From Allofranklinella schreckenbergeri (GTDB lineage: Bacteria > Pseudomonadota > Gammaproteobacteria > Burkholderiales > Burkholderiaceae_C), in NCBI RefSeq assembly GCF_003703475.1, contig NZ_RDQM01000010.1, forward strand, positions 62,001 through 126,000: a DNA stretch of 64,000 bases. Direction: 5' to 3'. The notes beneath the pieces were generated by a model. It was not told the DNA's origin and searched no databases. It worked only from the letters and a program-made list of their open reading frames with translations. Position numbers and translations under genes: made by a program. Of this stretch, positions 1-64,000 are shown in pieces; the stretch's first letter is position 1, and every line of letters starts with the position of its first letter.

Positions 1-390
1 CCGCCCCAATCGCATGTGGCGACGTTCGAGCTGCGCGGGCATGCGCAAGCAGGCGCTTTGGACGTTTTCACTCCGCTGGGCTCCATCCTGGCGCGGCTGC
101 ACTGGGATGCGCGGCAAGCCGTATTGGAAACGGGCAGCGAAACCCATACGGGCCAGACGCTGGACGAACTGGCCCAGCGCATCTTTGGCGCGCCAATCCC
201 CATCGCTGCCCTGTTCGCGTGGCTCTCCGGCCGCGCCCAGCCGGAGCCAGGCTGGCTGGTCGATCTCTCCCGTTACGACCAAGGGCGCATTTTCGCGGTG
301 CGTCAACAGCCGCTGCCGCGTGCAACGCTGCGCGTCATCTTGCAATCGGACGCCGTTTTATTACAAATCATGCTGAATAACAAATATTGA
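1..390 (+). CDS. lolB: Outer-membrane lipoprotein LolB, 3' part
   Basis: LolB is the outer-membrane receptor that takes lipoproteins from the periplasmic carrier LolA and inserts them into the membrane. About 129 codons are visible and the frame is open to the left edge, so the signal peptide and lipobox lie outside. The visible part carries LolB-like stretches (FELRG, TPLGS, LARLHWD, then ALFAWLSGRAQPEPGW and DLSRYDQGR). ispE follows, which is the usual order in beta- and gammaproteobacteria. The last codons, reading LQIMLNNKY, pass through the left end of an interspersed repeat that starts near 360, so this C-terminus is probably altered compared with relatives. Identification rests on similarity and context. 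Confidence 0.85.
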   Translation, partial: PPQSHVATFELRGHAQAGALDVFTPLGSILARLHWDARQAVLETGSETHTGQTLDELAQRIFGAPIPIAALFAWLSGRAQPEPGWLVDLSRYDQGRIFAVRQQPLPRATLRVILQSDAVLLQIMLNNKY

Positions 391-437
391 AATTATTGCC
401 AAAACAAGGTGATTTCTTTTCCTTTGAATTATAAATT
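360..437 (+). repeat. Family 1 interspersed element, copy A
   Basis: Left end ATTACAAATC at 360, central GCCAAAACAAGG at 398-409, right end CCTTTGAATTATAAATT ending at 437. The copy overlaps the end of lolB and stops one base before the ispE start codon. The same layout recurs 13 more times in the window. Confidence 0.75.
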
Positions 438-1310
438 GTGATTGAAAACATCCTCGCTCCCGCCAAAATCAACCTGTTTTTGCACATTGTTGGCACCCGA
501 CCCGATGGCTACCACTTGCTGCAATCGGCGTTTGTCATGATCGACTGGTGCGATCAGTTGCAGCTCCAATGGCGTGAAGCCCCCGCCATCACGCGCGAGG
601 ATTTAACCCACCCATTGCCCGCCGACGACTTGGTGCTGCGCGCTGCACGCGCGCTACAACAAGCCGCGGGGGTGAAGCAGGGAGCGCACATCCGCATTGC
701 CAAACACATCCCTGCACAAGCGGGTTTGGGCGGCGGCTCATCCGATGCCGCCAGCACCCTGCTGGCGCTGAACCGGTTGTGGCGCCTGCATTGGCCTGTG
801 GAGCGCTTGCAAGCCCTGGGTGTGCAATTGGGCGCCGACGTGCCTTTCTTTCTGGGCGGACGCAATGCCTGGGTGGAAGGCATTGGCGAGCAAATAACCC
901 CGTTGCCCGACTGCCCTGCGCTAGGGCAAGCGCGCCTGCTTGTTGTGAAGCCGCAACAAGGTGTGGCAACGGCCCCTATTTTTGCTCATCCTTTGTTGAA
1001 ACGGGATTCGCCACCCGTTAGAATGCGCGACTTCGCTGCATCGCCATTCGATTTTGGTCGCAATGACATGCAGCCTGTAGCTCAAACGCTCTGCCCTGAA
1101 ATAAAAAACACCATCGATTTGCTCAAAAGCAAAGGTTTTCAGGCTAGAATGACGGGCTCTGGTTCGGCGGTGTTTGCTGTTGTTCCAGATTCTGAGATGG
1201 AATTGCAGGCCGCTGTTGATTTTGTGAGATGGTTTGAAGATCAAGGTTGTTATCAGGCGCGTGTGTGCAAGATACTGGATTCCCATCCAGGCAACAGTTT
1301 GAAGGGTTAG
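438..1310 (+). CDS. ispE: 4-diphosphocytidyl-2-C-methyl-D-erythritol kinase
   Basis: Cytoplasmic GHMP-family kinase that phosphorylates CDP-methylerythritol in the non-mevalonate isoprenoid pathway. The product has 290 residues, a normal length. The N-terminus shows APAKINLFLHIVGTRPDGYH, the substrate and catalytic lysine region. The glycine-rich ATP loop PAQAGLGGGSSDAAS lies near residues 92-106, and LGADVPFFLGG carries the catalytic aspartate. The GTG start at 438 gives the family N-terminus; no Shine-Dalgarno is visible because the sequence in front is a family 1 repeat. The order lolB-ispE-tRNA-Gln-prs is the conserved one. Confidence 0.95.
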   Translation: MIENILAPAKINLFLHIVGTRPDGYHLLQSAFVMIDWCDQLQLQWREAPAITREDLTHPLPADDLVLRAARALQQAAGVKQGAHIRIAKHIPAQAGLGGGSSDAASTLLALNRLWRLHWPVERLQALGVQLGADVPFFLGGRNAWVEGIGEQITPLPDCPALGQARLLVVKPQQGVATAPIFAHPLLKRDSPPVRMRDFAASPFDFGRNDMQPVAQTLCPEIKNTIDLLKSKGFQARMTGSGSAVFAVVPDSEMELQAAVDFVRWFEDQGCYQARVCKILDSHPGNSLKG

Positions 1311-1329
1311 GCCAAGCCTGGCCCTGAGT

Positions 1330-1406
1330 AGGGGAGTCGCCAAGTTGGTTAAGGCATCGGATTTTGATTCCGACATTCGAGGGTTCGAATCCTTCCTCCC
1401 CTGCCA
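1330..1406 (+). tRNA. glnT: tRNA-Gln (anticodon TTG)
   Basis: A 77-base cloverleaf with encoded CCA. The acceptor stem pairs AGGGGAG (1330-1336) with CTCCCCT. The anticodon stem TCGGA/TCCGA holds the loop TTTTGAT, giving anticodon TTG. The T-loop reads TTCGAAT. It sits between ispE and prs, as it commonly does in proteobacteria. Confidence 0.96.
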
Positions 1407-1476
1407 AATCTTTTGGTGACGCCGCTTTGCGGCGTTTTGTTTTTGTCGCTCCACAAGCGCACAAGCGCGGTGTCCT

Positions 1477-2448
1477 ATGTCCTACCATCGCCCCGATTTC
1501 ATGGTGTTTACAGGCAGTTCCAATCCGACATTGGCCGGAGAAATTGCCCAGTATTTGGGGATTGGCCTGGGGGCGATACAGGTTGGCCGGTTTTCTGACG
1601 GCGAAGTCACCGTTGAAATCAAGCAAAACGTGCGTGCCCGCGATGTCTTTGTGGTTCAGTCCACCTGCGCGCCCACTAACGACAACTTGATGGAGCTGCT
1701 CATCATGGTGGACGCGCTCAAGCGCGCATCGGCTGAGCGCATCAGCGCCGTTATCCCTTACTACGGCTACGCCCGCCAGGACCGTCGTCCGCGCTCGACT
1801 CGCGTGCCTATTTCCGCCAAGCTGGTGGCCGATTTGTTGCAGACCGCCGGCGTGGCACGCGTGCTGACGATGGATTTGCATGCCGACCAGATTCAGGGCT
1901 TTTTCGATATTCCGGTCGACAACATCTACGCTTCGCCCGTCTTGTTGCATGACCTCAATCAGCGCAAGTACGACGACTTGATCGTGGTGTCGCCTGATGT
2001 GGGTGGTGTGGTGCGTGCGCGCGCCTTGGCCAAAGAGCTGGGCTGTGACTTGGCCATCATCGACAAGCGTCGCCCCAAAGCCAATGTGAGCGAGGTCATG
2101 AACGTCATTGGCGATGTGGATGGTCGCAATTGCGTCGTGATGGACGACATGATTGACACCGCTGGCACGCTGGTCAAAGCGGCAGAAGTTTTGAAAGAGC
2201 GCGGCGCAAAGAGCGTGCATGCCTATTGCACCCATCCGATTCTTTCTGGTCCGGCGATCGACCGTATTGCCAACGGGCAGGCGCTGGATACCGTGGTGGT
2301 GACCAACACTATTCCCCTCTCTGATGCGGCCAAGGCGTGTACCAAAATCCGTCAATTGACAGTGGCTCCCTTGATCGCTGAGACCATCCAGCGCATTGCG
2401 CGTGGCGATTCGGTCATGAGCTTGTTCAACGAGCACAGCCTGTTCTGA
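1477..2448 (+). CDS. prs: Ribose-phosphate pyrophosphokinase
   Basis: Cytoplasmic PRPP synthetase, which makes 5-phosphoribosyl-1-diphosphate from ribose-5-phosphate and ATP for nucleotide, histidine and NAD synthesis. The protein has 323 residues. It shows the N-terminal [10 protein letters not shown] and GRFSDGE segments, the metal and PRPP region [17 protein letters not shown], and the PRPP-binding loop [13 protein letters not shown] near residues 220-235. The start at 1477 ([13 protein letters not shown]) is chosen over the in-frame ATG at 1501 because relatives carry a short extension before MVFTG. A hairpin terminator follows at 2454. Confidence 0.96.
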
Positions 2449-2453
2449 TTTGG

Positions 2454-2488
2454 AAAGCGCTGCAAAGACTTGCAGCGCTTTCTTTGTC
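2454..2488 (+). terminator. Rho-independent terminator of prs
   Basis: Perfect 12-base inverted repeat AAAGCGCTGCAA (2454-2465) / TTGCAGCGCTTT (2470-2481) with a four-base loop, followed by a T-rich run. It lies directly after the prs stop. Confidence 0.8.
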
Positions 2489-2569
2489 TTTCTTTGTGCA
2501 TGGCGTTGGCCATGCGTTATCAACCGGGGTATCGCTGGTCGCGGCCTGCCCCATTTCTGGAGAAAACCA

Positions 2570-3169
2570 ATGCAAGTTGTTGCATATGCACGTCAAACGC
2601 AGGGTACGGGTGCGAGCCGCCGTCTGCGCAATGCCGGTCGTACGCCTGGCATCATCTATGGCGGCTCGGCAGAGCCCCAGTTGATTGAGCTGGATCACAA
2701 CCCCCTGTGGTTTGCCCTGCTCAAAGAAGCTTTCCATTCCAGCGTGCTGGATATGGAGCTCGATGGCAAGGCGCAAAAAGTGTTGCTGCGCGATGTGCAA
2801 TACCACCCCTACAAGCAACTGGTTCTGCACGTGGATTTTCAGCGTGTGGACGAGCGCACGCGCCTGCATATGAAAGTGCCTCTGCACTTCGAAGGCGCCG
2901 ATAGCGCTCCGGCAGTGAAGACCGATGGCCAGGTGATCAACACCGTGACGACGGAAATCGACGTGAGCTGCATGCCTTCCGATCTGCCTGAGCACATCGT
3001 GGTGGATCTGAGCAAGCTGGCCAAGAACGGTGTTCTGCGCTTGCGCGATATCAAGCTGCCCCGTGGCGTGAGCGCGACCAAGCGTCAGGCTGCGCTCAAC
3101 CCCGTGCTGGCAACGGCTACGCCTGCGCCTGCGGTGGAAGAAGACGCCGCTCCGGCTGCTGAGGAATAA
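2570..3169 (+). CDS. rplY: 50S ribosomal protein L25/general stress protein Ctc
   Basis: 5S rRNA-binding ribosomal protein of the long CTC type, 199 residues. The N-terminal L25 domain starts [32 protein letters not shown], here noted only by its beginning and its [10 protein letters not shown] core. The C-terminal TL5-like domain contains VDFQRVDE and ends in an Ala/Pro/Glu-rich tail. The ATG at 2570 is chosen because GGAGA at 2559-2563 gives a good ribosome binding site and the family N-terminus starts there; the frame itself is open further upstream. A terminator follows at 3225. It stands between prs and pth, the conserved arrangement. Confidence 0.95.
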
Positions 3170-3224
3170 TCCTCCGCGCCTCTGTGGGCTTGCCGCTGAA
3201 TAGGACGGCACTCTCGATACAAAG

Positions 3225-3251
3225 CCTGCCCCTTTGAGGGCAGGTTTTTTT
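3225..3251 (+). terminator. Rho-independent terminator of rplY
   Basis: Stem CCTGCCC (3225-3231) / GGGCAGG (3238-3244) with a six-base loop and a run of T to 3251. The T-run touches the in-frame ATG at 3252, which argues for the later pth start. Confidence 0.85.
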
Positions 3252-3269
3252 ATGGACAAGAATCAAGCC

Positions 3270-3863
3270 ATGCCTTTGAAATTGCTGGTGGGCCTGGGCA
3301 ATCCCGGGCCGGAATATGAAGCCACGCGGCATAACGCCGGTTTTTGGTGGGTGGATGCGCTGGCGGCGCGTCAGGGGGTGCGGCTGGAGCCGGAAAAAGG
3401 TTTTTTCGGCACGCTGGCCAAAACCTCGATTGCAGGGCAAGGGGTCTGGCTGCTCAAGCCCCAGACGTTCATGAACCGTTCAGGGCAGGCGGTAGGCGCC
3501 GTGGCGCGGTTTTATCGCGTGCAGCCTGAAGAAATTCTGGTTGTGCACGACGAGCTGGATTTGCAGCCCGGCCAGGTGAAATTGAAGAAAGGCGGCAGTC
3601 ATGCCGGGCATAACGGCTTGAAAGATATCCAGGCGCAACTGGGCAGCGCTGATTTTTGGCGTTTGCGCATTGGCGTGGGGCACCCGGGGGTGAAGGCGGA
3701 GGTGATCCATTGGGTCTTGCGCAAACCTCAGGCCAGCGATCGGGAAGCGATTGACGCAGCTTCATGGCGTGCGCTGGACGCGGTGCCCGAGTTGGTGGCT
3801 GGCGAGATGGAGCTGGCGATGCGCAAAATCCACTCCGCGCCCAAGGCGGATAAAGCGTCGTGA
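3270..3863 (+). CDS. pth: Peptidyl-tRNA hydrolase
   Basis: Cytoplasmic esterase that recycles peptidyl-tRNAs released from stalled ribosomes. The conserved [19 protein letters not shown] near the N-terminus includes the catalytic histidine, FMNRSGQAV follows, and the HDELD and [12 protein letters not shown] segments are intact. The product has about 197 residues. I chose ATG 3270 ([13 protein letters not shown]) because family members begin just before LLVGLGNPG. The alternative ATG at 3252 lies directly against the rplY terminator. The spacing implies translation from a message that reads through the terminator or from a promoter inside the upstream gene. Confidence 0.92.
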
Positions 3864-3955
3864 ATGCCTTTGTGGTCAAGACAGACTTTTATTTTGCAAT
3901 ATGAAAACAAAACCAGAAGGCGAAATATCGCTATGTTGCGATGCAGCAGAAACGT

Positions 3956-3984
3956 TGCATTGAGAAATAAAATTTCTCAATGCA
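3956..3984. promoter_or_regulatory. 13-base perfect inverted repeat upstream of aceA
   Basis: TGCATTGAGAAAT (3956-3968) and its exact complement ATTTCTCAATGCA (3972-3984) are separated by AAA. No T-run follows, so it is less like a terminator than an operator or mRNA structure. It lies 134 bases before the aceA start codon. A further palindrome, TCTTATATAAGA, lies at 4028-4039. No known regulator can be assigned from sequence. Confidence 0.4.
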
Positions 3985-4118
3985 GGAATGAAAATTTATC
4001 TATTTGTTTTTAAAAGAATTTTTTTATCTCTTATATAAGACATAAGAGGAAGCTCGAGCAGAAAAAGGCATTACATTAGTGCCCATGCAACCGTATTAAC
4101 CCTGTAGGAGTAAACACC

Positions 4119-5438
4119 ATGAGTCAAAAGCTCACCCGCGAACAACAAATTGCTGCCCTGGAGAAAGACTGGGCGGAAAACCCGCGCTGGAAAGGCGTGA
4201 AGCGCAATTACAGCGCTGCCGATGTCGTGCGTTTGCGCGGCAGCCAGCCGATTGAATACACCCTGGCGCGTCAAGGGGCGGAGAAGCTCTGGGCCAAGGT
4301 CAATGGCGGCGCCAAGAAAGGTTATGTGAACGCGTTTGGCGCCATCACGGCGGGGCAGGCCATGCAGCAGGCCAAGGCTGGGCTGGAGGCGGTGTATCTG
4401 TCGGGCTGGCAGGTTGCTGCTGATGGCAACACCAGCGAAACCATGTATCCCGACCAGTCGCTGTACGCCTACGATTCGGTGCCTACCATGGTGCGTCGCA
4501 TCAACAACACCTTCAAGCGCGCCGATGAAATCCAGTGGGCGCGTGGCGTCAACCCGGGCGATGCGGAGTTCATCGACTACTTCCTGCCCATTGTGGCCGA
4601 TGCCGAGGCCGGTTTTGGCGGCGTGCTCAATGCGTTTGAGCTGATGAAGAACATGATTGCTGCTGGTGCGGCGGGCGTGCACTTTGAGGATCAACTGGCG
4701 GCGGTGAAGAAGTGCGGCCATATGGGCGGCAAGGTGTTGGTGCCCACGCAAGAGGCGATCGAGAAACTGGTGGCGGCGCGTTTTGCGGCCGATGTGATGG
4801 GCGTGCCCACGATTGTGCTGGCGCGTACCGACGCAGAGGCGGCGAACTTGCTGACCTCCGATCACGATGCCAACGACAAGCCTTTCCTGACCGGCGAGCG
4901 CACGCAAGAGGGCTTTTACCGTGTGAGGAACGGCCTGGAGCAGGCCATCAGCCGCGGCGTGGCTTATGCGCCTTATGCCGATTTGGTGTGGTGCGAAACC
5001 GGCACGCCCGATCTGGGCTTTGCGCGCGAGTTCGCCCAAGCCGTGCATGCGGCTTGCCCGGGCAAGCTGTTGTCCTACAACTGCTCGCCGTCTTTCAACT
5101 GGAAGAAGAATCTGGACGACAAGACCATTGCCAAGTTCCAGGACGAGCTGTCCGCGCTGGGCTACAAGTACCAGTTCATCACGTTGGCGGGTATCCACGT
5201 CAACTGGTACAACACCTTCCAGTTCGCCCATGCGTACGCACGCGGCGAGGGCATGAAGCACTATGTGGAAATGGTGCAAGAGCCCGAATTCGCTGCACGT
5301 GAGAAGGGTTACACCTTCGTGAGCCACCAGCAGGAGGTGGGTGCGGGTTACTTTGACGATGTGACTACGGTGATCCAGGGCGGCTCCTCCAGCGTCAAGG
5401 CGCTGACAGGTTCGACGGAAGAAGAACAGTTCCACTGA
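4119..5438 (+). CDS. aceA: Isocitrate lyase
   Basis: Cytoplasmic glyoxylate-shunt enzyme that cleaves isocitrate to glyoxylate and succinate, allowing growth on acetate and fatty acids. The product has 439 residues. The catalytic signature KKCGHMGG includes Cys199 and His201; metal and substrate segments [10 protein letters not shown] and [12 protein letters not shown] precede it, and [10 protein letters not shown] follows. GGAG at 4105-4108 is the ribosome binding site for ATG 4119. The gene stands alone with a 255-base AT-rich leader that carries two palindromes, and is closed by a strong bidirectional terminator. No malate synthase gene is in the window. Confidence 0.97.
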
Positions 5439-5538
5439 TCGATCCAGGTTTTCGGCGCACTCCGCGCCGATTGGGCTGACCGCTTGGCTGCGCTGCGTTT
5501 TTCGGGAGGTGCCGGAGAGTCAGCCTGCATGCAAACCG

Positions 5539-5576
5539 AAATAAAAAACCACGGCGAATGCCGTGGTTTTTTATTT
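5539..5576. terminator. Bidirectional terminator between aceA and recB
   Basis: Symmetric hairpin with stem ACCACGGC (5548-5555) / GCCGTGGT (5560-5567), loop GAAT, A-run in front and T-run behind. It can end the aceA message on the plus strand and recB on the minus strand. Confidence 0.88.
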
Positions 5577-5644
5577 CAAAAGAAAAACACCTTGTTTGTA
5601 TTCAAGCCGAAACTTGGGTGTTTTTTTGCCTTTGATTTGTGATG
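5571..5644 (+). repeat. Family 1 interspersed element, copy B
   Basis: Starts inside the T-run of the aceA terminator (TTTCAAAAG), has the central GCCGAAA at 5606-5612 and right end CCTTTGATTTGTGAT. In this copy the two halves pair (AAAAACACC with GGTGTTTTT), so the element itself can fold. Copy C follows in tandem. Confidence 0.65.
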
Positions 5645-5662
5645 TGTTGATGCTTGAATTCT

Positions 5663-5735
5663 ACTTCAAAGAATTTTCTGCTTTATTGTCGATGCGCCGA
5701 AATAGGGTGTTTTTATTGCTTATTGATTTGTAATT
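5663..5735 (+). repeat. Family 1 interspersed element, copy C
   Basis: Weak left end (CTTCAAAGAA), central GCCGAAATAGGGTGTTTTTA from 5697, and right end TTGATTTGTAATT ending at 5735. The right end supplies the last codons (ITNQ) and the TAA stop of recB on the opposite strand. Confidence 0.7.
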
Positions 5736-8700
5736 TTGGGTGCGTCGATAGGCGCTGCGCCCAAGGCTTCGTCCATGGCCTGGAGCATGTCCGGGGCGGT
5801 GGCGATGTGCAGCAGGCCCGCTTGCGGATGGTCGATGCCGCGCAAAAACCAGTACAGGGCGCCGCCCAAGTGGCGCTGGGGGTGGTAATCGGGCAGGCGC
5901 GCGTGCAGCAGGCGGTGCAGGGCGTAGAGGTACAAGGCGGCTTGCAAGTCGTAGCGGTGTTGCAGCACGGCTTCGCCCAGCGCGCTGGCGTGGTAGCTCG
6001 CGGCGTCGGGGCCGAGCCGGTTGGTTTTGTAGTCCAGCACCCAGTAGCGGCCTTGGTGCTGGAAAACGAGGTCGGCAAAGCCCATGAGCATGCCTTGCCA
6101 TTGGCGCGCTGGCAGTTGTGGCCGGGGCTGGCCGGGGTAGATGTGGCGGCGGCAGAGCGCGTCCAGCGTGTGGGCGTTGAAGGGGGCGTGGGGGTGCGCA
6201 GGGGCGTCGCTGCCGGGGGGCACGGGCAGCCAGAACTCCAATTCCGGCAGGGTGCTGTGGAGCTGGCACAGCCGGGCGTTGCCGTCGGGCAAGGGCAGCG
6301 CGGCGTCCAGCATGTGGGTCAGCCAGGTTTGCAGTGTGGTGATGTCGGCGTCGAAGCCTGCCAGGGTGGCGGTGCGTGCCAGGCGGTGCTGCTGCGCGGG
6401 TGTCAGCGGGGTGGGGAATCCTTCGGCTTGCAGCCATTCCAGACTTTGGTGTACCCAATCGCCCAAGCGGGCGCTACCGGCCAGGGCGTGCCAGGGCGCA
6501 TTGGCGGGGGGCGCGTCATGCGCTGCATCATGGGGGGACGTTGGGAGCGCGCTGGCTTCTTGCACGGGCTCATCGCTGGCCAATTGGTCCAAAGGTTGCC
6601 AGAGCTTGAGGGGCGTGGCGTGGTGGAGGGCGGCTTCATCTGCATTGGCATCTGCATCGGCGGTGTGCGCGGCCGGTTGCGCCAAAGCGGGGGCGGGTTG
6701 TGCGCCGCGCACCAGGGCGCTGAAGCTGACGATGGCGAAGTCTTGCTCAATGCCTTGGGGGTAAGGCAGCAGGGGCCGCCAATGGGGGGCGGGCTGTGGC
6801 CGTTGGTAGGGGGTGCAGGAGGCGTCCTGAGTAGGGATGACGTGGATGTGGGGGCAGGTTTGCGCCAAGGCGCTGAGGGGGGTGAACCAGTCGCTTTCGC
6901 CGCGCTCTTTGGGGCGGAGGCTGCGGCTATCGATCAAATGGGCCAGCGCGCTGCGGGCATCCAGCTTATGCCGGGGGGCGCCGACCCACAGCGCATGGCG
7001 CGCCCGTGTGAGGGCTACGTAGAGCAGGCGCAGGTCTTCGCGCAGGCGCTCTTCGGCGGGGTCTGGCGCGGACGGCACTGGGGTTGGCCCTTGCCCTCGG
7101 TTGGCGCGGGCGTGCGTGGCAAAGGGCAGTAGCACGACGGGGTATTCCAGCCCTTTGCTTTTGTGGATGGTGACGATTTGGATGAGCTGCGCGTCGCTTT
7201 CCAGGCGCAGGGTTTGCTCGCCCGCATCCATGTCGCTCGCGCTGTGGCGGGCGTGGTGGATTTGCTGCACAAGGTGGCGGATCAGCCCTTGCATGCCTTC
7301 GTGCTGTTCACTGGCTTGCTGCAACAGCTCGGCCAGGTGCAGCAGATTGGTCATGCGGCGCTCGGCGCGGCCGTCGTGCAGGGCATGCCAGCGTTGGGCC
7401 AGATTCAGGCGATGGATGGTTTGGTGCAGCATGGGCAGCACGCCCTGGCGGCGCCAGATGGCATGCAGGCTTTGGAGTGTGTCGAGCTGGCGCTCCAGCG
7501 CGTCTTCATGGTCGGCGGCATGCAGCAGGTCGGCAATGGGCTGGGCCATGAGGGGGGTGGCAAAGGCCGCGCGCGCAAGGGCGACGTCGCCTGGCTCGGC
7601 CACGGCGCGCAGCCAGTGCACCAGGTCCAGGCTTTCAGGGCTGTCGAAGACGGATTGGCGATCGGAGAGGTAAACGGCATCCAGGCCGCGCTGGCGCAGC
7701 GCTTTTTGCATCAGTGCGGCGTCTTGCTGCCGATGCACGAGCACGGCGATGTCGCTCGGCTGCAAGGTACGCCCAGCTTCGGGGGCATCGGGCTGGGCGG
7801 CGCTTTGAAAGCGCAAGGGCTGGTTGAGCCACTGCGCGATTTGCTCTGCGCACAGTTGCGCCAGCAGCGGGCGATCGCCTTGCGCGTCGGCAGGCGGGGC
7901 GCAGAATGTTAGTGCAGGGACAACGGCGCCCTCTGGGGTTTGCAGGCATTCTTCCAGGCCACGCGCCTGCACGGGGGTAAAGGGCAAGGGATCGTGCTGT
8001 TCTGTACGGAAGCGAAACGCGCCTTCTTTGCAGCGGGCTTCGGCTTGCGCAAAGAGGTGGTTGACCGCCGCCACGATGGCGTGAGTGGAGCGGAAGTTGG
8101 TGTCGAGCGCGTAGTGTTGCCCTTGTGTGGCCTGCTTGGCGGCCAGAAAGCTGTAGATATCCGCGCCCCGAAAGCTGTAAATGGATTGCTTGGGGTCGCC
8201 AATGAGCAGCCATGCGCGGGGCGGTGTGGGCGCGGCCTCGTCGGTGTGGGGCGTTGGCGCGGATGGGCTGACGGTTTGATAGATGGTGTGGAAGACGGCG
8301 TATTGGTCTGGCGACGTGTCTTGAAACTCATCAATCAAGGCGACGGGGTAATCGCCGAGCAAGCGTTGGCGCAATGCGGGGCCATGCGGCCCATCCAGCG
8401 CTTGGCGCACGCGCAGCAGCAAATCCCCAAAATCCATCAAGGCCTGCTGGGCTTTGAGCTGTTGCCAACGTTGATAGGTATAGCGCGCGGCGAAGTCCGT
8501 GGCGGCGTCCCGCAGCGCAGGCAGTTGGGCGAGCTGGTGCAGCAGTTGCTGCAAATCTTCCAGCTCGGGCGGCAAGTCCTGGGCCGCAAGCGCTGGGGCG
8601 TTGCGCATGCGCGCAGCCAGCATGCCGCTGGGGCTGAGGCGGCGTTTGGCGCTTTCCGAGAGCGCGTCCATGTGCGGGGTTGGTTGCTGCGCCCAATCAG

Positions 8701-9601
8701 CGATGGCTTGCAGCCATTTGGGGTAATGCGGCTTGAAGCTCCCGCTCCAATCGGCGCCGTAGTGGAGAACTTGCTCATCCAGCCAGGCTTGCAAGCGCGG
8801 TGTTTTTTCTTGCCACTCTGCCGCCCATTGCTGGAGTTGTTGTTGCTGCTGGCGGTAAGCCTGGCCCAGCCACGCGCCAAAGTCGCCACTGGCGCCAGGA
8901 AATAACGGCGCTCCCTGTGGTGGACTGCGCAGGGTTTGGCTGGTGGCGAGCCACTTTTGTGCATCAGGCCAAATAGTTTGGATGGCCTGCATGGCATCGC
9001 CCTGCATGGGGTAGATGTGGTTGCGCCAGAAATCCATGGCGGCCGCTTGCCACAGCGCATGGGTATCGCCGTCGAGCGAGTCGTCGCCCATGACGCCTGT
9101 CAGGCTGGCGTAGTTTTGCAGCACGCGGCGGCACCAACCGTCGATGGTGTGGATGGCGGCCTCATCCATGGTTTCGGCCGCGTTTGCCAGTCGCCAGGCT
9201 GCTTGTTCGCGCAACGGCCCTGGGGGGTAGTGCGCACGCAAGTGCTGCAAAAAGGCATCAGGGTGAGTGCTGCCGTCGTCGTGTTGCCGAAAAAAATGCG
9301 CCGCTTCGCTCAAACGCTCGCGAATGCGACTGACCAACTCTTGCGTAGCAGCACGCGTGAAGGTGACGACCAGAATCTCTTTGGGGATGAGCGGGCGCGC
9401 AAAAGCCAGCCCCAGCATTTCCTGTTCTGCGGGAATGGAGGGCGGGATGGGTGTTTCTTCGGGCGCGGCGTTGGCGCCATGCCCGAGTACAAGCCGCAAG
9501 TACAGCGCAGCAATGGTCCAGGTTTTGCCCGTGCCAGCGCTGGCTTCGATCAAACCGCTGCCCGTTAGCGGCAACTTCAGGGCCAAGGGCAGGGCGCTCA
9601 C
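5720..9601 (-). CDS. recB: RecBCD exonuclease V subunit beta (RecB-type helicase-nuclease)
   Basis: ATP-dependent 3'-5' helicase and nuclease of the RecBCD double-strand-break repair enzyme; about 1293 residues. The N-terminal Walker A reads EASAGTGKTWTIAALY, the UvrD-type motif is GDPKQSIYSFRGADIYSF, and helicase motif V/VI is TIHKSKGLEYPVVLLPF. The C-terminal PD-(D/E)xK nuclease carries VLDYKTNRLG. The frame is open to 9715, but the family N-terminus is SALPLALKLPLTGSG, so I chose the GTG at 9601; earlier codons would overlap the DUF4124 gene. recC and recD are not beside it. The final residues ITNQ and the stop codon come from family 1 copy C. Confidence 0.88.
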   Translation of the reverse strand: MSALPLALKLPLTGSGLIEASAGTGKTWTIAALYLRLVLGHGANAAPEETPIPPSIPAEQEMLGLAFARPLIPKEILVVTFTRAATQELVSRIRERLSEAAHFFRQHDDGSTHPDAFLQHLRAHYPPGPLREQAAWRLANAAETMDEAAIHTIDGWCRRVLQNYASLTGVMGDDSLDGDTHALWQAAAMDFWRNHIYPMQGDAMQAIQTIWPDAQKWLATSQTLRSPPQGAPLFPGASGDFGAWLGQAYRQQQQQLQQWAAEWQEKTPRLQAWLDEQVLHYGADWSGSFKPHYPKWLQAIADWAQQPTPHMDALSESAKRRLSPSGMLAARMRNAPALAAQDLPPELEDLQQLLHQLAQLPALRDAATDFAARYTYQRWQQLKAQQALMDFGDLLLRVRQALDGPHGPALRQRLLGDYPVALIDEFQDTSPDQYAVFHTIYQTVSPSAPTPHTDEAAPTPPRAWLLIGDPKQSIYSFRGADIYSFLAAKQATQGQHYALDTNFRSTHAIVAAVNHLFAQAEARCKEGAFRFRTEQHDPLPFTPVQARGLEECLQTPEGAVVPALTFCAPPADAQGDRPLLAQLCAEQIAQWLNQPLRFQSAAQPDAPEAGRTLQPSDIAVLVHRQQDAALMQKALRQRGLDAVYLSDRQSVFDSPESLDLVHWLRAVAEPGDVALARAAFATPLMAQPIADLLHAADHEDALERQLDTLQSLHAIWRRQGVLPMLHQTIHRLNLAQRWHALHDGRAERRMTNLLHLAELLQQASEQHEGMQGLIRHLVQQIHHARHSASDMDAGEQTLRLESDAQLIQIVTIHKSKGLEYPVVLLPFATHARANRGQGPTPVPSAPDPAEERLREDLRLLYVALTRARHALWVGAPRHKLDARSALAHLIDSRSLRPKERGESDWFTPLSALAQTCPHIHVIPTQDASCTPYQRPQPAPHWRPLLPYPQGIEQDFAIVSFSALVRGAQPAPALAQPAAHTADADANADEAALHHATPLKLWQPLDQLASDEPVQEASALPTSPHDAAHDAPPANAPWHALAGSARLGDWVHQSLEWLQAEGFPTPLTPAQQHRLARTATLAGFDADITTLQTWLTHMLDAALPLPDGNARLCQLHSTLPELEFWLPVPPGSDAPAHPHAPFNAHTLDALCRRHIYPGQPRPQLPARQWQGMLMGFADLVFQHQGRYWVLDYKTNRLGPDAASYHASALGEAVLQHRYDLQAALYLYALHRLLHARLPDYHPQRHLGGALYWFLRGIDHPQAGLLHIATAPDMLQAMDEALGAAPIDAPKITNQ

Positions 9602-9656
9602 CGAGGATGCGAAACGATGAAGCTGTGTGTGAGAGTGAGCAAAGGCATGGCTAGGC

Positions 9657-10187
9657 TCAGCAGTTTTTGCGAATGTCCTCTTGCGCGCGCTTGCGTTCGG
9701 CCTCTCGCTGCGCATCGTTCATGAAGCCGACGTTGCCTTTTTGATCCACCGTAGAAAGGCGCTTGCCCGATGTCAGTTGATCCAGGCGAATTCTGGCGCT
9801 GTTGCAAAGGGTGGCACGGTTTTGTCGTTCAATCTCTGCATTCTTTCTGTCGATCTCGGCATTCTTTTTATCGATAGCCTCTTGTTTTTTGGCTTGCTCT
9901 TGCTGTTGGGCGTTGTCGGCCGCATCGACTTTGGCTTTGAGATCGCTGTCTTCGGTTGGCGTGCTGTCCGAAGCGGGAGCTGCTGTTGTGGCGGCAGGCT
10001 TGAGCGAATTGCCAGTGCCTTTCCCTGGGGCTCTCAGGATGCGGTTTTGTGGAATGTGCGCCGGTGGCGGTGTGTCGCTGTAAACCTTACGGCCGCTGTC
10101 GTCAACCCATTGCCACTGCGCGGAGGCAGCGCCGGCCAAACTCAGTGCGATGGCAGCAAAAAAAATGCGAAAAGAGGGCTTGAACAT
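9657..10187 (-). CDS. DUF4124 domain-containing secreted protein
   Basis: A 176-residue protein with a cleavable signal peptide (MFKPSFRIFFAAIALSLAGAASA, shown here only up to the AxA site; cleavage likely before QWQW). The DUF4124 segment follows directly: QWQWVDDSGRKVYSDTPPP. The remainder is a charged, Gln/Lys/Asn/Glu-rich region of probable coiled coil (about residues 85-130) with one late cysteine pair (TLCNSARI and the C-terminal NC). Function is unknown; family members are periplasmic. It lies 55 bases upstream of recB on the same strand and may share its message. Confidence 0.75.
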   Translation of the reverse strand: MFKPSFRIFFAAIALSLAGAASAQWQWVDDSGRKVYSDTPPPAHIPQNRILRAPGKGTGNSLKPAATTAAPASDSTPTEDSDLKAKVDAADNAQQQEQAKKQEAIDKKNAEIDRKNAEIERQNRATLCNSARIRLDQLTSGKRLSTVDQKGNVGFMNDAQREAERKRAQEDIRKNC

Positions 10188-10523
10188 GGTGGGTTTATGG
10201 GGTGAAGTGGCAGACAGCCCCAGAGGGAAAGCGAAGCCGTCGAGCCGTGAAAAAAAGTAAGTGCCAGTTTATCTGTTTGCGCCAGCCAAAGATCAATGGT
10301 GGGTTAGGCGATGACAATCGTTCAAGGTCTGCTCCTTAACAATGAGGGGGGCGGGTTCTCTTGGAGGGAGGTCCCGCAGTTTGAGTCGAATCGCCTATAA
10401 TGCCCGGCTTTGCGCGAAAAGCGCTGCATGGTGCGTGCTAGCTGGAGCTGTGGTGCGCGTGGATTTTTGCATGGCAGTATGGCGTGCGCGCCGTTTCTGC
10501 TTTTCACTTTTCAGGAGCCGAAA
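10188..10523. other. Intergenic region, DUF4124 gene to rpmF
   Basis: Divergent promoter region of 336 bases. I see no gene: the yceD (DUF177) frame that often precedes rpmF is absent here. The clearest signal is a perfect TATAAT at 10396-10401, pointing toward rpmF; a convincing -35 at the right distance is not visible. Confidence 0.5.
10396..10401 (+). promoter_or_regulatory. Candidate -10 box for the rpmF-plsX-fab operon
   Basis: Perfect TATAAT in the context CGCCTATAATGCCCGG, 122 bases before the rpmF start codon. The spacing to any TTGACA-like hexamer is poor, so this is a candidate only. Confidence 0.4.
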
Positions 10524-10709
10524 ATGGCTGTTCAACAAAATAAAAAATCTCCTTCTAAGCGTGGTATGCATCGTTCGCACAATGCGCTTAAGGTCCCTGG
10601 TATGGCTATCGAGCCGAATACGGGTGAAGTGCATTTGCGCCACCATATCAGCCCTGAAGGGTTTTATCGTGGCCGTCGTGTGTTGAAAAACAAGGCTGTC
10701 GAAGTTTGA
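10524..10709 (+). CDS. rpmF: 50S ribosomal protein L32
   Basis: Small ribosomal protein of 61 residues, beginning [20 protein letters not shown] and ending in LKNKAVEV, a typical proteobacterial L32 that lacks the zinc-binding cysteines of the C+ form. AGGAG at 10513-10517 sits seven bases before ATG 10524. It heads the lipid-synthesis operon, a conserved coupling of ribosome and membrane synthesis. The partner gene yceD that normally precedes it is missing. Confidence 0.97.
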
Positions 10710-10771
10710 TGCTGTTGGCGCGACGTCGCGTTTAGATGCGTCGTTGCGTTTTGTTGGGTCGGTTGCGATTT

Positions 10772-11779
10772 GTGACGACGATAGTTGCTGTTGACTGCAT
10801 GGGGGGGGATTTTGGCCCCTCTGTGACTGTGCCTGCCTGTTTGGAGGTGCTTAACCGCCATGAGTGGTTGCGCGTGCTGTTGGTGGGGCATCAGGATGTA
10901 CTAGGGCATGTGGTGCATCCGCGTGCTGAGGTGGTTCATGCCGAGGAAGTTGTGGCCATGGACGATCCTGTCGAAGTGGCTATGCGGCACAAAAAGCGCT
11001 CCTCCATGCGTGTGGCGATCGAGCAGGTTAAGGAGGGGCGTGCCCAGGTTGCGCTTTCGGCAGGGAATACTGGTGCGTTGATGGCGATTGCGCGTTATGT
11101 ACTCAAGATGCTGGACGGCATTGAGCGGCCTGCAATAGCCTATCCTTTGCCGAATATTAAAGGTGGTGCAACGACGGTGCTGGATCTCGGGGCGAATGTG
11201 GATTGCACGGAGCGGCATCTTCTTCAGTTTGCTGTGCTGGGATCGGCTTTGGATATGGCCTTGAAATCCCGCGATAAGCCTACGGTTGGCTTGCTGAATG
11301 TGGGTTCGGAGGCTATTAAGGGGAGCGATACCATCAAGCGCGCAGCCGAGTTGTTGCGTGAGGCTGGCGAGCGTTCGCTTATCCATTACTACGGCAATGT
11401 AGAAGGTAACGATATCTTTAAGGGTACGACGGATATCGTGGTCTGCGATGGCTTTGTGGGCAATGTTACGCTCAAGGCGACCGAGGGCTTGGCATCCATG
11501 ATTTCCAGCTTGCTCAAGCAGGAGTTCTCCCGTAATGCGTTGACTAAGCTGGCAGGCTTGGCTGCTATGCCGGTACTTAACGCCTTTAAAGCGAAGGTGG
11601 ATCATCGTCGTCACAATGGTGCGGCGCTGCTGGGTTTGCGTGGGTTGGTGTTTAAAAGCCATGGTTCGGCCGATCAAATGGCCTTTGAGCATGCTTTAAG
11701 CAAGGCAGCGGATGCCGCGCAGAATCAGCTTATGCAAAAAATTGAAAGCAGGGTGCAGCAGGCGGCCTTGCTGTTTTGA
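10772..11779 (+). CDS. plsX: Phosphate acyltransferase PlsX
   Basis: Peripheral membrane enzyme that converts acyl-ACP to acyl-phosphate, the first step of phospholipid synthesis through PlsY. Family segments are intact: [12 protein letters not shown] at the start, then [32 protein letters not shown], and [15 protein letters not shown]. About 335 residues. The GTG at 10772 is chosen because homologues begin directly before the IxVDxMGGD motif; an in-frame ATG at 10736 would add 12 unusual residues. A run of eight G at 10801-10808 encodes part of MGGD. It lies between rpmF and fabH. Confidence 0.93.
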
Positions 11780-11823
11780 TTTGAGTCTCCTGTCGCGGGT
11801 TGCTGCCGTGATGGATTGAAATC

Positions 11824-12816
11824 ATGCCTTTTTCTTCCATGCAGACCTATTCCAAAATAACGGGCACAGGTAGCTATTTGCCGCCCAAAAGGGTTACCAA
11901 TCAGGAATTGGCTGATCGATTGGCTCGCGACGGCATTGAAACTTCGGACGCATGGATTGTGGAACGCACGGGTATTCGTGCGCGTCATTTTGCGGAAGTG
12001 GATACGCCTAGTAGTGAGCTGGCCACGCATGCTGCACGTCAAGCGTTGCAAGCAGCCGGTCGAAGTGCTGAGGATGTTGATCTCATCATCGTCGCGACCT
12101 CCACGCCGGACATGGTGTTCCCCTCCACTGCTTCTATTGTTCAGCATAAGTTGGGGGCATATGGCTGCCCAGCTTTTGATGTGCAGGCGGTTTGCAGTGG
12201 CTTCGTCTATGCGTTGACTGTGGCCGATGCCATGATTCGCGCAGGCTCGGCGCGCACGGCCTTGGTGATTGGTGCTGAGGTTTTTAGCCGCATCTTGAAT
12301 TTCAAAGACAGAACGACTTGCGTACTGTTTGGCGATGGCGCGGGTGCGGTGGTATTGGAAGCGTCTGATACGCCGGGCGTATTGGCCAGCGATATTCACG
12401 CCGATGGGCGCTATCGGGAAATTTTGCATGTGCCTGGCACGGTCTGTGGCGGTGAAGTGCTGGGTGAGCCGCTGTTGCGTATGGATGGGCAGGCCGTTTT
12501 CAAGCTGGCTGTGGGTTTGCTCGATAAGGCGGCTCGTGCTGCGTTGGACAAGGCTGGCTTGACCTTCTCTGACGTGGACTGGCTGGTTCCGCACCAAGCC
12601 AATATTCGGATCATGATGAGCACGGCGCGCAAGCTCCAATTACCGCCCGAGCGAGTGGTGGTGACGGTTCATGAGCATGGCAACACCTCTGCGGCCTCTA
12701 TTCCTCTGGCTTTAGACCATGCCGTGCGCACAGGCCAAATCCGCGCAGGTCAGCGCGTATTGATGGAAGGCGTGGGTGGAGGCTTTACTTGGGGCGCGGT
12801 CGTCGTCCAGATGTGA
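11824..12816 (+). CDS. fabH: 3-oxoacyl-ACP synthase III
   Basis: Initiating condensing enzyme of type II fatty acid synthesis; joins acetyl-CoA and malonyl-ACP. Catalytic triad is present: Cys124 in AVCSGF, His in PHQANIRI and Asn in HGNTSAA. The product has 330 residues. An internal in-frame ATG at 11839 ([11 protein letters not shown]) is equally close to the family start; I kept 11824. The gene is co-directional with plsX and fabD. Confidence 0.96.
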
Positions 12817-12853
12817 AGTTTTTGCCGCTATTGCAATTGTCGAGACATTCAAA

Positions 12854-13807
12854 ATGAGCACATTCGCATTTGTGTTTCCAGGCCAAGGCGCGCAAGCTGT
12901 AGGCATGTTGGACGCTTGGGGCGATCACCCCGCAGTTTTACAAACCCTGCAAGAAGCCTCGGATGCGCTGAATGAGGATGTGGGTCGGTTGATCCATGAA
13001 GGCCCCAAGGAGGCTTTGTCGTTGACGACGAATACCCAGCCCGTCATGTTGGTGGCGGGTGTTGCGTGCTGGCGTGCGTGGAAGGCGGAAGGAGGGAGTG
13101 ACCCCTCAGCCTTGGCGGGTCATTCGTTGGGGGAATACTCAGCCTTGGTGGCCTCGGGCGTATTGACTTTGACTCAGGCGGCGCCGCTGGTGCGGTTGCG
13201 TGCAGCCGCCATGCAAGAGGCGGTGCCCGTGGGTGCTGGTGCGATGGCTGCTTGTTTGGCTCTGCCGGCCGATCAAGTCAAAGCGGTGTGCCAGCAGGTT
13301 GCGCAGGATTTGGCGGCGCAAGGCGGGGCTGATTTGGTGGAGGCCGTTAATTTCAATGAGCCTGGCCAGACTGTCATTGCGGGCACCAAAGCGGGGGTCG
13401 AGGCTGCTGCTGTTGCCCTGAAAGCTGCAGGGGCTAAGCGGGTATTGCCATTGCCTGTGTCTGCGCCATTCCATTCCAGTTTGATGAAGCCCGCAGCAGA
13501 GAGGCTTCGGGAGGCCTTGGAAAATTTGACTTTCAATGGGCCATCCATCCCCGTTATTAACAATATTGATGTTGCAGTGGAGACGGATCCGGCTCGGATT
13601 CGAGATGCGCTGTATCGGCAAGCATTTGGCCCTGTGCGTTGGGTGGAGTGTATTCAGGCCATGCAGCAGAGAGGTATCACGCACATCATCGAATGTGGGC
13701 CAGGTAGAGTCCTGACAGGCATGACCAGTCGCATTAGCGGCGATCTCCAGGCAGGTGCCATGTTCGATCCCGCCAGCTTGCAGGCAGTAAAGGAAATGCT
13801 TTCATGA
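12854..13807 (+). CDS. fabD: Malonyl-CoA:ACP transacylase
   Basis: Loads malonyl groups onto acyl carrier protein. The N-terminal FVFPGQGAQ and the nucleophile motif GHSLGEYSA (Ser91) are intact, and the catalytic His is in PFHSSLM. The product has 317 residues. ATG 12854 gives the standard N-terminus MSTFAFVFPGQG; the longer open frame upstream overlaps fabH and lacks family similarity. Its stop overlaps the fabG start by four bases, indicating translational coupling. Confidence 0.96.
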   Translation: MSTFAFVFPGQGAQAVGMLDAWGDHPAVLQTLQEASDALNEDVGRLIHEGPKEALSLTTNTQPVMLVAGVACWRAWKAEGGSDPSALAGHSLGEYSALVASGVLTLTQAAPLVRLRAAAMQEAVPVGAGAMAACLALPADQVKAVCQQVAQDLAAQGGADLVEAVNFNEPGQTVIAGTKAGVEAAAVALKAAGAKRVLPLPVSAPFHSSLMKPAAERLREALENLTFNGPSIPVINNIDVAVETDPARIRDALYRQAFGPVRWVECIQAMQQRGITHIIECGPGRVLTGMTSRISGDLQAGAMFDPASLQAVKEMLS

Positions 13808-14544
13808 CACATCCAACAGATCAAATTGCGCTTGTGACCGGCGCGACACGCGGCATTGGCGCAGCCATTGCGCAGACTCTGGCCGAGCGTGGGCTGCGAG
13901 TGATTGGTACGGCGACTACGCCTGAAGGTGCAGAGAAAATTGGCGCAGCCTTGGCAGGCTATCCTGGCTGTCGTGGCGTGGTCTTGAACGTCAACGATGC
14001 CGCCGCAGCGGAGGCCTTGATTGATACGTTGGTTAAAGAGCAAGGCGGTCTTCATGTGTTGGTAAACAATGCCGGCATTACGCGCGATACGCTAGCCATG
14101 CGTATGAAGGATGAAGACTGGAATGCCGTATTGGATACCAATCTCTATGCTGTATTCCGTCTCTGTCGGGCGGTAATGCGCCCTATGCTGAAACAACGCT
14201 ATGGACGCATCGTCAACATTACCAGCGTAGTGGGGGCGATGGGCAATGCAGGGCAGGCCAACTATGCTGCTGCCAAAGCAGGTCTGTCTGGCATGACGCG
14301 CGCGTTGGCTCGCGAACTTGGCGCACGTGGTGTCACAGTGAATTGCGTAGCCCCTGGCTTTATTGCAACCGACATGACAGCGGTACTGCCTGAAGATCAA
14401 CAAAAGGCTTTGGTGGGCCAAGTTCCGGTGGGTCGCCTGGGTCAACCTGCAGATGTGGCAGCTGCCGTGGCGTATCTGGCCAGCCCGGAAGCAGGGTACG
14501 TGACCGGCCAAGAGCTGCATGTGAATGGCGGGATGTGGATGTGA
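13804..14544 (+). CDS. fabG: 3-oxoacyl-ACP reductase
   Basis: NADPH-dependent short-chain dehydrogenase that reduces 3-oxoacyl-ACP in fatty acid elongation; 246 residues. The Rossmann motif is TGATRGIGAAIA, the NNAG motif is intact, and the catalytic Ser/Tyr/Lys are in ITSVVGAMGNAGQANYAAAK. The C-terminus HVNGGMWM is typical. The ATG overlaps the fabD stop (ATGA). Confidence 0.97.
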   Translation: MTHPTDQIALVTGATRGIGAAIAQTLAERGLRVIGTATTPEGAEKIGAALAGYPGCRGVVLNVNDAAAAEALIDTLVKEQGGLHVLVNNAGITRDTLAMRMKDEDWNAVLDTNLYAVFRLCRAVMRPMLKQRYGRIVNITSVVGAMGNAGQANYAAAKAGLSGMTRALARELGARGVTVNCVAPGFIATDMTAVLPEDQQKALVGQVPVGRLGQPADVAAAVAYLASPEAGYVTGQELHVNGGMWM

Positions 14545-14652
14545 TGCTGCGCTCCGTGCAATGGCATGGGGTAATCCCCTGAAAAAAACGGGGGCGGGCC
14601 TCATGTACAGTACGGGCCTTGTGCTTGCGCCTTAAAGAAAGGCCGCTTGCAA

Positions 14653-14686
14653 TTGCCGCGTTGCCTGGGCGGCAAGTTTGTCTCTC
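14653..14686 (+). terminator. Possible terminator between fabG and acpP
   Basis: TTGCCGC (14653-14659) pairs with GCGGCAA (14670-14676), followed by GTTTGTCTCTC. The T-run is poor, so it may instead be an attenuator that lets acpP be expressed separately and at higher level. Confidence 0.35.
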
Positions 14687-14745
14687 AAGACTTGTGGGAC
14701 ATACTAGAATTCCGGGTTCATTGACTACCCTCAAAGGGACCTTAC

Positions 14746-14985
14746 ATGAGCGATATCGAAGCACGCGTTAAGAAAATCATTGCAGAGCAGCTGGGCGTAG
14801 AAGAATCCCAGGTGACCAATGAGAAGTCGTTTGTGACTGATCTGGGTGCTGATTCTCTGGATACCGTGGAGCTGGTCATGGCGCTGGAAGACGAGTTCGA
14901 CATCGAAATTCCAGACGAAGACGCTGAAAAAATCACAACCGTCCAGGCGGCCATCGATTACGCCAATTCCCATCACAAGGCTTGA
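14746..14985 (+). CDS. acpP: Acyl carrier protein
   Basis: Small acidic cytoplasmic carrier of growing acyl chains; 79 residues. The phosphopantetheine serine is Ser37 in [23 protein letters not shown] sits just upstream of ATG 14746. The 201-base gap after fabG includes a hairpin and a TAGAAT hexamer at 14705-14710, suggesting its own promoter, as is usual for the abundant AcpP. Confidence 0.97.
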
Positions 14986-15045
14986 TCGGAATGACGCCGG
15001 TTTGCGAACTGGCGTAGATCTTGCCTCATTGAAAGATTGCACCGA

Positions 15046-16290
15046 ATGAGTCGACGCAGAGTTGTTGTCACTGGCTTGGGTTGTGTCAGCCCTGTTGGCA
15101 ATACCGTGCCTGAGGCTTGGGCCAACATCCTGGCTGGCAAATCGGGCATCGGGCCTATTACCAAGTTCGATGCTTCGAGCTTTGCCGCACAAATTGCCGG
15201 TGAGGTTAAGGGGTTGGATGCCAGTGCCCTCATTAACGCCAAAGAAGCGCGGACGATGGATGCTTTCATCCATTACGGCATCGTGGCGGCGCACCAAGCC
15301 TATCTGGATGCGGGCTTGCCTTTGGGCGATGCCTTAAGTGAAGAGCAGGCCGAGCGCAGTGGCGTGGTGATTGGTTCAGGCATTGGCGGCCTGCCATTCA
15401 TTGAGGCCAACTATGCTGAATTCATGAGCCGGGGGGCGCGGCGCATTTCTCCGTTTTTCGTGCCTTCGACCATCATCAATTTGGTGGCCGGACAAGTCTC
15501 AATCCGGTTAGGCCTCAAAGGGCCAAACCTTTCGTTGGTGACGGCCTGTACCACTGGCCTGCACTGCATTGGTGAAGGTGCGCGTTTAATCGAGTATGGC
15601 GATGCCGATGTGATCGTGGCCGGTGGAGCTGAGTCCACGGTGTGTCCATTGGGTATCGGCGGTTTTGCGGCGATGAAAGCCCTTTCCACGCGCAATGACG
15701 ATCCGGAAGCGGCTTCGCGACCCTGGGATCGCGGTCGCGACGGCTTTGTGCTGGGTGAGGGTTCGGGTGTGCTGGTGCTGGAAGAGTACGAGCATGCCAA
15801 AGCCCGTGGTGCAAGGATTTATGCTGAGGTTGCGGGTTATGGCATGAGTGCCGATGCCAGCCACATCACCGCGCCCAATATCGAAGGGCCGCGCCGCGCA
15901 ATGTTGGCAGCCCTGCGCAATGCGGGTGTGAATGCCGATGAGGTGGACTACCTGAATGCGCACGGCACTTCAACGCCGTTGGGCGATGTGAACGAGAGCA
16001 ATGCCATTAAAGCGGCGTTGGGTGATCGTGCGCATCAAATCGTTGTCAGCTCTACCAAGTCCATGACCGGGCATTTGCTGGGCGGCGCAGGCGGTTTGGA
16101 AAGCGTGTTCACCGTGTTGGCGCTGCACCACCAAAAGATACCGCCCACGATCAACCTGCACGATCCCGATCCGGAATGTGATTTGGATTACTGCGCCAAC
16201 ACGGCGCGCGATGCCAAGCTGAATGTGGCGGTGAAGAACAACTTTGGGTTCGGTGGTACCAACGGTACTTTGGTGTTCAAGCGGATTTGA
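15046..16290 (+). CDS. fabF: 3-oxoacyl-ACP synthase II
   Basis: Elongating condensing enzyme of fatty acid synthesis; 414 residues. Catalytic Cys168 lies in VTACTTGLHCIGE, and the two histidines in NAHGTSTPLGD and MTGHLLGGAGG. The C-terminal NNFGFGGTNGTLVF is standard. ATG 15046 (MSRRRVVVTGLG) is preferred over an in-frame TTG three codons earlier because it matches the family start. The gene ends the fab cluster and is followed by a strong terminator. Confidence 0.97.
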   Translation: MSRRRVVVTGLGCVSPVGNTVPEAWANILAGKSGIGPITKFDASSFAAQIAGEVKGLDASALINAKEARTMDAFIHYGIVAAHQAYLDAGLPLGDALSEEQAERSGVVIGSGIGGLPFIEANYAEFMSRGARRISPFFVPSTIINLVAGQVSIRLGLKGPNLSLVTACTTGLHCIGEGARLIEYGDADVIVAGGAESTVCPLGIGGFAAMKALSTRNDDPEAASRPWDRGRDGFVLGEGSGVLVLEEYEHAKARGARIYAEVAGYGMSADASHITAPNIEGPRRAMLAALRNAGVNADEVDYLNAHGTSTPLGDVNESNAIKAALGDRAHQIVVSSTKSMTGHLLGGAGGLESVFTVLALHHQKIPPTINLHDPDPECDLDYCANTARDAKLNVAVKNNFGFGGTNGTLVFKRI

Positions 16291-16402
16291 CGCAGATCAT
16301 TTCCCTGAGCGATTGCGATGTCGAATGGCCCCAAGCCTGCCCAGGGCAAGCGCTGAACGGACCGTAGTCTCGTGGTAGCCGGATTGAAAATGTGATGAAA
16401 GT

Positions 16403-16429
16403 AGAAAGGCCCGCAAGCGGGCCTTTCTT
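16403..16429 (+). terminator. Terminator of the fab operon
   Basis: Perfect stem AGAAAGGCCCGC (16403-16414) / GCGGGCCTTTCT (16417-16428) with a two-base loop. Confidence 0.82.
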
Positions 16430-16473
16430 GTGCCCAGTACAAGTGCACCGTAGATAGGGTATGTCGCCGTCTA

Positions 16474-16553
16474 ATTTTATAAATCAAAAGATAAAAAATA
16501 AAGCTTTTTCGGCTTGATGGTATTGCTTTGGTTTTTCTTTTGATTTGTTGATT
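16474..16553 (-). repeat. Family 1 interspersed element, copy D
   Basis: Reverse orientation: starts TTTATAAATCAAAAG, has TTTTTCGGCTTGATGG in the middle and ends CTTTTGATTTGTTGATT. It lies between the fab terminator and the next gene. Confidence 0.75.
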
Positions 16554-16596
16554 GATCGAGTGTCGCTGAAGATGGCTTGAGAACAGCCCCGTTGTT

Positions 16597-17064
16597 GTGA
16601 CTGAACGCTACCGTCCACCCGCTTTTCGGTATCCCGTTTCGTACAGCCAGCGGGCCGCCAGGTTGGTGGCTGCGCTGGCTTGGCTGATGCCGGTACCTGT
16701 GCTGCTAGGGGCTGTTGGGGCCTGGCGAAGCGGTGGGGGCGGTTGGTTGTGGTGGGCGCTGATTGGTGCGGCCAGTGGTCTGTGCTCGCTTTGGGCGTGG
16801 GGGCAATGGCGGGGCATGGGGTCTGGTTTTTTGCTGTGGGATGGCTGGGCGTGGGCTTGGCAGGACGCGCAGCCGGACAGGGGCGATGTACAGCCCGTGG
16901 CCCTTGAAATGGTGTGGGATGGCCAAAATTTCCTGATGCTGCGCTGTCGCAGCCTAGTGGTGGCGCGCGCGCCGCGCTGGCTGTGGCTGGAGCGTCAAGC
17001 CGCCGTGCCGTTTTGGGGCGACTTGCGACGCGCCTTGCATTTTTCCGGCGCTTTGCCGCCCTGA
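16597..17064 (+). CDS. Hypothetical small membrane protein
   Basis: A 155-residue protein with a GTG start. It has two likely membrane segments (about residues 20-42, LVAALAWLMPVPVLLGAVGA, and 48-66, the Trp/Ala-rich WLWWALIGAASGLCSLWAWG), then a soluble C-terminal part ending in RRALHFSGALPP. The two-helix plus tail layout resembles the YgfX/CptA-type proteins, but I see no diagnostic motif. It lies just upstream of the sigma-E gene with a 37-base gap and may be cotranscribed with it. Confidence 0.6.
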   Translation: MTERYRPPAFRYPVSYSQRAARLVAALAWLMPVPVLLGAVGAWRSGGGGWLWWALIGAASGLCSLWAWGQWRGMGSGFLLWDGWAWAWQDAQPDRGDVQPVALEMVWDGQNFLMLRCRSLVVARAPRWLWLERQAAVPFWGDLRRALHFSGALPP

Positions 17065-17101
17065 TGGCGTGGCGCGTGTCTTCCTGCCCCATTCGCACTT
17101 C

Positions 17102-17731
17102 ATGACCGATTCCTACCCCGCCTCCCAAGGCGATTCCGACCAGCAGCTTGTAGCGCGCGCGCAGGCGGGCGACCAGCGAGCGTTTGAGTTGCTGGTGATC
17201 AAATACCAGCGCCGTATTGAGCGGCTGATCAGCCGCATGGTGCGCGATGCGGATTTGGTGGAGGATATTGCGCAGGAAACCTTTATTCGCGCTTGGCGTG
17301 CCTTGCACCAGTTTCGGGGCGAGGCGCAGTTCTATACGTGGCTGTATCGCATTGCGGTCAATACGGCGAAGAAAAGTCTGGGCGATCTCAAGCGCAACCC
17401 TGCCATTGCCGAAAGCGCTTTGCGCAAGCGCGATGAGGATGACGATGCAGCGGGCGCCCCTTTTTTGGAGCCTGTTTCGCCTGAAACGCCTGAGAGCGTG
17501 TTGGCTGCCAAGGAAATTGCCGCAGCCGTCAATGCGGCCATGGATGCTTTGCCTGAGGAGTTGCGGCAAGCGGTGACCTTGCGCGAAATTGACGGCTTGA
17601 GCTATGAGGCGATCGCTGAGGCGATGGCCTGCCCAATCGGCACGGTGCGCTCGCGTATTTTCCGGGCGCGTGAGGCGATTTCGCAGCGCGTGAAGCCCTT
17701 GCTGGAAAACCGCATGGGCAAGCGCTGGTGA
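17102..17731 (+). CDS. rpoE: RNA polymerase sigma-E factor (ECF family)
   Basis: Extracytoplasmic-function sigma factor for envelope stress; 209 residues. Region 2 reads LLVIKYQRRIERLISRM then VEDIAQETFIRAWRALHQFRG, and region 4 contains LREIDGLSYEAIAEAMACPIGTVRSRIFRAREAI (described by its ends). The ATG at 17102 (MTDSYPAS) is chosen because the earlier in-frame start adds an unrelated 11-residue lead. An anti-sigma gene of the RseA type follows, as expected for RpoE/AlgU. Confidence 0.94.
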   Translation: MTDSYPASQGDSDQQLVARAQAGDQRAFELLVIKYQRRIERLISRMVRDADLVEDIAQETFIRAWRALHQFRGEAQFYTWLYRIAVNTAKKSLGDLKRNPAIAESALRKRDEDDDAAGAPFLEPVSPETPESVLAAKEIAAAVNAAMDALPEELRQAVTLREIDGLSYEAIAEAMACPIGTVRSRIFRAREAISQRVKPLLENRMGKRW

Positions 17732-17889
17732 GCTGGGTGCGCAGCCACGTTTTTTACACATCTTCACCGCACGTTAGAAAGCAGGAAACTTGTGGCGCTG
17801 GCGTGAGTCGAAGGATTCGTTGGGGCTGTGCAGCGTTGGCCAGCCGCGTCACGTTATTGCGCATTTCACGTTGTTTTTCGAGGTTGCTC

Positions 17890-18663
17890 ATGTCACACCC
17901 TTCTTTTCAGCGCTCACAAACGACTCGCCCTGCCGTCGATCAAGCCGAGGCGGGTTTGTTGCTTTCGGCCTTGGCGGATGGCGAGTTGTCGGCGGCGGAG
18001 TGCGAGCGCTTGATGCAGCATCTGGCCACGGCGCCTGAATGCGATGCGCTGTTGCAAGCTTGGGAGAGCTACCACGTTGCGGGCGAGTGCTTGCGCACTG
18101 GGCGCGTGGGCGCGGGCAGCAGTGGCGCGTTTTTGCAAGGGGTGCGCGCGCGCATGGCGCAAGAGGCCGCGATGAATGGCGTCGTACACAACGGTGCCGA
18201 TACCGCCCAGCCAGAGCCAGCCCCGGTCCTCACGAACGTGGCCGTGGCGTCTGGGCGTGATGCGGCCAATGCCGCTGTTTTCCGTTGGAAGATGGTCGCT
18301 GGCGTTGCCTCTTTGGCTGCAGTGGCCGCCATCGGGTGGAACAGCGTTGCGCGCTTTTCTCCTGTCGGGCAGGGTATGCAGTTGGCCGAAGGATCGTCGG
18401 CGGCCCAGAAGGCGGCTGTCACGCGTGGCGCTGCGGCGCCGCAGCAAGCGTTGGCGGCTTTTTCAGGCGACGCCATCGAGCGCTCGCCCCAGCGCACTGT
18501 CGTAGGTACGCCTTATCCGGCATCGCCTGCGGGGCAAGGGCAGGTGTTGCTGCGCGATCCGCAGTTGGATGAGCTGCTGGCCCGCCAATACGCCCACACC
18601 TTGGCTTTGCAGCCGCCCGCGCCGTTCTTGCGCAACGCCAGTGCGCTGCAGCCCGGGCAGTGA
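17890..18663 (+). CDS. rseA: Sigma-E negative regulatory protein (RseA/MucA type)
   Basis: Inner-membrane anti-sigma factor; 257 residues. The cytoplasmic N-terminal RseA domain contains LLSALADGELSAAECERL and LLQAWESYHVAGECLRTG. A single membrane helix, VAGVASLAAVAAIGWNSVA, lies near residues 136-154, and the rest is periplasmic and Ala/Gln/Pro-rich. The ATG at 17890 begins the family domain; the open frame upstream is not similar. rseB/mucB and a degP-type protease, which usually follow, are absent; a repeat element and ubiG follow instead. Confidence 0.85.
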   Translation: MSHPSFQRSQTTRPAVDQAEAGLLLSALADGELSAAECERLMQHLATAPECDALLQAWESYHVAGECLRTGRVGAGSSGAFLQGVRARMAQEAAMNGVVHNGADTAQPEPAPVLTNVAVASGRDAANAAVFRWKMVAGVASLAAVAAIGWNSVARFSPVGQGMQLAEGSSAAQKAAVTRGAAAPQQALAAFSGDAIERSPQRTVVGTPYPASPAGQGQVLLRDPQLDELLARQYAHTLALQPPAPFLRNASALQPGQ

Positions 18664-18718
18664 AGGGGCGGCCCCCGAATGCGCCTGAACACACCTGCAC
18701 GCACCGCGTTCCGGGTGG

Positions 18719-18993
18719 CTAGAGCGTGTGATGCACTTTCCGCCCCCTGCGAGAGCGCCCCGGCGGGTGCAGTGCAAGGCGCTGGCCCCGCCGCAGCCTG
18801 GCTGCGCTGCAAGGGGGCGGCAACGCCGCAATGCACATGCCGGGGCGCTCTCCCTTTGGGCTGGCCCCAAAACCATGCACTCGCCGCGTTGGCCCGCTTG
18901 CCAAGGCAGCCAGCCTTGGCGGCGCGCGCCGCCTTGCGATTACACGGTTTTGGGGCCAGCGCGGGGGAGCGCAAAGTGCATCACACGCTCTAG
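18719..18993. mobile_element. Family 2 element, full-length 275-base form (MITE-like)
   Basis: Bounded by perfect 21-base inverted repeats starting CTAGAGCGTGTGATGCAC (left 18719-18739, right 18973-18993). Inside are two more perfect stems: GAGAGCGCCCCGGC (18751-18764) with 18839-18852, and GCTGGCCCCAAAACC (18860-18874) with 18946-18960, so the whole can fold as a nested multi-branch structure. It has no coding capacity and fills the rseA-ubiG gap. Two shorter copies (31538, 56693) share the ends but lack the middle. Confidence 0.78.
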
Positions 18994-19014
18994 AGAAATG
19001 GAATAATCGCCCGC

Positions 19015-19740
19015 ATGAGCACGACCGAACTCCCCCCCAATGCCGATGCTGGCGAATTAAAGAAATTTTCTGACTTGGCCCACCGCTGGTGGGATCCGGA
19101 CGGGGAATTCCGCCCACTGCATGCCATCAATCCCTTGCGCCTGGAGTGGATTGCCCAGCGAGCGGGCGGCTTGGCAGGCAAGCGCATCGTGGATGTGGGT
19201 TGCGGCGGCGGCATCTTGGCCGATGCCATGGCCCGTGCGGGCGCAGCCTGGGTGGATGGCATCGATTTGGCTGAAAAATCCTTGAGCGTGGCGCAACTGC
19301 ACGCGCTGGAGGCGCAAACGCCCAATATCGCCTACCGCTGCATCAGCGCCGAGGCCATGGCGCAGGAGGCTCCGGGCAGCTTCGATGTCGTCACCTGCAT
19401 GGAGATGCTGGAGCACGTGCCCGACCCCGCCGCCATCGTGCGCGCCTGCGCCGAGATGGCCAAGCCCGGCGGCTGGCTGTTTTTCTCCACCCTCAACCGC
19501 AATCCCAAATCGTGGCTGTTCGCCATCGTGGGGGCGGAATACCTGTTGCGCATCCTGCCGCGCGGCACGCACGATTGGGCGCGCTTCATCACCCCGGCAG
19601 AGCTGGCCGCCTGGTTGCGCCAGGCGGGGCTGGAGTTGCAGGCGAGCAAAGGCCTGAGTTACAACCCCTTCATGGGCCGCTATAGCCTCAGCGACGATAC
19701 CAGCGTCAATTACATGTTGGCCGCGCGCAAGCCCGCGTGA
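19015..19740 (+). CDS. ubiG: Ubiquinone biosynthesis O-methyltransferase UbiG
   Basis: SAM-dependent methyltransferase that carries out both O-methylations in ubiquinone synthesis; 241 residues. The N-terminal [19 protein letters not shown] is characteristic, the SAM motif I is [18 protein letters not shown], and motif post-I is [22 protein letters not shown] and [18 protein letters not shown] are UbiG-specific. The start codon lies 21 bases after the end of the family 2 element, so the promoter is either in that element or in the short TAATC-containing linker. Confidence 0.96.
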
Positions 19741-19836
19741 CGCGCCCAGGCGTCATGTGTCGCCATCGACGGGCGTTCCACCACCCTCGGTGTGCGCCAG
19801 TGGCGCCCCCCTTCTCTTGCTTTCCCCGGGCCCGCC

Positions 19837-20907
19837 ATGCTGTTGACCTTGCCCCAATTGCCCGCGCACCTGCACCAGGGGCTGGAGCCGCTGTACATCT
19901 TGCACGGCGACGAGCCTTTGCTGGAGCAAGAAGCGCTTGATGCCATCCGCGCCCACGCGCGCAGCCTGGGCTTTACCGAGCGCGAAGCCTTTGTGGCCGC
20001 CGCCAGGCAGTTTGACTGGTCTGCCATCGTGGCGGCCTGCGCCAGCCAAAGCCTGTTTGCCGAGCGCAAGATCGTCGAAGTGCGCCTGCCCACGGGCAAG
20101 CCGGGCAAAGAGGGCGAGCAAGTCTTTGTGCGCCTGGCGCAGCAGGCCGCTCAGCTGCGCCAGGACGGCGGCGCTTTGCCCGATACCTTGTTGCTGATTT
20201 TGCTGCCCCGCGCCGATCGCACCATGCAGCAAAGCGCGTGGTTTACGGCCCTGGAGCGTGCGGGTGCCGTGTTGCGCATCGACCCCGTGGCCCGCGCCGA
20301 TATGCCCGCCTGGCTGGCGCAGCGGCTCAAGGCCCAGGGGCAAAGCGTGGCGGCGGGCGATGAGGGCTTGCAAACGCTGTCCTTCTTCGCCGATTGCGTG
20401 GAAGGCAACCTCATGGCCGCGCATCAGGAAGTGCAAAAACTGGCGCTGCTCTACCCGCCGGGGGCGCTGACGCGTGAGCAGATCGAAGCCAGCGTGCTCA
20501 ACGTGGCGCGCTACAGCCTCAGCGACCTCTCGCGCGCCTGCCTGCTGGGCCAAGCTGTGCGCAGCCAACGCATTCTGGAGGGCCTGCTGGCCGAGGGCGA
20601 AGCGCCTGTGCGCCTGCACAGCACGCTGGCGGGCGATGTGCTCAGCCTGTACCACCTGCGCTGTGCGCTGGATGAAGGCGTGCCCCTGCCACAGGCCTTG
20701 CGGCAAGCGCGGGTTTGGGGGCCCAAGGAGAAGCTGTTTGAGCGCGTGGCGCCGCGCTTGCGTCGGCCTGCGCTCTCGCGCCTGGTGCAATCGGCGCACG
20801 TGGTCGATGGCATCAACAAGGGGCTGCCCCATCCCCTCTGGCCGCATGACCCGCACGGCGCCTTGCAACGCCTGGTGATGCAGATTTGCCGCGCCATGCA
20901 GGTTTGA
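19837..20907 (+). CDS. holA: DNA polymerase III subunit delta
   Basis: Clamp-loader subunit that opens the beta sliding clamp; about 356 residues. The N-terminal PLYILHGDEPLLEQEALDAIR is the HolA signature, followed by QSLFAERKIVEVRLP and the helical C-terminal domain ending in LQRLVMQICRAMQV. ATG 19837 is preferred over an upstream in-frame ATG at 19792 because MLLTLPQLPAHL matches family starts. lptE and proA, common neighbours of holA in related genomes, are not adjacent here, though proA is at the far end of the window. Confidence 0.92.
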   Translation: MLLTLPQLPAHLHQGLEPLYILHGDEPLLEQEALDAIRAHARSLGFTEREAFVAAARQFDWSAIVAACASQSLFAERKIVEVRLPTGKPGKEGEQVFVRLAQQAAQLRQDGGALPDTLLLILLPRADRTMQQSAWFTALERAGAVLRIDPVARADMPAWLAQRLKAQGQSVAAGDEGLQTLSFFADCVEGNLMAAHQEVQKLALLYPPGALTREQIEASVLNVARYSLSDLSRACLLGQAVRSQRILEGLLAEGEAPVRLHSTLAGDVLSLYHLRCALDEGVPLPQALRQARVWGPKEKLFERVAPRLRRPALSRLVQSAHVVDGINKGLPHPLWPHDPHGALQRLVMQICRAMQV

Positions 20908-20983
20908 TTTCAGATCAATGTATAAATACTTTTATACCTATGTTGCCAAAACAAGGTATTTTTATTTACTTTTGATTTGAAAT
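20908..20983 (+). repeat. Family 1 interspersed element, copy E
   Basis: Begins directly after the holA stop (TTTCAGATCAATG), has GCCAAAACAAGGTATTTTTA from 20945 and right end CTTTTGATTTGAAATAA. An inner GTATAA/TTATAC stem is present. It separates convergent holA and dtd. Confidence 0.75.
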
Positions 20984-20996
20984 AAATCGAGTGGAT

Positions 20997-21449
20997 TCAG
21001 GCCGATTCAGGCGCGATATGCAGCGGTATGGTGACAGGCCCGTCATTGACCAGCATCACCTGCATATCGGCCGCAAAAATGCCCGTGGCCACCTCGGGGT
21101 GCAAGGCGCGCGCTTGGGTGACGAAGTAGTCGTACAAAGCCCTGGCTTGCTGTGGCGGGGCGGCGCGCGAAAAGCCCGGGCGGTTGCCCGCGCTCGTGTC
21201 GGCGGCCAGGGTGAACTGGCTCACCAGCAGCAGCGCGCCCTGCACATCTTGCACGCTGCGGTTCATGCGCCCTTGCGCGTCGTTGAAGATGCGCAGTTTC
21301 AGCAGTTTGGCCAGCAGCTTGTCGGCCTGCGCGGGCGTATCGCCGCATTCGGCGCACAACAGCACCAACAGGCCGGGGCCAATTGCGCCGACGGTTTGGC
21401 CATCGACTTGCACGCTGGCTTGGCGCACGCGTTGAAGCAAGGCTTGCAT
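20997..21449 (-). CDS. dtd: D-aminoacyl-tRNA deacylase
   Basis: Cytoplasmic proofreading enzyme that removes D-amino acids (and glycine) wrongly attached to tRNAs; 150 residues. The hallmarks are [17 protein letters not shown] (Ser-Gln-x-Thr motif) and NDGPVTIPL near the C-terminus. The N-terminus [17 protein letters not shown] matches the family, so ATG 21449 is the start even though the frame is open much further upstream through the P1 peptidase gene. Confidence 0.96.
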
Positions 21450-21502
21450 AGGAAGTGATGAGTCAAAGGGGGAAAAGAAAAAGGAGAACAGCGCTCGCGC
21501 GC

Positions 21503-22531
21503 TCATGACGCCATGCTTTGCGCCAGCGGCTGGGCGGCGGGCAGGTGCAGGCCCGGCTCCGCATACGGCGTGGCATGCAGCACGGCGCGCACGGTGGCCA
21601 GCGCCACCGCTTCGGCGGCCATGACGGCCAACACCATCATGCCGGGGTGGCTGGCGGCCTGGCCGGTAGCCAGAGCAAACAAGGTGTCGCCATCGGACAT
21701 GGTGTGCACCGGCGTGATGGTGCGCGCCAGGCCATCGTGCCCTGCCATCGCCAGCCGCTGCGCCTGCACCTTGCTCAGCGGCGCATCGGTGGCGATCACG
21801 CCAATGGTGGTGTTGGCCCCGGCCAGCGCGGGCAGGGGCGGCACGCCTGCCAGCAGGCTTTGCTGGGCGTCGCACAGTTGCAGGCTCTCGGGCGATTGGC
21901 GTGCACCGGCGAGGATGCGGCCATCGCCGCCGTGGCGCACATCGCCCACGGCATTGCAGGCCACTACCGCGCCCACCGTCACGCCTGCCACGCGCAGGCT
22001 GGCCGAGCCAATGCCGCCGCGCATGGCGCGATCGAGGCCAAACATCTTGCCGACGACGGCGCCGCTGCCCGCGCCCGCATTGCCCTGGGCCAGCGGGCCG
22101 GTGGAGTTCCAGGCGGCTTCGCAGGCGGCCCAGCCGCAGGCGGCATCGGGGCGGATGCGCGCATCGCCCAGCAGCAGGTCGTACAGCACGGCGGCGGGCA
22201 CGAGGGGCACGCGGGCGTAGCCGGTATCCAGCCCCCAGCCGCGCTCCTCCAGCCATTGCATGACGCCGGTGGCGGCGGCCAGCCCGTAGGCCGAGCCGCC
22301 GCACAAGGCGATGGCGTGGGCATGCTCCACAAGCTGGCCGGGCGCGAGCAAATCGGTTTCGCGCGTGCCGGGCGCCGCGCCGCGCACATCGACGGCGGCA
22401 ATGGCCCCGCGCTCGGTGAGGATGACGGTGCAGCCTGTGGCGCGATCGGCCATGCGGGCATGCCCGGCGCGGATGCCGGGCACGTCGGTGATGCAACCGG
22501 CTTGTTGCAGTCGGGTGGCGAAGGATCTCAT
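21503..22531 (-). CDS. P1 family (DmpA-like) N-terminal nucleophile peptidase
   Basis: A 342-residue member of the P1/DmpA family, which self-cleaves and then acts as an aminopeptidase, in some members on beta-amino acid or D-amino acid peptides. It shows [12 protein letters not shown] at the start, [18 protein letters not shown], and the self-cleavage region [13 protein letters not shown], where the Ser would be the new N-terminus. [12 protein letters not shown] follows. Substrate cannot be predicted. The ATG is almost touched by family 1 copy F, which leaves only a GGA six to eight bases away as ribosome binding site. It lies head-to-tail with dtd (53-base gap). Confidence 0.82.
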
Positions 22532-22533
22532 GT

Positions 22534-22613
22534 TAATTCCAAATCAATAATAAAAGTCACTTCATATCAAAATTGCCGAAATAGCATGATTTTGTTTTCT
22601 TTGATTTGTAATT
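22534..22613 (+). repeat. Family 1 interspersed element, copy F
   Basis: Left end AATTCCAAATCAATA two bases from the P1 peptidase start codon, central TTGCCGAAATAGCA near 22573, right end CTTTGATTTGTAATT to 22613. Confidence 0.75.
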
Positions 22614-22616
22614 GAA

Positions 22617-22635
22617 AGCGCCCCGCAGGGGCGCT
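22617..22635 (-). terminator. Candidate terminator of the M14 peptidase gene
   Basis: AGCGCCCC (22617-22624) pairs with GGGGCGCT (22628-22635). On the minus strand it is followed by TTCAATTAC, only weakly T-rich. It lies 43 bases after the stop codon. Confidence 0.45.
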
Positions 22636-22677
22636 GAGGGATTCTGGCGGGGCGCGATGGTTTGCGCACAGCGATGC

Positions 22678-24426
22678 TCAGTCCACTTCCTCGAACACGA
22701 GGGCGGTGGGCTGCTCGGTCACGCGCACCAGGCTGCCCAGATCGCGCTGGATGCGGTGGGCGAAGTAGCTGTTTTGCGTATCCGGCTCCAGCGCGGCGGC
22801 GATCAGGTGGGCCAGCGGCTGCCCCATGGGCACGTAGTACGCGCCTGCAGGCACTTCCACGCGCTGGGGCCGCAGTTGCGCCCGAATGCGCAGGATTTCG
22901 CCTTCGGCGCTCATGGCGCCGCGCACGTCCTGTCGGGTGGCGGCTTCGCGCGCGGTTTCCTGATATGCCTCCACTTGCAGGCTGCCCGGCTCGGCCACGC
23001 GCAGCACCGTCACGCCCAGCATGTGCAGGCGCTCCACAGCGTCGCGCTCCATCTCGCCCAGCAAATAGCCGCAGGGGCGGTTGCGCTCCAGCGTGGGGCG
23101 GATGACCAGGGAGGATTGCCACGGCAGGGTGCGCATCACATCCACCCCCGTGCGCGGATCCAGCAGGGCGATTTCGCGCTGCTCGGGCTGTTGCGCCGCG
23201 TCGATGACCATGCGGCCCTGGCAGGCTTGCGAGGCGGCATCGCGGGCGACGAAGTTTTGCACCTGCTTGAGGTGCCCGGCGCGCGCCGCGGCTTGCTCCA
23301 GCACCTTGTGCGCGGCAATCACATGCGTGTGCACGCGCCGCTGGATGTGCGTGCGACCAATGCCAATGCCGCGCGTCTCAATCAAAAGGCTGACGGCGTT
23401 TTTCAGGCCGTTGACGTTGCGCCCCGTGTCGGGGCGGATGCCACCCATGCGCAAGCCCATGTCCTGCATATCGGCAGAGGTGGTGAAGTACCACTGCGCG
23501 CGCAGGTTTTGCGCCTCCCACGCCTGGAAGATGGGCTGGGCAAACCACTCCTTGGCAGCGCGGGTGACGAACTCGGCCACATTGGGCGTCATGGCGTATT
23601 GCAGCATGCCGTCATAGGCTTGCAGGCCCTGGAATTTTTGCTGGAAGCGCCCGCCTACGGTGTATTCGTGGTTGTCCACCACCACCAGCGGCTGGTAATC
23701 GCGCACCAGCAGGGCCAGCGCGCGCGCCTCCGGCGTGCGCAGCAGCAGGTGATCGCGGTTGAGGTCGATGCGGTTGGCCAGCTCGCGCTGGTTGGCGGCC
23801 GTGCCATCGGGGTTGGCGTGCGGCACGATGATGACGTTGACCTGCTCCAGCGCCTTGGACCATGCGCCGCTGAGCAATTGCTGCGCCACCACCAGCAGCG
23901 CCTCGCCCGCCGCAGGCTCATTGCCATGTTGCTGGCCGATGAATAACACCGTGGGTTTGCTCTGTGCGTTCTCGGGGGTGAGCGTGGCGCCCTTGGCGAT
24001 GAACACGGCGTGCATCTCCGCCCCCATTTGCGAGCGCCCGATGGCTTGCACCCGCGCCTGCACGCCTGCACTGGCGCGGTTGGCCGCATCTTGCAAAAAC
24101 GCCCGCACTTCTTCATTGGACGAAAATGCCTGGCGGCCAGGTTGCAGCCCCGGCGTGGCGTAGTGCACCCCGGGATCGGGAAAGCGCGCGGCCACCGCCG
24201 GGCTGTAGTCCGCCGCTCCTGTGACCCCCAAGCCCACTGCGGGGCCGGGCGGCAAGCGATGAGTGATAGCGCCTGGGCTGCGCACCACCACGGCGTTTTG
24301 CGCCGGGCCTTCCCACGGCGGCAACGGGGTTGTGGAACAAGCCGCCAGCAGCGTGGCGGCCAAAACGGGCAGGGCGGCAGCGCGCAAGCGGCGCTTCCAG
24401 TGGGGGGCGTGTAAGCGTTTTGTCAT
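22678..24426 (-). CDS. M14-family zinc carboxypeptidase lipoprotein
   Basis: A 582-residue predicted lipoprotein: the signal sequence ends in the lipobox LAACSTT (Cys about residue 30). The M14 catalytic domain follows: zinc ligands His and Glu in QQHGNEPAAGE, PHANPDGT, NRIDLNRDH, the third ligand His in VDNHEYT, and the catalytic Glu in LIETRGIGIG. The C-terminal 250 residues are not clearly a known domain. ATG 24426 (MTKRLHAP) directly precedes the basic signal-peptide start; the frame is open 12 codons further upstream. Probable role is peptide or peptidoglycan trimming at the envelope; substrate unknown. Confidence 0.82.
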   Translation of the reverse strand: MTKRLHAPHWKRRLRAAALPVLAATLLAACSTTPLPPWEGPAQNAVVVRSPGAITHRLPPGPAVGLGVTGAADYSPAVAARFPDPGVHYATPGLQPGRQAFSSNEEVRAFLQDAANRASAGVQARVQAIGRSQMGAEMHAVFIAKGATLTPENAQSKPTVLFIGQQHGNEPAAGEALLVVAQQLLSGAWSKALEQVNVIIVPHANPDGTAANQRELANRIDLNRDHLLLRTPEARALALLVRDYQPLVVVDNHEYTVGGRFQQKFQGLQAYDGMLQYAMTPNVAEFVTRAAKEWFAQPIFQAWEAQNLRAQWYFTTSADMQDMGLRMGGIRPDTGRNVNGLKNAVSLLIETRGIGIGRTHIQRRVHTHVIAAHKVLEQAAARAGHLKQVQNFVARDAASQACQGRMVIDAAQQPEQREIALLDPRTGVDVMRTLPWQSSLVIRPTLERNRPCGYLLGEMERDAVERLHMLGVTVLRVAEPGSLQVEAYQETAREAATRQDVRGAMSAEGEILRIRAQLRPQRVEVPAGAYYVPMGQPLAHLIAAALEPDTQNSYFAHRIQRDLGSLVRVTEQPTALVFEEVD

Positions 24427-24804
24427 GGCATGCAAGTCTGAGAACCCGTCCTCAAAATTCACGCGCCGCGCTCATCCCCAGGGCCGGGCGCTATGTGCGG
24501 CGATTGAGAGGACAGGCTCTGGCACTGAACCCTCGCTAGCACGCCACCAATCGGGGGTGCAAAAGCGCGGCGCAACCATACCATAGAGCGTGTTGCGCAC
24601 TGGGCGCGCCATGCTTGGCCCAGCAAGGCTCTGCCAGCGCACGCACCCCCCCTTTGAAGCTACCCGATTCGGCTGAGAGGTGGCAGAGATTGCGCTTTTA
24701 AAATCGCGCGCTTTTTCTTCTTTTTCCCCCTTCTTTCACCCCTTCCGCGAGGCGCTTTGTGTTGCCGCCCCCGCGCCCTGAATCGCTCTGACCCTCTCTC
24801 AACC
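24427..24804. other. Intergenic region, M14 gene to prfC
   Basis: Divergent promoter region of 378 bases. It holds a solo family 2 end (24584-24600) and pyrimidine-rich stretches ahead of prfC. I see no gene. Confidence 0.5.
24584..24600 (+). repeat. Family 2 solo end
   Basis: TAGAGCGTGTTGCGCAC resembles the left end of the family 2 elements, one base different from the consensus TATGCAC portion. No matching right end lies nearby. Confidence 0.45.
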
Positions 24805-26433
24805 GTGACTTTCGAAAAAGAAACCCGCCGCCGCCGCACCTTTGCCATCATCTCCCACCCGGATGCGGGTAAAACCACGCTGACTGAAAAGCTGCTGCTG
24901 TTCTCCGGCGCGATCCAGATCGCTGGCGCCGTCAAGGGCCGCAAGGCCAGCCGCCACGCCACGTCCGACTGGATGGAGATCGAAAAGCAACGCGGCATCT
25001 CGGTGGCCTCCAGCGTGATGCAGATGAGCTACCGCGAGCATGTCATCAACCTGCTGGACACGCCCGGCCACAAGGACTTCTCCGAGGACACCTATCGCGT
25101 GCTCACCGCCGTGGATTCGGCGCTGATGGTGATCGACGCGGCCAACGGCGTGGAGGCGCAAACGCGCCGCCTGATCGAAGTCTGCCGCCAGCGCGACACG
25201 CCCATCATCACCTTCGTCAACAAGATGGACCGCGAGGTGCGCGACCCGCTGGACATCCTTGATGAAGTGGAGCGCGAGCTGGGCATGCCCTGCTGCCCCA
25301 TCACCTGGCCCGTGGGCCAGGGCAAGAGCTTTGGCGGCATCATCAATCTGCGCACGCAGAGCATGACGGTGTTCCAGGCCGGCACCGAAAAGCGCCCGCA
25401 GGACTTTGAAGTCATCCCCTTGGCTGAGGCCGACAAGCTGCGCGCGCGCTTTGGCAAAACCTTTGACGATGCGCTGGAGAGCATGGAGCTGGCCCAGGGC
25501 GCATCGGCCGAGTGGGATCACGAGGCGTTTCTGGCCGGCAAGCTCACGCCCGTGTTCTTCGGCTCCGGCGTGAACAACTTCGGCGTGATGGAGGTGTTGG
25601 ACGCGGTGGTGGACATGTCGCCCCCGCCCGGCCCGCGCATCAGCCGCCTGATCGCCAAGAACGGCGAGGCCACGGAAACCACCATCCGCCCCGAAGACGC
25701 GGCCTTCTCCGGCGTGGTCTTCAAGGTGCAGGCCAACATGGACGCCAACCACCGCGACCGCATCGCCTTCGTGCGCGTGGCCAGCGGCCAGTACAAGCCC
25801 GGCATGAAGATGAAGGTGCAGCGCACCGGCAAGGAGCTGCGCCCCACCAGCGTCGTCACCTTCATGAGCCAGCGCCGCGAGGCCGTGGAAGAAGCCTTTG
25901 CCGGCGACATCATCGGCTTCACCACCCACGGCGGCGTGCAGCTGGGCGACACGATCACCGACGGCGCGAATCTGCAATTCACCGGCCTGCCATTCTTCGC
26001 GCCAGAGATGTTTGCCACCGTGGTGCTGAAAAACCCGCTGCGCACCAAGCAATTGCAGCAAGGCCTGCTGCAATTGGGCGAGGAGGGGGCGATCCAGGTC
26101 TTCAAGCCCGATGCGGGCGGCAACATGTTGTTGGGCGCGGTGGGGCAGTTGCAATTCGAAGTGGTGCAGCACCGCCTGAAGACCGAATACGACGCCGAAG
26201 TGCGGCTGGAGCCCAGCCAGTACACCAGCGCGCGCTGGATCACGGCCGAAACCCCCGAAGATTTGCGCCAGTTCGAGAACGCCTACCCGCTGCGCATGGC
26301 GCACGACGCCGCCGGCGCGCTGGCCTATATGTGCACCAGCCCCTACGACGTGCGCCTGGCGCAGGAGCGCTTCCCGAAAATCACCTTCCACCCGCTGCGC
26401 GAACACGCCGGGTTGGAATTGCAGGGCATGTGA
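24805..26433 (+). CDS. prfC: Peptide chain release factor 3
   Basis: GTPase that removes RF1/RF2 from the ribosome after termination; 542 residues. P-loop AIISHPDAGKTTLTEKLL, switch region GRKASRHATSDWMEIEKQRG, DTPGHKDFSEDTYR and NKMDRE are all intact, and RF3-specific VGQGKSFGGI and VGVLQ-type C-terminal stretches follow. GTG 24805 gives the family start (V)TFEKETRRRRTFAI. Its 3' region (26284-26325) is partly repeated at 28484-28525. Confidence 0.95.
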   Translation: MTFEKETRRRRTFAIISHPDAGKTTLTEKLLLFSGAIQIAGAVKGRKASRHATSDWMEIEKQRGISVASSVMQMSYREHVINLLDTPGHKDFSEDTYRVLTAVDSALMVIDAANGVEAQTRRLIEVCRQRDTPIITFVNKMDREVRDPLDILDEVERELGMPCCPITWPVGQGKSFGGIINLRTQSMTVFQAGTEKRPQDFEVIPLAEADKLRARFGKTFDDALESMELAQGASAEWDHEAFLAGKLTPVFFGSGVNNFGVMEVLDAVVDMSPPPGPRISRLIAKNGEATETTIRPEDAAFSGVVFKVQANMDANHRDRIAFVRVASGQYKPGMKMKVQRTGKELRPTSVVTFMSQRREAVEEAFAGDIIGFTTHGGVQLGDTITDGANLQFTGLPFFAPEMFATVVLKNPLRTKQLQQGLLQLGEEGAIQVFKPDAGGNMLLGAVGQLQFEVVQHRLKTEYDAEVRLEPSQYTSARWITAETPEDLRQFENAYPLRMAHDAAGALAYMCTSPYDVRLAQERFPKITFHPLREHAGLELQGM

Positions 26434-26445
26434 TATCTGATATTT

Positions 26446-26484
26446 GCAACCGGCGATTTTGAAAATCGGTTCCGTCCTGGTTGC
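26446..26484. terminator. Possible hairpin after prfC
   Basis: Outer arms GCAACC (26446-26451) and GGTTGC (26479-26484) enclose the palindrome GATTTTGAAAATC. It could end prfC transcription, but there is no T-run. Confidence 0.35.
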
Positions 26485-26499
26485 GGGGGTAATGATTGA

Positions 26500-28407
26500 A
26501 TGAAAAATACCTCAGGTTTGTGCCGCATTGGGGAATCATGCCGTGTTTTTTTATGGCCGCTTCTGGCATGTATGGTGGGATGGCAGCAGCTTGCCCAATA
26601 CATGCATGCTGAGGTGTATTACGACGCTCAGCACACCTATTTGCCCTATGCCCAGCGATTCTTGAACGAGGGTTGGTCGTTTCTGCTCACCCCGGAAAGC
26701 TATCAGGTCGTGCCATTGGCTTATTTATGGCTGGCCGTCTGGCAGGTAGAAACGCAATGGATTCGTTTCGCTAATTGTGGTTTATGGGTTTGTTGCGTCT
26801 TTTTTCTATGGTCCAGCGCACGTCAATTGGGGGGCGAGCGCGCGGGCATAGTGGCCTTGGCGCTATGGCTGGTTAATCCGGAAATCCATCGCTATTTCCC
26901 TAGCGAATTGACGGAGCCGATTTTCCTGTTTGGCTTGTTGTGCTGGACTTGGAGCATGCTGGGACTGATACAAAGGCCCAACCGCTGGCTAATTGGCGCG
27001 GCCGCCTTGGGGCTGTGCATCACCTTGCTTTCGCGGCCTGTATTGCAATTGATGGCCCCATTGGGTTTATTGGTTTGCGTGTTTTTTTTATGCTGGACCA
27101 AATTCAAAAAACGCCAATACGCTTGGGTGCCTTCTGTCAAAGCCATTGCCTGGAGTTTGGCGCTGGGTATGCTGATTCCGGTGGCGCTGGTCATCAAAAA
27201 TATCTTGGTTTTCGGGCTGTGGGGGCTTGGCACGGGTGCAGGCTCCGGTATTTATCTGGGCACACATATTCTTTTTCAGGGGGCTGAACCCATTTATCTG
27301 GGCTTCAATTTCGATAATGTTCTCTATACCCGGGAAAATTTTCATCACTTGGGAGTAGAAGAAGATGGCGCTGCCCGCTTGGTGGGCATGTGGCAATTGG
27401 CCTCCATGCCATTGGGCGATGTGCTGGCGTTTTTATTGCGCAAACTGTGGTGGTGGCTGACGCACCACCCCGCCGTCTTGCTGCAAGAAGGCGCTTTCAT
27501 CCGCCAATTGCGTTTGCTGGAAATCGGCATGGTGTTATGGGCGCTGGGGATCATGGCCTACACCTATGCACGCGGCGGCAGGCAAGCCCTGGCGCAGCGC
27601 TTGCTGGGCCACCCTTTGTCCATGCGTTTGGTGGGGGCGGCATTTCTGCTGCTGATGTTTTTGGGGCTGCTGGCCCAATTGCTGCCCATTCTCTACAACA
27701 GCCGCTACAGCACCACCTTGTTAGGGCCGTGGCTGATACTGCTGGCCGCCTGGGCTTTCTCGATTGTGACGGCTCCGCTGCGCACATCCTGGCGTTGGCG
27801 TACCTGGGCGCTGCGGGCGCGCTCGCCGCATGGCATCGTGCCCTTGCTGCTGGTTGCGGCAGCGCCCGTCGCCCTTGCCTCCGCAGCCTATAACTACGCC
27901 AAAAAACATGATGTGCTGGCCATCGACCAGCCCGGCCCCACCCGCACCGTGCGCGCCGTGCCTGCCGCCCCTGTTGCCGCTCTGAACCTGACCCCGTCAG
28001 GCAAAAACCGCTGGGTCACGACCGAGCCCGTGGCCGTGCTGACGCAGGAATTCACCGCTGAGGACGTCGCCGCGCTGGCCGCCAGCCCCGTCTACAACGC
28101 CTTGTGGCGGCTGGAGTGGGAAATTTCCCCCAAAGGCCGCACCTGCAAACCGGCCCATGTGGCCTACCAACAGCACGACGGCACGATTCGGGGGGAGGGC
28201 TTTGTGTTGCCGCTGCGCAGCTATGGGCAGCGCACGACGGCCTATGTGCATGCCAACCGTACCTTGCGCCCAGATGTGCCTGGGCGTTTGCACATCACGC
28301 TGAGTTGTCCCGTGGGCAGTGAAGTCACCTGGTTTGGCGCTGCCCTATTGGAAAGCACTTATTCGCTTGAGTGGACTCGACGTTTTGAAGCCAGGCAGAA
28401 ATCGTAG
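26500..28407 (+). CDS. Polytopic membrane protein, probable GT-C type glycosyltransferase
   Basis: A 635-residue protein with about 10-11 predicted membrane helices between residues 15 and 470 and a soluble C-terminal domain of about 160 residues. The first periplasmic loop carries YYDAQHTYLPYAQRF, an acidic pair after helix 1 as in dolichol-phosphate-type transferases (ArnT/PMT-like). Loops RYFPSELTEPIFLFGLL and RPVLQL are also typical of that architecture. The C-terminal domain (after NYAKKHD) looks like a beta-rich binding module. The first two thirds are AT-richer than the flanks. Donor and acceptor are unknown. A second GT-C-like gene lies at 29686. Confidence 0.6.
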   Translation: MKNTSGLCRIGESCRVFLWPLLACMVGWQQLAQYMHAEVYYDAQHTYLPYAQRFLNEGWSFLLTPESYQVVPLAYLWLAVWQVETQWIRFANCGLWVCCVFFLWSSARQLGGERAGIVALALWLVNPEIHRYFPSELTEPIFLFGLLCWTWSMLGLIQRPNRWLIGAAALGLCITLLSRPVLQLMAPLGLLVCVFFLCWTKFKKRQYAWVPSVKAIAWSLALGMLIPVALVIKNILVFGLWGLGTGAGSGIYLGTHILFQGAEPIYLGFNFDNVLYTRENFHHLGVEEDGAARLVGMWQLASMPLGDVLAFLLRKLWWWLTHHPAVLLQEGAFIRQLRLLEIGMVLWALGIMAYTYARGGRQALAQRLLGHPLSMRLVGAAFLLLMFLGLLAQLLPILYNSRYSTTLLGPWLILLAAWAFSIVTAPLRTSWRWRTWALRARSPHGIVPLLLVAAAPVALASAAYNYAKKHDVLAIDQPGPTRTVRAVPAAPVAALNLTPSGKNRWVTTEPVAVLTQEFTAEDVAALAASPVYNALWRLEWEISPKGRTCKPAHVAYQQHDGTIRGEGFVLPLRSYGQRTTAYVHANRTLRPDVPGRLHITLSCPVGSEVTWFGAALLESTYSLEWTRRFEARQKS

Positions 28408-28483
28408 TGCGCGGGCCGGATATTCTTTGGGCACATGTTGTATCGGCCTCTGGACATCTGAGTGAGGGTATTTACTGATACCG

Positions 28484-28525
28484 TATTCTCTGCGCATGGC
28501 GCACGATGCCTCTGGAGCGGTAGCT
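28484..28525 (+). pseudogene. Remnant similar to the prfC 3' end
   Basis: The 42 bases translate as YSLRMAHDASGAVA against YPLRMAHDAAGALA in prfC (26284-26325); 32 of 42 bases match, including a 17-base exact run, and most differences are synonymous. No longer similarity is visible on either side. Reads best as a leftover fragment of a second, diverged prfC copy. Confidence 0.45.
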
Positions 28526-28585
28526 GTGGCAGGCGAGGCTCTATTGTGTGGACGTGTTTCTCGAACTAGTAGCTAAGGAGGTTAT

Positions 28586-29605
28586 ATGCTCTTTCGTCGC
28601 AATTCATTAGCGAAAGCTGTTTTTTCGATTTTCTCTTTGACGGCAGCAATTGCCTATGCGGCTGATCACAATTGGAGAGCTCCAATTGTTAATAACGGGT
28701 CTATTGCATCGAAATTTTGGGCGCCTTCGGATGGGGTTTATTTTTTTGATATGGCCCCAGGGACGAATTTTGTGCCTCATTCACAATGGAATGTGAATGA
28801 CATGACGTTTGCCGGGATTCAAAATAGTTCTAACTTTCAGGCTTCGGTTGATCCGAATGGCTATGGGTGGACCTCTGTGCAATGGCAGGGCGATAAGTTC
28901 TCTGCGTGGCTAAATACTTGGAGTGTTAATCCGAGCAGTAATCCTCTTGTGAATTATTGGTCTATCGGTTTTGGCGGGTCGATACCTGGGGATAATCGCG
29001 CATGGAGTTCTTATCAATTTGGCGCAAACCCCATGCTTTGTTCGGCTCATTTTCAAAAAGTTAACAGGCTTTTCACGGCTGGAGATATAGCTTTATATAA
29101 TTTTGTCGGGCTTTTCATTCAGGATGTTTCAACTGGTAGAACTATCAATATGGTTGTTGCCGTGTGGGATAGCAGGCCTAATTTTCAGTTTTATGAAAAC
29201 ATAGGTGTGGACGTTCAGGTTGGAGCGTTTTTGCAGAGCTACATCGGAGGGAGCAGGTATACTACTCTCATGCCATGGAGTCAAACTGCTCAATCCGGTT
29301 CTGAAAGGCCTGAAGAATGGTATGGTTTTTGTATCACAAAAGCCAACCTCTCAAACATAATTAACGATTTCAATGAGCGACTCAGTCGGGATCGCGATGA
29401 TTTGTCTGCGATGCGGAATAGACTGGCGTGGCAAGATAAATATCTTGAGTCTATAAATTCGGTTCCATCTGTTTCATTGGATCATAATAATTATAGGGTG
29501 ACTGCGGTGTATCTTCAGCCGGAGGCGGGAAATGTTAGAAATCCGGGTGCTGGGGGGCATGTGGGTATTGTTATGCGCGAAAATTGGGTTTTTACTCGAT
29601 ATTAA
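28586..29605 (+). CDS. Secreted protein of unknown family (paralogue of 31753-32712)
   Basis: A 339-residue protein with a signal peptide (cleavage likely after AIAYA, residue 25) and an excellent ribosome binding site, AAGGAGG. The mature part is rich in Asn, Ser, Trp, Tyr and Gly, as in extracellular beta-proteins. It shares ordered blocks with the product of 31753-32712: DPNGYGW with GDKFSAWLNT, GDNRAWSSYQFGANPMLC, PEEWYGFCITKANL and GGHVGIVMRENW. The only two cysteines of the mature chain, Cys152 and Cys249, are 97 residues apart, exactly as in the paralogue, so a disulfide is likely. AT-rich compared with flanking core genes. Function unknown; I recognise no domain. Confidence 0.7.
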   Translation: MLFRRNSLAKAVFSIFSLTAAIAYAADHNWRAPIVNNGSIASKFWAPSDGVYFFDMAPGTNFVPHSQWNVNDMTFAGIQNSSNFQASVDPNGYGWTSVQWQGDKFSAWLNTWSVNPSSNPLVNYWSIGFGGSIPGDNRAWSSYQFGANPMLCSAHFQKVNRLFTAGDIALYNFVGLFIQDVSTGRTINMVVAVWDSRPNFQFYENIGVDVQVGAFLQSYIGGSRYTTLMPWSQTAQSGSERPEEWYGFCITKANLSNIINDFNERLSRDRDDLSAMRNRLAWQDKYLESINSVPSVSLDHNNYRVTAVYLQPEAGNVRNPGAGGHVGIVMRENWVFTRY

Positions 29606-29642
29606 TATTCATTTGATGTTTTTTTGAGATTGCATTTTATTG

Positions 29643-29676
29643 ATCGAGCGCATAAAAAGCGCTCGATTTTGTTTTC
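29643..29676 (+). terminator. Terminator of the secreted-protein gene
   Basis: Perfect stem ATCGAGCGC (29643-29651) / GCGCTCGAT (29659-29667), seven-base loop, then TTTTGTTTTC. Confidence 0.82.
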
Positions 29677-29685
29677 TTAGTATTT

Positions 29686-31020
29686 ATGAAAAACAGTGTT
29701 TTTAGGGTTGCGCTAACCATAAGTTTGGCTTTGTTCTTTCTGCACGCCACTTGGTATTTGGCCGTGTGGCCTGGTCCCATCGGGGAAGATGGGTATTCAG
29801 TTATTTCAAATATCGAAAGAGGTGTGCCTAAGTATTCAGGGAAAGAAGCTGCATGGCTTCTTTATGTCTTAGCAACTTATAGCATGACTTGGCGGCTGGA
29901 GGCAGTCGTTATTCCTTTGATTCTGTTGCAGGTTGCCATTTTTACCCGTATTTTATCCTGGAATTATGCGCAAGGTTATCGAAAAACGGCGTTGTTCCTT
30001 CTGACTTGGATTGCTTGTGCCCCGCATGTGATGAATTTTGAAGTCAGTCTTTATCCTGATGCGGTATTTAGTCTAGCGTTTATAGGGGTTTTATTTGAAG
30101 TTTGGATTGGTCTAAAAGAGAGGCAGATTAAACCCTGTGGTGCATGGGCGATTGCCTGTATGCTGCCTGCGGCAGCTTTTTTTAAAGCCAATGGCATTTT
30201 AATTTTTGTGCCGGTTTTGTATTTGGCTTACCGTTTGCAGGGGCGCTGGCGCTGGTTTTTGGTGGCGGCTTGTGTTTTTTGGGCTGCTTTGGTGCAGATC
30301 GGCAGCAAGGTGCATGATTTAGGTAATGGGCATGGTGCATTGAAGCCACTCGTGCTGTTTGAAACTGTTAATTTTATGCAATCGAAGCCTATGGGGTTGT
30401 GGGAAAACCGCCAAATGGTGACGGAAAAGACGCAGAAAATTATATATAAATATATTTCTCAGCAGGACATTGATGCTTTATACGACCGTGATTATTGGGA
30501 TACGCTTTGGCATCAAAATCGTGATCGGGTAAGATTCTGGCAAATGTCTGCGGAGGATCGTCGCGCCCTGCGGTACGATTTTTTCACTTATAATTTGTGG
30601 CGAAATTTGCCGGCATTTTTATCTAGCCGGGTTAATATTTTTTTGGCGTCGGCTTTTGCCCAGGGAGGTATCGTACGACCGGATAATGCGATGCATTATA
30701 TAGATAGACTACAGACGGTTTCGAAAAAAAATACCTTCGACTTGGAGATTTTGCCTGGTGTGGCGGATAAATCTTTTCAGTTGAGTTACGATTGGCGCTT
30801 TCTGTGGTGGACGCCGTTTTTTGGCGTGTTCCTGATTGTGATTTGCTCTTGGACGGCCATGCGCCAAAAAGCGTGGGACGACGCAGTGGTAACATGGACT
30901 CTTTTGGTGCAACTGGGAGGTATATTTGTTTTTTCTATCGCGGCGGAATACCGTTATCTGCTATTGATTTTTTACAGCCCCCTATTGTTGCTTCCCTTGC
31001 GATATCTACAAAGAAAATAA
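29686..31020 (+). CDS. Polytopic membrane protein, GT-C-like
   Basis: A 444-residue integral membrane protein with about ten helices. After helix 1 comes VWPGPIGEDGYSVISN, an acidic loop position like that of GT-C transferases, and CAPHVMNFEVSLYPDAVFSLAF carries a further acidic residue at a membrane edge. A soluble stretch of about 100 residues (GALKPLVLFE to DRLQTV) lies between the helical halves. The codons are visibly AT-richer than core genes. The start ATG has no clear Shine-Dalgarno and follows the terminator of the upstream gene by ten bases. Substrate unknown; a role in surface glycan synthesis is plausible but inferred only from architecture. Confidence 0.6.
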   Translation: MKNSVFRVALTISLALFFLHATWYLAVWPGPIGEDGYSVISNIERGVPKYSGKEAAWLLYVLATYSMTWRLEAVVIPLILLQVAIFTRILSWNYAQGYRKTALFLLTWIACAPHVMNFEVSLYPDAVFSLAFIGVLFEVWIGLKERQIKPCGAWAIACMLPAAAFFKANGILIFVPVLYLAYRLQGRWRWFLVAACVFWAALVQIGSKVHDLGNGHGALKPLVLFETVNFMQSKPMGLWENRQMVTEKTQKIIYKYISQQDIDALYDRDYWDTLWHQNRDRVRFWQMSAEDRRALRYDFFTYNLWRNLPAFLSSRVNIFLASAFAQGGIVRPDNAMHYIDRLQTVSKKNTFDLEILPGVADKSFQLSYDWRFLWWTPFFGVFLIVICSWTAMRQKAWDDAVVTWTLLVQLGGIFVFSIAAEYRYLLLIFYSPLLLLPLRYLQRK

Positions 31021-31248
31021 CAAGAGGTGTGAAGGACGAGGTTTCGAGATTATTGGTGAAAACTGACTTCTCATTTCTAATAGCCTACCTTTCGAGGTTT
31101 TTTTCAAGGAGGGGCCTTTCACTCTCCTTTACCCAGAGGGATTAGGGAGGAGAGATGCTCCCCATTGTATTGGACCATATGCAGCGCGCAAGCGTCTTAC
31201 CGATCCCGCCCCCACACCTTCTCTCCCTGAACCCTGTCCCGTACAAGA

Positions 31249-31407
31249 GCCTGTTCAAAATCTTTGCACGGCGAGCAATGGAACCCGGATTTGGGCGGTC
31301 TGCGGCGTCGCAAAGCCCCGCCATGGCGGCGGCTATGGCGTGTTCTGCGCCTTGCAGCCCATCCCAAACCGCTTCTTGTCCACTTCGCGCCGAGATTTTG
31401 AACAGGC
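31249..31407. mobile_element. Family 3 element with 15-base inverted ends (MITE-like)
   Basis: GCCTGTTCAAAATCT (31249-31263) and its exact complement AGATTTTGAACAGGC (31393-31407) bound a 159-base GC-rich segment without coding capacity. A smaller GAGCCTG/CAGGCTC hairpin at 62555-62582 shares the end sequence. Confidence 0.55.
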
Positions 31408-31537
31408 CCCAACAGGTTGCTGAAATACTTCCGCAAAGAGGCATCAACCCCTCTATCAAGGGGTGCCTGGTTGGGCCCCCTTACCCATGCCGAAAAAACC
31501 GCTTGTAGCTCGTTTTGAATGGTCGACCTGCAAGTGG

Positions 31538-31600
31538 CTAGAGCGTGTTATGCACTTTTCGCCCCCCCCGTGAGAGCGCAAAGTGCATAACACGCTCTAG
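31538..31600. repeat. Family 2 element, short 63-base form
   Basis: Perfect 21-base inverted arms starting CTAGAGCGTGTTATGCAC (31538-31558 and 31580-31600) around a C-rich loop and GAGAGCGC. It reads as the long form with the middle deleted between its two GAGCGC repeats. Confidence 0.8.
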
Positions 31601-31752
31601 AAGGCCAAAGCAGTATTTCAGCAGCCTGCTAAGTGGGGTTGTACGGGGCGCTTGGGCAGGCATCCGGAAAAGACTTTGAAAAGCCGGGCTTTGAGTAGGT
31701 TTTGGAAGGAGGTTTTCCCCCTTAATTCCAAAATTATTTTCGAGATGCGCTT

Positions 31753-32712
31753 TTACTGTTTAATGATAAATATATTCCATTCGCGGAAGCGGGCTCCCAT
31801 ATGCCCCGTAATTGGTTTTTTTGCGCTAATTTCTCCGCCGATAACAGCAAACTTTAGGCTGTAATTGGCGACATTATTGGAGTAGTATGGCAGCAACGGT
31901 TCATTCCGTTGCATGCGCACCTGGTTGATGGCAGCAACCTGACTATTGGCCGCGTCAATTACCGAAAGTAAATTGTTTTTATAAATGCAAAATCCAAACC
32001 AATCCTCTGTGTTCCACGTCGAGCTTCTACTCAAAGCAGAGCCGGGTGATGTGGAAAAATGGTTTTGAGTTCCATAGTTTGCATTAGTCCAAAACCAGCC
32101 TGTTTCTGTGTCTAGGCCACTGTGCTCGGTAAGGTGTGATGGGTTGCTATCGTAATATAGCCCGCCGGCAGTCAAGGTTAATTGGGTTGAGTTGTCGTAT
32201 AAATTAAAAGCGGATCCTCCTTGATTATTAGATCCCGCGCCATGCCATGATACTGGGACTGCTGCAAAAAAAGCATTGCAAAGCCCCGGATTGTTTCCAT
32301 AAGTCTGGCTCCAAGGTCTAATATCTCCAGAAAAATTTACCTGATAATTTGTGGTGTAAAGCGGGTCTGGTCGATTGTTTGGAGGTGCGGAATCTGTGTT
32401 TATAAAAAAAGAAAACTTATTCCCATAACCTTGAACCGCTGATGCACCTTGCCAATTGGGATCTACGGATCTCTCATAGATAGGTTTCAAATGCTGAGGA
32501 ACATGCAGGCCTGTGAAATTTTCTATCCCTACGGACGGGGTGTAATTGTGACTTCCTAGGGCGAAATTTAAAACGGTCAAGGTATTCGGCTGGTATGAGT
32601 TTATGTAATTAGAAATTGGCGGCATTACGGCAGGGGATGAAAATAGCCAAACATTTTGAGATAGAGCTGTGGAGCTCACCAATGCCAACGTGACGGCGGT
32701 CAATTTTTTCAT
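31753..32712 (-). CDS. Secreted protein of unknown family (paralogue of 28586-29605)
   Basis: A 319-residue protein with a signal peptide (cleavage likely after TALSQ, near residue 19) and a strong AAGGAGG ribosome binding site. Blocks shared with the other paralogue: SVDPNWQGA with YGNKFSFFINT, FSGDIRPWSQTYGNNPGLC, NTEDWFGFCIYKNNL and TGHMGARFREWN. Its only cysteines, Cys145 and Cys242, are 97 residues apart, as in the paralogue. Overall identity is low, so duplication is old or the two came separately. It is AT-rich, Asn/Ser/Tyr-rich and opposite in strand to the rest of the island. Function unknown. Confidence 0.7.
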   Translation of the reverse strand: MKKLTAVTLALVSSTALSQNVWLFSSPAVMPPISNYINSYQPNTLTVLNFALGSHNYTPSVGIENFTGLHVPQHLKPIYERSVDPNWQGASAVQGYGNKFSFFINTDSAPPNNRPDPLYTTNYQVNFSGDIRPWSQTYGNNPGLCNAFFAAVPVSWHGAGSNNQGGSAFNLYDNSTQLTLTAGGLYYDSNPSHLTEHSGLDTETGWFWTNANYGTQNHFSTSPGSALSRSSTWNTEDWFGFCIYKNNLLSVIDAANSQVAAINQVRMQRNEPLLPYYSNNVANYSLKFAVIGGEISAKKPITGHMGARFREWNIFIIKQ

Positions 32713-32997
32713 TTCAGCCTCCTTTTGGTTTGAAAAACACAGATTCGGATCGAATCATTAAAATTTCATAGACCAAATAACGGTGTGTGGCTCGGTAGAC
32801 GCGTTTTCGCACAAATGCTGTACTCATCTTTTTTGCTGGGATACTCAACCCCATCACTCGTAACGAATTTAATGGGGCGTCGCTCCATCAGCAACTAGGA
32901 GGGCACAAGAGCTCTTTAGTGGTCTACCAAGATTGGTTATTGGAGTGGGCCAGTGTAGAAAGCGAAATGGTTCAGTGTGAGAGGGTTAACCCATATC
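32713..32997. other. Intergenic region ahead of the island's minus-strand gene
   Basis: 285 bases that hold the promoter of the secreted-protein gene and the 3' flank of fnr. A CCCCAT/ATGGGG hairpin spans about 32848-32875. Otherwise nothing I can name. Confidence 0.4.
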
Positions 32998-33711
32998 TCA
33001 CATCTGCGGCCTGGCCATGTCGCTTAGCCCTGCTGGGTTGGCGATGCGCACGTAGCGGCGATCCACTTCGATCAGGCCCATTTCCCCCAGTTTGCTGAAG
33101 GCGCGGCTGACGGTTTCGAGTTTGAGGCCCAGGTAGCTGCCGATTTCTTCGCGCGTCATGCGCAGCACGACTTCGCTGGACGAAAAGCCGCGCGCGCTCA
33201 GGCGCTGGGCGAGGTTGACGAGAAAGGCGGCCAGGCGCTCTTCGGCGCGCATGCTGCCCAGCAGTTGCATGACGCCGTGCTCGCGCACGATTTCGCGGCT
33301 CATGATGCGCTGGATGTGGCGCGTGAGGGCGGGGATTTCGTGGCACAGGCTGTCCAGCCGTTCCATGGGCAGTACGCAGACTTCGGCGTTTTCCAGCGCG
33401 ATGGCGTCGCAGCAGTGGCGCTCATCGACGATGCCGTCAAAGCCCAGGATTTCACCGGCCATTTGAAAGCCGAAAACCTGCTCGCGCCCGTATTCGTTGT
33501 GGATGCAGGTTTTGAATACGCCCGAGCGGATGGCGTACAGCGCCTTGAAGGCGGTGCCTTGGGTGAAGAGCCATTGGCCGCGACGCACGGTTTGGCGGTG
33601 GGAGACGATGCTGTCCACGCGCTGCATGTCTGCTTTGCTCAGACCGGTGGGCATGCAGAGGTCGCGCAGGTTGCAGTCTGAGCAAGCGACGTGGCGGGCG
33701 GCGCAATTCAT
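32998..33711 (-). CDS. fnr: FNR-type oxygen-sensing transcription regulator
   Basis: CRP/FNR-family regulator; 237 residues. The N-terminal cysteines Cys10-x2-Cys13-x5-Cys19 and the central Cys112 (AEVCVLP) match the four iron-sulfur cluster ligands of E. coli FNR. The effector domain is cyclic-nucleotide-binding-like, and the C-terminal helix-turn-helix contains MTREEIGSYLGLKLETVSRAF, whose recognition helix ETVSR is that of FNR. ATG 33711 is chosen over a TTG two codons earlier. It is divergent from hemN, with an FNR site between them, which suggests control of hemN and possibly autoregulation. Confidence 0.94.
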   Translation of the reverse strand: MNCAARHVACSDCNLRDLCMPTGLSKADMQRVDSIVSHRQTVRRGQWLFTQGTAFKALYAIRSGVFKTCIHNEYGREQVFGFQMAGEILGFDGIVDERHCCDAIALENAEVCVLPMERLDSLCHEIPALTRHIQRIMSREIVREHGVMQLLGSMRAEERLAAFLVNLAQRLSARGFSSSEVVLRMTREEIGSYLGLKLETVSRAFSKLGEMGLIEVDRRYVRIANPAGLSDMARPQM

Positions 33712-33822
33712 GGGCAAATTGGAGGCCTTTAATCAACTTTTGTGGGCTGCGCGCAGTTGCGGCAGAGGCGAGTGCAGGCGCGCTGGGCAAACCATCTGCA
33801 CGTGATGGGGTGCGGATGGCGG

Positions 33823-33855
33823 AAGTTTTACAAAGGGTGCGTGTTGGTAAAACTT
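33823..33855. promoter_or_regulatory. Inverted repeat in the fnr-hemN region
   Basis: AAGTTTTAC (33823-33831) and GTAAAACTT (33847-33855) form a nine-base inverted repeat with a 15-base spacer. Possibly an operator for a second regulator; not identified. Confidence 0.3.
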
Positions 33856-33897
33856 GCTTGCATTATCGGCGCGAAATTTGTGCGCTTTGCGCAAAGC

Positions 33898-33911
33898 TTG
33901 ATCGCCATCAA
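33898..33911. promoter_or_regulatory. FNR box upstream of hemN
   Basis: TTGATCGCCATCAA matches the FNR consensus TTGAT-N4-ATCAA exactly. It is centred about 66 bases before the hemN start codon. Confidence 0.8.
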
Positions 33912-33970
33912 CGCGGCTTGCGATGCTTTGCGAGACAGTGGCGCGCTCATCTTTTTTCATTGGAATTGCC

Positions 33971-35455
33971 ATGTCCAGCTCCCCAGCCCATGCGGCGGTT
34001 TTGCCCGATGGCGCGGCTTCGGGTGATGATGAGCCTGATATTGCGCTGCTCAAGCGCTTTGACGTGCCAGGCCCGCGCTATACCTCCTACCCCACGGCCG
34101 ACCGGTTTGTAGAGGCGTTTGGCCACGCGGATGCGCTGGGCGCTTACGCTGTGCGCCGCAGTGTGGCTGCGCAGGCGGCGCGGCCGCTGTCGATGTATAT
34201 CCACATCCCGTTTTGCGAGTCGCTGTGCTACTACTGCGCCTGCAACAAGATCATCACCCGCCACCATGAGAAGGCGGTGCCGTATCTGGATGATTTGGAG
34301 CGCGAGTTGGCGCTGGTGGCGGCGCAATTGGCGCCTGAATCAGCCGCTGAATCGGCCCTTGGCGCGCCACCCGCTGCGGCAGGGCTGCCCAAAGTGTCGC
34401 AACTGCATTTGGGCGGCGGCTCGCCCACGTTTCTCAGCGATGCGGAGCTGGCGCGGCTGATGCAGATGCTGCGCGCGCGGGTGCAGTTCACGCAGGCGGC
34501 GGAGTTGTCGATCGAGGTCGATCCGCGCACGGTGGATGCGCAGCGGCTGGCGCATTTGCGGGCGCTGGGGTTCAATCGATTGAGTTTTGGCGTGCAGGAT
34601 TTCGACGCCGCCGTGCAAAAGGCGGTGCACCGCCAGCAATCGACCGAGGCCGTGTTTGCGCTGATGCAGGCGGCGCGCGCGCTGGGGTTTGAGTCCATCA
34701 ACGTCGATCTCATTTACGGCCTGCCGCTGCAAAGCCAGGCCACGTTTGCGCAGACGTTGCAAACGCTGGCCGATTTGCGGCCCGACCGCGTGGCGCTGTA
34801 CGCCTACGCGCACCTGCCCGAGCGCTTCAAGCCGCAGCGGCGCATCGACAGCTTCAAGCTGCCCAGCGCGGGCGAGAAGGTGGCCATGCAGGCGCAGGCG
34901 CTGCGGGCGTTGCGGCAAGCGGGGTATGTGGAGATCGGCATGGACCACTTCGCCTTGCCGCAGGACAGCCTGAGCATTGCGCGCCAAAACGGCCTGCTGC
35001 ACCGCAATTTCCAGGGCTACAGCACCCAGGCCGATACCGATTTGATTGGCCTGGGCGTTTCGGCCATCAGCAAGATTGGCGCGGCCTACAGCCAGAACGT
35101 CAAGGACGTGCAGAGCTACCACTACGCGCTGGCGCAAGGCCATTTGCCGGTGGCGCGCGGCCTGGCGCTGGGCCGCGACGATCTGATGCGCCAGAGCATC
35201 ATCATGGCCTTGATGTGTCAGGGCGTGCTGAGCATGGATGCGGTGGAGCAGGCCTGGCTGGTGGACTTCCCCGGCACGTTTGCCAGCGAACTGCAAACGC
35301 TGGCCCAATACCAGGAGGACGGCCTGGTGCGCCTGGGCCAGCGGCAGATTGAGGTCACGCCCAAAGGCTGGCATTTCGTGCGCGCCATTGCGATGGTGTT
35401 CGACCGCTACTTGCAGGCCGACCAGCGCCGGGCGAAGTTCTCGCGGATTTTGTAA
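33971..35455 (+). CDS. hemN: Oxygen-independent coproporphyrinogen III oxidase
   Basis: Radical-SAM enzyme that decarboxylates coproporphyrinogen III in anaerobic heme synthesis; 494 residues. The iron-sulfur motif IPFCESLCYYCACNK (CxxxCxxCxC) is that of true HemN rather than HemW. PRYTSYPTADRF, HLGGGSPTFL, SIEVDPRT and FGVQDFD are further HemN segments. ATG 33971 is the family start; the frame is open 16 codons upstream. The perfect FNR box predicts induction at low oxygen. Confidence 0.95.
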   Translation: MSSSPAHAAVLPDGAASGDDEPDIALLKRFDVPGPRYTSYPTADRFVEAFGHADALGAYAVRRSVAAQAARPLSMYIHIPFCESLCYYCACNKIITRHHEKAVPYLDDLERELALVAAQLAPESAAESALGAPPAAAGLPKVSQLHLGGGSPTFLSDAELARLMQMLRARVQFTQAAELSIEVDPRTVDAQRLAHLRALGFNRLSFGVQDFDAAVQKAVHRQQSTEAVFALMQAARALGFESINVDLIYGLPLQSQATFAQTLQTLADLRPDRVALYAYAHLPERFKPQRRIDSFKLPSAGEKVAMQAQALRALRQAGYVEIGMDHFALPQDSLSIARQNGLLHRNFQGYSTQADTDLIGLGVSAISKIGAAYSQNVKDVQSYHYALAQGHLPVARGLALGRDDLMRQSIIMALMCQGVLSMDAVEQAWLVDFPGTFASELQTLAQYQEDGLVRLGQRQIEVTPKGWHFVRAIAMVFDRYLQADQRRAKFSRIL

Positions 35456-35473
35456 GCACCTGTCCCGACCACA

Positions 35474-35550
35474 ATTACACATCAAAGTAAAAATTACTTT
35501 ACGAATAAATTGCCGAAACAAGGTTATTTTGTTTCCTTTTGATTTGTAAT
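35474..35550 (+). repeat. Family 1 interspersed element, copy G
   Basis: One of the best copies: ATTACACATCAAAG at the left, TTGCCGAAACAAGGTT at 35510-35525 in the centre, CTTTTGATTTGTAAT at the right end. It lies between hemN and the glnA control region. Confidence 0.8.
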
Positions 35551-35594
35551 ATAAAGGCTTTGGCGGCGTCTTTGCAAGGCGTTGGCGCGCGGAT

Positions 35595-35628
35595 GCACCA
35601 AAACGAAGCGCGCGCCCCGTTTTGGTGC
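35595..35628. promoter_or_regulatory. Candidate NtrC half-sites upstream of glnA
   Basis: GCACCAAAAC (35595-35604) and GTTTTGGTGC (35619-35628) are exact complements and match NtrC half-sites, but the spacer is longer than in the standard 17-base site. They lie about 140 bases before the expected sigma-54 start, a typical enhancer distance. Confidence 0.5.
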
Positions 35629-35726
35629 CGGGGCGCATGCCTCGCCGTGGGGCGCAGGGCGCGCGCGGCAGCCTTTGCGGGGGGCTTGGCCTGCGTTTTC
35701 CTTGGGCCGACGGGGCCTGCCAGCGC

Positions 35727-35743
35727 CTGGCACGGCTTTTGCT
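35727..35743 (+). promoter_or_regulatory. Sigma-54 promoter of glnA
   Basis: CTGGCACGGCTTTTGCT contains TGGCACG-N4-TTGC, an exact match to the -24/-12 consensus. It ends 43 bases before the glnA ATG. Confidence 0.82.
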
Positions 35744-35785
35744 TTGGATGCTCCGTCACATTTCCCACGTAACAGGAGCGCCCGC

Positions 35786-37207
35786 ATGGCAAAAGCAAAA
35801 ACCGTCGATGACGTCATGGCAATGATCGAAGAAAACGACATCAAGTTCGTTGACTTCCGCTTCACCGACACCCGTGGCAAAGAGCAGCACGTCACCGTGC
35901 CGATTTCCCATTTCGATGAGGACAAGTTCCACAGCGGCCATGCATTCGATGGCTCCTCGGTGGCAGGCTGGAAAGGCATCGAAGCCTCGGACATGCTGCT
36001 CATGCCCGACCCCGACACTGCCAACATCGACCCCTTCTTCCAGGAGCCCACCCTCTTTCTGACCTGCGACGTCGTCGATCCGGCCGACGGCACGCCCTAC
36101 GAGCGCGACCCGCGCAGCATCGCCAAGCGCGCCGAGGCCTATCTGAAAGCCTCCGGCCTGGGCGACACCGCCTACTTCGGCCCCGAGCCGGAGTTCTTCC
36201 TCTTTGACGGCGTGCGCTGGGAAAACAGCCCCGGCAAGGCTGGCTTCGAGATCGAGGAGTACGAAGCGCCCTGGAACACCGGCGCGCGGCTCGAAGGCGG
36301 CAACCGCGGCCACCGCCCCACGGTCAAGGGCGGCTATTTTCCTGTGCCGCCGGTGGACAGCACGCAGGACATGCGCGCCGAGATGTCGTTGGTGCTTGAG
36401 TCACTGGGCATCCCCGTGGAGGTGTTTCACCACGAAGTGGCTGGCGCAGGCCAGAATGAAATCGGCACGAAGTTCAGTACCCTGGTTCAGCGCGCGGACT
36501 GGACACAGCTGCAAAAGTACGTCATCCACAACGTGGCCAACCTCTACGGCAAAACGGCCACCTTCATGCCCAAGCCCATCGTGGGCGACAACGGCTCGGG
36601 CATGCACGTGCACCAATCGGTCTGGAAGGACGGCAAAAACCTGTTTGCCGGCGAGGGCTACGCGGGCCTGTCGGACTTTGCGCTGTACTACATCGGCGGC
36701 ATCATCAAGCACGCGCGCGCGCTCAACGCCATCACCAACCCCGGCACCAACAGCTACAAGCGCCTGGTGCCCGGCTTTGAAGCGCCGGTCAAGCTTGCCT
36801 ACTCGGCCAAGAACCGCTCGGCCTCCATCCGCGTGCCCTTTGTCAGCAACCCCAAGGCCCGCCGTGTGGAGGCGCGCTTTCCCGATCCGCTGATGAACCC
36901 CTACCTGGGCTTTGCCGCGCTGCTCATGGCCGGGCTCGATGGCGTGGAAAACAAGATCCACCCCGGCGAGGCGGCCACCAAGGACCTGTACCACCTGCCG
37001 CCTGAGGAAGACGCGCTCATCCCCACCGTCTGCCACAGCCTGGACCAGGCGCTGGAGGCGCTGGACGCTGACCGCGCCTTCCTCACCAAAGGCGGCGTGT
37101 TCACCGACGCCATGCTGGACGCCTACATCGAGCTGAAGATGGGCGAAGTCACGCGCTTTCGCCAGGCCGTGCATCCGCTGGAGTTCGAGATGTATTACTC
37201 GCTGTAA
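35786..37207 (+). CDS. glnA: Glutamine synthetase, type I
   Basis: Dodecameric enzyme that condenses ammonia and glutamate to glutamine; 473 residues. It has the [12 protein letters not shown] loop, [10 protein letters not shown] and [13 protein letters not shown] metal ligands, [27 protein letters not shown], and the adenylylation tyrosine in [10 protein letters not shown], so it is a GlnE-regulated GSI-beta. AGGAG precedes ATG 35786. The upstream sigma-54 promoter and NtrC-like sites, together with ntrBC 8 kb downstream, imply nitrogen-limited induction. Confidence 0.97.
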
Positions 37208-37334
37208 AGCGCCTGCCGTCACGATGGGCCGTCACGATTCGTTGTCACGGCCCGCTCCCGGCGCTGTCTGGGCGGCCCCGCCGACTTGCCCCACCCCAAA
37301 ACGCACAAGAAAACCGAACAAGAAGGAGTACGCC

Positions 37335-42122
<4,788 letters not shown>

Positions 42123-42166
42123 GCCTGCGCCTGCCTGTCCGCACACACCAAAAAGGAACCACGATC

Positions 42167-43654
42167 ATGGGAAAACCCACCGGCTTTCTGGAATACCAAC
42201 GCATCGAGCCCGGCTACCTGCCCGTGCAAGCCCGGCTGAAGCACTACAAGGAATTCGTCATCGCCCTTGACGAAGCCCAGGCACAGACCCAGGGTGCGCG
42301 CTGCATGGACTGCGGCACGCCGTTTTGCAACCACGGCTGCCCGCTGGGCAACGTCATCCCGGACTTCAACGACCTGATCTACCGCCAGGACTGGGCCAGC
42401 GCGCTGGAGGTGCTGCACAGCACCAACAACTTCCCCGAATTCACCGGCCGCATCTGCCCTGCGCCTTGCGAGGCCGCCTGTACCCTCAACATCAACAGCA
42501 TGCCCGTGGGCATCAAATCCATCGAGCAGGCCATCATCGACCACGCCTGGGAAGCCGGGGCGGTGCAGCCCCGGCCTGCGGCGCACAAAACCGGCAAGCG
42601 CGTCGCCATTGTCGGCGCCGGCCCCGCCGGGCTGGCCGCCGCGCAGCAACTGGCGCGCGCCGGGCATGCCGTCACCCTGTTCGAGAAAAACGACCGCCCC
42701 GGCGGCCTGCTGCGCTACGGCATCCCCGACTTCAAACTCGACAAAAGCCACATCGACCGCCGCATTGCGCAAATGCAGGCCGAAGGCGTCACCTTCCGCA
42801 CCGGTGTGCTCGTTGCAGGCCCCGACGGCCTGGGCGCGGGCAGCAAAGTCACCAACTGGGCCGGTGAAACCATCGCTCCCGAAACCCTGATGGCCCAGTT
42901 CGACGCCGTGCTGCTCACCGGCGGGGCCGAGCAAAGCCGCGACCTGCCCGTGCCCGGCCGCGAGCTGGACGGCGTGCATTTCGCCATGGAGTTTTTGCCC
43001 CAGCAAAACAAAGTCAACGCGGGCGACGCGCTGCCCGGCCAGATCCGCGCCGAGGGCAAGCACGTCATCGTCATCGGCGGCGGCGACACCGGCAGCGATT
43101 GCGTGGGCACCAGCCGCCGCCAGGGCGCCGCCGAAGTTACCCAGTTCGAGCTCATGCCCATGCCGCCCGAGCAGGAAAACAAAGCCCTGACCTGGCCCTA
43201 CTGGCCCCTCAAGCTGCGCACCAGCACCAGCCACGAAGAAGGCTGCACGCGCGAATTCGCCATCGCCACCAAGGCCTTCGTGCCCGGCAAAGGCAAGGAC
43301 AAAGGCCGCGTTGCCGCCGTCAAAACCGTGCGCGTGCAATGGCAGGACGGCCAAATGCGCGAAGTGCCCGGCAGCGAGCAAACCCTCAAGGCCGACCTGG
43401 TGCTGCTGGCCATGGGCTTCGTCAGCCCCGTGCCCAGCGTGCTGGCCGCCTTTGGCGTGCAAACCGACGCGCGCGGCAACGCCCAGGCCAGCGCCGAGCC
43501 CACCGGCGGCTACGCCACCAACGTGCCCAAACTCTTCGCCGCAGGCGACATGCGCCGCGGCCAATCGTTGGTTGTCTGGGCGATCCGCGAGGGAAGGCAA
43601 GCCGCCCGTGCCATTGACGAGTTCCTGATGGGGTTCAGCGACCTGCCCCTTTGA
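42167..43654 (+). CDS. gltD: Glutamate synthase (NADPH) small subunit
   Basis: FAD/NADPH-binding partner of GltB; 495 residues. The N-terminal cysteine clusters are [17 protein letters not shown] and CPAPCEAAC. The FAD motif is [21 protein letters not shown] and the NADPH motif is [29 protein letters not shown] near the C-terminus is diagnostic. Co-directional with gltB, and convergent with ntrC. Confidence 0.97.
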
Positions 43655-43766
43655 GGCACGCGGATCGCCCTTTGGGTGGCGTCGTGGCGTGGCCGGGGCG
43701 TCTGTTGTGAATTGGTGCGCATGCGGCAATCCGGGGGGGGGCGCCAGCGCCGCGTCGGTGTTTTAG

Positions 43767-43809
43767 CTCGTCATTCCCGCGCACGGCTTGCCCTCGCGGG
43801 AGTGACGAG
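43767..43809. repeat. REP-like hairpin after gltD
   Basis: CTCGTCATTCCCGCG (43767-43781) pairs with CGCGGGAGTGACGAG (43795-43809) with one G-T pair. The GTCATTCCCGCG core resembles short palindromes dispersed in many proteobacterial genomes. It may act as a terminator between convergent gltD and ntrC. Confidence 0.6.
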
Positions 43810-43861
43810 GTGGCGCTTGCAGAGAGTGTCTTCATGAGAATTGGAATTGCCCTGGCGCGAC

Positions 43862-43939
43862 ATTTCAATCAAAGGAAAAATCACTCTAATACCATACTGC
43901 CGAAAATGGCATATTTATTTTCCTTTTGATTTAGAAATT
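43862..43939 (+). repeat. Family 1 interspersed element, copy H
   Basis: ATTTCAATCAAAGG at the left, ATACCATACTGCCGAAAA at 43900-43917, CTTTTGATTTAGAAATT at the right. Lies 28 bases from the ntrC stop. Confidence 0.75.
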
Positions 43940-43967
43940 GGGGTGCGCCGCATGACAGGCGGGCCGA

Positions 43968-45467
<1,500 letters not shown>

Positions 45468-45483
45468 GGGCTGCGGGGGCGGT

Positions 45484-46575
45484 TCAGGGCAGGGGAAGGA
45501 GGATGCGGAAATCGGTCTGCCCGGGCTGGCTGTGCAGCTCGATCAGGCCGCCGTGCTGCTGCACGAAGGTTTGCGCCAGCGCCAGGCCCAGGCCGGTGCC
45601 ATCGTCGCGGCCCGAGACCAGGGGCAGGAACACCCGGCTGCGAATGGCCTCGGGCACACCGGGGCCGTTGTCGATGATGTGCAGCCGCAGGGCCAGCCGG
45701 TGGCGGGTTTTGCCGATGGTGATTTGCCGCGCCACGCGGGTTTTGAAGCGGATCAGCGCATCGCCTGCCGCGCGGCGCACGGCCAGCGCCTGCGCGGCAT
45801 TGCGCGTGATGTTGAGCACGGCCTGGATGAGCTGTTCGCGGTCGCCATGCAGGGGTGGGATGGAGATGTCGTAATCACGCTCCAGCCGCAGCCCTGGGGC
45901 AAACTCGGCCAGCACCAGGGCGCGTACGCGCTCGCATACTTCGTGGATGTTGACGGGCGCCAGTCGCTGGCGGTGGCGGTGCGGCGCCAGCAGGCGGTCC
46001 ACCAGCGCCTGCAGGCGGTCACACTCGTGGATGATGACCTGGGTGTACTCGCGCAGGCTGGGGTCGTGGTCTGTTTCCATCTCCAGCAGCTGCGCCGCGC
46101 CGCGAATGCCGCCCAGCGGGTTCTTCACCTCATGCGCCAGGTTGCGCAGCAGCTCCTTGCTGGCTTGCGTCTGGTCCAGCAGACGCTCCTCGTGGTCCTG
46201 CCGCGCTTGCTGGGCGCGCGGCAGGCATTCGAGCAGAAACTCCCCCTCGCACTCGCCTGCGGAGATGGTCACGTGCACCGGCAAGGCTTCGCCGCCGGGG
46301 CCGCGCAGCTCATCGTCGTAGCGCAGCGAGGCCAGCTCCTGCCGCGCCACCGCTTGCAGCGCGCCGCGCAGCGCCGCCGCATCGCCAGCGAAGTGAAACA
46401 CTGGCAGGCCCGCCAGATGCTGGCGCGAGAGGTGCAGCGCGTCCTCCAGCGCGGCGTTGACGAACAGCACCCGCCCATCGCCATCGACCACGGCCAGCAG
46501 CGTGGCCAGGGCGTCGAAGGCGTGGAAGCGCTCGGTGGGGGAGGGCAGCAGGGCAGGGGGGCGGGGCGGGGGCAT
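45484..46575 (-). CDS. ntrB: Nitrogen regulation sensor kinase NtrB
   Basis: Cytoplasmic histidine kinase that phosphorylates NtrC under control of PII proteins; 363 residues. An N-terminal PAS domain (AVVDGDGRVLFVNAALED) is followed by the H-box LAHEVKNPLGGIRGAAQLL and the ATP-binding N and G boxes (NITRNAAQAL, IDNGPGVPE, GTGLGLALAQ). ATG 46575 follows an in-frame Pro-rich lead, so a slightly later start is possible. Divergent from pncB. Confidence 0.95.
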   Translation of the reverse strand: MPPPRPPALLPSPTERFHAFDALATLLAVVDGDGRVLFVNAALEDALHLSRQHLAGLPVFHFAGDAAALRGALQAVARQELASLRYDDELRGPGGEALPVHVTISAGECEGEFLLECLPRAQQARQDHEERLLDQTQASKELLRNLAHEVKNPLGGIRGAAQLLEMETDHDPSLREYTQVIIHECDRLQALVDRLLAPHRHRQRLAPVNIHEVCERVRALVLAEFAPGLRLERDYDISIPPLHGDREQLIQAVLNITRNAAQALAVRRAAGDALIRFKTRVARQITIGKTRHRLALRLHIIDNGPGVPEAIRSRVFLPLVSGRDDGTGLGLALAQTFVQQHGGLIELHSQPGQTDFRILLPLP

Positions 46576-46721
46576 GATGCGAAAAGTGTACGCGCCCGGG
46601 CGTGCGGCGCAGGTGGTGCAGTCCGCGGCACGCTCTACCGCTCTACACTAGCGCGCCTTCCGTCCGGCCTGTTGCACGGCTTTGTTTCCGCGTTTTTCGC
46701 ACTACTAGGGGCACCCCTCCA

Positions 46722-47921
46722 ATGGCGCAACCCATCATCACCAGCTTGCTCGATACCGATCTCTACAAGTTCACCATGTGGCAGGCGATGCTGCACCGGC
46801 ACCCGCAGGTGCAGGCGGAATACCGCTTTGTGTGCCGCCAAAAGCCCGAATTTGCGCTGGCGGGCCTGATTGACGCGGTGAACGCGGAACTCGATCACCT
46901 CTGCCAACTGCGTTTTACCGAGCAGGAGCTGCATTACCTGGGCGGCTTGCGCTTCATCAAATCGGACTTCATCGATTTCTTGCGCATCTTCCAGTTCCAG
47001 CGCGCGTTCATCCAGGCCCGCGTGGAGGGCGATGCGCTGCGTATCGAGGCCAAAGGCCCGCAAGTGCATGTGATGGCGTTCGAGATTTTCGTGCTGGCCA
47101 TCGTCAACGAGCTGTACTTTCGCCAGTTCGACGCCCAGGCCGCGCTGGCCGAAGGGCAGCGGCGCTTGAGCGCCAATGTGGAGGAACTCAAAACCCTGGG
47201 CCGCGAGGCGGCGCTGCGCCACCCGTTCGAGCTGTTCGACTTCGGCGTGCGCCGGCGCTACTCGCGCGCCTGGCAATACCACGTGGTTAAAACCTTTGCC
47301 GAGGAAACGCCGCAATGGTTCAAAGGCACCTCCAACGTGCGCCTGGCTATGGATTTGGGCATCGTGCCCATCGGCACGATGGCGCACGAGTATTTTCAGA
47401 CCTACCAGGCGCTGGGCGTGGTGCAGTTGCGCAACTTCCAGAAAGCGGCGATGGAGAGCTGGGTGCAGGAGTACCGGGGCGATTTGGGCATCGCCTTGAC
47501 CGATACCGTGGGCATGGATGCGTTTTTGCGCGACTTCGATTTGTACTTCGCCAAGCTGTTCGACGGCTTGCGCCACGATTCGGGCGACCCCATCGTCTGG
47601 GGCGAAAAGGCGCTGGCGCATTACGCCAAGCTGCGCATCGATCCCCACGCCAAACGGCTGGTGTTCTCCGACGGGTTGACGGTGCCCGAGGCGCTGCGCA
47701 TCTACCACCACTTTGCCGATCGCACCCAGTGCGGCTTTGGCATCGGCACGCAGTTGACCAACAACATGGGGCTTCAGCCCCTGTCCATCGTCATGAAGCT
47801 CACGCGCGCCAATGGCCAGCCGGTGGCCAAGATCTCGGACACGCCCGGCAAGCTGCTGTGCGAGGACCAGACGTTTCTGGACTATCTGCGCCAGGTCTTT
47901 CAAGTCGGCATGCCCGCCTGA
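46722..47921 (+). CDS. pncB: Nicotinate phosphoribosyltransferase
   Basis: NAD salvage enzyme that joins nicotinate and PRPP; 399 residues. [18 protein letters not shown] is the family N-terminus; the phosphohistidine region is GTMAHEYFQ and the phosphate-binding loop is [11 protein letters not shown]. The start at 46722 (MAQPIITS) matches the family; the frame is open 40 codons further back into the ntrB promoter. The next gene acts in the same pathway. Confidence 0.95.
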
Positions 47922-47982
47922 ACGCGCACGGGCGTATCCCCTGTACTGCCACCTACGCACCACCCACATTTGAGGAGGCCGC

Positions 47983-49110
47983 ATGAGCGCACCCCCAAGC
48001 CCCACATGGGACGTGGCCGTTTTCATCGGCCGCATGCAGCCGCCGCACAACGGCCATTTGGCCATGCTGCGCCATGCGCTGGCAGCGGCGCGACAGGTCG
48101 TCGTCGTGCTTGGCTCCGCGCACCAGGCGCGCACGCCCAAAAACCCCTTCACCTGGCAAGAGCGCCAGGCCATGCTGCATGCAGCCTTGCCCGAGGACGA
48201 GCGCGCCCGCGTGCACTTTTTGCCCATGCGCGACTTTTACGATGAAGCCCGCTGGGTACAGGCCGTGCGTAGCGCCGTGGCGCAATGGGTGCGCACGCAT
48301 GGCGCGGCAGCGGTGGCGCCGGTGGGCGGCGTTGCCGATGCGCCGCCGCGCATTGCACTGGTAGGCCATTTCAAGGACGCCAGCAGCGCCTATCTGGCCC
48401 AGTTCCCCGGCTGGCAATTGCTGGACTTCCCCCGCCAGGGGCAGACCGACGCCACCAGCGTGCGTGACGCCTTGTTCGCCGCCCCCGACACCCCCGCTCT
48501 GGCCGCCGCGCTGCGCCGGCATGTGCCCGAGGCCGTGGCCCAATGGCTCCTGCAATGGCGCGCAGGCGGCGAGCGCGGGCGCGATGAGAACTTTGCCCAG
48601 TTGCAGCAGGAGTGGCAGATGCTGCGCGACTACCGCCAATCCTGGGCGGCAGCGCCTTATCCGCCCACCTTCGTCACCGTCGATGCGCTGGTGCAATGCC
48701 AGGGGCGGGTGTTGCTGGTCGAGCGCGGGCAACTACCCGGCAAAGGCTTGTATGCGCTGCCCGGCGGCTTTCTGGAGCCGCGCGACACGCTGTGGCAGTC
48801 CTGCCTGCGCGAGCTGCGCGAAGAAACCGCGCTGGCGCTGGATGAAGCCGCCTGGCGTCAGGCGCTGCGCGGCATCCGGGTGTTCGACCACCCCGACCGC
48901 AGCCTGCGCGGGCGCGTTGTCACCCAGGTTTTCCACTTCGATTTGGGCTATGGCGAGCCGCCGCGCGTGCAAGGCGGCGACGATGCCCGCACCGCGCTGT
49001 GGGTGCCCATCGACGCCATTGCCGCCATGCCCGAGCGCTTTTTTGACGACCATTTCTTCATCCTGGATGTGCTCTTGCAGCTCACCCACCAGGTCGCACC
49101 CCAGCCATGA
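47983..49110 (+). CDS. nadM: Bifunctional NMN adenylyltransferase/Nudix hydrolase
   Basis: A 375-residue two-domain protein. Residues 9-200 are a NadM-type adenylyltransferase with VFIGRMQPPHNGHLAML and TDATSVRDALF. Residues 225-360 are a Nudix hydrolase: GGFLEPRDTLWQSCLRELRE then ETAL; the first Glu of the canonical Nudix box is an Asp and the later Gly is an Ala, so activity on ADP-ribose should be tested. AGGAGG lies at 47971-47977 region before ATG 47983. The stop overlaps the start of the next gene (ATGA). Together with pncB it forms an NAD-salvage pair. Confidence 0.9.
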   Translation: MSAPPSPTWDVAVFIGRMQPPHNGHLAMLRHALAAARQVVVVLGSAHQARTPKNPFTWQERQAMLHAALPEDERARVHFLPMRDFYDEARWVQAVRSAVAQWVRTHGAAAVAPVGGVADAPPRIALVGHFKDASSAYLAQFPGWQLLDFPRQGQTDATSVRDALFAAPDTPALAAALRRHVPEAVAQWLLQWRAGGERGRDENFAQLQQEWQMLRDYRQSWAAAPYPPTFVTVDALVQCQGRVLLVERGQLPGKGLYALPGGFLEPRDTLWQSCLRELREETALALDEAAWRQALRGIRVFDHPDRSLRGRVVTQVFHFDLGYGEPPRVQGGDDARTALWVPIDAIAAMPERFFDDHFFILDVLLQLTHQVAPQP

Positions 49111-49949
49111 ACGAAACGCCCCCGCTGGAGCACTGGCCCAGCCCCGATTGGGATGCGCTGGGCACGCGCGACTTCGCCCGGGCCAGCGCCGCCTTGCGCG
49201 CGCGCAGCGTTGCCATCCTGCCCGTGGGCGCGACCGAGCAGCACGGCCCGCACCTGCCTCTGTGTGTCGATGCCGCCATCACCGCCGGCATCGTCGCCGC
49301 CGCGCGCCAAGAGTGGCTGGGCATGGCCGAGGGCCAGCGCCCGCCGCTGTTGTTTTTGCCACTGCAAGCCATCGGCTTCAGCCCCGAGCACGCCAGCTTC
49401 CCCGGCACGCTCACGCTCTCCATCCACACCCTCATCGGCCTGTGGGGCGACATCGGCGCCAGCGTGGCCGCCAGCGGCCTGCGGCGGCTGCTGATCTTCA
49501 ACAGCCACGGCGGCCAGGTCAGCGTGATGGACATCGTGGCGCGCCAATTGCGCCAGCAGCACGGCCTGCTGACCTACAGCACAAGCTGGTGGCAACTGCC
49601 GCGCCCGCCCGCCCTGCAGCCTGATGCGCACGAGGCGCGCTTTGGCATCCACGGCGGTCAGGAGGAAACCGCCCTCATGCTGCACCTGCACCCCGAGCGC
49701 GTGCGCATGCAGCACGCCGCGCGCTTTGACACCAGCGCCCAGTGGCGCGCCCAGCGCTACCCCATCGTGGGCAACGGCCACAGCGCCAAAATGGGCTGGA
49801 TGATGCAGGACTACAACCGCGACGGCGCGGCGGGCAACGCCCTGGCCGCCACCGCCGAGCAAGGCGCGGCCCTGGTGGACAACGCCGCGCGCCAACTGCT
49901 GGCGCTGGCCGCCGAGATCAGCGATTTGCCCTTGCCTGAGCCAGGTTGA
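49107..49949 (+). CDS. Creatininase-family amidohydrolase
   Basis: A 280-residue member of the creatininase/MftE/FAPy-deformylase family. The zinc and substrate motif GATEQHGPHLPL, the FNSHGGQ segment and HGGQEETALML are clear. Substrate specificity cannot be read from sequence; the family includes creatinine, FAPy and mycofactocin-peptide hydrolases. Its ATG overlaps the nadM stop by four bases, so it is translationally coupled and probably works in pyridine-nucleotide or related heterocycle metabolism. Confidence 0.8.
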   Translation: MNETPPLEHWPSPDWDALGTRDFARASAALRARSVAILPVGATEQHGPHLPLCVDAAITAGIVAAARQEWLGMAEGQRPPLLFLPLQAIGFSPEHASFPGTLTLSIHTLIGLWGDIGASVAASGLRRLLIFNSHGGQVSVMDIVARQLRQQHGLLTYSTSWWQLPRPPALQPDAHEARFGIHGGQEETALMLHLHPERVRMQHAARFDTSAQWRAQRYPIVGNGHSAKMGWMMQDYNRDGAAGNALAATAEQGAALVDNAARQLLALAAEISDLPLPEPG

Positions 49950-49972
49950 GTCATGGGCGTTCGTACGGGCTA

Positions 49973-50050
49973 AATTCACATCAAAGTGAATTCAACTCGA
50001 ATGCCACAATGCCGAAATAGGGTGTTTCTATTTCCTTTTGATTGGTAATT
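49973..50050 (+). repeat. Family 1 interspersed element, copy I
   Basis: AATTCACATCAAAGTG at the left, AATGCCGAAATAGGGTGT at 50008-50025, CTTTTGATTGGTAATT at the right end, five bases from the stop of the next gene. Sits between convergent genes. Confidence 0.78.
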
Positions 50051-50054
50051 TTGA

Positions 50055-50711
50055 TTATTCCAGCAGCCCCGCCTGCTGAAAAAACGCCCGGTACGCCTGG
50101 GCCTTGCGCGCCAGGCTCAGCGGGTAAGCGCGTGATGTGGAGGGTAGGCGAAACAGCCGCAGCGCCCGGCCCGCGTAGGGGAAATCCATGCTTTGCCCCG
50201 TTTTGAGCGCCTTGCGTGGCGGCGTGGGGCGGGGTGTATCGGGTGGCTCGCTCAGTCGCCCATCCTGTTGCGCGTGTAGCGCCTCCAGCAGTACCTCCGT
50301 CGCCTTGCCCCCGGTGGTGAACAGCGCCTGGCAATGCGGCACCTGCGCCAGCACGGCGGGCAGATCGACCGCTTCCACCACTTGCAAAAACGCATCCGAA
50401 GCATTGCCGCGCTGGCGAATGGCGCGGCGCACCGTCGGGCACAGGGCAATGCCCCGCTCTTGCAAAAAAGCGCGGATGCGCTGGGCATCAAAACGCTTGG
50501 CCTGCCCGTCCTGAAAGTGCATCGGGTCGTCGAAAAACACCAGCCCGTAAATGCGCCACATGTCGTTTTGGAAATTGGGGTAGTGAAACGCCATGCTGCG
50601 CTTGTCTGCCGTGGGCGGAAACGACCCCATCATCATCACCGTCGCCTGCGGCGGCAGCACCGGGGCGAAGGGGTGGGTTTCGACGGACTGATCTGTCGCG
50701 GACTGCTCCAT
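50055..50711 (-). CDS. Uracil-DNA glycosylase-superfamily protein
   Basis: A 218-residue cytoplasmic protein of the uracil-DNA glycosylase fold. VMMMGSFPPTADKRSMAFHYPNF carries a GSFPP motif in the position of the catalytic water-activating loop, NDMWRIYGLVF follows, and LFTTGGKA and RLPSTSRAYP sit where the second active-site motif (HPS in most families) is expected; here it is LPSTS. Residues 150-170 are a Pro-rich loop. The exact subfamily is uncertain. It is 12 bases downstream of the DciA-like gene on the same strand. Confidence 0.65.
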   Translation of the reverse strand: MEQSATDQSVETHPFAPVLPPQATVMMMGSFPPTADKRSMAFHYPNFQNDMWRIYGLVFFDDPMHFQDGQAKRFDAQRIRAFLQERGIALCPTVRRAIRQRGNASDAFLQVVEAVDLPAVLAQVPHCQALFTTGGKATEVLLEALHAQQDGRLSEPPDTPRPTPPRKALKTGQSMDFPYAGRALRLFRLPSTSRAYPLSLARKAQAYRAFFQQAGLLE

Positions 50712-50723
50712 GGCGTGCCCTCC

Positions 50724-51104
50724 TCAATAATCGCCCCGCGCCACGCGCAGGCGGATGCGGGTGATGACCGGCAAGGGCACTTGGGCAGCTTCGTCAGGCT
50801 CGGCCAGCGCCGCCAGCAAGGTGGGGATGAGCTGGCGCATTTTGGCCGCCACAGCCGAATTTGGCACAATCGCGCACCATTGATCGCCCTCCAAAGGCCC
50901 GGCCTGCACCGCTTCACGCAGCGGCGCGGGCAGCAAGGGCCGCAGGCGCGCCAGGACTTGCTGCGATTGCCGCGCCTGCTGCGCCAACTGCATCAGCAGC
51001 GGCGACTGGCCCACGCGGGTGTCGATGCGGGTGCGCTCGGAAGTCGAAGGCGTCTGGCGTACGGCTTGCAGCCCAGTGGCAAAGGGGTAAGAGGGCTTGG
51101 TCAT
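50724..51104 (-). CDS. DciA-like (DUF721) protein
   Basis: A 126-residue soluble protein. Assignment rests on context and pattern: DciA-type replicative-helicase loaders commonly sit next to an M23 peptidase and secA, as here, and this protein has the same small size. The region LREAVQAGPLEGDQWCAIVPNSAVAAKMRQLIPTLL (given by its ends) fits the KH-like domain of the family. ATG 51104 (MTKPSYPFA) is chosen; the frame is open 16 codons upstream. It is divergent from the peptidase gene. Moderate confidence only. Confidence 0.55.
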   Translation of the reverse strand: MTKPSYPFATGLQAVRQTPSTSERTRIDTRVGQSPLLMQLAQQARQSQQVLARLRPLLPAPLREAVQAGPLEGDQWCAIVPNSAVAAKMRQLIPTLLAALAEPDEAAQVPLPVITRIRLRVARGDY

Positions 51105-51197
51105 GACGATGCGACGATGCGGCACAAGCGCCTTCAGCACTGCCCGGGCCATTGCGGCCCGCGACCGCGCCCCAGCCTACTGAAAGCAATTTTCACC

Positions 51198-52202
51198 ATG
51201 CAATTGATTATTACCGATGCACGTTTAGCGCGAAGCCGCTGCCTGCGCCTGCCCGTTTGGGGCTTGCTGCTGGGGCTGGCGCTGTTATTCGCCGCCGGGG
51301 GCGCAACGGCGCTGCTGTTGCAGCCGTCGTGGCGCGAGGCTGCCGCCACGGCGCAGCAGGGGGTAGCGGATGCGGCCGAGCCCCCGGCCTTGCAAATCGC
51401 CGCAGCCGCGCCCGATCCGCTGGAGCAAGAGCGCGCCCAGATGCGCCAGGATATGGACGAAATGGCCCGCCGCCTGGGCGACATGCAGGCGCGGCTGGTG
51501 CAATTGCAGTCGTTTTCCGACCGCGTGGCCGAGCTGGCGGGGGTGCCTGCGCCGTCCGCGCCTTTCACGCCCGCCTCGGTGGCCGATAGCCCGGCCTTGC
51601 TCAGCGGCTTTGCCGGGGGCGCGGGCGGCCCGCTGGTGGGCGATGCGCCGCTGGAGCGCCAGGAGTTGCAGCACTTGATGGCGCTGATGGACGCGCGCAT
51701 CACCGCGCAGGCCGATTTCCTCACTGTGGCGGAAGATCAGTTGTTCAACGACTTTCTCGATCGCCGCATGATCCCCACCACACGCCCCTTGCCCGGGCGC
51801 GCGGTGGGTTCGGGTTTTGGCACGCGCATCGACCCTTTCACCGGCCGCAAAGCCCAGCACATGGGGCTGGATTTCCAGGCGCCCGTGGGCACGCCCATCC
51901 TGGCGGCGGCGGGCGGCATCGTCATCACCCACGAATACCACCACGCCTACGGCCACATGCTGGAGATCGACCACGGCAACAACCTCATCACGCGCTATGC
52001 CCACGCCTCGCGCCTGCTGGCCCAGCGCGGCGACGTGGTGCGCCGTGGCGACAAAATCGCCGAAGTCGGCAGCACCGGCCGCTCCACCGGCGCGCATTTG
52101 CATTTCGAGGTGCTGCTCAACGGCCAGCAGCAAAACCCCCAGCGCTTTCTGAAGGCAGGCCAGAAGGCCGATTGGTCGGATTTGCTGGCGCAACGCCAGT
52201 GA
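51198..52202 (+). CDS. M23-family peptidase, inner-membrane anchored
   Basis: A 334-residue protein with one N-terminal membrane helix (LPVWGLLLGLALLFAAGGA, residues 18-36), a coiled-coil stretch (DPLEQERAQMRQDMDEMARR, about 72-105) and a C-terminal LytM/M23 domain. Zinc ligands are His and Asp in HMGLDFQ and His in HLHFEV. It probably cleaves peptidoglycan cross-links or regulates amidases in the periplasm. The gene lies between the DciA-like gene and secA, a frequent proteobacterial order. Confidence 0.88.
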   Translation: MQLIITDARLARSRCLRLPVWGLLLGLALLFAAGGATALLLQPSWREAAATAQQGVADAAEPPALQIAAAAPDPLEQERAQMRQDMDEMARRLGDMQARLVQLQSFSDRVAELAGVPAPSAPFTPASVADSPALLSGFAGGAGGPLVGDAPLERQELQHLMALMDARITAQADFLTVAEDQLFNDFLDRRMIPTTRPLPGRAVGSGFGTRIDPFTGRKAQHMGLDFQAPVGTPILAAAGGIVITHEYHHAYGHMLEIDHGNNLITRYAHASRLLAQRGDVVRRGDKIAEVGSTGRSTGAHLHFEVLLNGQQQNPQRFLKAGQKADWSDLLAQRQ

Positions 52203-52291
52203 GCGGCGCATTTGTGCGCACACGGGGCCTTGAATCGTGCCCGCATGCCCTTAGCTGAGGGGCGGCGCTGTGCAGCAGGGCGCTGCGCTTT

Positions 52292-52369
52292 ATTACAAAT
52301 CAAGGGAAAGTGCGATTCGCGAAAATAATGCCAAAACAGGCAAATTTCATTTCTTTTGATTGGCAATTT
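52292..52369 (+). repeat. Family 1 interspersed element, copy J
   Basis: ATTACAAATCAAGGG at the left, AATGCCAAAACAGGCAAATT in the centre, TTCTTTTGATTGGCAATTT at the right. In the 352-base gap between the peptidase gene and secA. Confidence 0.75.
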
Positions 52370-52426
52370 CGCCTTGCTTGGCGCGCTGTGCATGCTGCCG
52401 GCGCGCTTTGTTCTGGCGGGTGTGGC

Positions 52427-52444
52427 GTGCCTAACACGCTCTAG
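52427..52444 (+). repeat. Family 2 solo end
   Basis: GTGCCTAACACGCTCTAG is a right end of family 2 with two changes. It overlaps a TAGAAT hexamer (52442-52447), a possible -10 box for secA. Confidence 0.5.
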
Positions 52445-52554
52445 AATGGGCAGTGCTTTTTTGGGGGCTTTGCGCCCCCGTTCAGATTGGAACTTGAGGA
52501 ATACGCCGCTGGCTGGGCGCACATTGCGTTTGGGCGCTTCTGGCGGTCATTTTT

Positions 52555-55284
52555 ATGGCGAACTTACTTACCAAGCTATTCGGCAGCCGCAACGACCGGC
52601 TGCTCAAGCAGTACCGCAAAACGGTCAATCGCATCAACGCCATGGAGCCTGAGCTGGAGCAGCTCAGCGACGAAGCCCTGACGGCCAAGACGGCGCAATT
52701 CAAGCAGCGCCTGGCGCAGGGCGAAAGCCTCGACCATCTGTTGCCCGAAGCCTTCGCTGTGGTGCGCGAAGCCTCCAAGCGTGTGATGAAGATGCGCCAT
52801 TTCGACGTGCAGCTCATCGGCGGCATGGCGCTGCACTACGGCAAGATCGCCGAAATGCGCACCGGCGAGGGCAAGACGCTGACCTCCACGCTGCCCGTGT
52901 ACCTCAACGCCTTGCAAGGCAAGGGCGTGCATGTGGTGACGGTCAACGACTACCTGGCGCGCCGCGATGCCGAGTGGATGGGGCGGCTTTACAACTTCCT
53001 GGGCCTGACTGTGGGCATCAACCTCGCCAGCCTGCCCAAAGAGGTCAAGCAAGCGGCCTACCAGGCCGACATCACCTACGGCACCAACAACGAATACGGC
53101 TTCGACTACCTGCGCGACAACATGGTCTATGAAGCGGCCGACCGCGTGCAGCGCGGCCTGCATTACGCCATCGTGGACGAGGTGGACTCCATCCTCATTG
53201 ACGAAGCGCGTACGCCGCTGATCATCAGCGGCCCGGCCGAGGACAACACCAGGGTCTATCTGGCCATGAACGCCATCGCGCCGCAACTGGTGCGCCAGGA
53301 GGGCGAGGCCGACCCGCGCACGGGCGAGGGCGTGATCACCCCGGGCGACTACACGGTGGACGAGAAAGCGCGCCAGGTGCACCTGACCGACCAGGGCTAC
53401 GAAACGGCCGAGCGCATCCTGGCCGAGCATGGCCTGCTGGCCGAAGGCTCCTCGCTCTACGACCCCAGCAACATCATGCTGGTGCACCACCTCTACGGCG
53501 CGTTGCGCGCGCACACGCTCTACAACCGCGACGAGCATTACGTGGTGCAAAACGACGAAGTCATCATCGTCGATGAATTCACCGGCCGCCTGATGGCCGG
53601 GCGGCGCTGGAGCGAGGGCTTGCACCAAGCCGTCGAAGCCAAGGAGGGCGTGCGCATCCAGGCCGAAAACACCACCATGGCCTCCATCACCTTCCAGAAC
53701 TACTTCCGCATGTACGGCAAGCTCGCCGGCATGACGGGCACGGCCGATACCGAGGCCTATGAGTTCCAGGAAATCTACGGCTTGGAAACCGTCATCATCC
53801 CGCCCAACCGCAAGAGCCAGCGCGAGGATCAGCTCGACCGCGTTTACAAAACCACGCGCGAGAAATACGCCGCCGCCATTGCCGATATCCGCGAATGCCA
53901 CGAGCGCGGCCAGCCGGTGCTGGTGGGCACCAGCTCCATCGAAAACTCCGAAATCATCTCCAACCTGCTGACCCAGGCGGGCCTGGCGCACCAGGTGCTC
54001 AACGCCAAGCAGCACGAGCGCGAAGCCGACATCATTGCCCAGGCCGGGCGCGAGGGCATGATCACCATCGCCACCAACATGGCCGGGCGCGGCACCGACA
54101 TCGTGCTGGGCGGCAACATCGAAAAACAAGTGGCCGCGCTGGAGGCCGACGAGGCGCTGGACGAGGCCGCGCGCCAGCAGCAAATCGACGCCTTGCGCCA
54201 GCAGTGGAAGGCCGACAACGCCAAGATCAAGGAGCTGGGCGGGCTGCGCATCATCGCCACCGAGCGCCACGAATCGCGCCGCATCGACAACCAGTTGCGC
54301 GGCCGCTCGGGCCGTCAGGGCGACCCTGGCTCCTCGCGCTTTTATCTGGGGCTGGACGACCCGCTGATGCGCATCTTCGCGGGCGACCGCGTGCGCGCCA
54401 TCATGGAGCGGCTGAAGATGCCCGAAGGCGAAGCCATCGAGGCGGGCATGGTCACGCGCAGCATCGAATCGGCCCAGCGCAAGGTCGAGGCGCGCAACTT
54501 CGACATCCGCAAGCAATTGCTCGATTACGACGACGTTGCCAACGAGCAGCGCAAAGTCATTTACGCCCAGCGCAACGAAATCCTGGATGCGGCCAGCGTG
54601 GCCGAAGTGGTGGCGGGCATGCGCCAGGCCACCTTTACCGATTTGGTGCATCGCCATGTGCCCGCCGATTCGATGGAGGAGCAATGGAACGTGGCCGCAC
54701 TTGATGCCGAGCTGGCGCAGGATTGGGATTTGCACCTGAATCTGGCCGCGCAGGTGCAGGCGGCCGACTCCATCACCGCCGAGGATGTGCTCGATCGCGT
54801 GCTGGAAGCGGCCAACGCCGCCTATGAGCAGAAAGTCGCCCAGGTCGGCGCCGAGCGCTTCAACCACTTCGAGCGCGTGGTGCTGCTGCAAACCTTCGAC
54901 CACGCTTGGCGCGAGCACCTCAGCGCGCTCGATTACCTGCGCCAGGGCATCCACCTGCGCGGCTTTGCGCAAAAGCAGCCCAAGCAGGAGTACAAGCGCG
55001 AAGCCTTCGAGCTGTTTCGCCTGATGATCGACGGCGCCAGCAGCGAAATCACCCGCATCATCATGCGCGTGAAGATCCAGGACCCCGCCGAGGTCGAGCA
55101 AGCGGCCGAACAGATGGAGGACCAGGCCGAGGCCTTCACCCAGCGCGCCATCGACCACACCAATGCCGAGGCCGCCTTTGCCGACGGCGAGCCAGCGCAG
55201 CAGGTGCCGCGCGTGGGCCGCAACGATCCCTGCCCGTGCGGCAGCGGCAAGAAGTACAAGAATTGCCACGGGCAATTGACCTGA
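52555..55284 (+). CDS. secA: Protein translocase subunit SecA
   Basis: ATPase motor of the Sec export pathway; 909 residues. Walker A is [10 protein letters not shown], then [30 protein letters not shown], and the second nucleotide-binding fold with [15 protein letters not shown]. The C-terminal zinc-binding tail [18 protein letters not shown] (CxCx8CH) is intact. ATG 52555 begins [15 protein letters not shown], the normal start. A strong terminator follows. Confidence 0.97.
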
Positions 55285-55311
55285 GCCCAGGGCTTGCGGC
55301 GCAGCCGCATC

Positions 55312-55353
55312 AAAAAAGCCTGCCCGCGCCACGATGGCGAGGGCAGGTTTTTT
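55312..55353 (+). terminator. Terminator of secA
   Basis: A-run, GCCTGCCC (55318-55325), 15-base loop, GGGCAGG (55341-55347) and six T. Can work in both directions. Confidence 0.85.
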
Positions 55354-55370
55354 ATGCGTGCTCCTGTCTT

Positions 55371-55449
55371 TTTTACAAATCAAAAAGAAATAAAAATGCC
55401 TTGTTTCGGCATGATGGGTATTTATTTTATTTTCTGTTGGTTTGTTATT
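55371..55449 (-). repeat. Family 1 interspersed element, copy K
   Basis: Reverse orientation: TTTACAAATCAAAAAG, central TTGTTTCGGCATGATGGG at 55401-55418, ending TTGGTTTGTTATT. Between convergent secA and the next gene. Confidence 0.78.
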
Positions 55450-55463
55450 TTTGATTTGCCCCG

Positions 55464-56567
55464 TCAAGCCTGTTCGGGCGCAGGCAGGGGGCTATCGTCT
55501 TGCTCATCCTCATCGGGCGCATAGGCGGGGCGACTGTCGTAAATGCGCGCAGGCAGGGGGCGGCTGACCTGGCCGAGTAAACGCAGCCGCTGCGAAGGCG
55601 GCAGCAGGTTCTGGATGGCGTCAAAGCGCGCATCGGCGCTGCGGCACGCCTCCAGCGCCTGGGCCATGGCGGGGTTGGGCGCGTGCAGCGGGCTGGCGCG
55701 CAGGGCGATGTCGATCACCTCCTCTTGCGTCAGGCGCTCGTGCACGATGCACACCGTATCGCGCACCTGCTCGAACTCGACGGCGCTGAGCGCGCCGCTG
55801 TGCAGGAAGTGGTCCAGCAGCGCCTCGTCCAGCGCGCTGCGCCAGGTGAGGCGCTGATGCTCCAGCGCGATGTTTTGCTGCTCGGGCGTGGGCGCTGGCG
55901 GCGGCTTGCCGATGGCGCGGGCCAGCCGCGCGCTTTTGTCCAGCATGGCTTGCAAGGTTGGCGGCGGCCCGGCCAGCGCGTGGTCGGCGCTCATGGCGTA
56001 CATGATCTCGTACGCCTTGGCAAAGCTGCGCGGCTGGATGGGCAGCGGCTCGCCCGGCAGCGCCAACTGGTGCAGCGCCTCGTGCGCCTGGCGCGGCGTC
56101 AGGCTGGCATCGTGCAGGATGTTCCACTCGTCAGGGATAAAGGCCGGGTCTGGCACCAAAGAGGTGCTCACGCCCGCATGCACGCCCTGCCGGTTGCGGC
56201 GCGCCAGGTCAAACCACGGCGGCAATTGCGGGTGGTCGTAGGCCACAGCAAAGCTGCCATCGGCATGGGTGCCCGCCCACAGTTGCATGAACGGCAGCGC
56301 ATCCACCTCATAACGCCCGGCCGATTGGTAGCCCGCTTGCTTGAGCGCCTGAACCAGCGCAGGCATGCCCTCTTGCTGCCATTGCAGGTTCTGGCGTTGC
56401 AGGCGCACGCGCGCAGCCACGGGCGTCACCAGCTCGGCCGCCCCCAGATTGGCCAGCAGCTTGCGCTTGATCCACCACGGCAGCGCATAACGCAGCGCCA
56501 GCAGCAGCAACACGCATAACAACACCACAGTCAGGGCGGCAATACCCAGCAGTTGCAAGAAAGTCAT
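55464..56567 (-). CDS. Hypothetical membrane-anchored protein
   Basis: A 367-residue protein with one N-terminal membrane helix (residues 5-27, LLGIAALTVVLLCVLLLLALRY region) and a large soluble part without a recognised domain. It has no lipobox. Notable features are LPPWFDLARRNRQGVHAG, DEWNILHDASLTPRQAH and an acidic tail ending APDEDEQDDSPLPAPEQA. ATG 56567 begins directly before the helix. It is expected at the inner membrane facing either side. Downstream of the TRAP gene on the same strand. Confidence 0.6.
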   Translation of the reverse strand: MTFLQLLGIAALTVVLLCVLLLLALRYALPWWIKRKLLANLGAAELVTPVAARVRLQRQNLQWQQEGMPALVQALKQAGYQSAGRYEVDALPFMQLWAGTHADGSFAVAYDHPQLPPWFDLARRNRQGVHAGVSTSLVPDPAFIPDEWNILHDASLTPRQAHEALHQLALPGEPLPIQPRSFAKAYEIMYAMSADHALAGPPPTLQAMLDKSARLARAIGKPPPAPTPEQQNIALEHQRLTWRSALDEALLDHFLHSGALSAVEFEQVRDTVCIVHERLTQEEVIDIALRASPLHAPNPAMAQALEACRSADARFDAIQNLLPPSQRLRLLGQVSRPLPARIYDSRPAYAPDEDEQDDSPLPAPEQA

Positions 56568-56692
56568 GGCGGCAAGGGGCGAGTGAATGAAAAGAAAGGC
56601 CCCCGGCGCAGCATCGGCGGGGGCGGGCGCAGTGCAAGCCAATGTAACACCGTCCGGGTGCATAGGGCCTGGGAACAGGCGCTGGCAGCCCG

Positions 56693-56753
56693 CTAGAGCG
56701 TGTTATGCACTTTTCGCCCCCCGCGAGAGCGCAAAGTGCATAACACGCTCTAG
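56693..56753. repeat. Family 2 element, short 61-base form
   Basis: Perfect 21-base inverted arms starting CTAGAGCGTGTTATGCAC (56693-56713, 56733-56753) with a GC-rich loop. Its right end supplies the TAG stop codon of the TRAP transporter gene. Confidence 0.8.
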
Positions 56754-58657
56754 AGCAATGTGGCGCACAGCAAGGCCAGCGCCGCCAGCAGGGCCAGCAG
56801 ATACGGCCAGCCCGCGGCAAACACCTGCCGGGCGGGCACGCCGCTGACGCCCGCGACGACGAACACCAGCAAGCCCACCGGCGGCGTGAGGCCGCCAATC
56901 ATCAGCGCCACCACCATCACCACGCCAAACGCGACCGGATCGGCACCGGCCTGCACCGCCAAGGGCAGCAGCAGCGGCGCGAGCAAGACGATGGCCGCGC
57001 CAATATCCAGCACCAGGCCGGCGGCCAACAGCAGCAAACACGCCATCAGCGCCACAGGCGCCACGCCCGCGCCCAGGCTGCTGGCCCACTGCGACGACCA
57101 TTGCGCCAAAGCGGCAGGGATGCCATCAAGCGCCAGCAAAAACGCCAGCGGTGCGGCCGAGCCAATGAGCAAGGCAATGGCCGCGGCCTCTGTTGCACTG
57201 TGGCGCACGGCCTGCCACAGCGCGCGCGCGCCGCTGCGCTGCCACAGGTTCAGGCCCAGGGTGTAGAGCGCGGCCAAGGCGGCGGCCTCGGTCGTCGTCA
57301 CCAGGCCCAGGCGGATGCCCAGCAGCACGATCACGGCCAGCCCCAGCGCAGGCAGCGCGCCCACGGCGGCGGCGCGGCGCTGGGCAGCGCTGGCGCGGGC
57401 CGGGCGGGCAGCGGGCGGCGCGTTTGTTGGCGTGGGGTTTTGCGTGGGGTTTGGCGTGAGGGCCGGGGCGGCCCGAGGCTCGGCGCGCCTGGCCGTCCAG
57501 TGGAAAGCCAGCCCCAGGCACAAGGCCATGAGCAGCCCGGCATATGCGCCGGTGACAAACAGCCGTCCGACCGGCAATTGCGTGACGGAGGCCAGAATCA
57601 GCAAGGCGATGGAAGGGGGGATGAGGTTATCCAGCACCGAGGCCGCCGCGATCAGCGCCCCCGCCCGCGCAGGCGGGTAGCCGTGCTGCACCAGCTCGCG
57701 CTGGAAAGTCGTTGCGCCGAACGCGGCGTTGGCGACGGAGGAGCCGGACGCGCCGGAGAAAAACACCGAAGTCAGCAGCGTCGTCTGCGCCAGCCCGGCG
57801 CGCCAGTGCCCCACCAGCGCAGCGGCCAGCCGCACCAGCCGCGCCGCCATGTCCGAAGCCGTCAGCCAGGCCCCCGCCAATAGAAAAAACGGAATCGCCA
57901 GCAGCAAAAAAGGCGACATGCCATGCACAGCCGCGTTGAACAGCACCGGCGCGCTCAACGCGCCGCCTTGCGCGGCCGAAAGCGGAATGCTCAGCCACGC
58001 CGCCGCCAGAAAAGCGTGGGGCAGCGGGGCCGCCACCGCCATGCCCAGCGCCGCCACCAGCGCCGCCGCCGCGCTGGGCGGCCAGGGCAGGGCCGCCCAC
58101 CAGCCAGCGCTTGGCGCGCCCCAGGCCACGCCGCCCGCCAGCGCCGCCGCCGCCAACAAAAGCCGCCCGCGCCCCTCGCTCAGGCGTAGCAAAGCCACAT
58201 GCAGGGCCAGCAGCGCGCCGCAGGGCAGAAACAGCGCTAGCCGCCACCACTCGGGCAGGCCCAGCGCAGGCGAAGCGCCGCCCAGCGCCTGCACCAACTG
58301 CCACGCGCCGGTGGCAATCACCCAGGCGCTCAGCAGCGTCAGCGCATCGGCCAAGGCGTCGCACACTGCCCGGCCCGCTGGCGGCAGGGCCTGGCGCAAC
58401 ACATCCAGCCGCATCGACAGGCTGCTGCCCAATGCCAGCGGCGCGGCCAGGGCAATCATGGCCAGGTGCAGCCAGACGGCCAATTCATCGGCCCCCACCC
58501 AACGCACGCCCAACCACGGCCCATAGCGCAGCAAGACCGCCGCCCCCACCAGTGCCAGCAGCGCCAGCAAAGCCGCCGCGCCCGCCGCGCCCAGCACAGC
58601 GCGCAGCGCACGCAAAGCCGCCTGCGCACAGGGCGGGGAGAGGGGGGTATTTTTCAT
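56750..58657 (-). CDS. Fused TRAP transporter small and large permease (DctQM)
   Basis: A 635-residue inner-membrane protein. Residues 20-160 form the four-helix DctQ-like part (VGADELAVWLHLAMIALAAPLALGSSLSMRLD region), residues 200-635 the DctM-like part with SIPFFLLAGAWL-type and GASGSSVANAAFGA, LIPPSIALLILAS, GLTPPVGLLVFVVAG motifs. Linker around residue 400 is Pro/Ala-rich. The start codon ATG 58657 falls within family 1 copy L, and the stop codon within the family 2 element. The solute-binding subunit is not adjacent. Substrate unknown. Confidence 0.83.
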   Translation of the reverse strand: MKNTPLSPPCAQAALRALRAVLGAAGAAALLALLALVGAAVLLRYGPWLGVRWVGADELAVWLHLAMIALAAPLALGSSLSMRLDVLRQALPPAGRAVCDALADALTLLSAWVIATGAWQLVQALGGASPALGLPEWWRLALFLPCGALLALHVALLRLSEGRGRLLLAAAALAGGVAWGAPSAGWWAALPWPPSAAAALVAALGMAVAAPLPHAFLAAAWLSIPLSAAQGGALSAPVLFNAAVHGMSPFLLLAIPFFLLAGAWLTASDMAARLVRLAAALVGHWRAGLAQTTLLTSVFFSGASGSSVANAAFGATTFQRELVQHGYPPARAGALIAAASVLDNLIPPSIALLILASVTQLPVGRLFVTGAYAGLLMALCLGLAFHWTARRAEPRAAPALTPNPTQNPTPTNAPPAARPARASAAQRRAAAVGALPALGLAVIVLLGIRLGLVTTTEAAALAALYTLGLNLWQRSGARALWQAVRHSATEAAAIALLIGSAAPLAFLLALDGIPAALAQWSSQWASSLGAGVAPVALMACLLLLAAGLVLDIGAAIVLLAPLLLPLAVQAGADPVAFGVVMVVALMIGGLTPPVGLLVFVVAGVSGVPARQVFAAGWPYLLALLAALALLCATLL

Positions 58658-58728
58658 ATCAAAAGCAAAAAAATAACGTGCTTTTGGCATGGGGCATAAC
58701 AAGTGCGATTTGCTTTGGTTTGCAATTT
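58653..58728 (-). repeat. Family 1 interspersed element, copy L
   Basis: Reverse orientation. Its right end reads CTTTTGATATG on the minus strand, and that ATG is the TRAP start codon. Central box is TTTTGGCATGGGGCAT. Copy M follows in tandem. Confidence 0.7.
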
Positions 58729-58732
58729 ATTT

Positions 58733-58802
58733 TCTATTTCAAGGGCAAAGAAATAGACTGTTTTTGGCTTAATGGGTGGAGAGTGAGTTTTCTTTCGAAA
58801 TT
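58733..58802 (-). repeat. Family 1 interspersed element, copy M
   Basis: Reverse orientation: TTTCAAGGGCAAAG, TTTTTGGCTTAATGGG, ending TTTCGAAATT. A diverged copy next to L. Confidence 0.6.
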
Positions 58803-58820
58803 GGAGGGCTGGGCAGGCTC

Positions 58821-59858
58821 TCAGACATGCCCCCAAACAATGAACGCTTCGCGCTCGGTCACGCCCAGTTGCACGGTGGCGCCGAAGGGCAGGCAGACTT
58901 TGGTGCGCACGTGGCCGAAGGGCAGGCGGGTGAGCACGGGGATGGGCAGGCGCTGGCGCAGCGCGGCGGTGAGGCTGGCGAGGTTGAAGCCGCGGTCGTG
59001 CGCGGTCACGCGCGCGTCGGTGAACTGGCCCAGCACGATGGCGCGCTGGCGTTGCAGGATGCCCGCTTGCTCCAGTTGCATCAGCATGCGCTCGATGCGG
59101 TAGGGCGGCTCGGCCACGTCTTCCAGAAACAGGATGCCGCCGTCGATTTGCGGCATCCAGGGCGTGCCCACCAGCGAGGTGAGCACGCAGAGGTTGCCGC
59201 CCCAGAGGGTGGCGGCATCGATGTGCAGGCCTTGGTAGGCGGCGCAGTCTTTGCCGATGCGCCAGCCGGTGCCTTCGCCTACGCCCAGGGCGACGTCTTC
59301 AAAGCAGGCTTGGGTGATTTCGTCCACGCCTTCGGGCGCGCCCCAGTCGGCGCCCAGGCTGGCGCCGGCCCAGGTGATGCGGCCGGTGCGCTGCCACAGC
59401 GCCAGTTGCAAGGCGGTGAAGTCGCTAAAGCCCATGAAGGCGGTGCCGCGGTCGATGGCGGCGGCCAGGCGGGGGTAGTCGATGTCGGGCAGCAGGTGGT
59501 TGAGGCCGTAGCCGCCGCGGCTGATGAGGGCGAGGTCTGCGCCGCTGTCTGCGGCGCGTTCGATGGCGGCCAGGCGCTGGGCGTGGGTGCCGGCAAAGCG
59601 GGTGTGGCGCGCCAGGGCGGCTTCATCGACGGTGACGTCAAAGCCCGCCTGGCCCAGGCGGCGCAGGCCACGGCGGAAGGCGGCGCGGTCTTGCACGGCG
59701 CCCGAGGGGGAGTAGATGTAGATGCTGCGAGGGCGCGCGTGGTCGTGATGGTGGTGCGAATGGCTGGAGTCGTGGCCGTGCTCGTGACTGTGACTGTGGC
59801 CGTGGGTGCAGCCGCAGCCGTTGTGGGGCGCGTGGCCGGGGGCAGGGGTGTGGGGCAT
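58821..59858 (-). CDS. ldcA: LD-carboxypeptidase (S66) with His-rich N-terminal head
   Basis: A 345-residue serine peptidase of family S66, which removes the terminal D-Ala from tetrapeptides during cytoplasmic murein recycling. The catalytic Ser is in LISRGGYGLNHLL, Glu in ILFLEDVAE and His in FGHVRTKVC. No signal peptide. The first 40 residues carry 15 histidines and two cysteines (for example THGHSHSHEHGHDSSHSHHH), a probable metal-binding extension before the domain start RSIYIYSPSGAV. A start after the head would remove it, but the reading frame is uninterrupted and the ATG is in place. Confidence 0.85.
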   Translation of the reverse strand: MPHTPAPGHAPHNGCGCTHGHSHSHEHGHDSSHSHHHHDHARPRSIYIYSPSGAVQDRAAFRRGLRRLGQAGFDVTVDEAALARHTRFAGTHAQRLAAIERAADSGADLALISRGGYGLNHLLPDIDYPRLAAAIDRGTAFMGFSDFTALQLALWQRTGRITWAGASLGADWGAPEGVDEITQACFEDVALGVGEGTGWRIGKDCAAYQGLHIDAATLWGGNLCVLTSLVGTPWMPQIDGGILFLEDVAEPPYRIERMLMQLEQAGILQRQRAIVLGQFTDARVTAHDRGFNLASLTAALRQRLPIPVLTRLPFGHVRTKVCLPFGATVQLGVTEREAFIVWGHV

Positions 59859-59952
59859 GGCGGGCGGGCGCGGGCTGGGCGTGGTGCGGGAAAGGGGGGA
59901 TAAAAAAACATCCCCCGGTCAAGGGCGGCTGACCGGGGGATGCCCGTGGCTT

Positions 59953-59963
59953 TAGAGCGTGTT
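59953..59963 (+). repeat. Family 2 solo end fragment
   Basis: TAGAGCGTGTT, the first part of the family 2 end, just before the 3' end of the next gene. Short, so chance is possible. Confidence 0.3.
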
Positions 59964-59974
59964 TGGGTGGGCGA

Positions 59975-60964
59975 TCAGTTCAGCTTGAGGTTTTGCTGCA
60001 CGACCACGTCTTTATAGACGGCGAATTCGTCCTTGATTTGCTGGGCGAATTCTTCCGGGGTGTTGGCGACGATGAAGGAGCCGGTGTCCTCAATGCGCTT
60101 GCGCACGGCCGGGTCTTGCAGGGCTTTTTTCATCGCGGCGTTGAGTTTTTGCACGACTTCAGCGGGCATGCCTTTGGGGCCGACCAGGCCGTAGAAGGCC
60201 ATGCGGTTGGCAGGCTCGAGGCCGACTTCCTTGAAGGTGGGCACATCGGGCAGGGCTTTGAGGCGCTCGGGCGCGGCCACGGCGATGGCGCGCAGGCGGT
60301 TGCTCTTGATGTAGGCCATGGAGGAGGGCAGGTTGTCCAACTGCATGGGCACCTGGCCGGCAACCACGTCGTTGAGGGCCGGGCCTGCACCGCGGTAGGG
60401 GATGTGTTGCATGTCCAGCTTGGCCAGGGTTTTGACCAGCTCCATCAGCATGTGCTGGATGCTGCCGGTGCCCGAGGAGGCGTAGGAATACTGGCCGGGC
60501 TTGCTGCCGACTTCCTTGGCGAATTCGGCGTAACTCTTGGCTGGGAAGCTGGGGTTGACGACGAGGACGTTGGGCGTGGCGGCGATGTTGATGATGGGGG
60601 TGAAGTCGGCCACGGGGTTGTACTTCACATTGGGGTTGATGGCTGGCGCGGTGGCGACGGTGGAGACGGTGGCGATGCTGAGGCTGTAGCCATCGGGGTT
60701 GGCGCGGGCGTTTTCGGTCGCGCCGATGACGCCGCCGCCGCCGCCTTTGTTATCGACCACGACGGCCACGCCCAGCTCTTTGCCCAGCGTGTCGGAGACG
60801 GCGCGGGTGATGATGTCGGTGGTGCCGCCAGCGGCAAAGGGCACGAGGATGCGGATGGGTTTGTTGGGGAAGTTGTTGGCCTGGGCCAGGGCGCTACCAG
60901 CGGTGGCCAGGCCCAGGGTCAGTGCGGCGGCGGCCATGCAGGCGCGGCGGGTGAGGTGTTTCAT
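59975..60964 (-). CDS. Bug-family tripartite tricarboxylate transporter binding protein
   Basis: A 329-residue periplasmic solute-binding protein (TctC/Bug family, expanded in Burkholderiales). Signal peptide ends ATAGSALA before QANNFPNKPI. Motifs PIRILVPFAAGGTTDIITR and VDNKGGGGGVIGA, then YRGAGPALNDVVAGQV are typical. Binds small carboxylates; ligand not predictable. ATG 60964 (MKHLTRRACMAAAA) is the start. No TctA/TctB permease genes are nearby. Confidence 0.92.
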   Translation of the reverse strand: MKHLTRRACMAAAALTLGLATAGSALAQANNFPNKPIRILVPFAAGGTTDIITRAVSDTLGKELGVAVVVDNKGGGGGVIGATENARANPDGYSLSIATVSTVATAPAINPNVKYNPVADFTPIINIAATPNVLVVNPSFPAKSYAEFAKEVGSKPGQYSYASSGTGSIQHMLMELVKTLAKLDMQHIPYRGAGPALNDVVAGQVPMQLDNLPSSMAYIKSNRLRAIAVAAPERLKALPDVPTFKEVGLEPANRMAFYGLVGPKGMPAEVVQKLNAAMKKALQDPAVRKRIEDTGSFIVANTPEEFAQQIKDEFAVYKDVVVQQNLKLN

Positions 60965-61095
60965 TGTCGTCCTTGAAGTTGTGGGAGATGTAACGGCACC
61001 CCAGGCACCCACGGGAGGGGCGCTTGGGGCGGGCGCGATGATGGCATAAAAATCGCCTGCGGTGGCGGGCCGAGAAATGGGGTTGCGGGCCTTTT

Positions 61096-61173
61096 ATTGC
61101 AAATCAATTGGAAAAATATCATGCCAATTTAGGCTTGATGGGTATGAAGTTGTTTTTATCTTGATTTGTATAA
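61096..61173 (-). repeat. Family 1 interspersed element, copy N
   Basis: Reverse orientation: TATTGCAAATCAATTG, central TTTAGGCTTGATGGGTATG, ending CTTGATTTGTATAAAA. Centre is GCCTAAA rather than GCCGAAA. Between proA and the Bug gene. Confidence 0.7.
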
Positions 61174-61188
61174 AAGGGCGGGTTTGCG

Positions 61189-62493
61189 TTATTGGCGAAT
61201 GTGCCCTTCGCCCAGCACGATGTATTTGAGCGAGGTCAGCCCCTCCACGCCGACGGGGCCGCGGGCGTGGAATTTGTCGGTGCTGATGCCGATTTCCGCG
61301 CCCAGGCCGTATTCAAAGCCGTCGGCAAAGCGGGTGCTGGCGTTGACCATCACGCTGGCGGAATCGACTTCGCGCAAAAAGCGCTGGGCGTGCGGGTGGC
61401 TGGTGGTGAGGATGGCGTCGGTGTGGCCGCTGCCGTAGCGGTTGATGTGGGCGATGGCCTCGTCCAGCCCGGCGACGATTTTGATGCTGATGATGGGGGC
61501 CAGATATTCGCTGCTCCAGTCGTCTTCGGTGGCGGCGGTGATGTCCGCGCCTGCGGTTTGCACCAGCGGTGCGGCTTCGTCCGTCACGCGCATTTGCACG
61601 CCTTTGGCGGCGTAGATGGCGGCCATGCGCGGCAAAAACTGCGCCGCCACGCCGCGCGCTACCAGCAGGGTTTCAGTGGCATTGCAGGGGCTGTATTTCT
61701 GGGTTTTGGCGTTGTCGGCCACCGTCAGGGCCTGCTCGATGTCGCATGGCTCGTCCACATAGGTGTGGCAGATGCCGTCCAGGTGCTTGATGACGGGCAC
61801 GCGCGCTTCGCTGCTGATGCGCTCGATCAGGCCGCGGCCGCCGCGCGGGATGATGACATCGACGAACTCGGGCATGGCAATGAGCTGGCCGACGGCGGCG
61901 CGATCAGTGGTGGGCACGAGCTGCACGCCGTCTTCAGGCAGACCCGCTGCTGCCAGCGCCTGGCGCACCAGTGCCGCCAGCGCCTGATTGGAGGTGATGG
62001 CCTCGCTGCCGCCGCGCAGGATGCAGGCGTTGCCGCTTTTGATGGCCAGGCTGGCCGCTTCGATGGTGACGTTGGGGCGGCTTTCGTAAATCATGCCGAA
62101 CACGCCCAGCGGCACGCGCATTTGCCCCACGCGGATGCCGCTGGGGCGCTGGCGCATGCCGGTGATTTCGCCAATAGGGTCGGGCATGGCGGCCAGTTGC
62201 TCGCAGCCTTGGGCGGCGGTCTCCAGCACCTTGGGGGTGAGCAGGAGGCGGTCGATCATCGGCTCGGCCAGCCCGGCGGCGCGGGCGCGCTCAATGTCGC
62301 GGGCGTTTTCGGTTTGCAAGGCGTCCGTGTGCTGGCGCAGCAAACCGGCCAGCGTGTGCAGGGCCTGGGCTTTGGCGCTGGCGCTGGCAATGGCCATGCG
62401 GGCGCTGACCTGGCGGGCTTGCTGGCCCAGGCGGTGCATCAGGGCGCGGGTATCGGTGGAAGGGGGGGGGGGGGGGGGGGCTGCCGTATTCAT
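61189..62493 (-). CDS. proA: Glutamate-5-semialdehyde dehydrogenase
   Basis: Proline-synthesis enzyme that reduces glutamyl phosphate to the semialdehyde; 434 residues. [27 protein letters not shown] and the catalytic Cys in [13 protein letters not shown] are intact, as is [20 protein letters not shown] near the C-terminus. The first codons [14 protein letters not shown] include a run of 19 C (62462-62480 as G on the plus strand); a change in its length would shift the frame. An in-frame Met at position 19 ([10 protein letters not shown]) could serve as an alternative start. Confidence 0.95.
62462..62480. repeat. Homopolymer of 19 G/C inside proA
   Basis: Nineteen G in a row on the plus strand, coding for prolines in proA. 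Far longer than any other homopolymer in the window (next are nine G near 43733 and eight in plsX). Confidence 0.8.
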
Positions 62494-62554
62494 GGGTGGC
62501 TATTGTGCCTTTGCCAACGCGCCTGGCCCGGCGCGCTGTGCATGGGGGATGGGG

Positions 62555-62582
62555 GAGCCTGTTCGGGATTTTGGGCAGGCTC
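62555..62582. repeat. Small hairpin with a family 3-like end
   Basis: GAGCCTG (62555-62561) pairs with CAGGCTC (62576-62582) in the proA/NarX-like divergent region. Confidence 0.35.
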
Positions 62583-62629
62583 TGACGGACAATGCACACT
62601 TGTTTGACCCGATGTGATGCGTCCCAACG

Positions 62630-64000
62630 ATGAGCCAGCACGGCCAACTTCCCGGCGATACGGCAAGCGAGCGATCCAGCGAGCCGCTTTGCGATATGCC
62701 CAGTGATTCTTCCCCGCTCAATGCCCTGCCCCGTCATGGGCAGCGTCTGGCCGCACGCATCGTGCTCAGCTCGTTGGTGGCGTTGGCGATGGTGTTGGGC
62801 ATGATTGGCACCACCTTGTGGCTGTCCTGGCGTTTCGAGGGCGCGGGTGCGGCGATCAACGATGCGGGCAGCTTGCGCATGCTCTCCACGCGCGTCGCGG
62901 TGGGGCTGCTGCAAACGCCGCCTTCCGAGGCCATGGTGCGCCAGCAGATGCAGACGATCGATGCCACGCTGGCGCGCCTGGAAAAAGGCGATTTGCGCCC
63001 CGTCGTGTTGGCCGAAGACCCCATCGTGCGCCGCAAGCTCGCCGAAGTGGGGCGGCTGTGGCGTGAAGTGGGCAAGCCCCAGGCGCTGCTGGCCCTGCAA
63101 ACGGGCGATGCCAGCGCGTATATGGCGCAGTTGCCCGATACCGTGCAGCAAATCGATGCCTTCGTGGGCATGATCGAGCGCGACAACGACCGCAAAATCG
63201 TCGTGCTGCGCCTGGCGCAATGGGGCCTGGCGGCGTTTGCCGTGCTGGGCACGATGGTGATGATTTACCTGCTGTATTTGTGGATCATCGAGCCGATGCG
63301 CAAGCTGCGCGAGGGCTTGCAGCGCATGACCGAGCACGATTTCAGCTCCCGCCTGTACGTCGGTCGTGGCGATGAGTTTGGCCACCTGGCGCGCGGCTAC
63401 AACCAGATGGCCGATGAGCTGCAAAGCCTCTACAGCGGCCTGGAGCAGCGCGTGGAAGAAAAAACCCGCCAACTGGCCAATCAAAACCGTCAGATCCGCG
63501 TGCTGTACGACATGGCGGCGTTTCTGAATCAGCCCAACGATATCGAGGCCATGTGCGAGGGCTTTTTGAGCCGTGTGGCTGAGCAGGTGGGAGCCGACGG
63601 CGCCAGCGTGCGCACCTTGGATGTGGGCAGCGCGCAGTTGAGCCTGGTGGCTTCCTTTGGGTTGTCGCAGACGCTGACCGAATCCGAGCACTGCATGCCT
63701 GCGAGCGATTGCCATTGCGGCCAGGTGACGCAGGACGAGCGCGCGTTGGGCGAGCGCGTCATCATGATTCGGGATTTGGGGCGCAACCCTGCGGTGGATT
63801 GCCGCCGCGATGGCTTTACCAGCGTGGCCGTGTTCCCCATCGTCGCACGCGATGCCACGCTGGGGTCGTATTCCTTGCACTTTCGCCAGGCCCATGACCT
63901 CTCGCCCGCTGCGCGCGAGCTGCTGCAATCGCTGGGGCAGCTATTGGGTGTGGCGCTGGAAAACCGCCGCCTGGATGCCAAGGCGCGCGAGTTGGCCGTG
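62630..64000 (+). CDS. NarX-type sensor histidine kinase, 5' part
   Basis: The first 457 codons of a membrane sensor kinase; it runs off the window. Two membrane helices (about residues 43-65 and 200-225) flank a periplasmic domain that starts with INDAGSLRMLSTRVAVGLL, matching the P-box of nitrate sensor NarX. A HAMP linker (EPMRKLREGLQRMTEHD) and coiled coil follow, then a GAF-like region with a Cys cluster (CMPASDCHCGQ). The kinase domain lies beyond the edge. ATG 62630 is chosen as the first Met ahead of the helix. Divergent from proA. Nitrate or nitrite is the likely signal. Confidence 0.82.
   Translation, partial: MSQHGQLPGDTASERSSEPLCDMPSDSSPLNALPRHGQRLAARIVLSSLVALAMVLGMIGTTLWLSWRFEGAGAAINDAGSLRMLSTRVAVGLLQTPPSEAMVRQQMQTIDATLARLEKGDLRPVVLAEDPIVRRKLAEVGRLWREVGKPQALLALQTGDASAYMAQLPDTVQQIDAFVGMIERDNDRKIVVLRLAQWGLAAFAVLGTMVMIYLLYLWIIEPMRKLREGLQRMTEHDFSSRLYVGRGDEFGHLARGYNQMADELQSLYSGLEQRVEEKTRQLANQNRQIRVLYDMAAFLNQPNDIEAMCEGFLSRVAEQVGADGASVRTLDVGSAQLSLVASFGLSQTLTESEHCMPASDCHCGQVTQDERALGERVIMIRDLGRNPAVDCRRDGFTSVAVFPIVARDATLGSYSLHFRQAHDLSPAARELLQSLGQLLGVALENRRLDAKARELAV

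What the first reader, a model, noticed from the sequence alone, without database searches (positions are those of the whole stretch)
28586..32712. Two divergent paralogues of an unrecognised secreted protein family
Both have signal peptides and four collinear blocks (DPN..., G-D-x-R-x-W-S ... N-P-x-L-C, E-(D/E)-W-(Y/F)-G-F-C-I-x-K-x-N-L, G-H-(V/M)-G). Their only two mature cysteines are exactly 97 residues apart in each. They flank a GT-C-like gene on opposite strands, both with strong ribosome binding sites. I recognise no known domain.
Basis: partly seen in the sequence, partly recalled or inferred. Interest (0 to 1): 0.78.

Follow-up and report, generated by a model that had tools for sequence, protein, structure and literature searches.

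The report
Phage-borne family of exported jelly-roll proteins
Two exported bacterial proteins of unknown type turn out to belong to a rare, apparently undescribed family that is often carried by bacterial viruses and may share its shape with sugar-binding and sugar-cutting proteins.

Summary
The two ORFs (28586-29605 +, 31753-32712 -) are homologous (BLASTP E 1e-19), look exported, share the four blocks and have two cysteines 97 apart. No significant Pfam, NCBIfam, PHROG, PADLOC or PDB-sequence match was found. Six further core members turned up; the five with a leader keep the cysteine pair (spacing 98-102), the sixth has no leader and lacks the second cysteine. The family is rare: 3 of 399 genomes of the bacterial family, own included. 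Five of six core loci lie in or beside phage genes, though three of these come from a viral collection. Core genes are poorer in GC than their surroundings at 6 of 6 loci, as in phage 'morons'. The window pair is not a fresh duplication: each member is closer to a protein elsewhere than to its partner. It sits in an interval that a near relative fills with two other membrane-protein genes. Two low-confidence AlphaFold models suggest a ConA-like jelly roll, nearest GH12/GH11. I read it as exported, disulphide-stapled, glycan-directed phage cargo. Carriage is well supported, the fold only moderately, and function is inferred.

The parts
28586..29605 (+). family member 1 (P0001, 339 aa): leader about residues 1-25, Cys152/Cys249, conserved D180 and E313
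   Evidence: GC 0.44 against 0.635 for the window outside 28586-32712
31753..32712 (-). family member 2 (P0002, 319 aa): leader about residues 1-18, Cys145/Cys242
   Evidence: GC 0.44
28575..28581 (+). ribosome-binding site (AAGGAGG) of member 1
   Evidence: read
32718..32725 (-). ribosome-binding site (AAAGGAGG) of member 2
   Evidence: read
29642..29668 (+). terminator-like hairpin (10 pairs, 6 G-C) with a T-rich tail just behind member 1
   Evidence: pattern scan: 10 sites found, shuffles 5.8 +/- 2.7; this one has the longest stem
29686..31020 (+). membrane protein of 444 aa between the two members; GT-C-like by architecture only; GC 0.44
   Evidence: no significant family; GC; 7 hydrophobic segments
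28401..32979 (.). variable interval holding both members; in near relative G597 the same interval (4.2 kb) holds two relatives of the 26500-28407 membrane protein instead
31245..31407 (.). about 160-bp dispersed repeat with inverted arms (MITE-like) between the membrane-protein gene and member 2
   Evidence: arms; at least 12 further long direct copies at 80-91% in the genome
31537..31601 (.). about 60-bp palindromic dispersed repeat

Best explanation
The two genes are members of a so far unnamed family of exported, apparently single-domain, disulphide-stapled beta-jelly-roll proteins that travels largely as phage cargo ('moron' / lysogenic-conversion genes) among bacteria of this family and order. 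Most likely each is expressed in the lysogen or late in infection, exported through the inner membrane, closed by a Cys152-Cys249 disulphide in the periplasm, and acts there or at the cell surface by binding (possibly cleaving) a glycan, which would give the carrier an advantage such as exclusion of competing phages or changed surface sugars. In this genome two members of different sub-lineages have come to lie in a chromosomal interval that varies between near relatives. Shown: homology, leaders (by hydropathy), cysteine conservation, phage neighbours at five of six loci, low GC, variable site. Moderately supported: the jelly-roll fold. Inferred: disulphide, glycan as ligand, time of expression, benefit.
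For: Phage carriage: L019 carries two members between NinG and the terminase/portal genes. In L007 one lies behind tail, endolysin and Rz-spanin genes. In L006 one lies on plus between phrog_204/210 genes and a CI-like repressor, all on minus, with an Ant anti-repressor beyond. In G147 it lies about 3.7 kb from an integrase, with phrog_11341 and phrog_18222 proteins on either side. In G1404 it lies about 2 kb from a fragment of a giant phage protein, phrog_21376, E 1.7e-84. Core genes have lower GC than the rest of the locus at 6 of 6 loci. Rarity, own genome included: 3 of 399 in the family, 1 of 10 in the genus. Cysteines conserved at 97-102 spacing in 7 of 7 members with a leader; the leaderless member lacks the second. 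Fold: for the model of P0001 (pLDDT 59.6, pTM 0.66) the seven PDB chains at Foldseek E<=1e-3 are all GH12 (best 4.2e-5); VIA Z 7.5 at the top, first ten rows ConA-like by recalled classification. For the model of P0011 (pLDDT 48.5, pTM 0.58) the first ten VIA rows are GH12, Z 6.6-6.2. Motif: E313 falls on the Glu of the GH12 V-Q-x-G-x-E strand in 6 of 6 alignments and D180 on the Asp of Y-D-I in 4 of 6; shuffled GH12 gave both in 7, 1, 2 and 2 of 150 and 1 of 60.
Against: Selection: three of the five phage-associated loci were found by searching a viral collection; from whole genomes there are two core loci besides the window (G147, G1404), both with phage genes near, and the window itself, with none clear. 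Fold: both models have low confidence; Foldseek TM-scores for the PDB rows at E<=1e-3 are only 0.17-0.29 with rmsd 11-18, unrelated chains (virus capsids, a somatostatin receptor) appear close below, and Z 6.2-7.5 is in the range the tool calls common without true relationship. Both models rest on the same six sequences. Profile comparison with GH12 was not significant (probability 0.2-1.4%), PF01670 matched no member, and BFVD gave nothing at E<=1e-3. The Asp alone is reached by shuffles in 21-48 of 150. The second GH12 carboxylate has no invariant counterpart. No INPHARED phage or PLSDB plasmid matched the members tried. The two distant members (G444, G923) have no phage gene that I noticed near them. 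No glycan, phenotype or expression was tested.
Confidence: 0.5

Rival explanations
1. Catalytic relatives of the GH12/GH11 fold: secreted endo-glycanases that use E313 with D180 or the nearby E204 to cut a host or competitor polysaccharide.
For: Fold neighbours are GH12/GH11; D180 and E313 are invariant in 9 of 9 aligned members and present in P0013; E313 falls on the GH12 Glu in 6 of 6 alignments. By eye, a Glu lies at or within a residue or two of the E204 column in 8 of 10 members.
Against: No invariant Glu at the GH12 nucleophile; hhalign not significant; P0013 and P0006 lack a Glu near E204; models of low confidence.
Confidence: 0.2
2. Chromosomal glycosylation accessory: the pair works with the neighbouring membrane proteins, for example as periplasmic acceptors or sugar-recognising partners of surface glycosylation.
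For: In the window both lie beside possible GT-C proteins, and near relative G597 has two relatives of the left neighbour in the same interval.
Against: No glycosyltransferase was noticed beside the other five core loci; the membrane protein between the pair is not confirmed as GT-C, nor are the two in G597 by Pfam.
Confidence: 0.15
3. Phage-encoded secreted effector or toxin aimed at a predator or a competing bacterium, with the jelly roll as its binding part.
For: Exported phage cargo of low GC; a RelA/SpoT-domain ORF with a PADLOC candidate match lies beside the L007 copy.
Against: No recognised effector domain in the core members scanned; one phage copy has no leader.
Confidence: 0.12

Closest known systems
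Phage morons / lysogenic-conversion genes (criteria as in PMC2920897, passages seen; HK97 gp15 seen only as a reference-list entry in PMC11436027)
   Same: Single genes between phage modules, GC unlike the surroundings, variable presence
   Different: No PHROG family matches these proteins; the window pair is not among phage genes; own transcription not shown
Glycoside hydrolase family 12 (PF01670; clan GH-C with GH11, clan name recalled)
   Same: Predicted jelly-roll topology, a helix before the last strands, a V-Q-x-G-T-E-like motif (I-G-T-E-I-F in P0013)
   Different: No significant sequence match; no invariant nucleophile; conserved cysteine pair; phage carriage
L-type lectins / ConA-like proteins
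   Same: Same general fold class in the model of P0001 (Z 7.5, ERGIC-53)
   Different: No sequence match; ligand unknown
P22 SieA and other superinfection-exclusion proteins (PMC10883804: listing and start of abstract; PMC11436027: passages)
   Same: Prophage genes acting in the cell envelope
   Different: SieA is an inner-membrane protein (PMC11436027 passage); these look soluble and exported; exclusion not tested

Membership tests
GH12 (PF01670) | sequence match above the Pfam cut-off | tested here: not met
   no PF01670 match at E<=5 for the two window proteins, at E<=10 for nine aligned members or P0013; none in the own genome at E<=10
GH12 (PF01670) | ConA-like beta-jelly-roll fold | tested here: inconclusive
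   two low-confidence models, best Z 7.5 and 6.6; Foldseek TM-scores low
GH12 (PF01670) | acid/base Glu on the strand V-Q-x-G-x-E (role recalled) | tested here: inconclusive
   aligned in 6 of 6 real alignments; shuffles put an E there in 16, 5, 13 and 10 of 150 and 6 of 60
GH12 (PF01670) | nucleophile Glu on the strand E-L-M-I-W (role recalled) | tested here: inconclusive
   no invariant Glu in that region; the alignment is unreliable there
phage moron | inserted among phage genes | tested here: met
   L006, L007, L019; G147 and G1404 near phage genes. Not met for the window pair: of eight nearby ORFs six have no PHROG match and two match a zinc carboxypeptidase and a translation factor
phage moron | GC differs from the rest of the phage | tested here: met
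   6 of 6 core loci lower than the rest of the fetched stretch: 0.44/0.63, 0.42/0.62, 0.50/0.56, 0.42/0.57, 0.53/0.65, window 0.44/0.64
phage moron | own promoter and/or terminator | tested here: inconclusive
   window only: a 10-pair terminator-like hairpin behind P0001 (10 sites in all, shuffles 5.8 +/- 2.7); 9 promoter-like sites, shuffles 7.4 +/- 3.1
[quoted passage not shown]
   three phage contigs with different neighbouring modules; phage classes not assigned
superinfection-exclusion protein | blocks infection of a lysogen by other phages | not testable with these tools
   needs a plating assay

The most novel reading that the evidence does not exclude
A phage-carried offshoot of the GH12/GH11 fold that has lost its catalytic nucleophile and gained a disulphide, and works as an exported glycan-binding shield or decoy in superinfection exclusion; in at least one phage (L019) it comes as a tandem pair of a leaderless and an exported form that act in two compartments.
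Probability: 0.13. Interest if true: 0.75.

Novelty: new variant of a known kind. Interest (0 to 1): 0.5.

Why it matters
Exported phage cargo of unknown function is a large blind spot: such proteins can change the envelope of lysogens but match no library. This family has a clear signature (cysteine pair, conserved D and E, a W-D-S-R-like stretch, V-Q-x-E-like strand), several phage carriers and a testable fold hypothesis, so a single structure or binding assay could turn a set of hypothetical proteins into a described class. If the link to the GH12/GH11 fold holds, it would show a polysaccharide-degrading fold reused by temperate phages.

Tried and rejected
Named family: Pfam, NCBIfam, PHROGs, PADLOC and PDB sequences gave only chance-level matches for core members (NCBIfam was run only on the window proteins). 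The one 1.6e-5 Pfam match (HpiC1-like, 1 of 9 members) I take, by inference, to be the C-terminal extension of P0007; that table does not say which member. TraK_2 and fimbrial StfF matches lie far below cut-off and were rejected. BFVD: no viral structure at E<=1e-3.

Plasmid or cultured-phage carriage: no match in plasmids for P0001, P0002, P0012, P0013, nor in phages for P0001, P0002, P0011, P0010, P0012, P0009, P0013. Genome-contig scans found no relative. Viral contigs: eight scans gave three contigs over and over or none.

Clear GH12 homology: hhalign of the family, or of P0013 alone, against two GH12 proteins aligned only 8-16 residues, probability 0.2-1.4%. Recent duplication: rejected on relative identities. 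RNA feature: no Rfam match at 24-37 kb. The only tRNA in the window is at 1330-1406, so no tRNA attachment site is near.

Rows left out: alignment A12 leaves out P0009, P0006 and P0007; the folding alignments hold only six window and IMG/VR proteins. G595 was fetched and aligned only at the regulator and HemN-like genes; G188, G594 and G596, found with the same regulator gene, were not examined. A hydropathy scan stood in for signal-peptide and membrane predictors. No tree was built.
Full report
Observation. Both ORFs exist where stated and are homologous: E 1e-19, 30% over 207 residues. They share the four blocks, a hydrophobic leader, strong ribosome-binding sites and two cysteines exactly 97 apart. 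The middle gene encodes a membrane protein without a significant profile match; its GT-C identity stays unproven.

Relatives. The own genome holds only these two. Searches gave six more core members. P0012 (L006), P0011 (L007) and the tandem pair P0009/P0010 (L019) are in IMG/VR contigs. P0003 (genome G147) and P0013 (genome G1404) are in the same bacterial family. Two distant members are P0006 (G444, same order, E 2.3e-10 and 1.5e-14) and P0007 (G923, same class, E 6.7e-8); these two together match the core profile at probability 96.8%, E 2.9e-10. The leaderless phage copy P0009 matches the core profile at 97.3%. Counts, own genome included: 1 of 10 in the genus, 3 of 399 in the family, 2 of 399 and 2 of 300 in the order, 2 of 369 in the class; without it, 1 of 6 in the genus of G147. 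A first family search with P0001 alone found 2 of 200. The samples overlap, and queries differed (P0001, A1, A2, A12).

Conserved features. In nine aligned members D180, Y303, E313, G321 and W334 are invariant; the alignment is rough at its ends. P0013, aligned with six others, keeps D180, E313 and W334, while Y303 and G321 are not invariant there. The two cysteines occur in all seven members with a leader (spacing 97, 97, 98, 98, 98, 98, 102; P0011 has one more inside the leader). P0009, which has no leader (maximum hydropathy 0.40 against 1.85-2.75 in the seven), keeps the first in the alignment and lacks the second. The distant P0006 and P0007 do not show the pair. The pattern in the core is what a periplasmic disulphide predicts, but no disulphide was measured.

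Not simple paralogues. P0001 is 38% identical to the L006 phage protein in a pairwise alignment. In one common alignment it is 36% identical to P0012 but 26% to P0002 and 24% to P0013. P0002 is 36% identical to P0013 over 317 residues, E 1e-55, including the end G-H-M-x-A-R-F-R-E-W. Each is closer to an outside protein than to its partner. I read this as two acquisitions or an old split; no tree was built.

Phage carriage. L019: DnaC-like loader, NinG, an HNH ORF, then P0009 and P0010, then terminase small and large subunits and portal. L007: tail protein, endolysin, Rz-like spanin, P0011, then a RelA/SpoT-domain ORF near the contig end. L006: phrog_210 and phrog_204 on minus, P0012 on plus, CI-like repressor on minus, Ant and O-like replication genes beyond. 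G147: P0003 lies about 3.7 kb from a tyrosine integrase, with phrog_11341 and phrog_18222 proteins on either side. G1404: P0013 lies about 2 kb from the end of a giant phage protein (phrog_21376, E 1.7e-84). Three of these five come from a viral collection, so the share is biased; from whole genomes it is two of three core loci, the window being the third. Gene GC is below that of the rest of the fetched stretch at 6 of 6 core loci, and at one of the two distant loci clearly so (G923 0.44/0.56; G444 0.65/0.67). A study of Burkholderia prophages (PMC2920897, passages seen) lists as marks of morons insertion among phage genes, own transcription control, deviant GC and occurrence in several phage classes. 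The first and third are met here for the phage copies, the others are open.

The window site. Of eight ORFs around the pair that I scanned, two matched PHROGs, as a zinc carboxypeptidase and a translation factor, both ordinary cellular types. The flanks are a release factor RF3 gene and a possible GT-C gene on the left, a Crp/Fnr-type regulator and a HemN-like gene on the right. In near relative G597 the flanks are 89.7% and 96.4% identical, but the 4.2 kb between them hold two other membrane proteins. The four left-type proteins of the two loci are 28-39% alike, apart from the orthologous pair at 92%. The two in the interval have no Pfam match at E<=1e-3. No family member was found in G597, a genome about 80% complete, nor among the ORFs of that stretch. 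So the interval 28401-32979 is a variable site. Between the membrane-protein gene and member 2 lie two dispersed repeats found in many copies in this genome, which may have helped such exchange; that is inference.

Fold. AlphaFold2 with six rows gave pLDDT 59.6 and pTM 0.66 for P0001, and 48.5 and 0.58 for P0011, both as a beta-sandwich with a helix before the last strands. Foldseek's seven PDB chains at E<=1e-3 for P0001 are all GH12 (best 4.2e-5); for P0011 the two at that level are GH11 xylanases. Their TM-scores are low (0.17-0.29), and unrelated chains follow closely in both lists. VIA-align gave Z 7.5 (L-type lectin ERGIC-53 and a GH12 protein tied, rmsd 4.2-5.1, 157-183 residues) and Z 6.6 (GH12, rmsd 4.7-4.9, 154-161 residues; first ten rows GH12). 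These Z values are in the range where a chance arrangement is possible; agreement of the two models is the better argument, though they share one set of sequences. BFVD gave nothing at E<=1e-3. Sequence gives no significant link. The Glu at 313 falls on the Glu of the GH12 V-Q-x-G-x-E strand in 6 of 6 alignments and the Asp at 180 on the Asp of Y-D-I in 4 of 6. Control shuffles reached both in 7, 1, 2 and 2 of 150 and 1 of 60 in global mode, a mode in which the real sequences reached only the Glu; the Asp alone was reached by 21-48 of 150 shuffles, so it says little. Reversed sequences reached neither (2 of 2). That the Glu is the GH12 acid/base and that E-L-M-I-W carries the nucleophile is recalled knowledge. 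I do not file the family under GH12.

Mechanism. Export and disulphide are likely; action in the periplasm or at the surface follows; a sugar as ligand is suggested by the fold only; benefit to lysogen or phage is suggested by carriage only. Paper searches listed nothing that, from titles and abstract starts shown, describes such a family (one search showed 6 of 24 papers); the searches returned no paper. That bears on open-access papers only.

Verdict. It is best seen as phage-borne exported cargo with a probable ConA-like jelly roll.

Noticed in passing
window 31245-31407 and 31537-31601: Two dispersed repeats with inverted arms: one of about 160 bp with at least 12 further long direct copies at 80-91% identity, and a palindrome of about 60 bp at some two dozen places, full or partial (65 matches in all for the 401-base query, itself and both strands counted, 40 of 139 candidates scored).
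   Followed up: partly
window 28401-32979 against L026 2041-6210: The interval between the prfC side and the fnr/hemN side differs wholly between near relatives; in G597 three related large membrane proteins stand in a row there.
   Followed up: partly
L007 9300-10328: ORF with a RelA_SpoT domain (PF04607, E 2.1e-20) and a PADLOC candidate-defence match (PDC-S33, E 4.9e-18) beside the phage family member; possible prophage defence gene.
   Followed up: partly
L019 8811-9803: Leaderless homologue directly in front of an exported one in a phage genome; it lacks the second cysteine.
   Followed up: partly
L016 7418-9055 and 10125-11654: Next to the G147 member: an Ig-domain protein with an IPTL-CTERM sorting motif, and an ORF with a weak, sub-cut-off proteasome-like match.
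   Followed up: no
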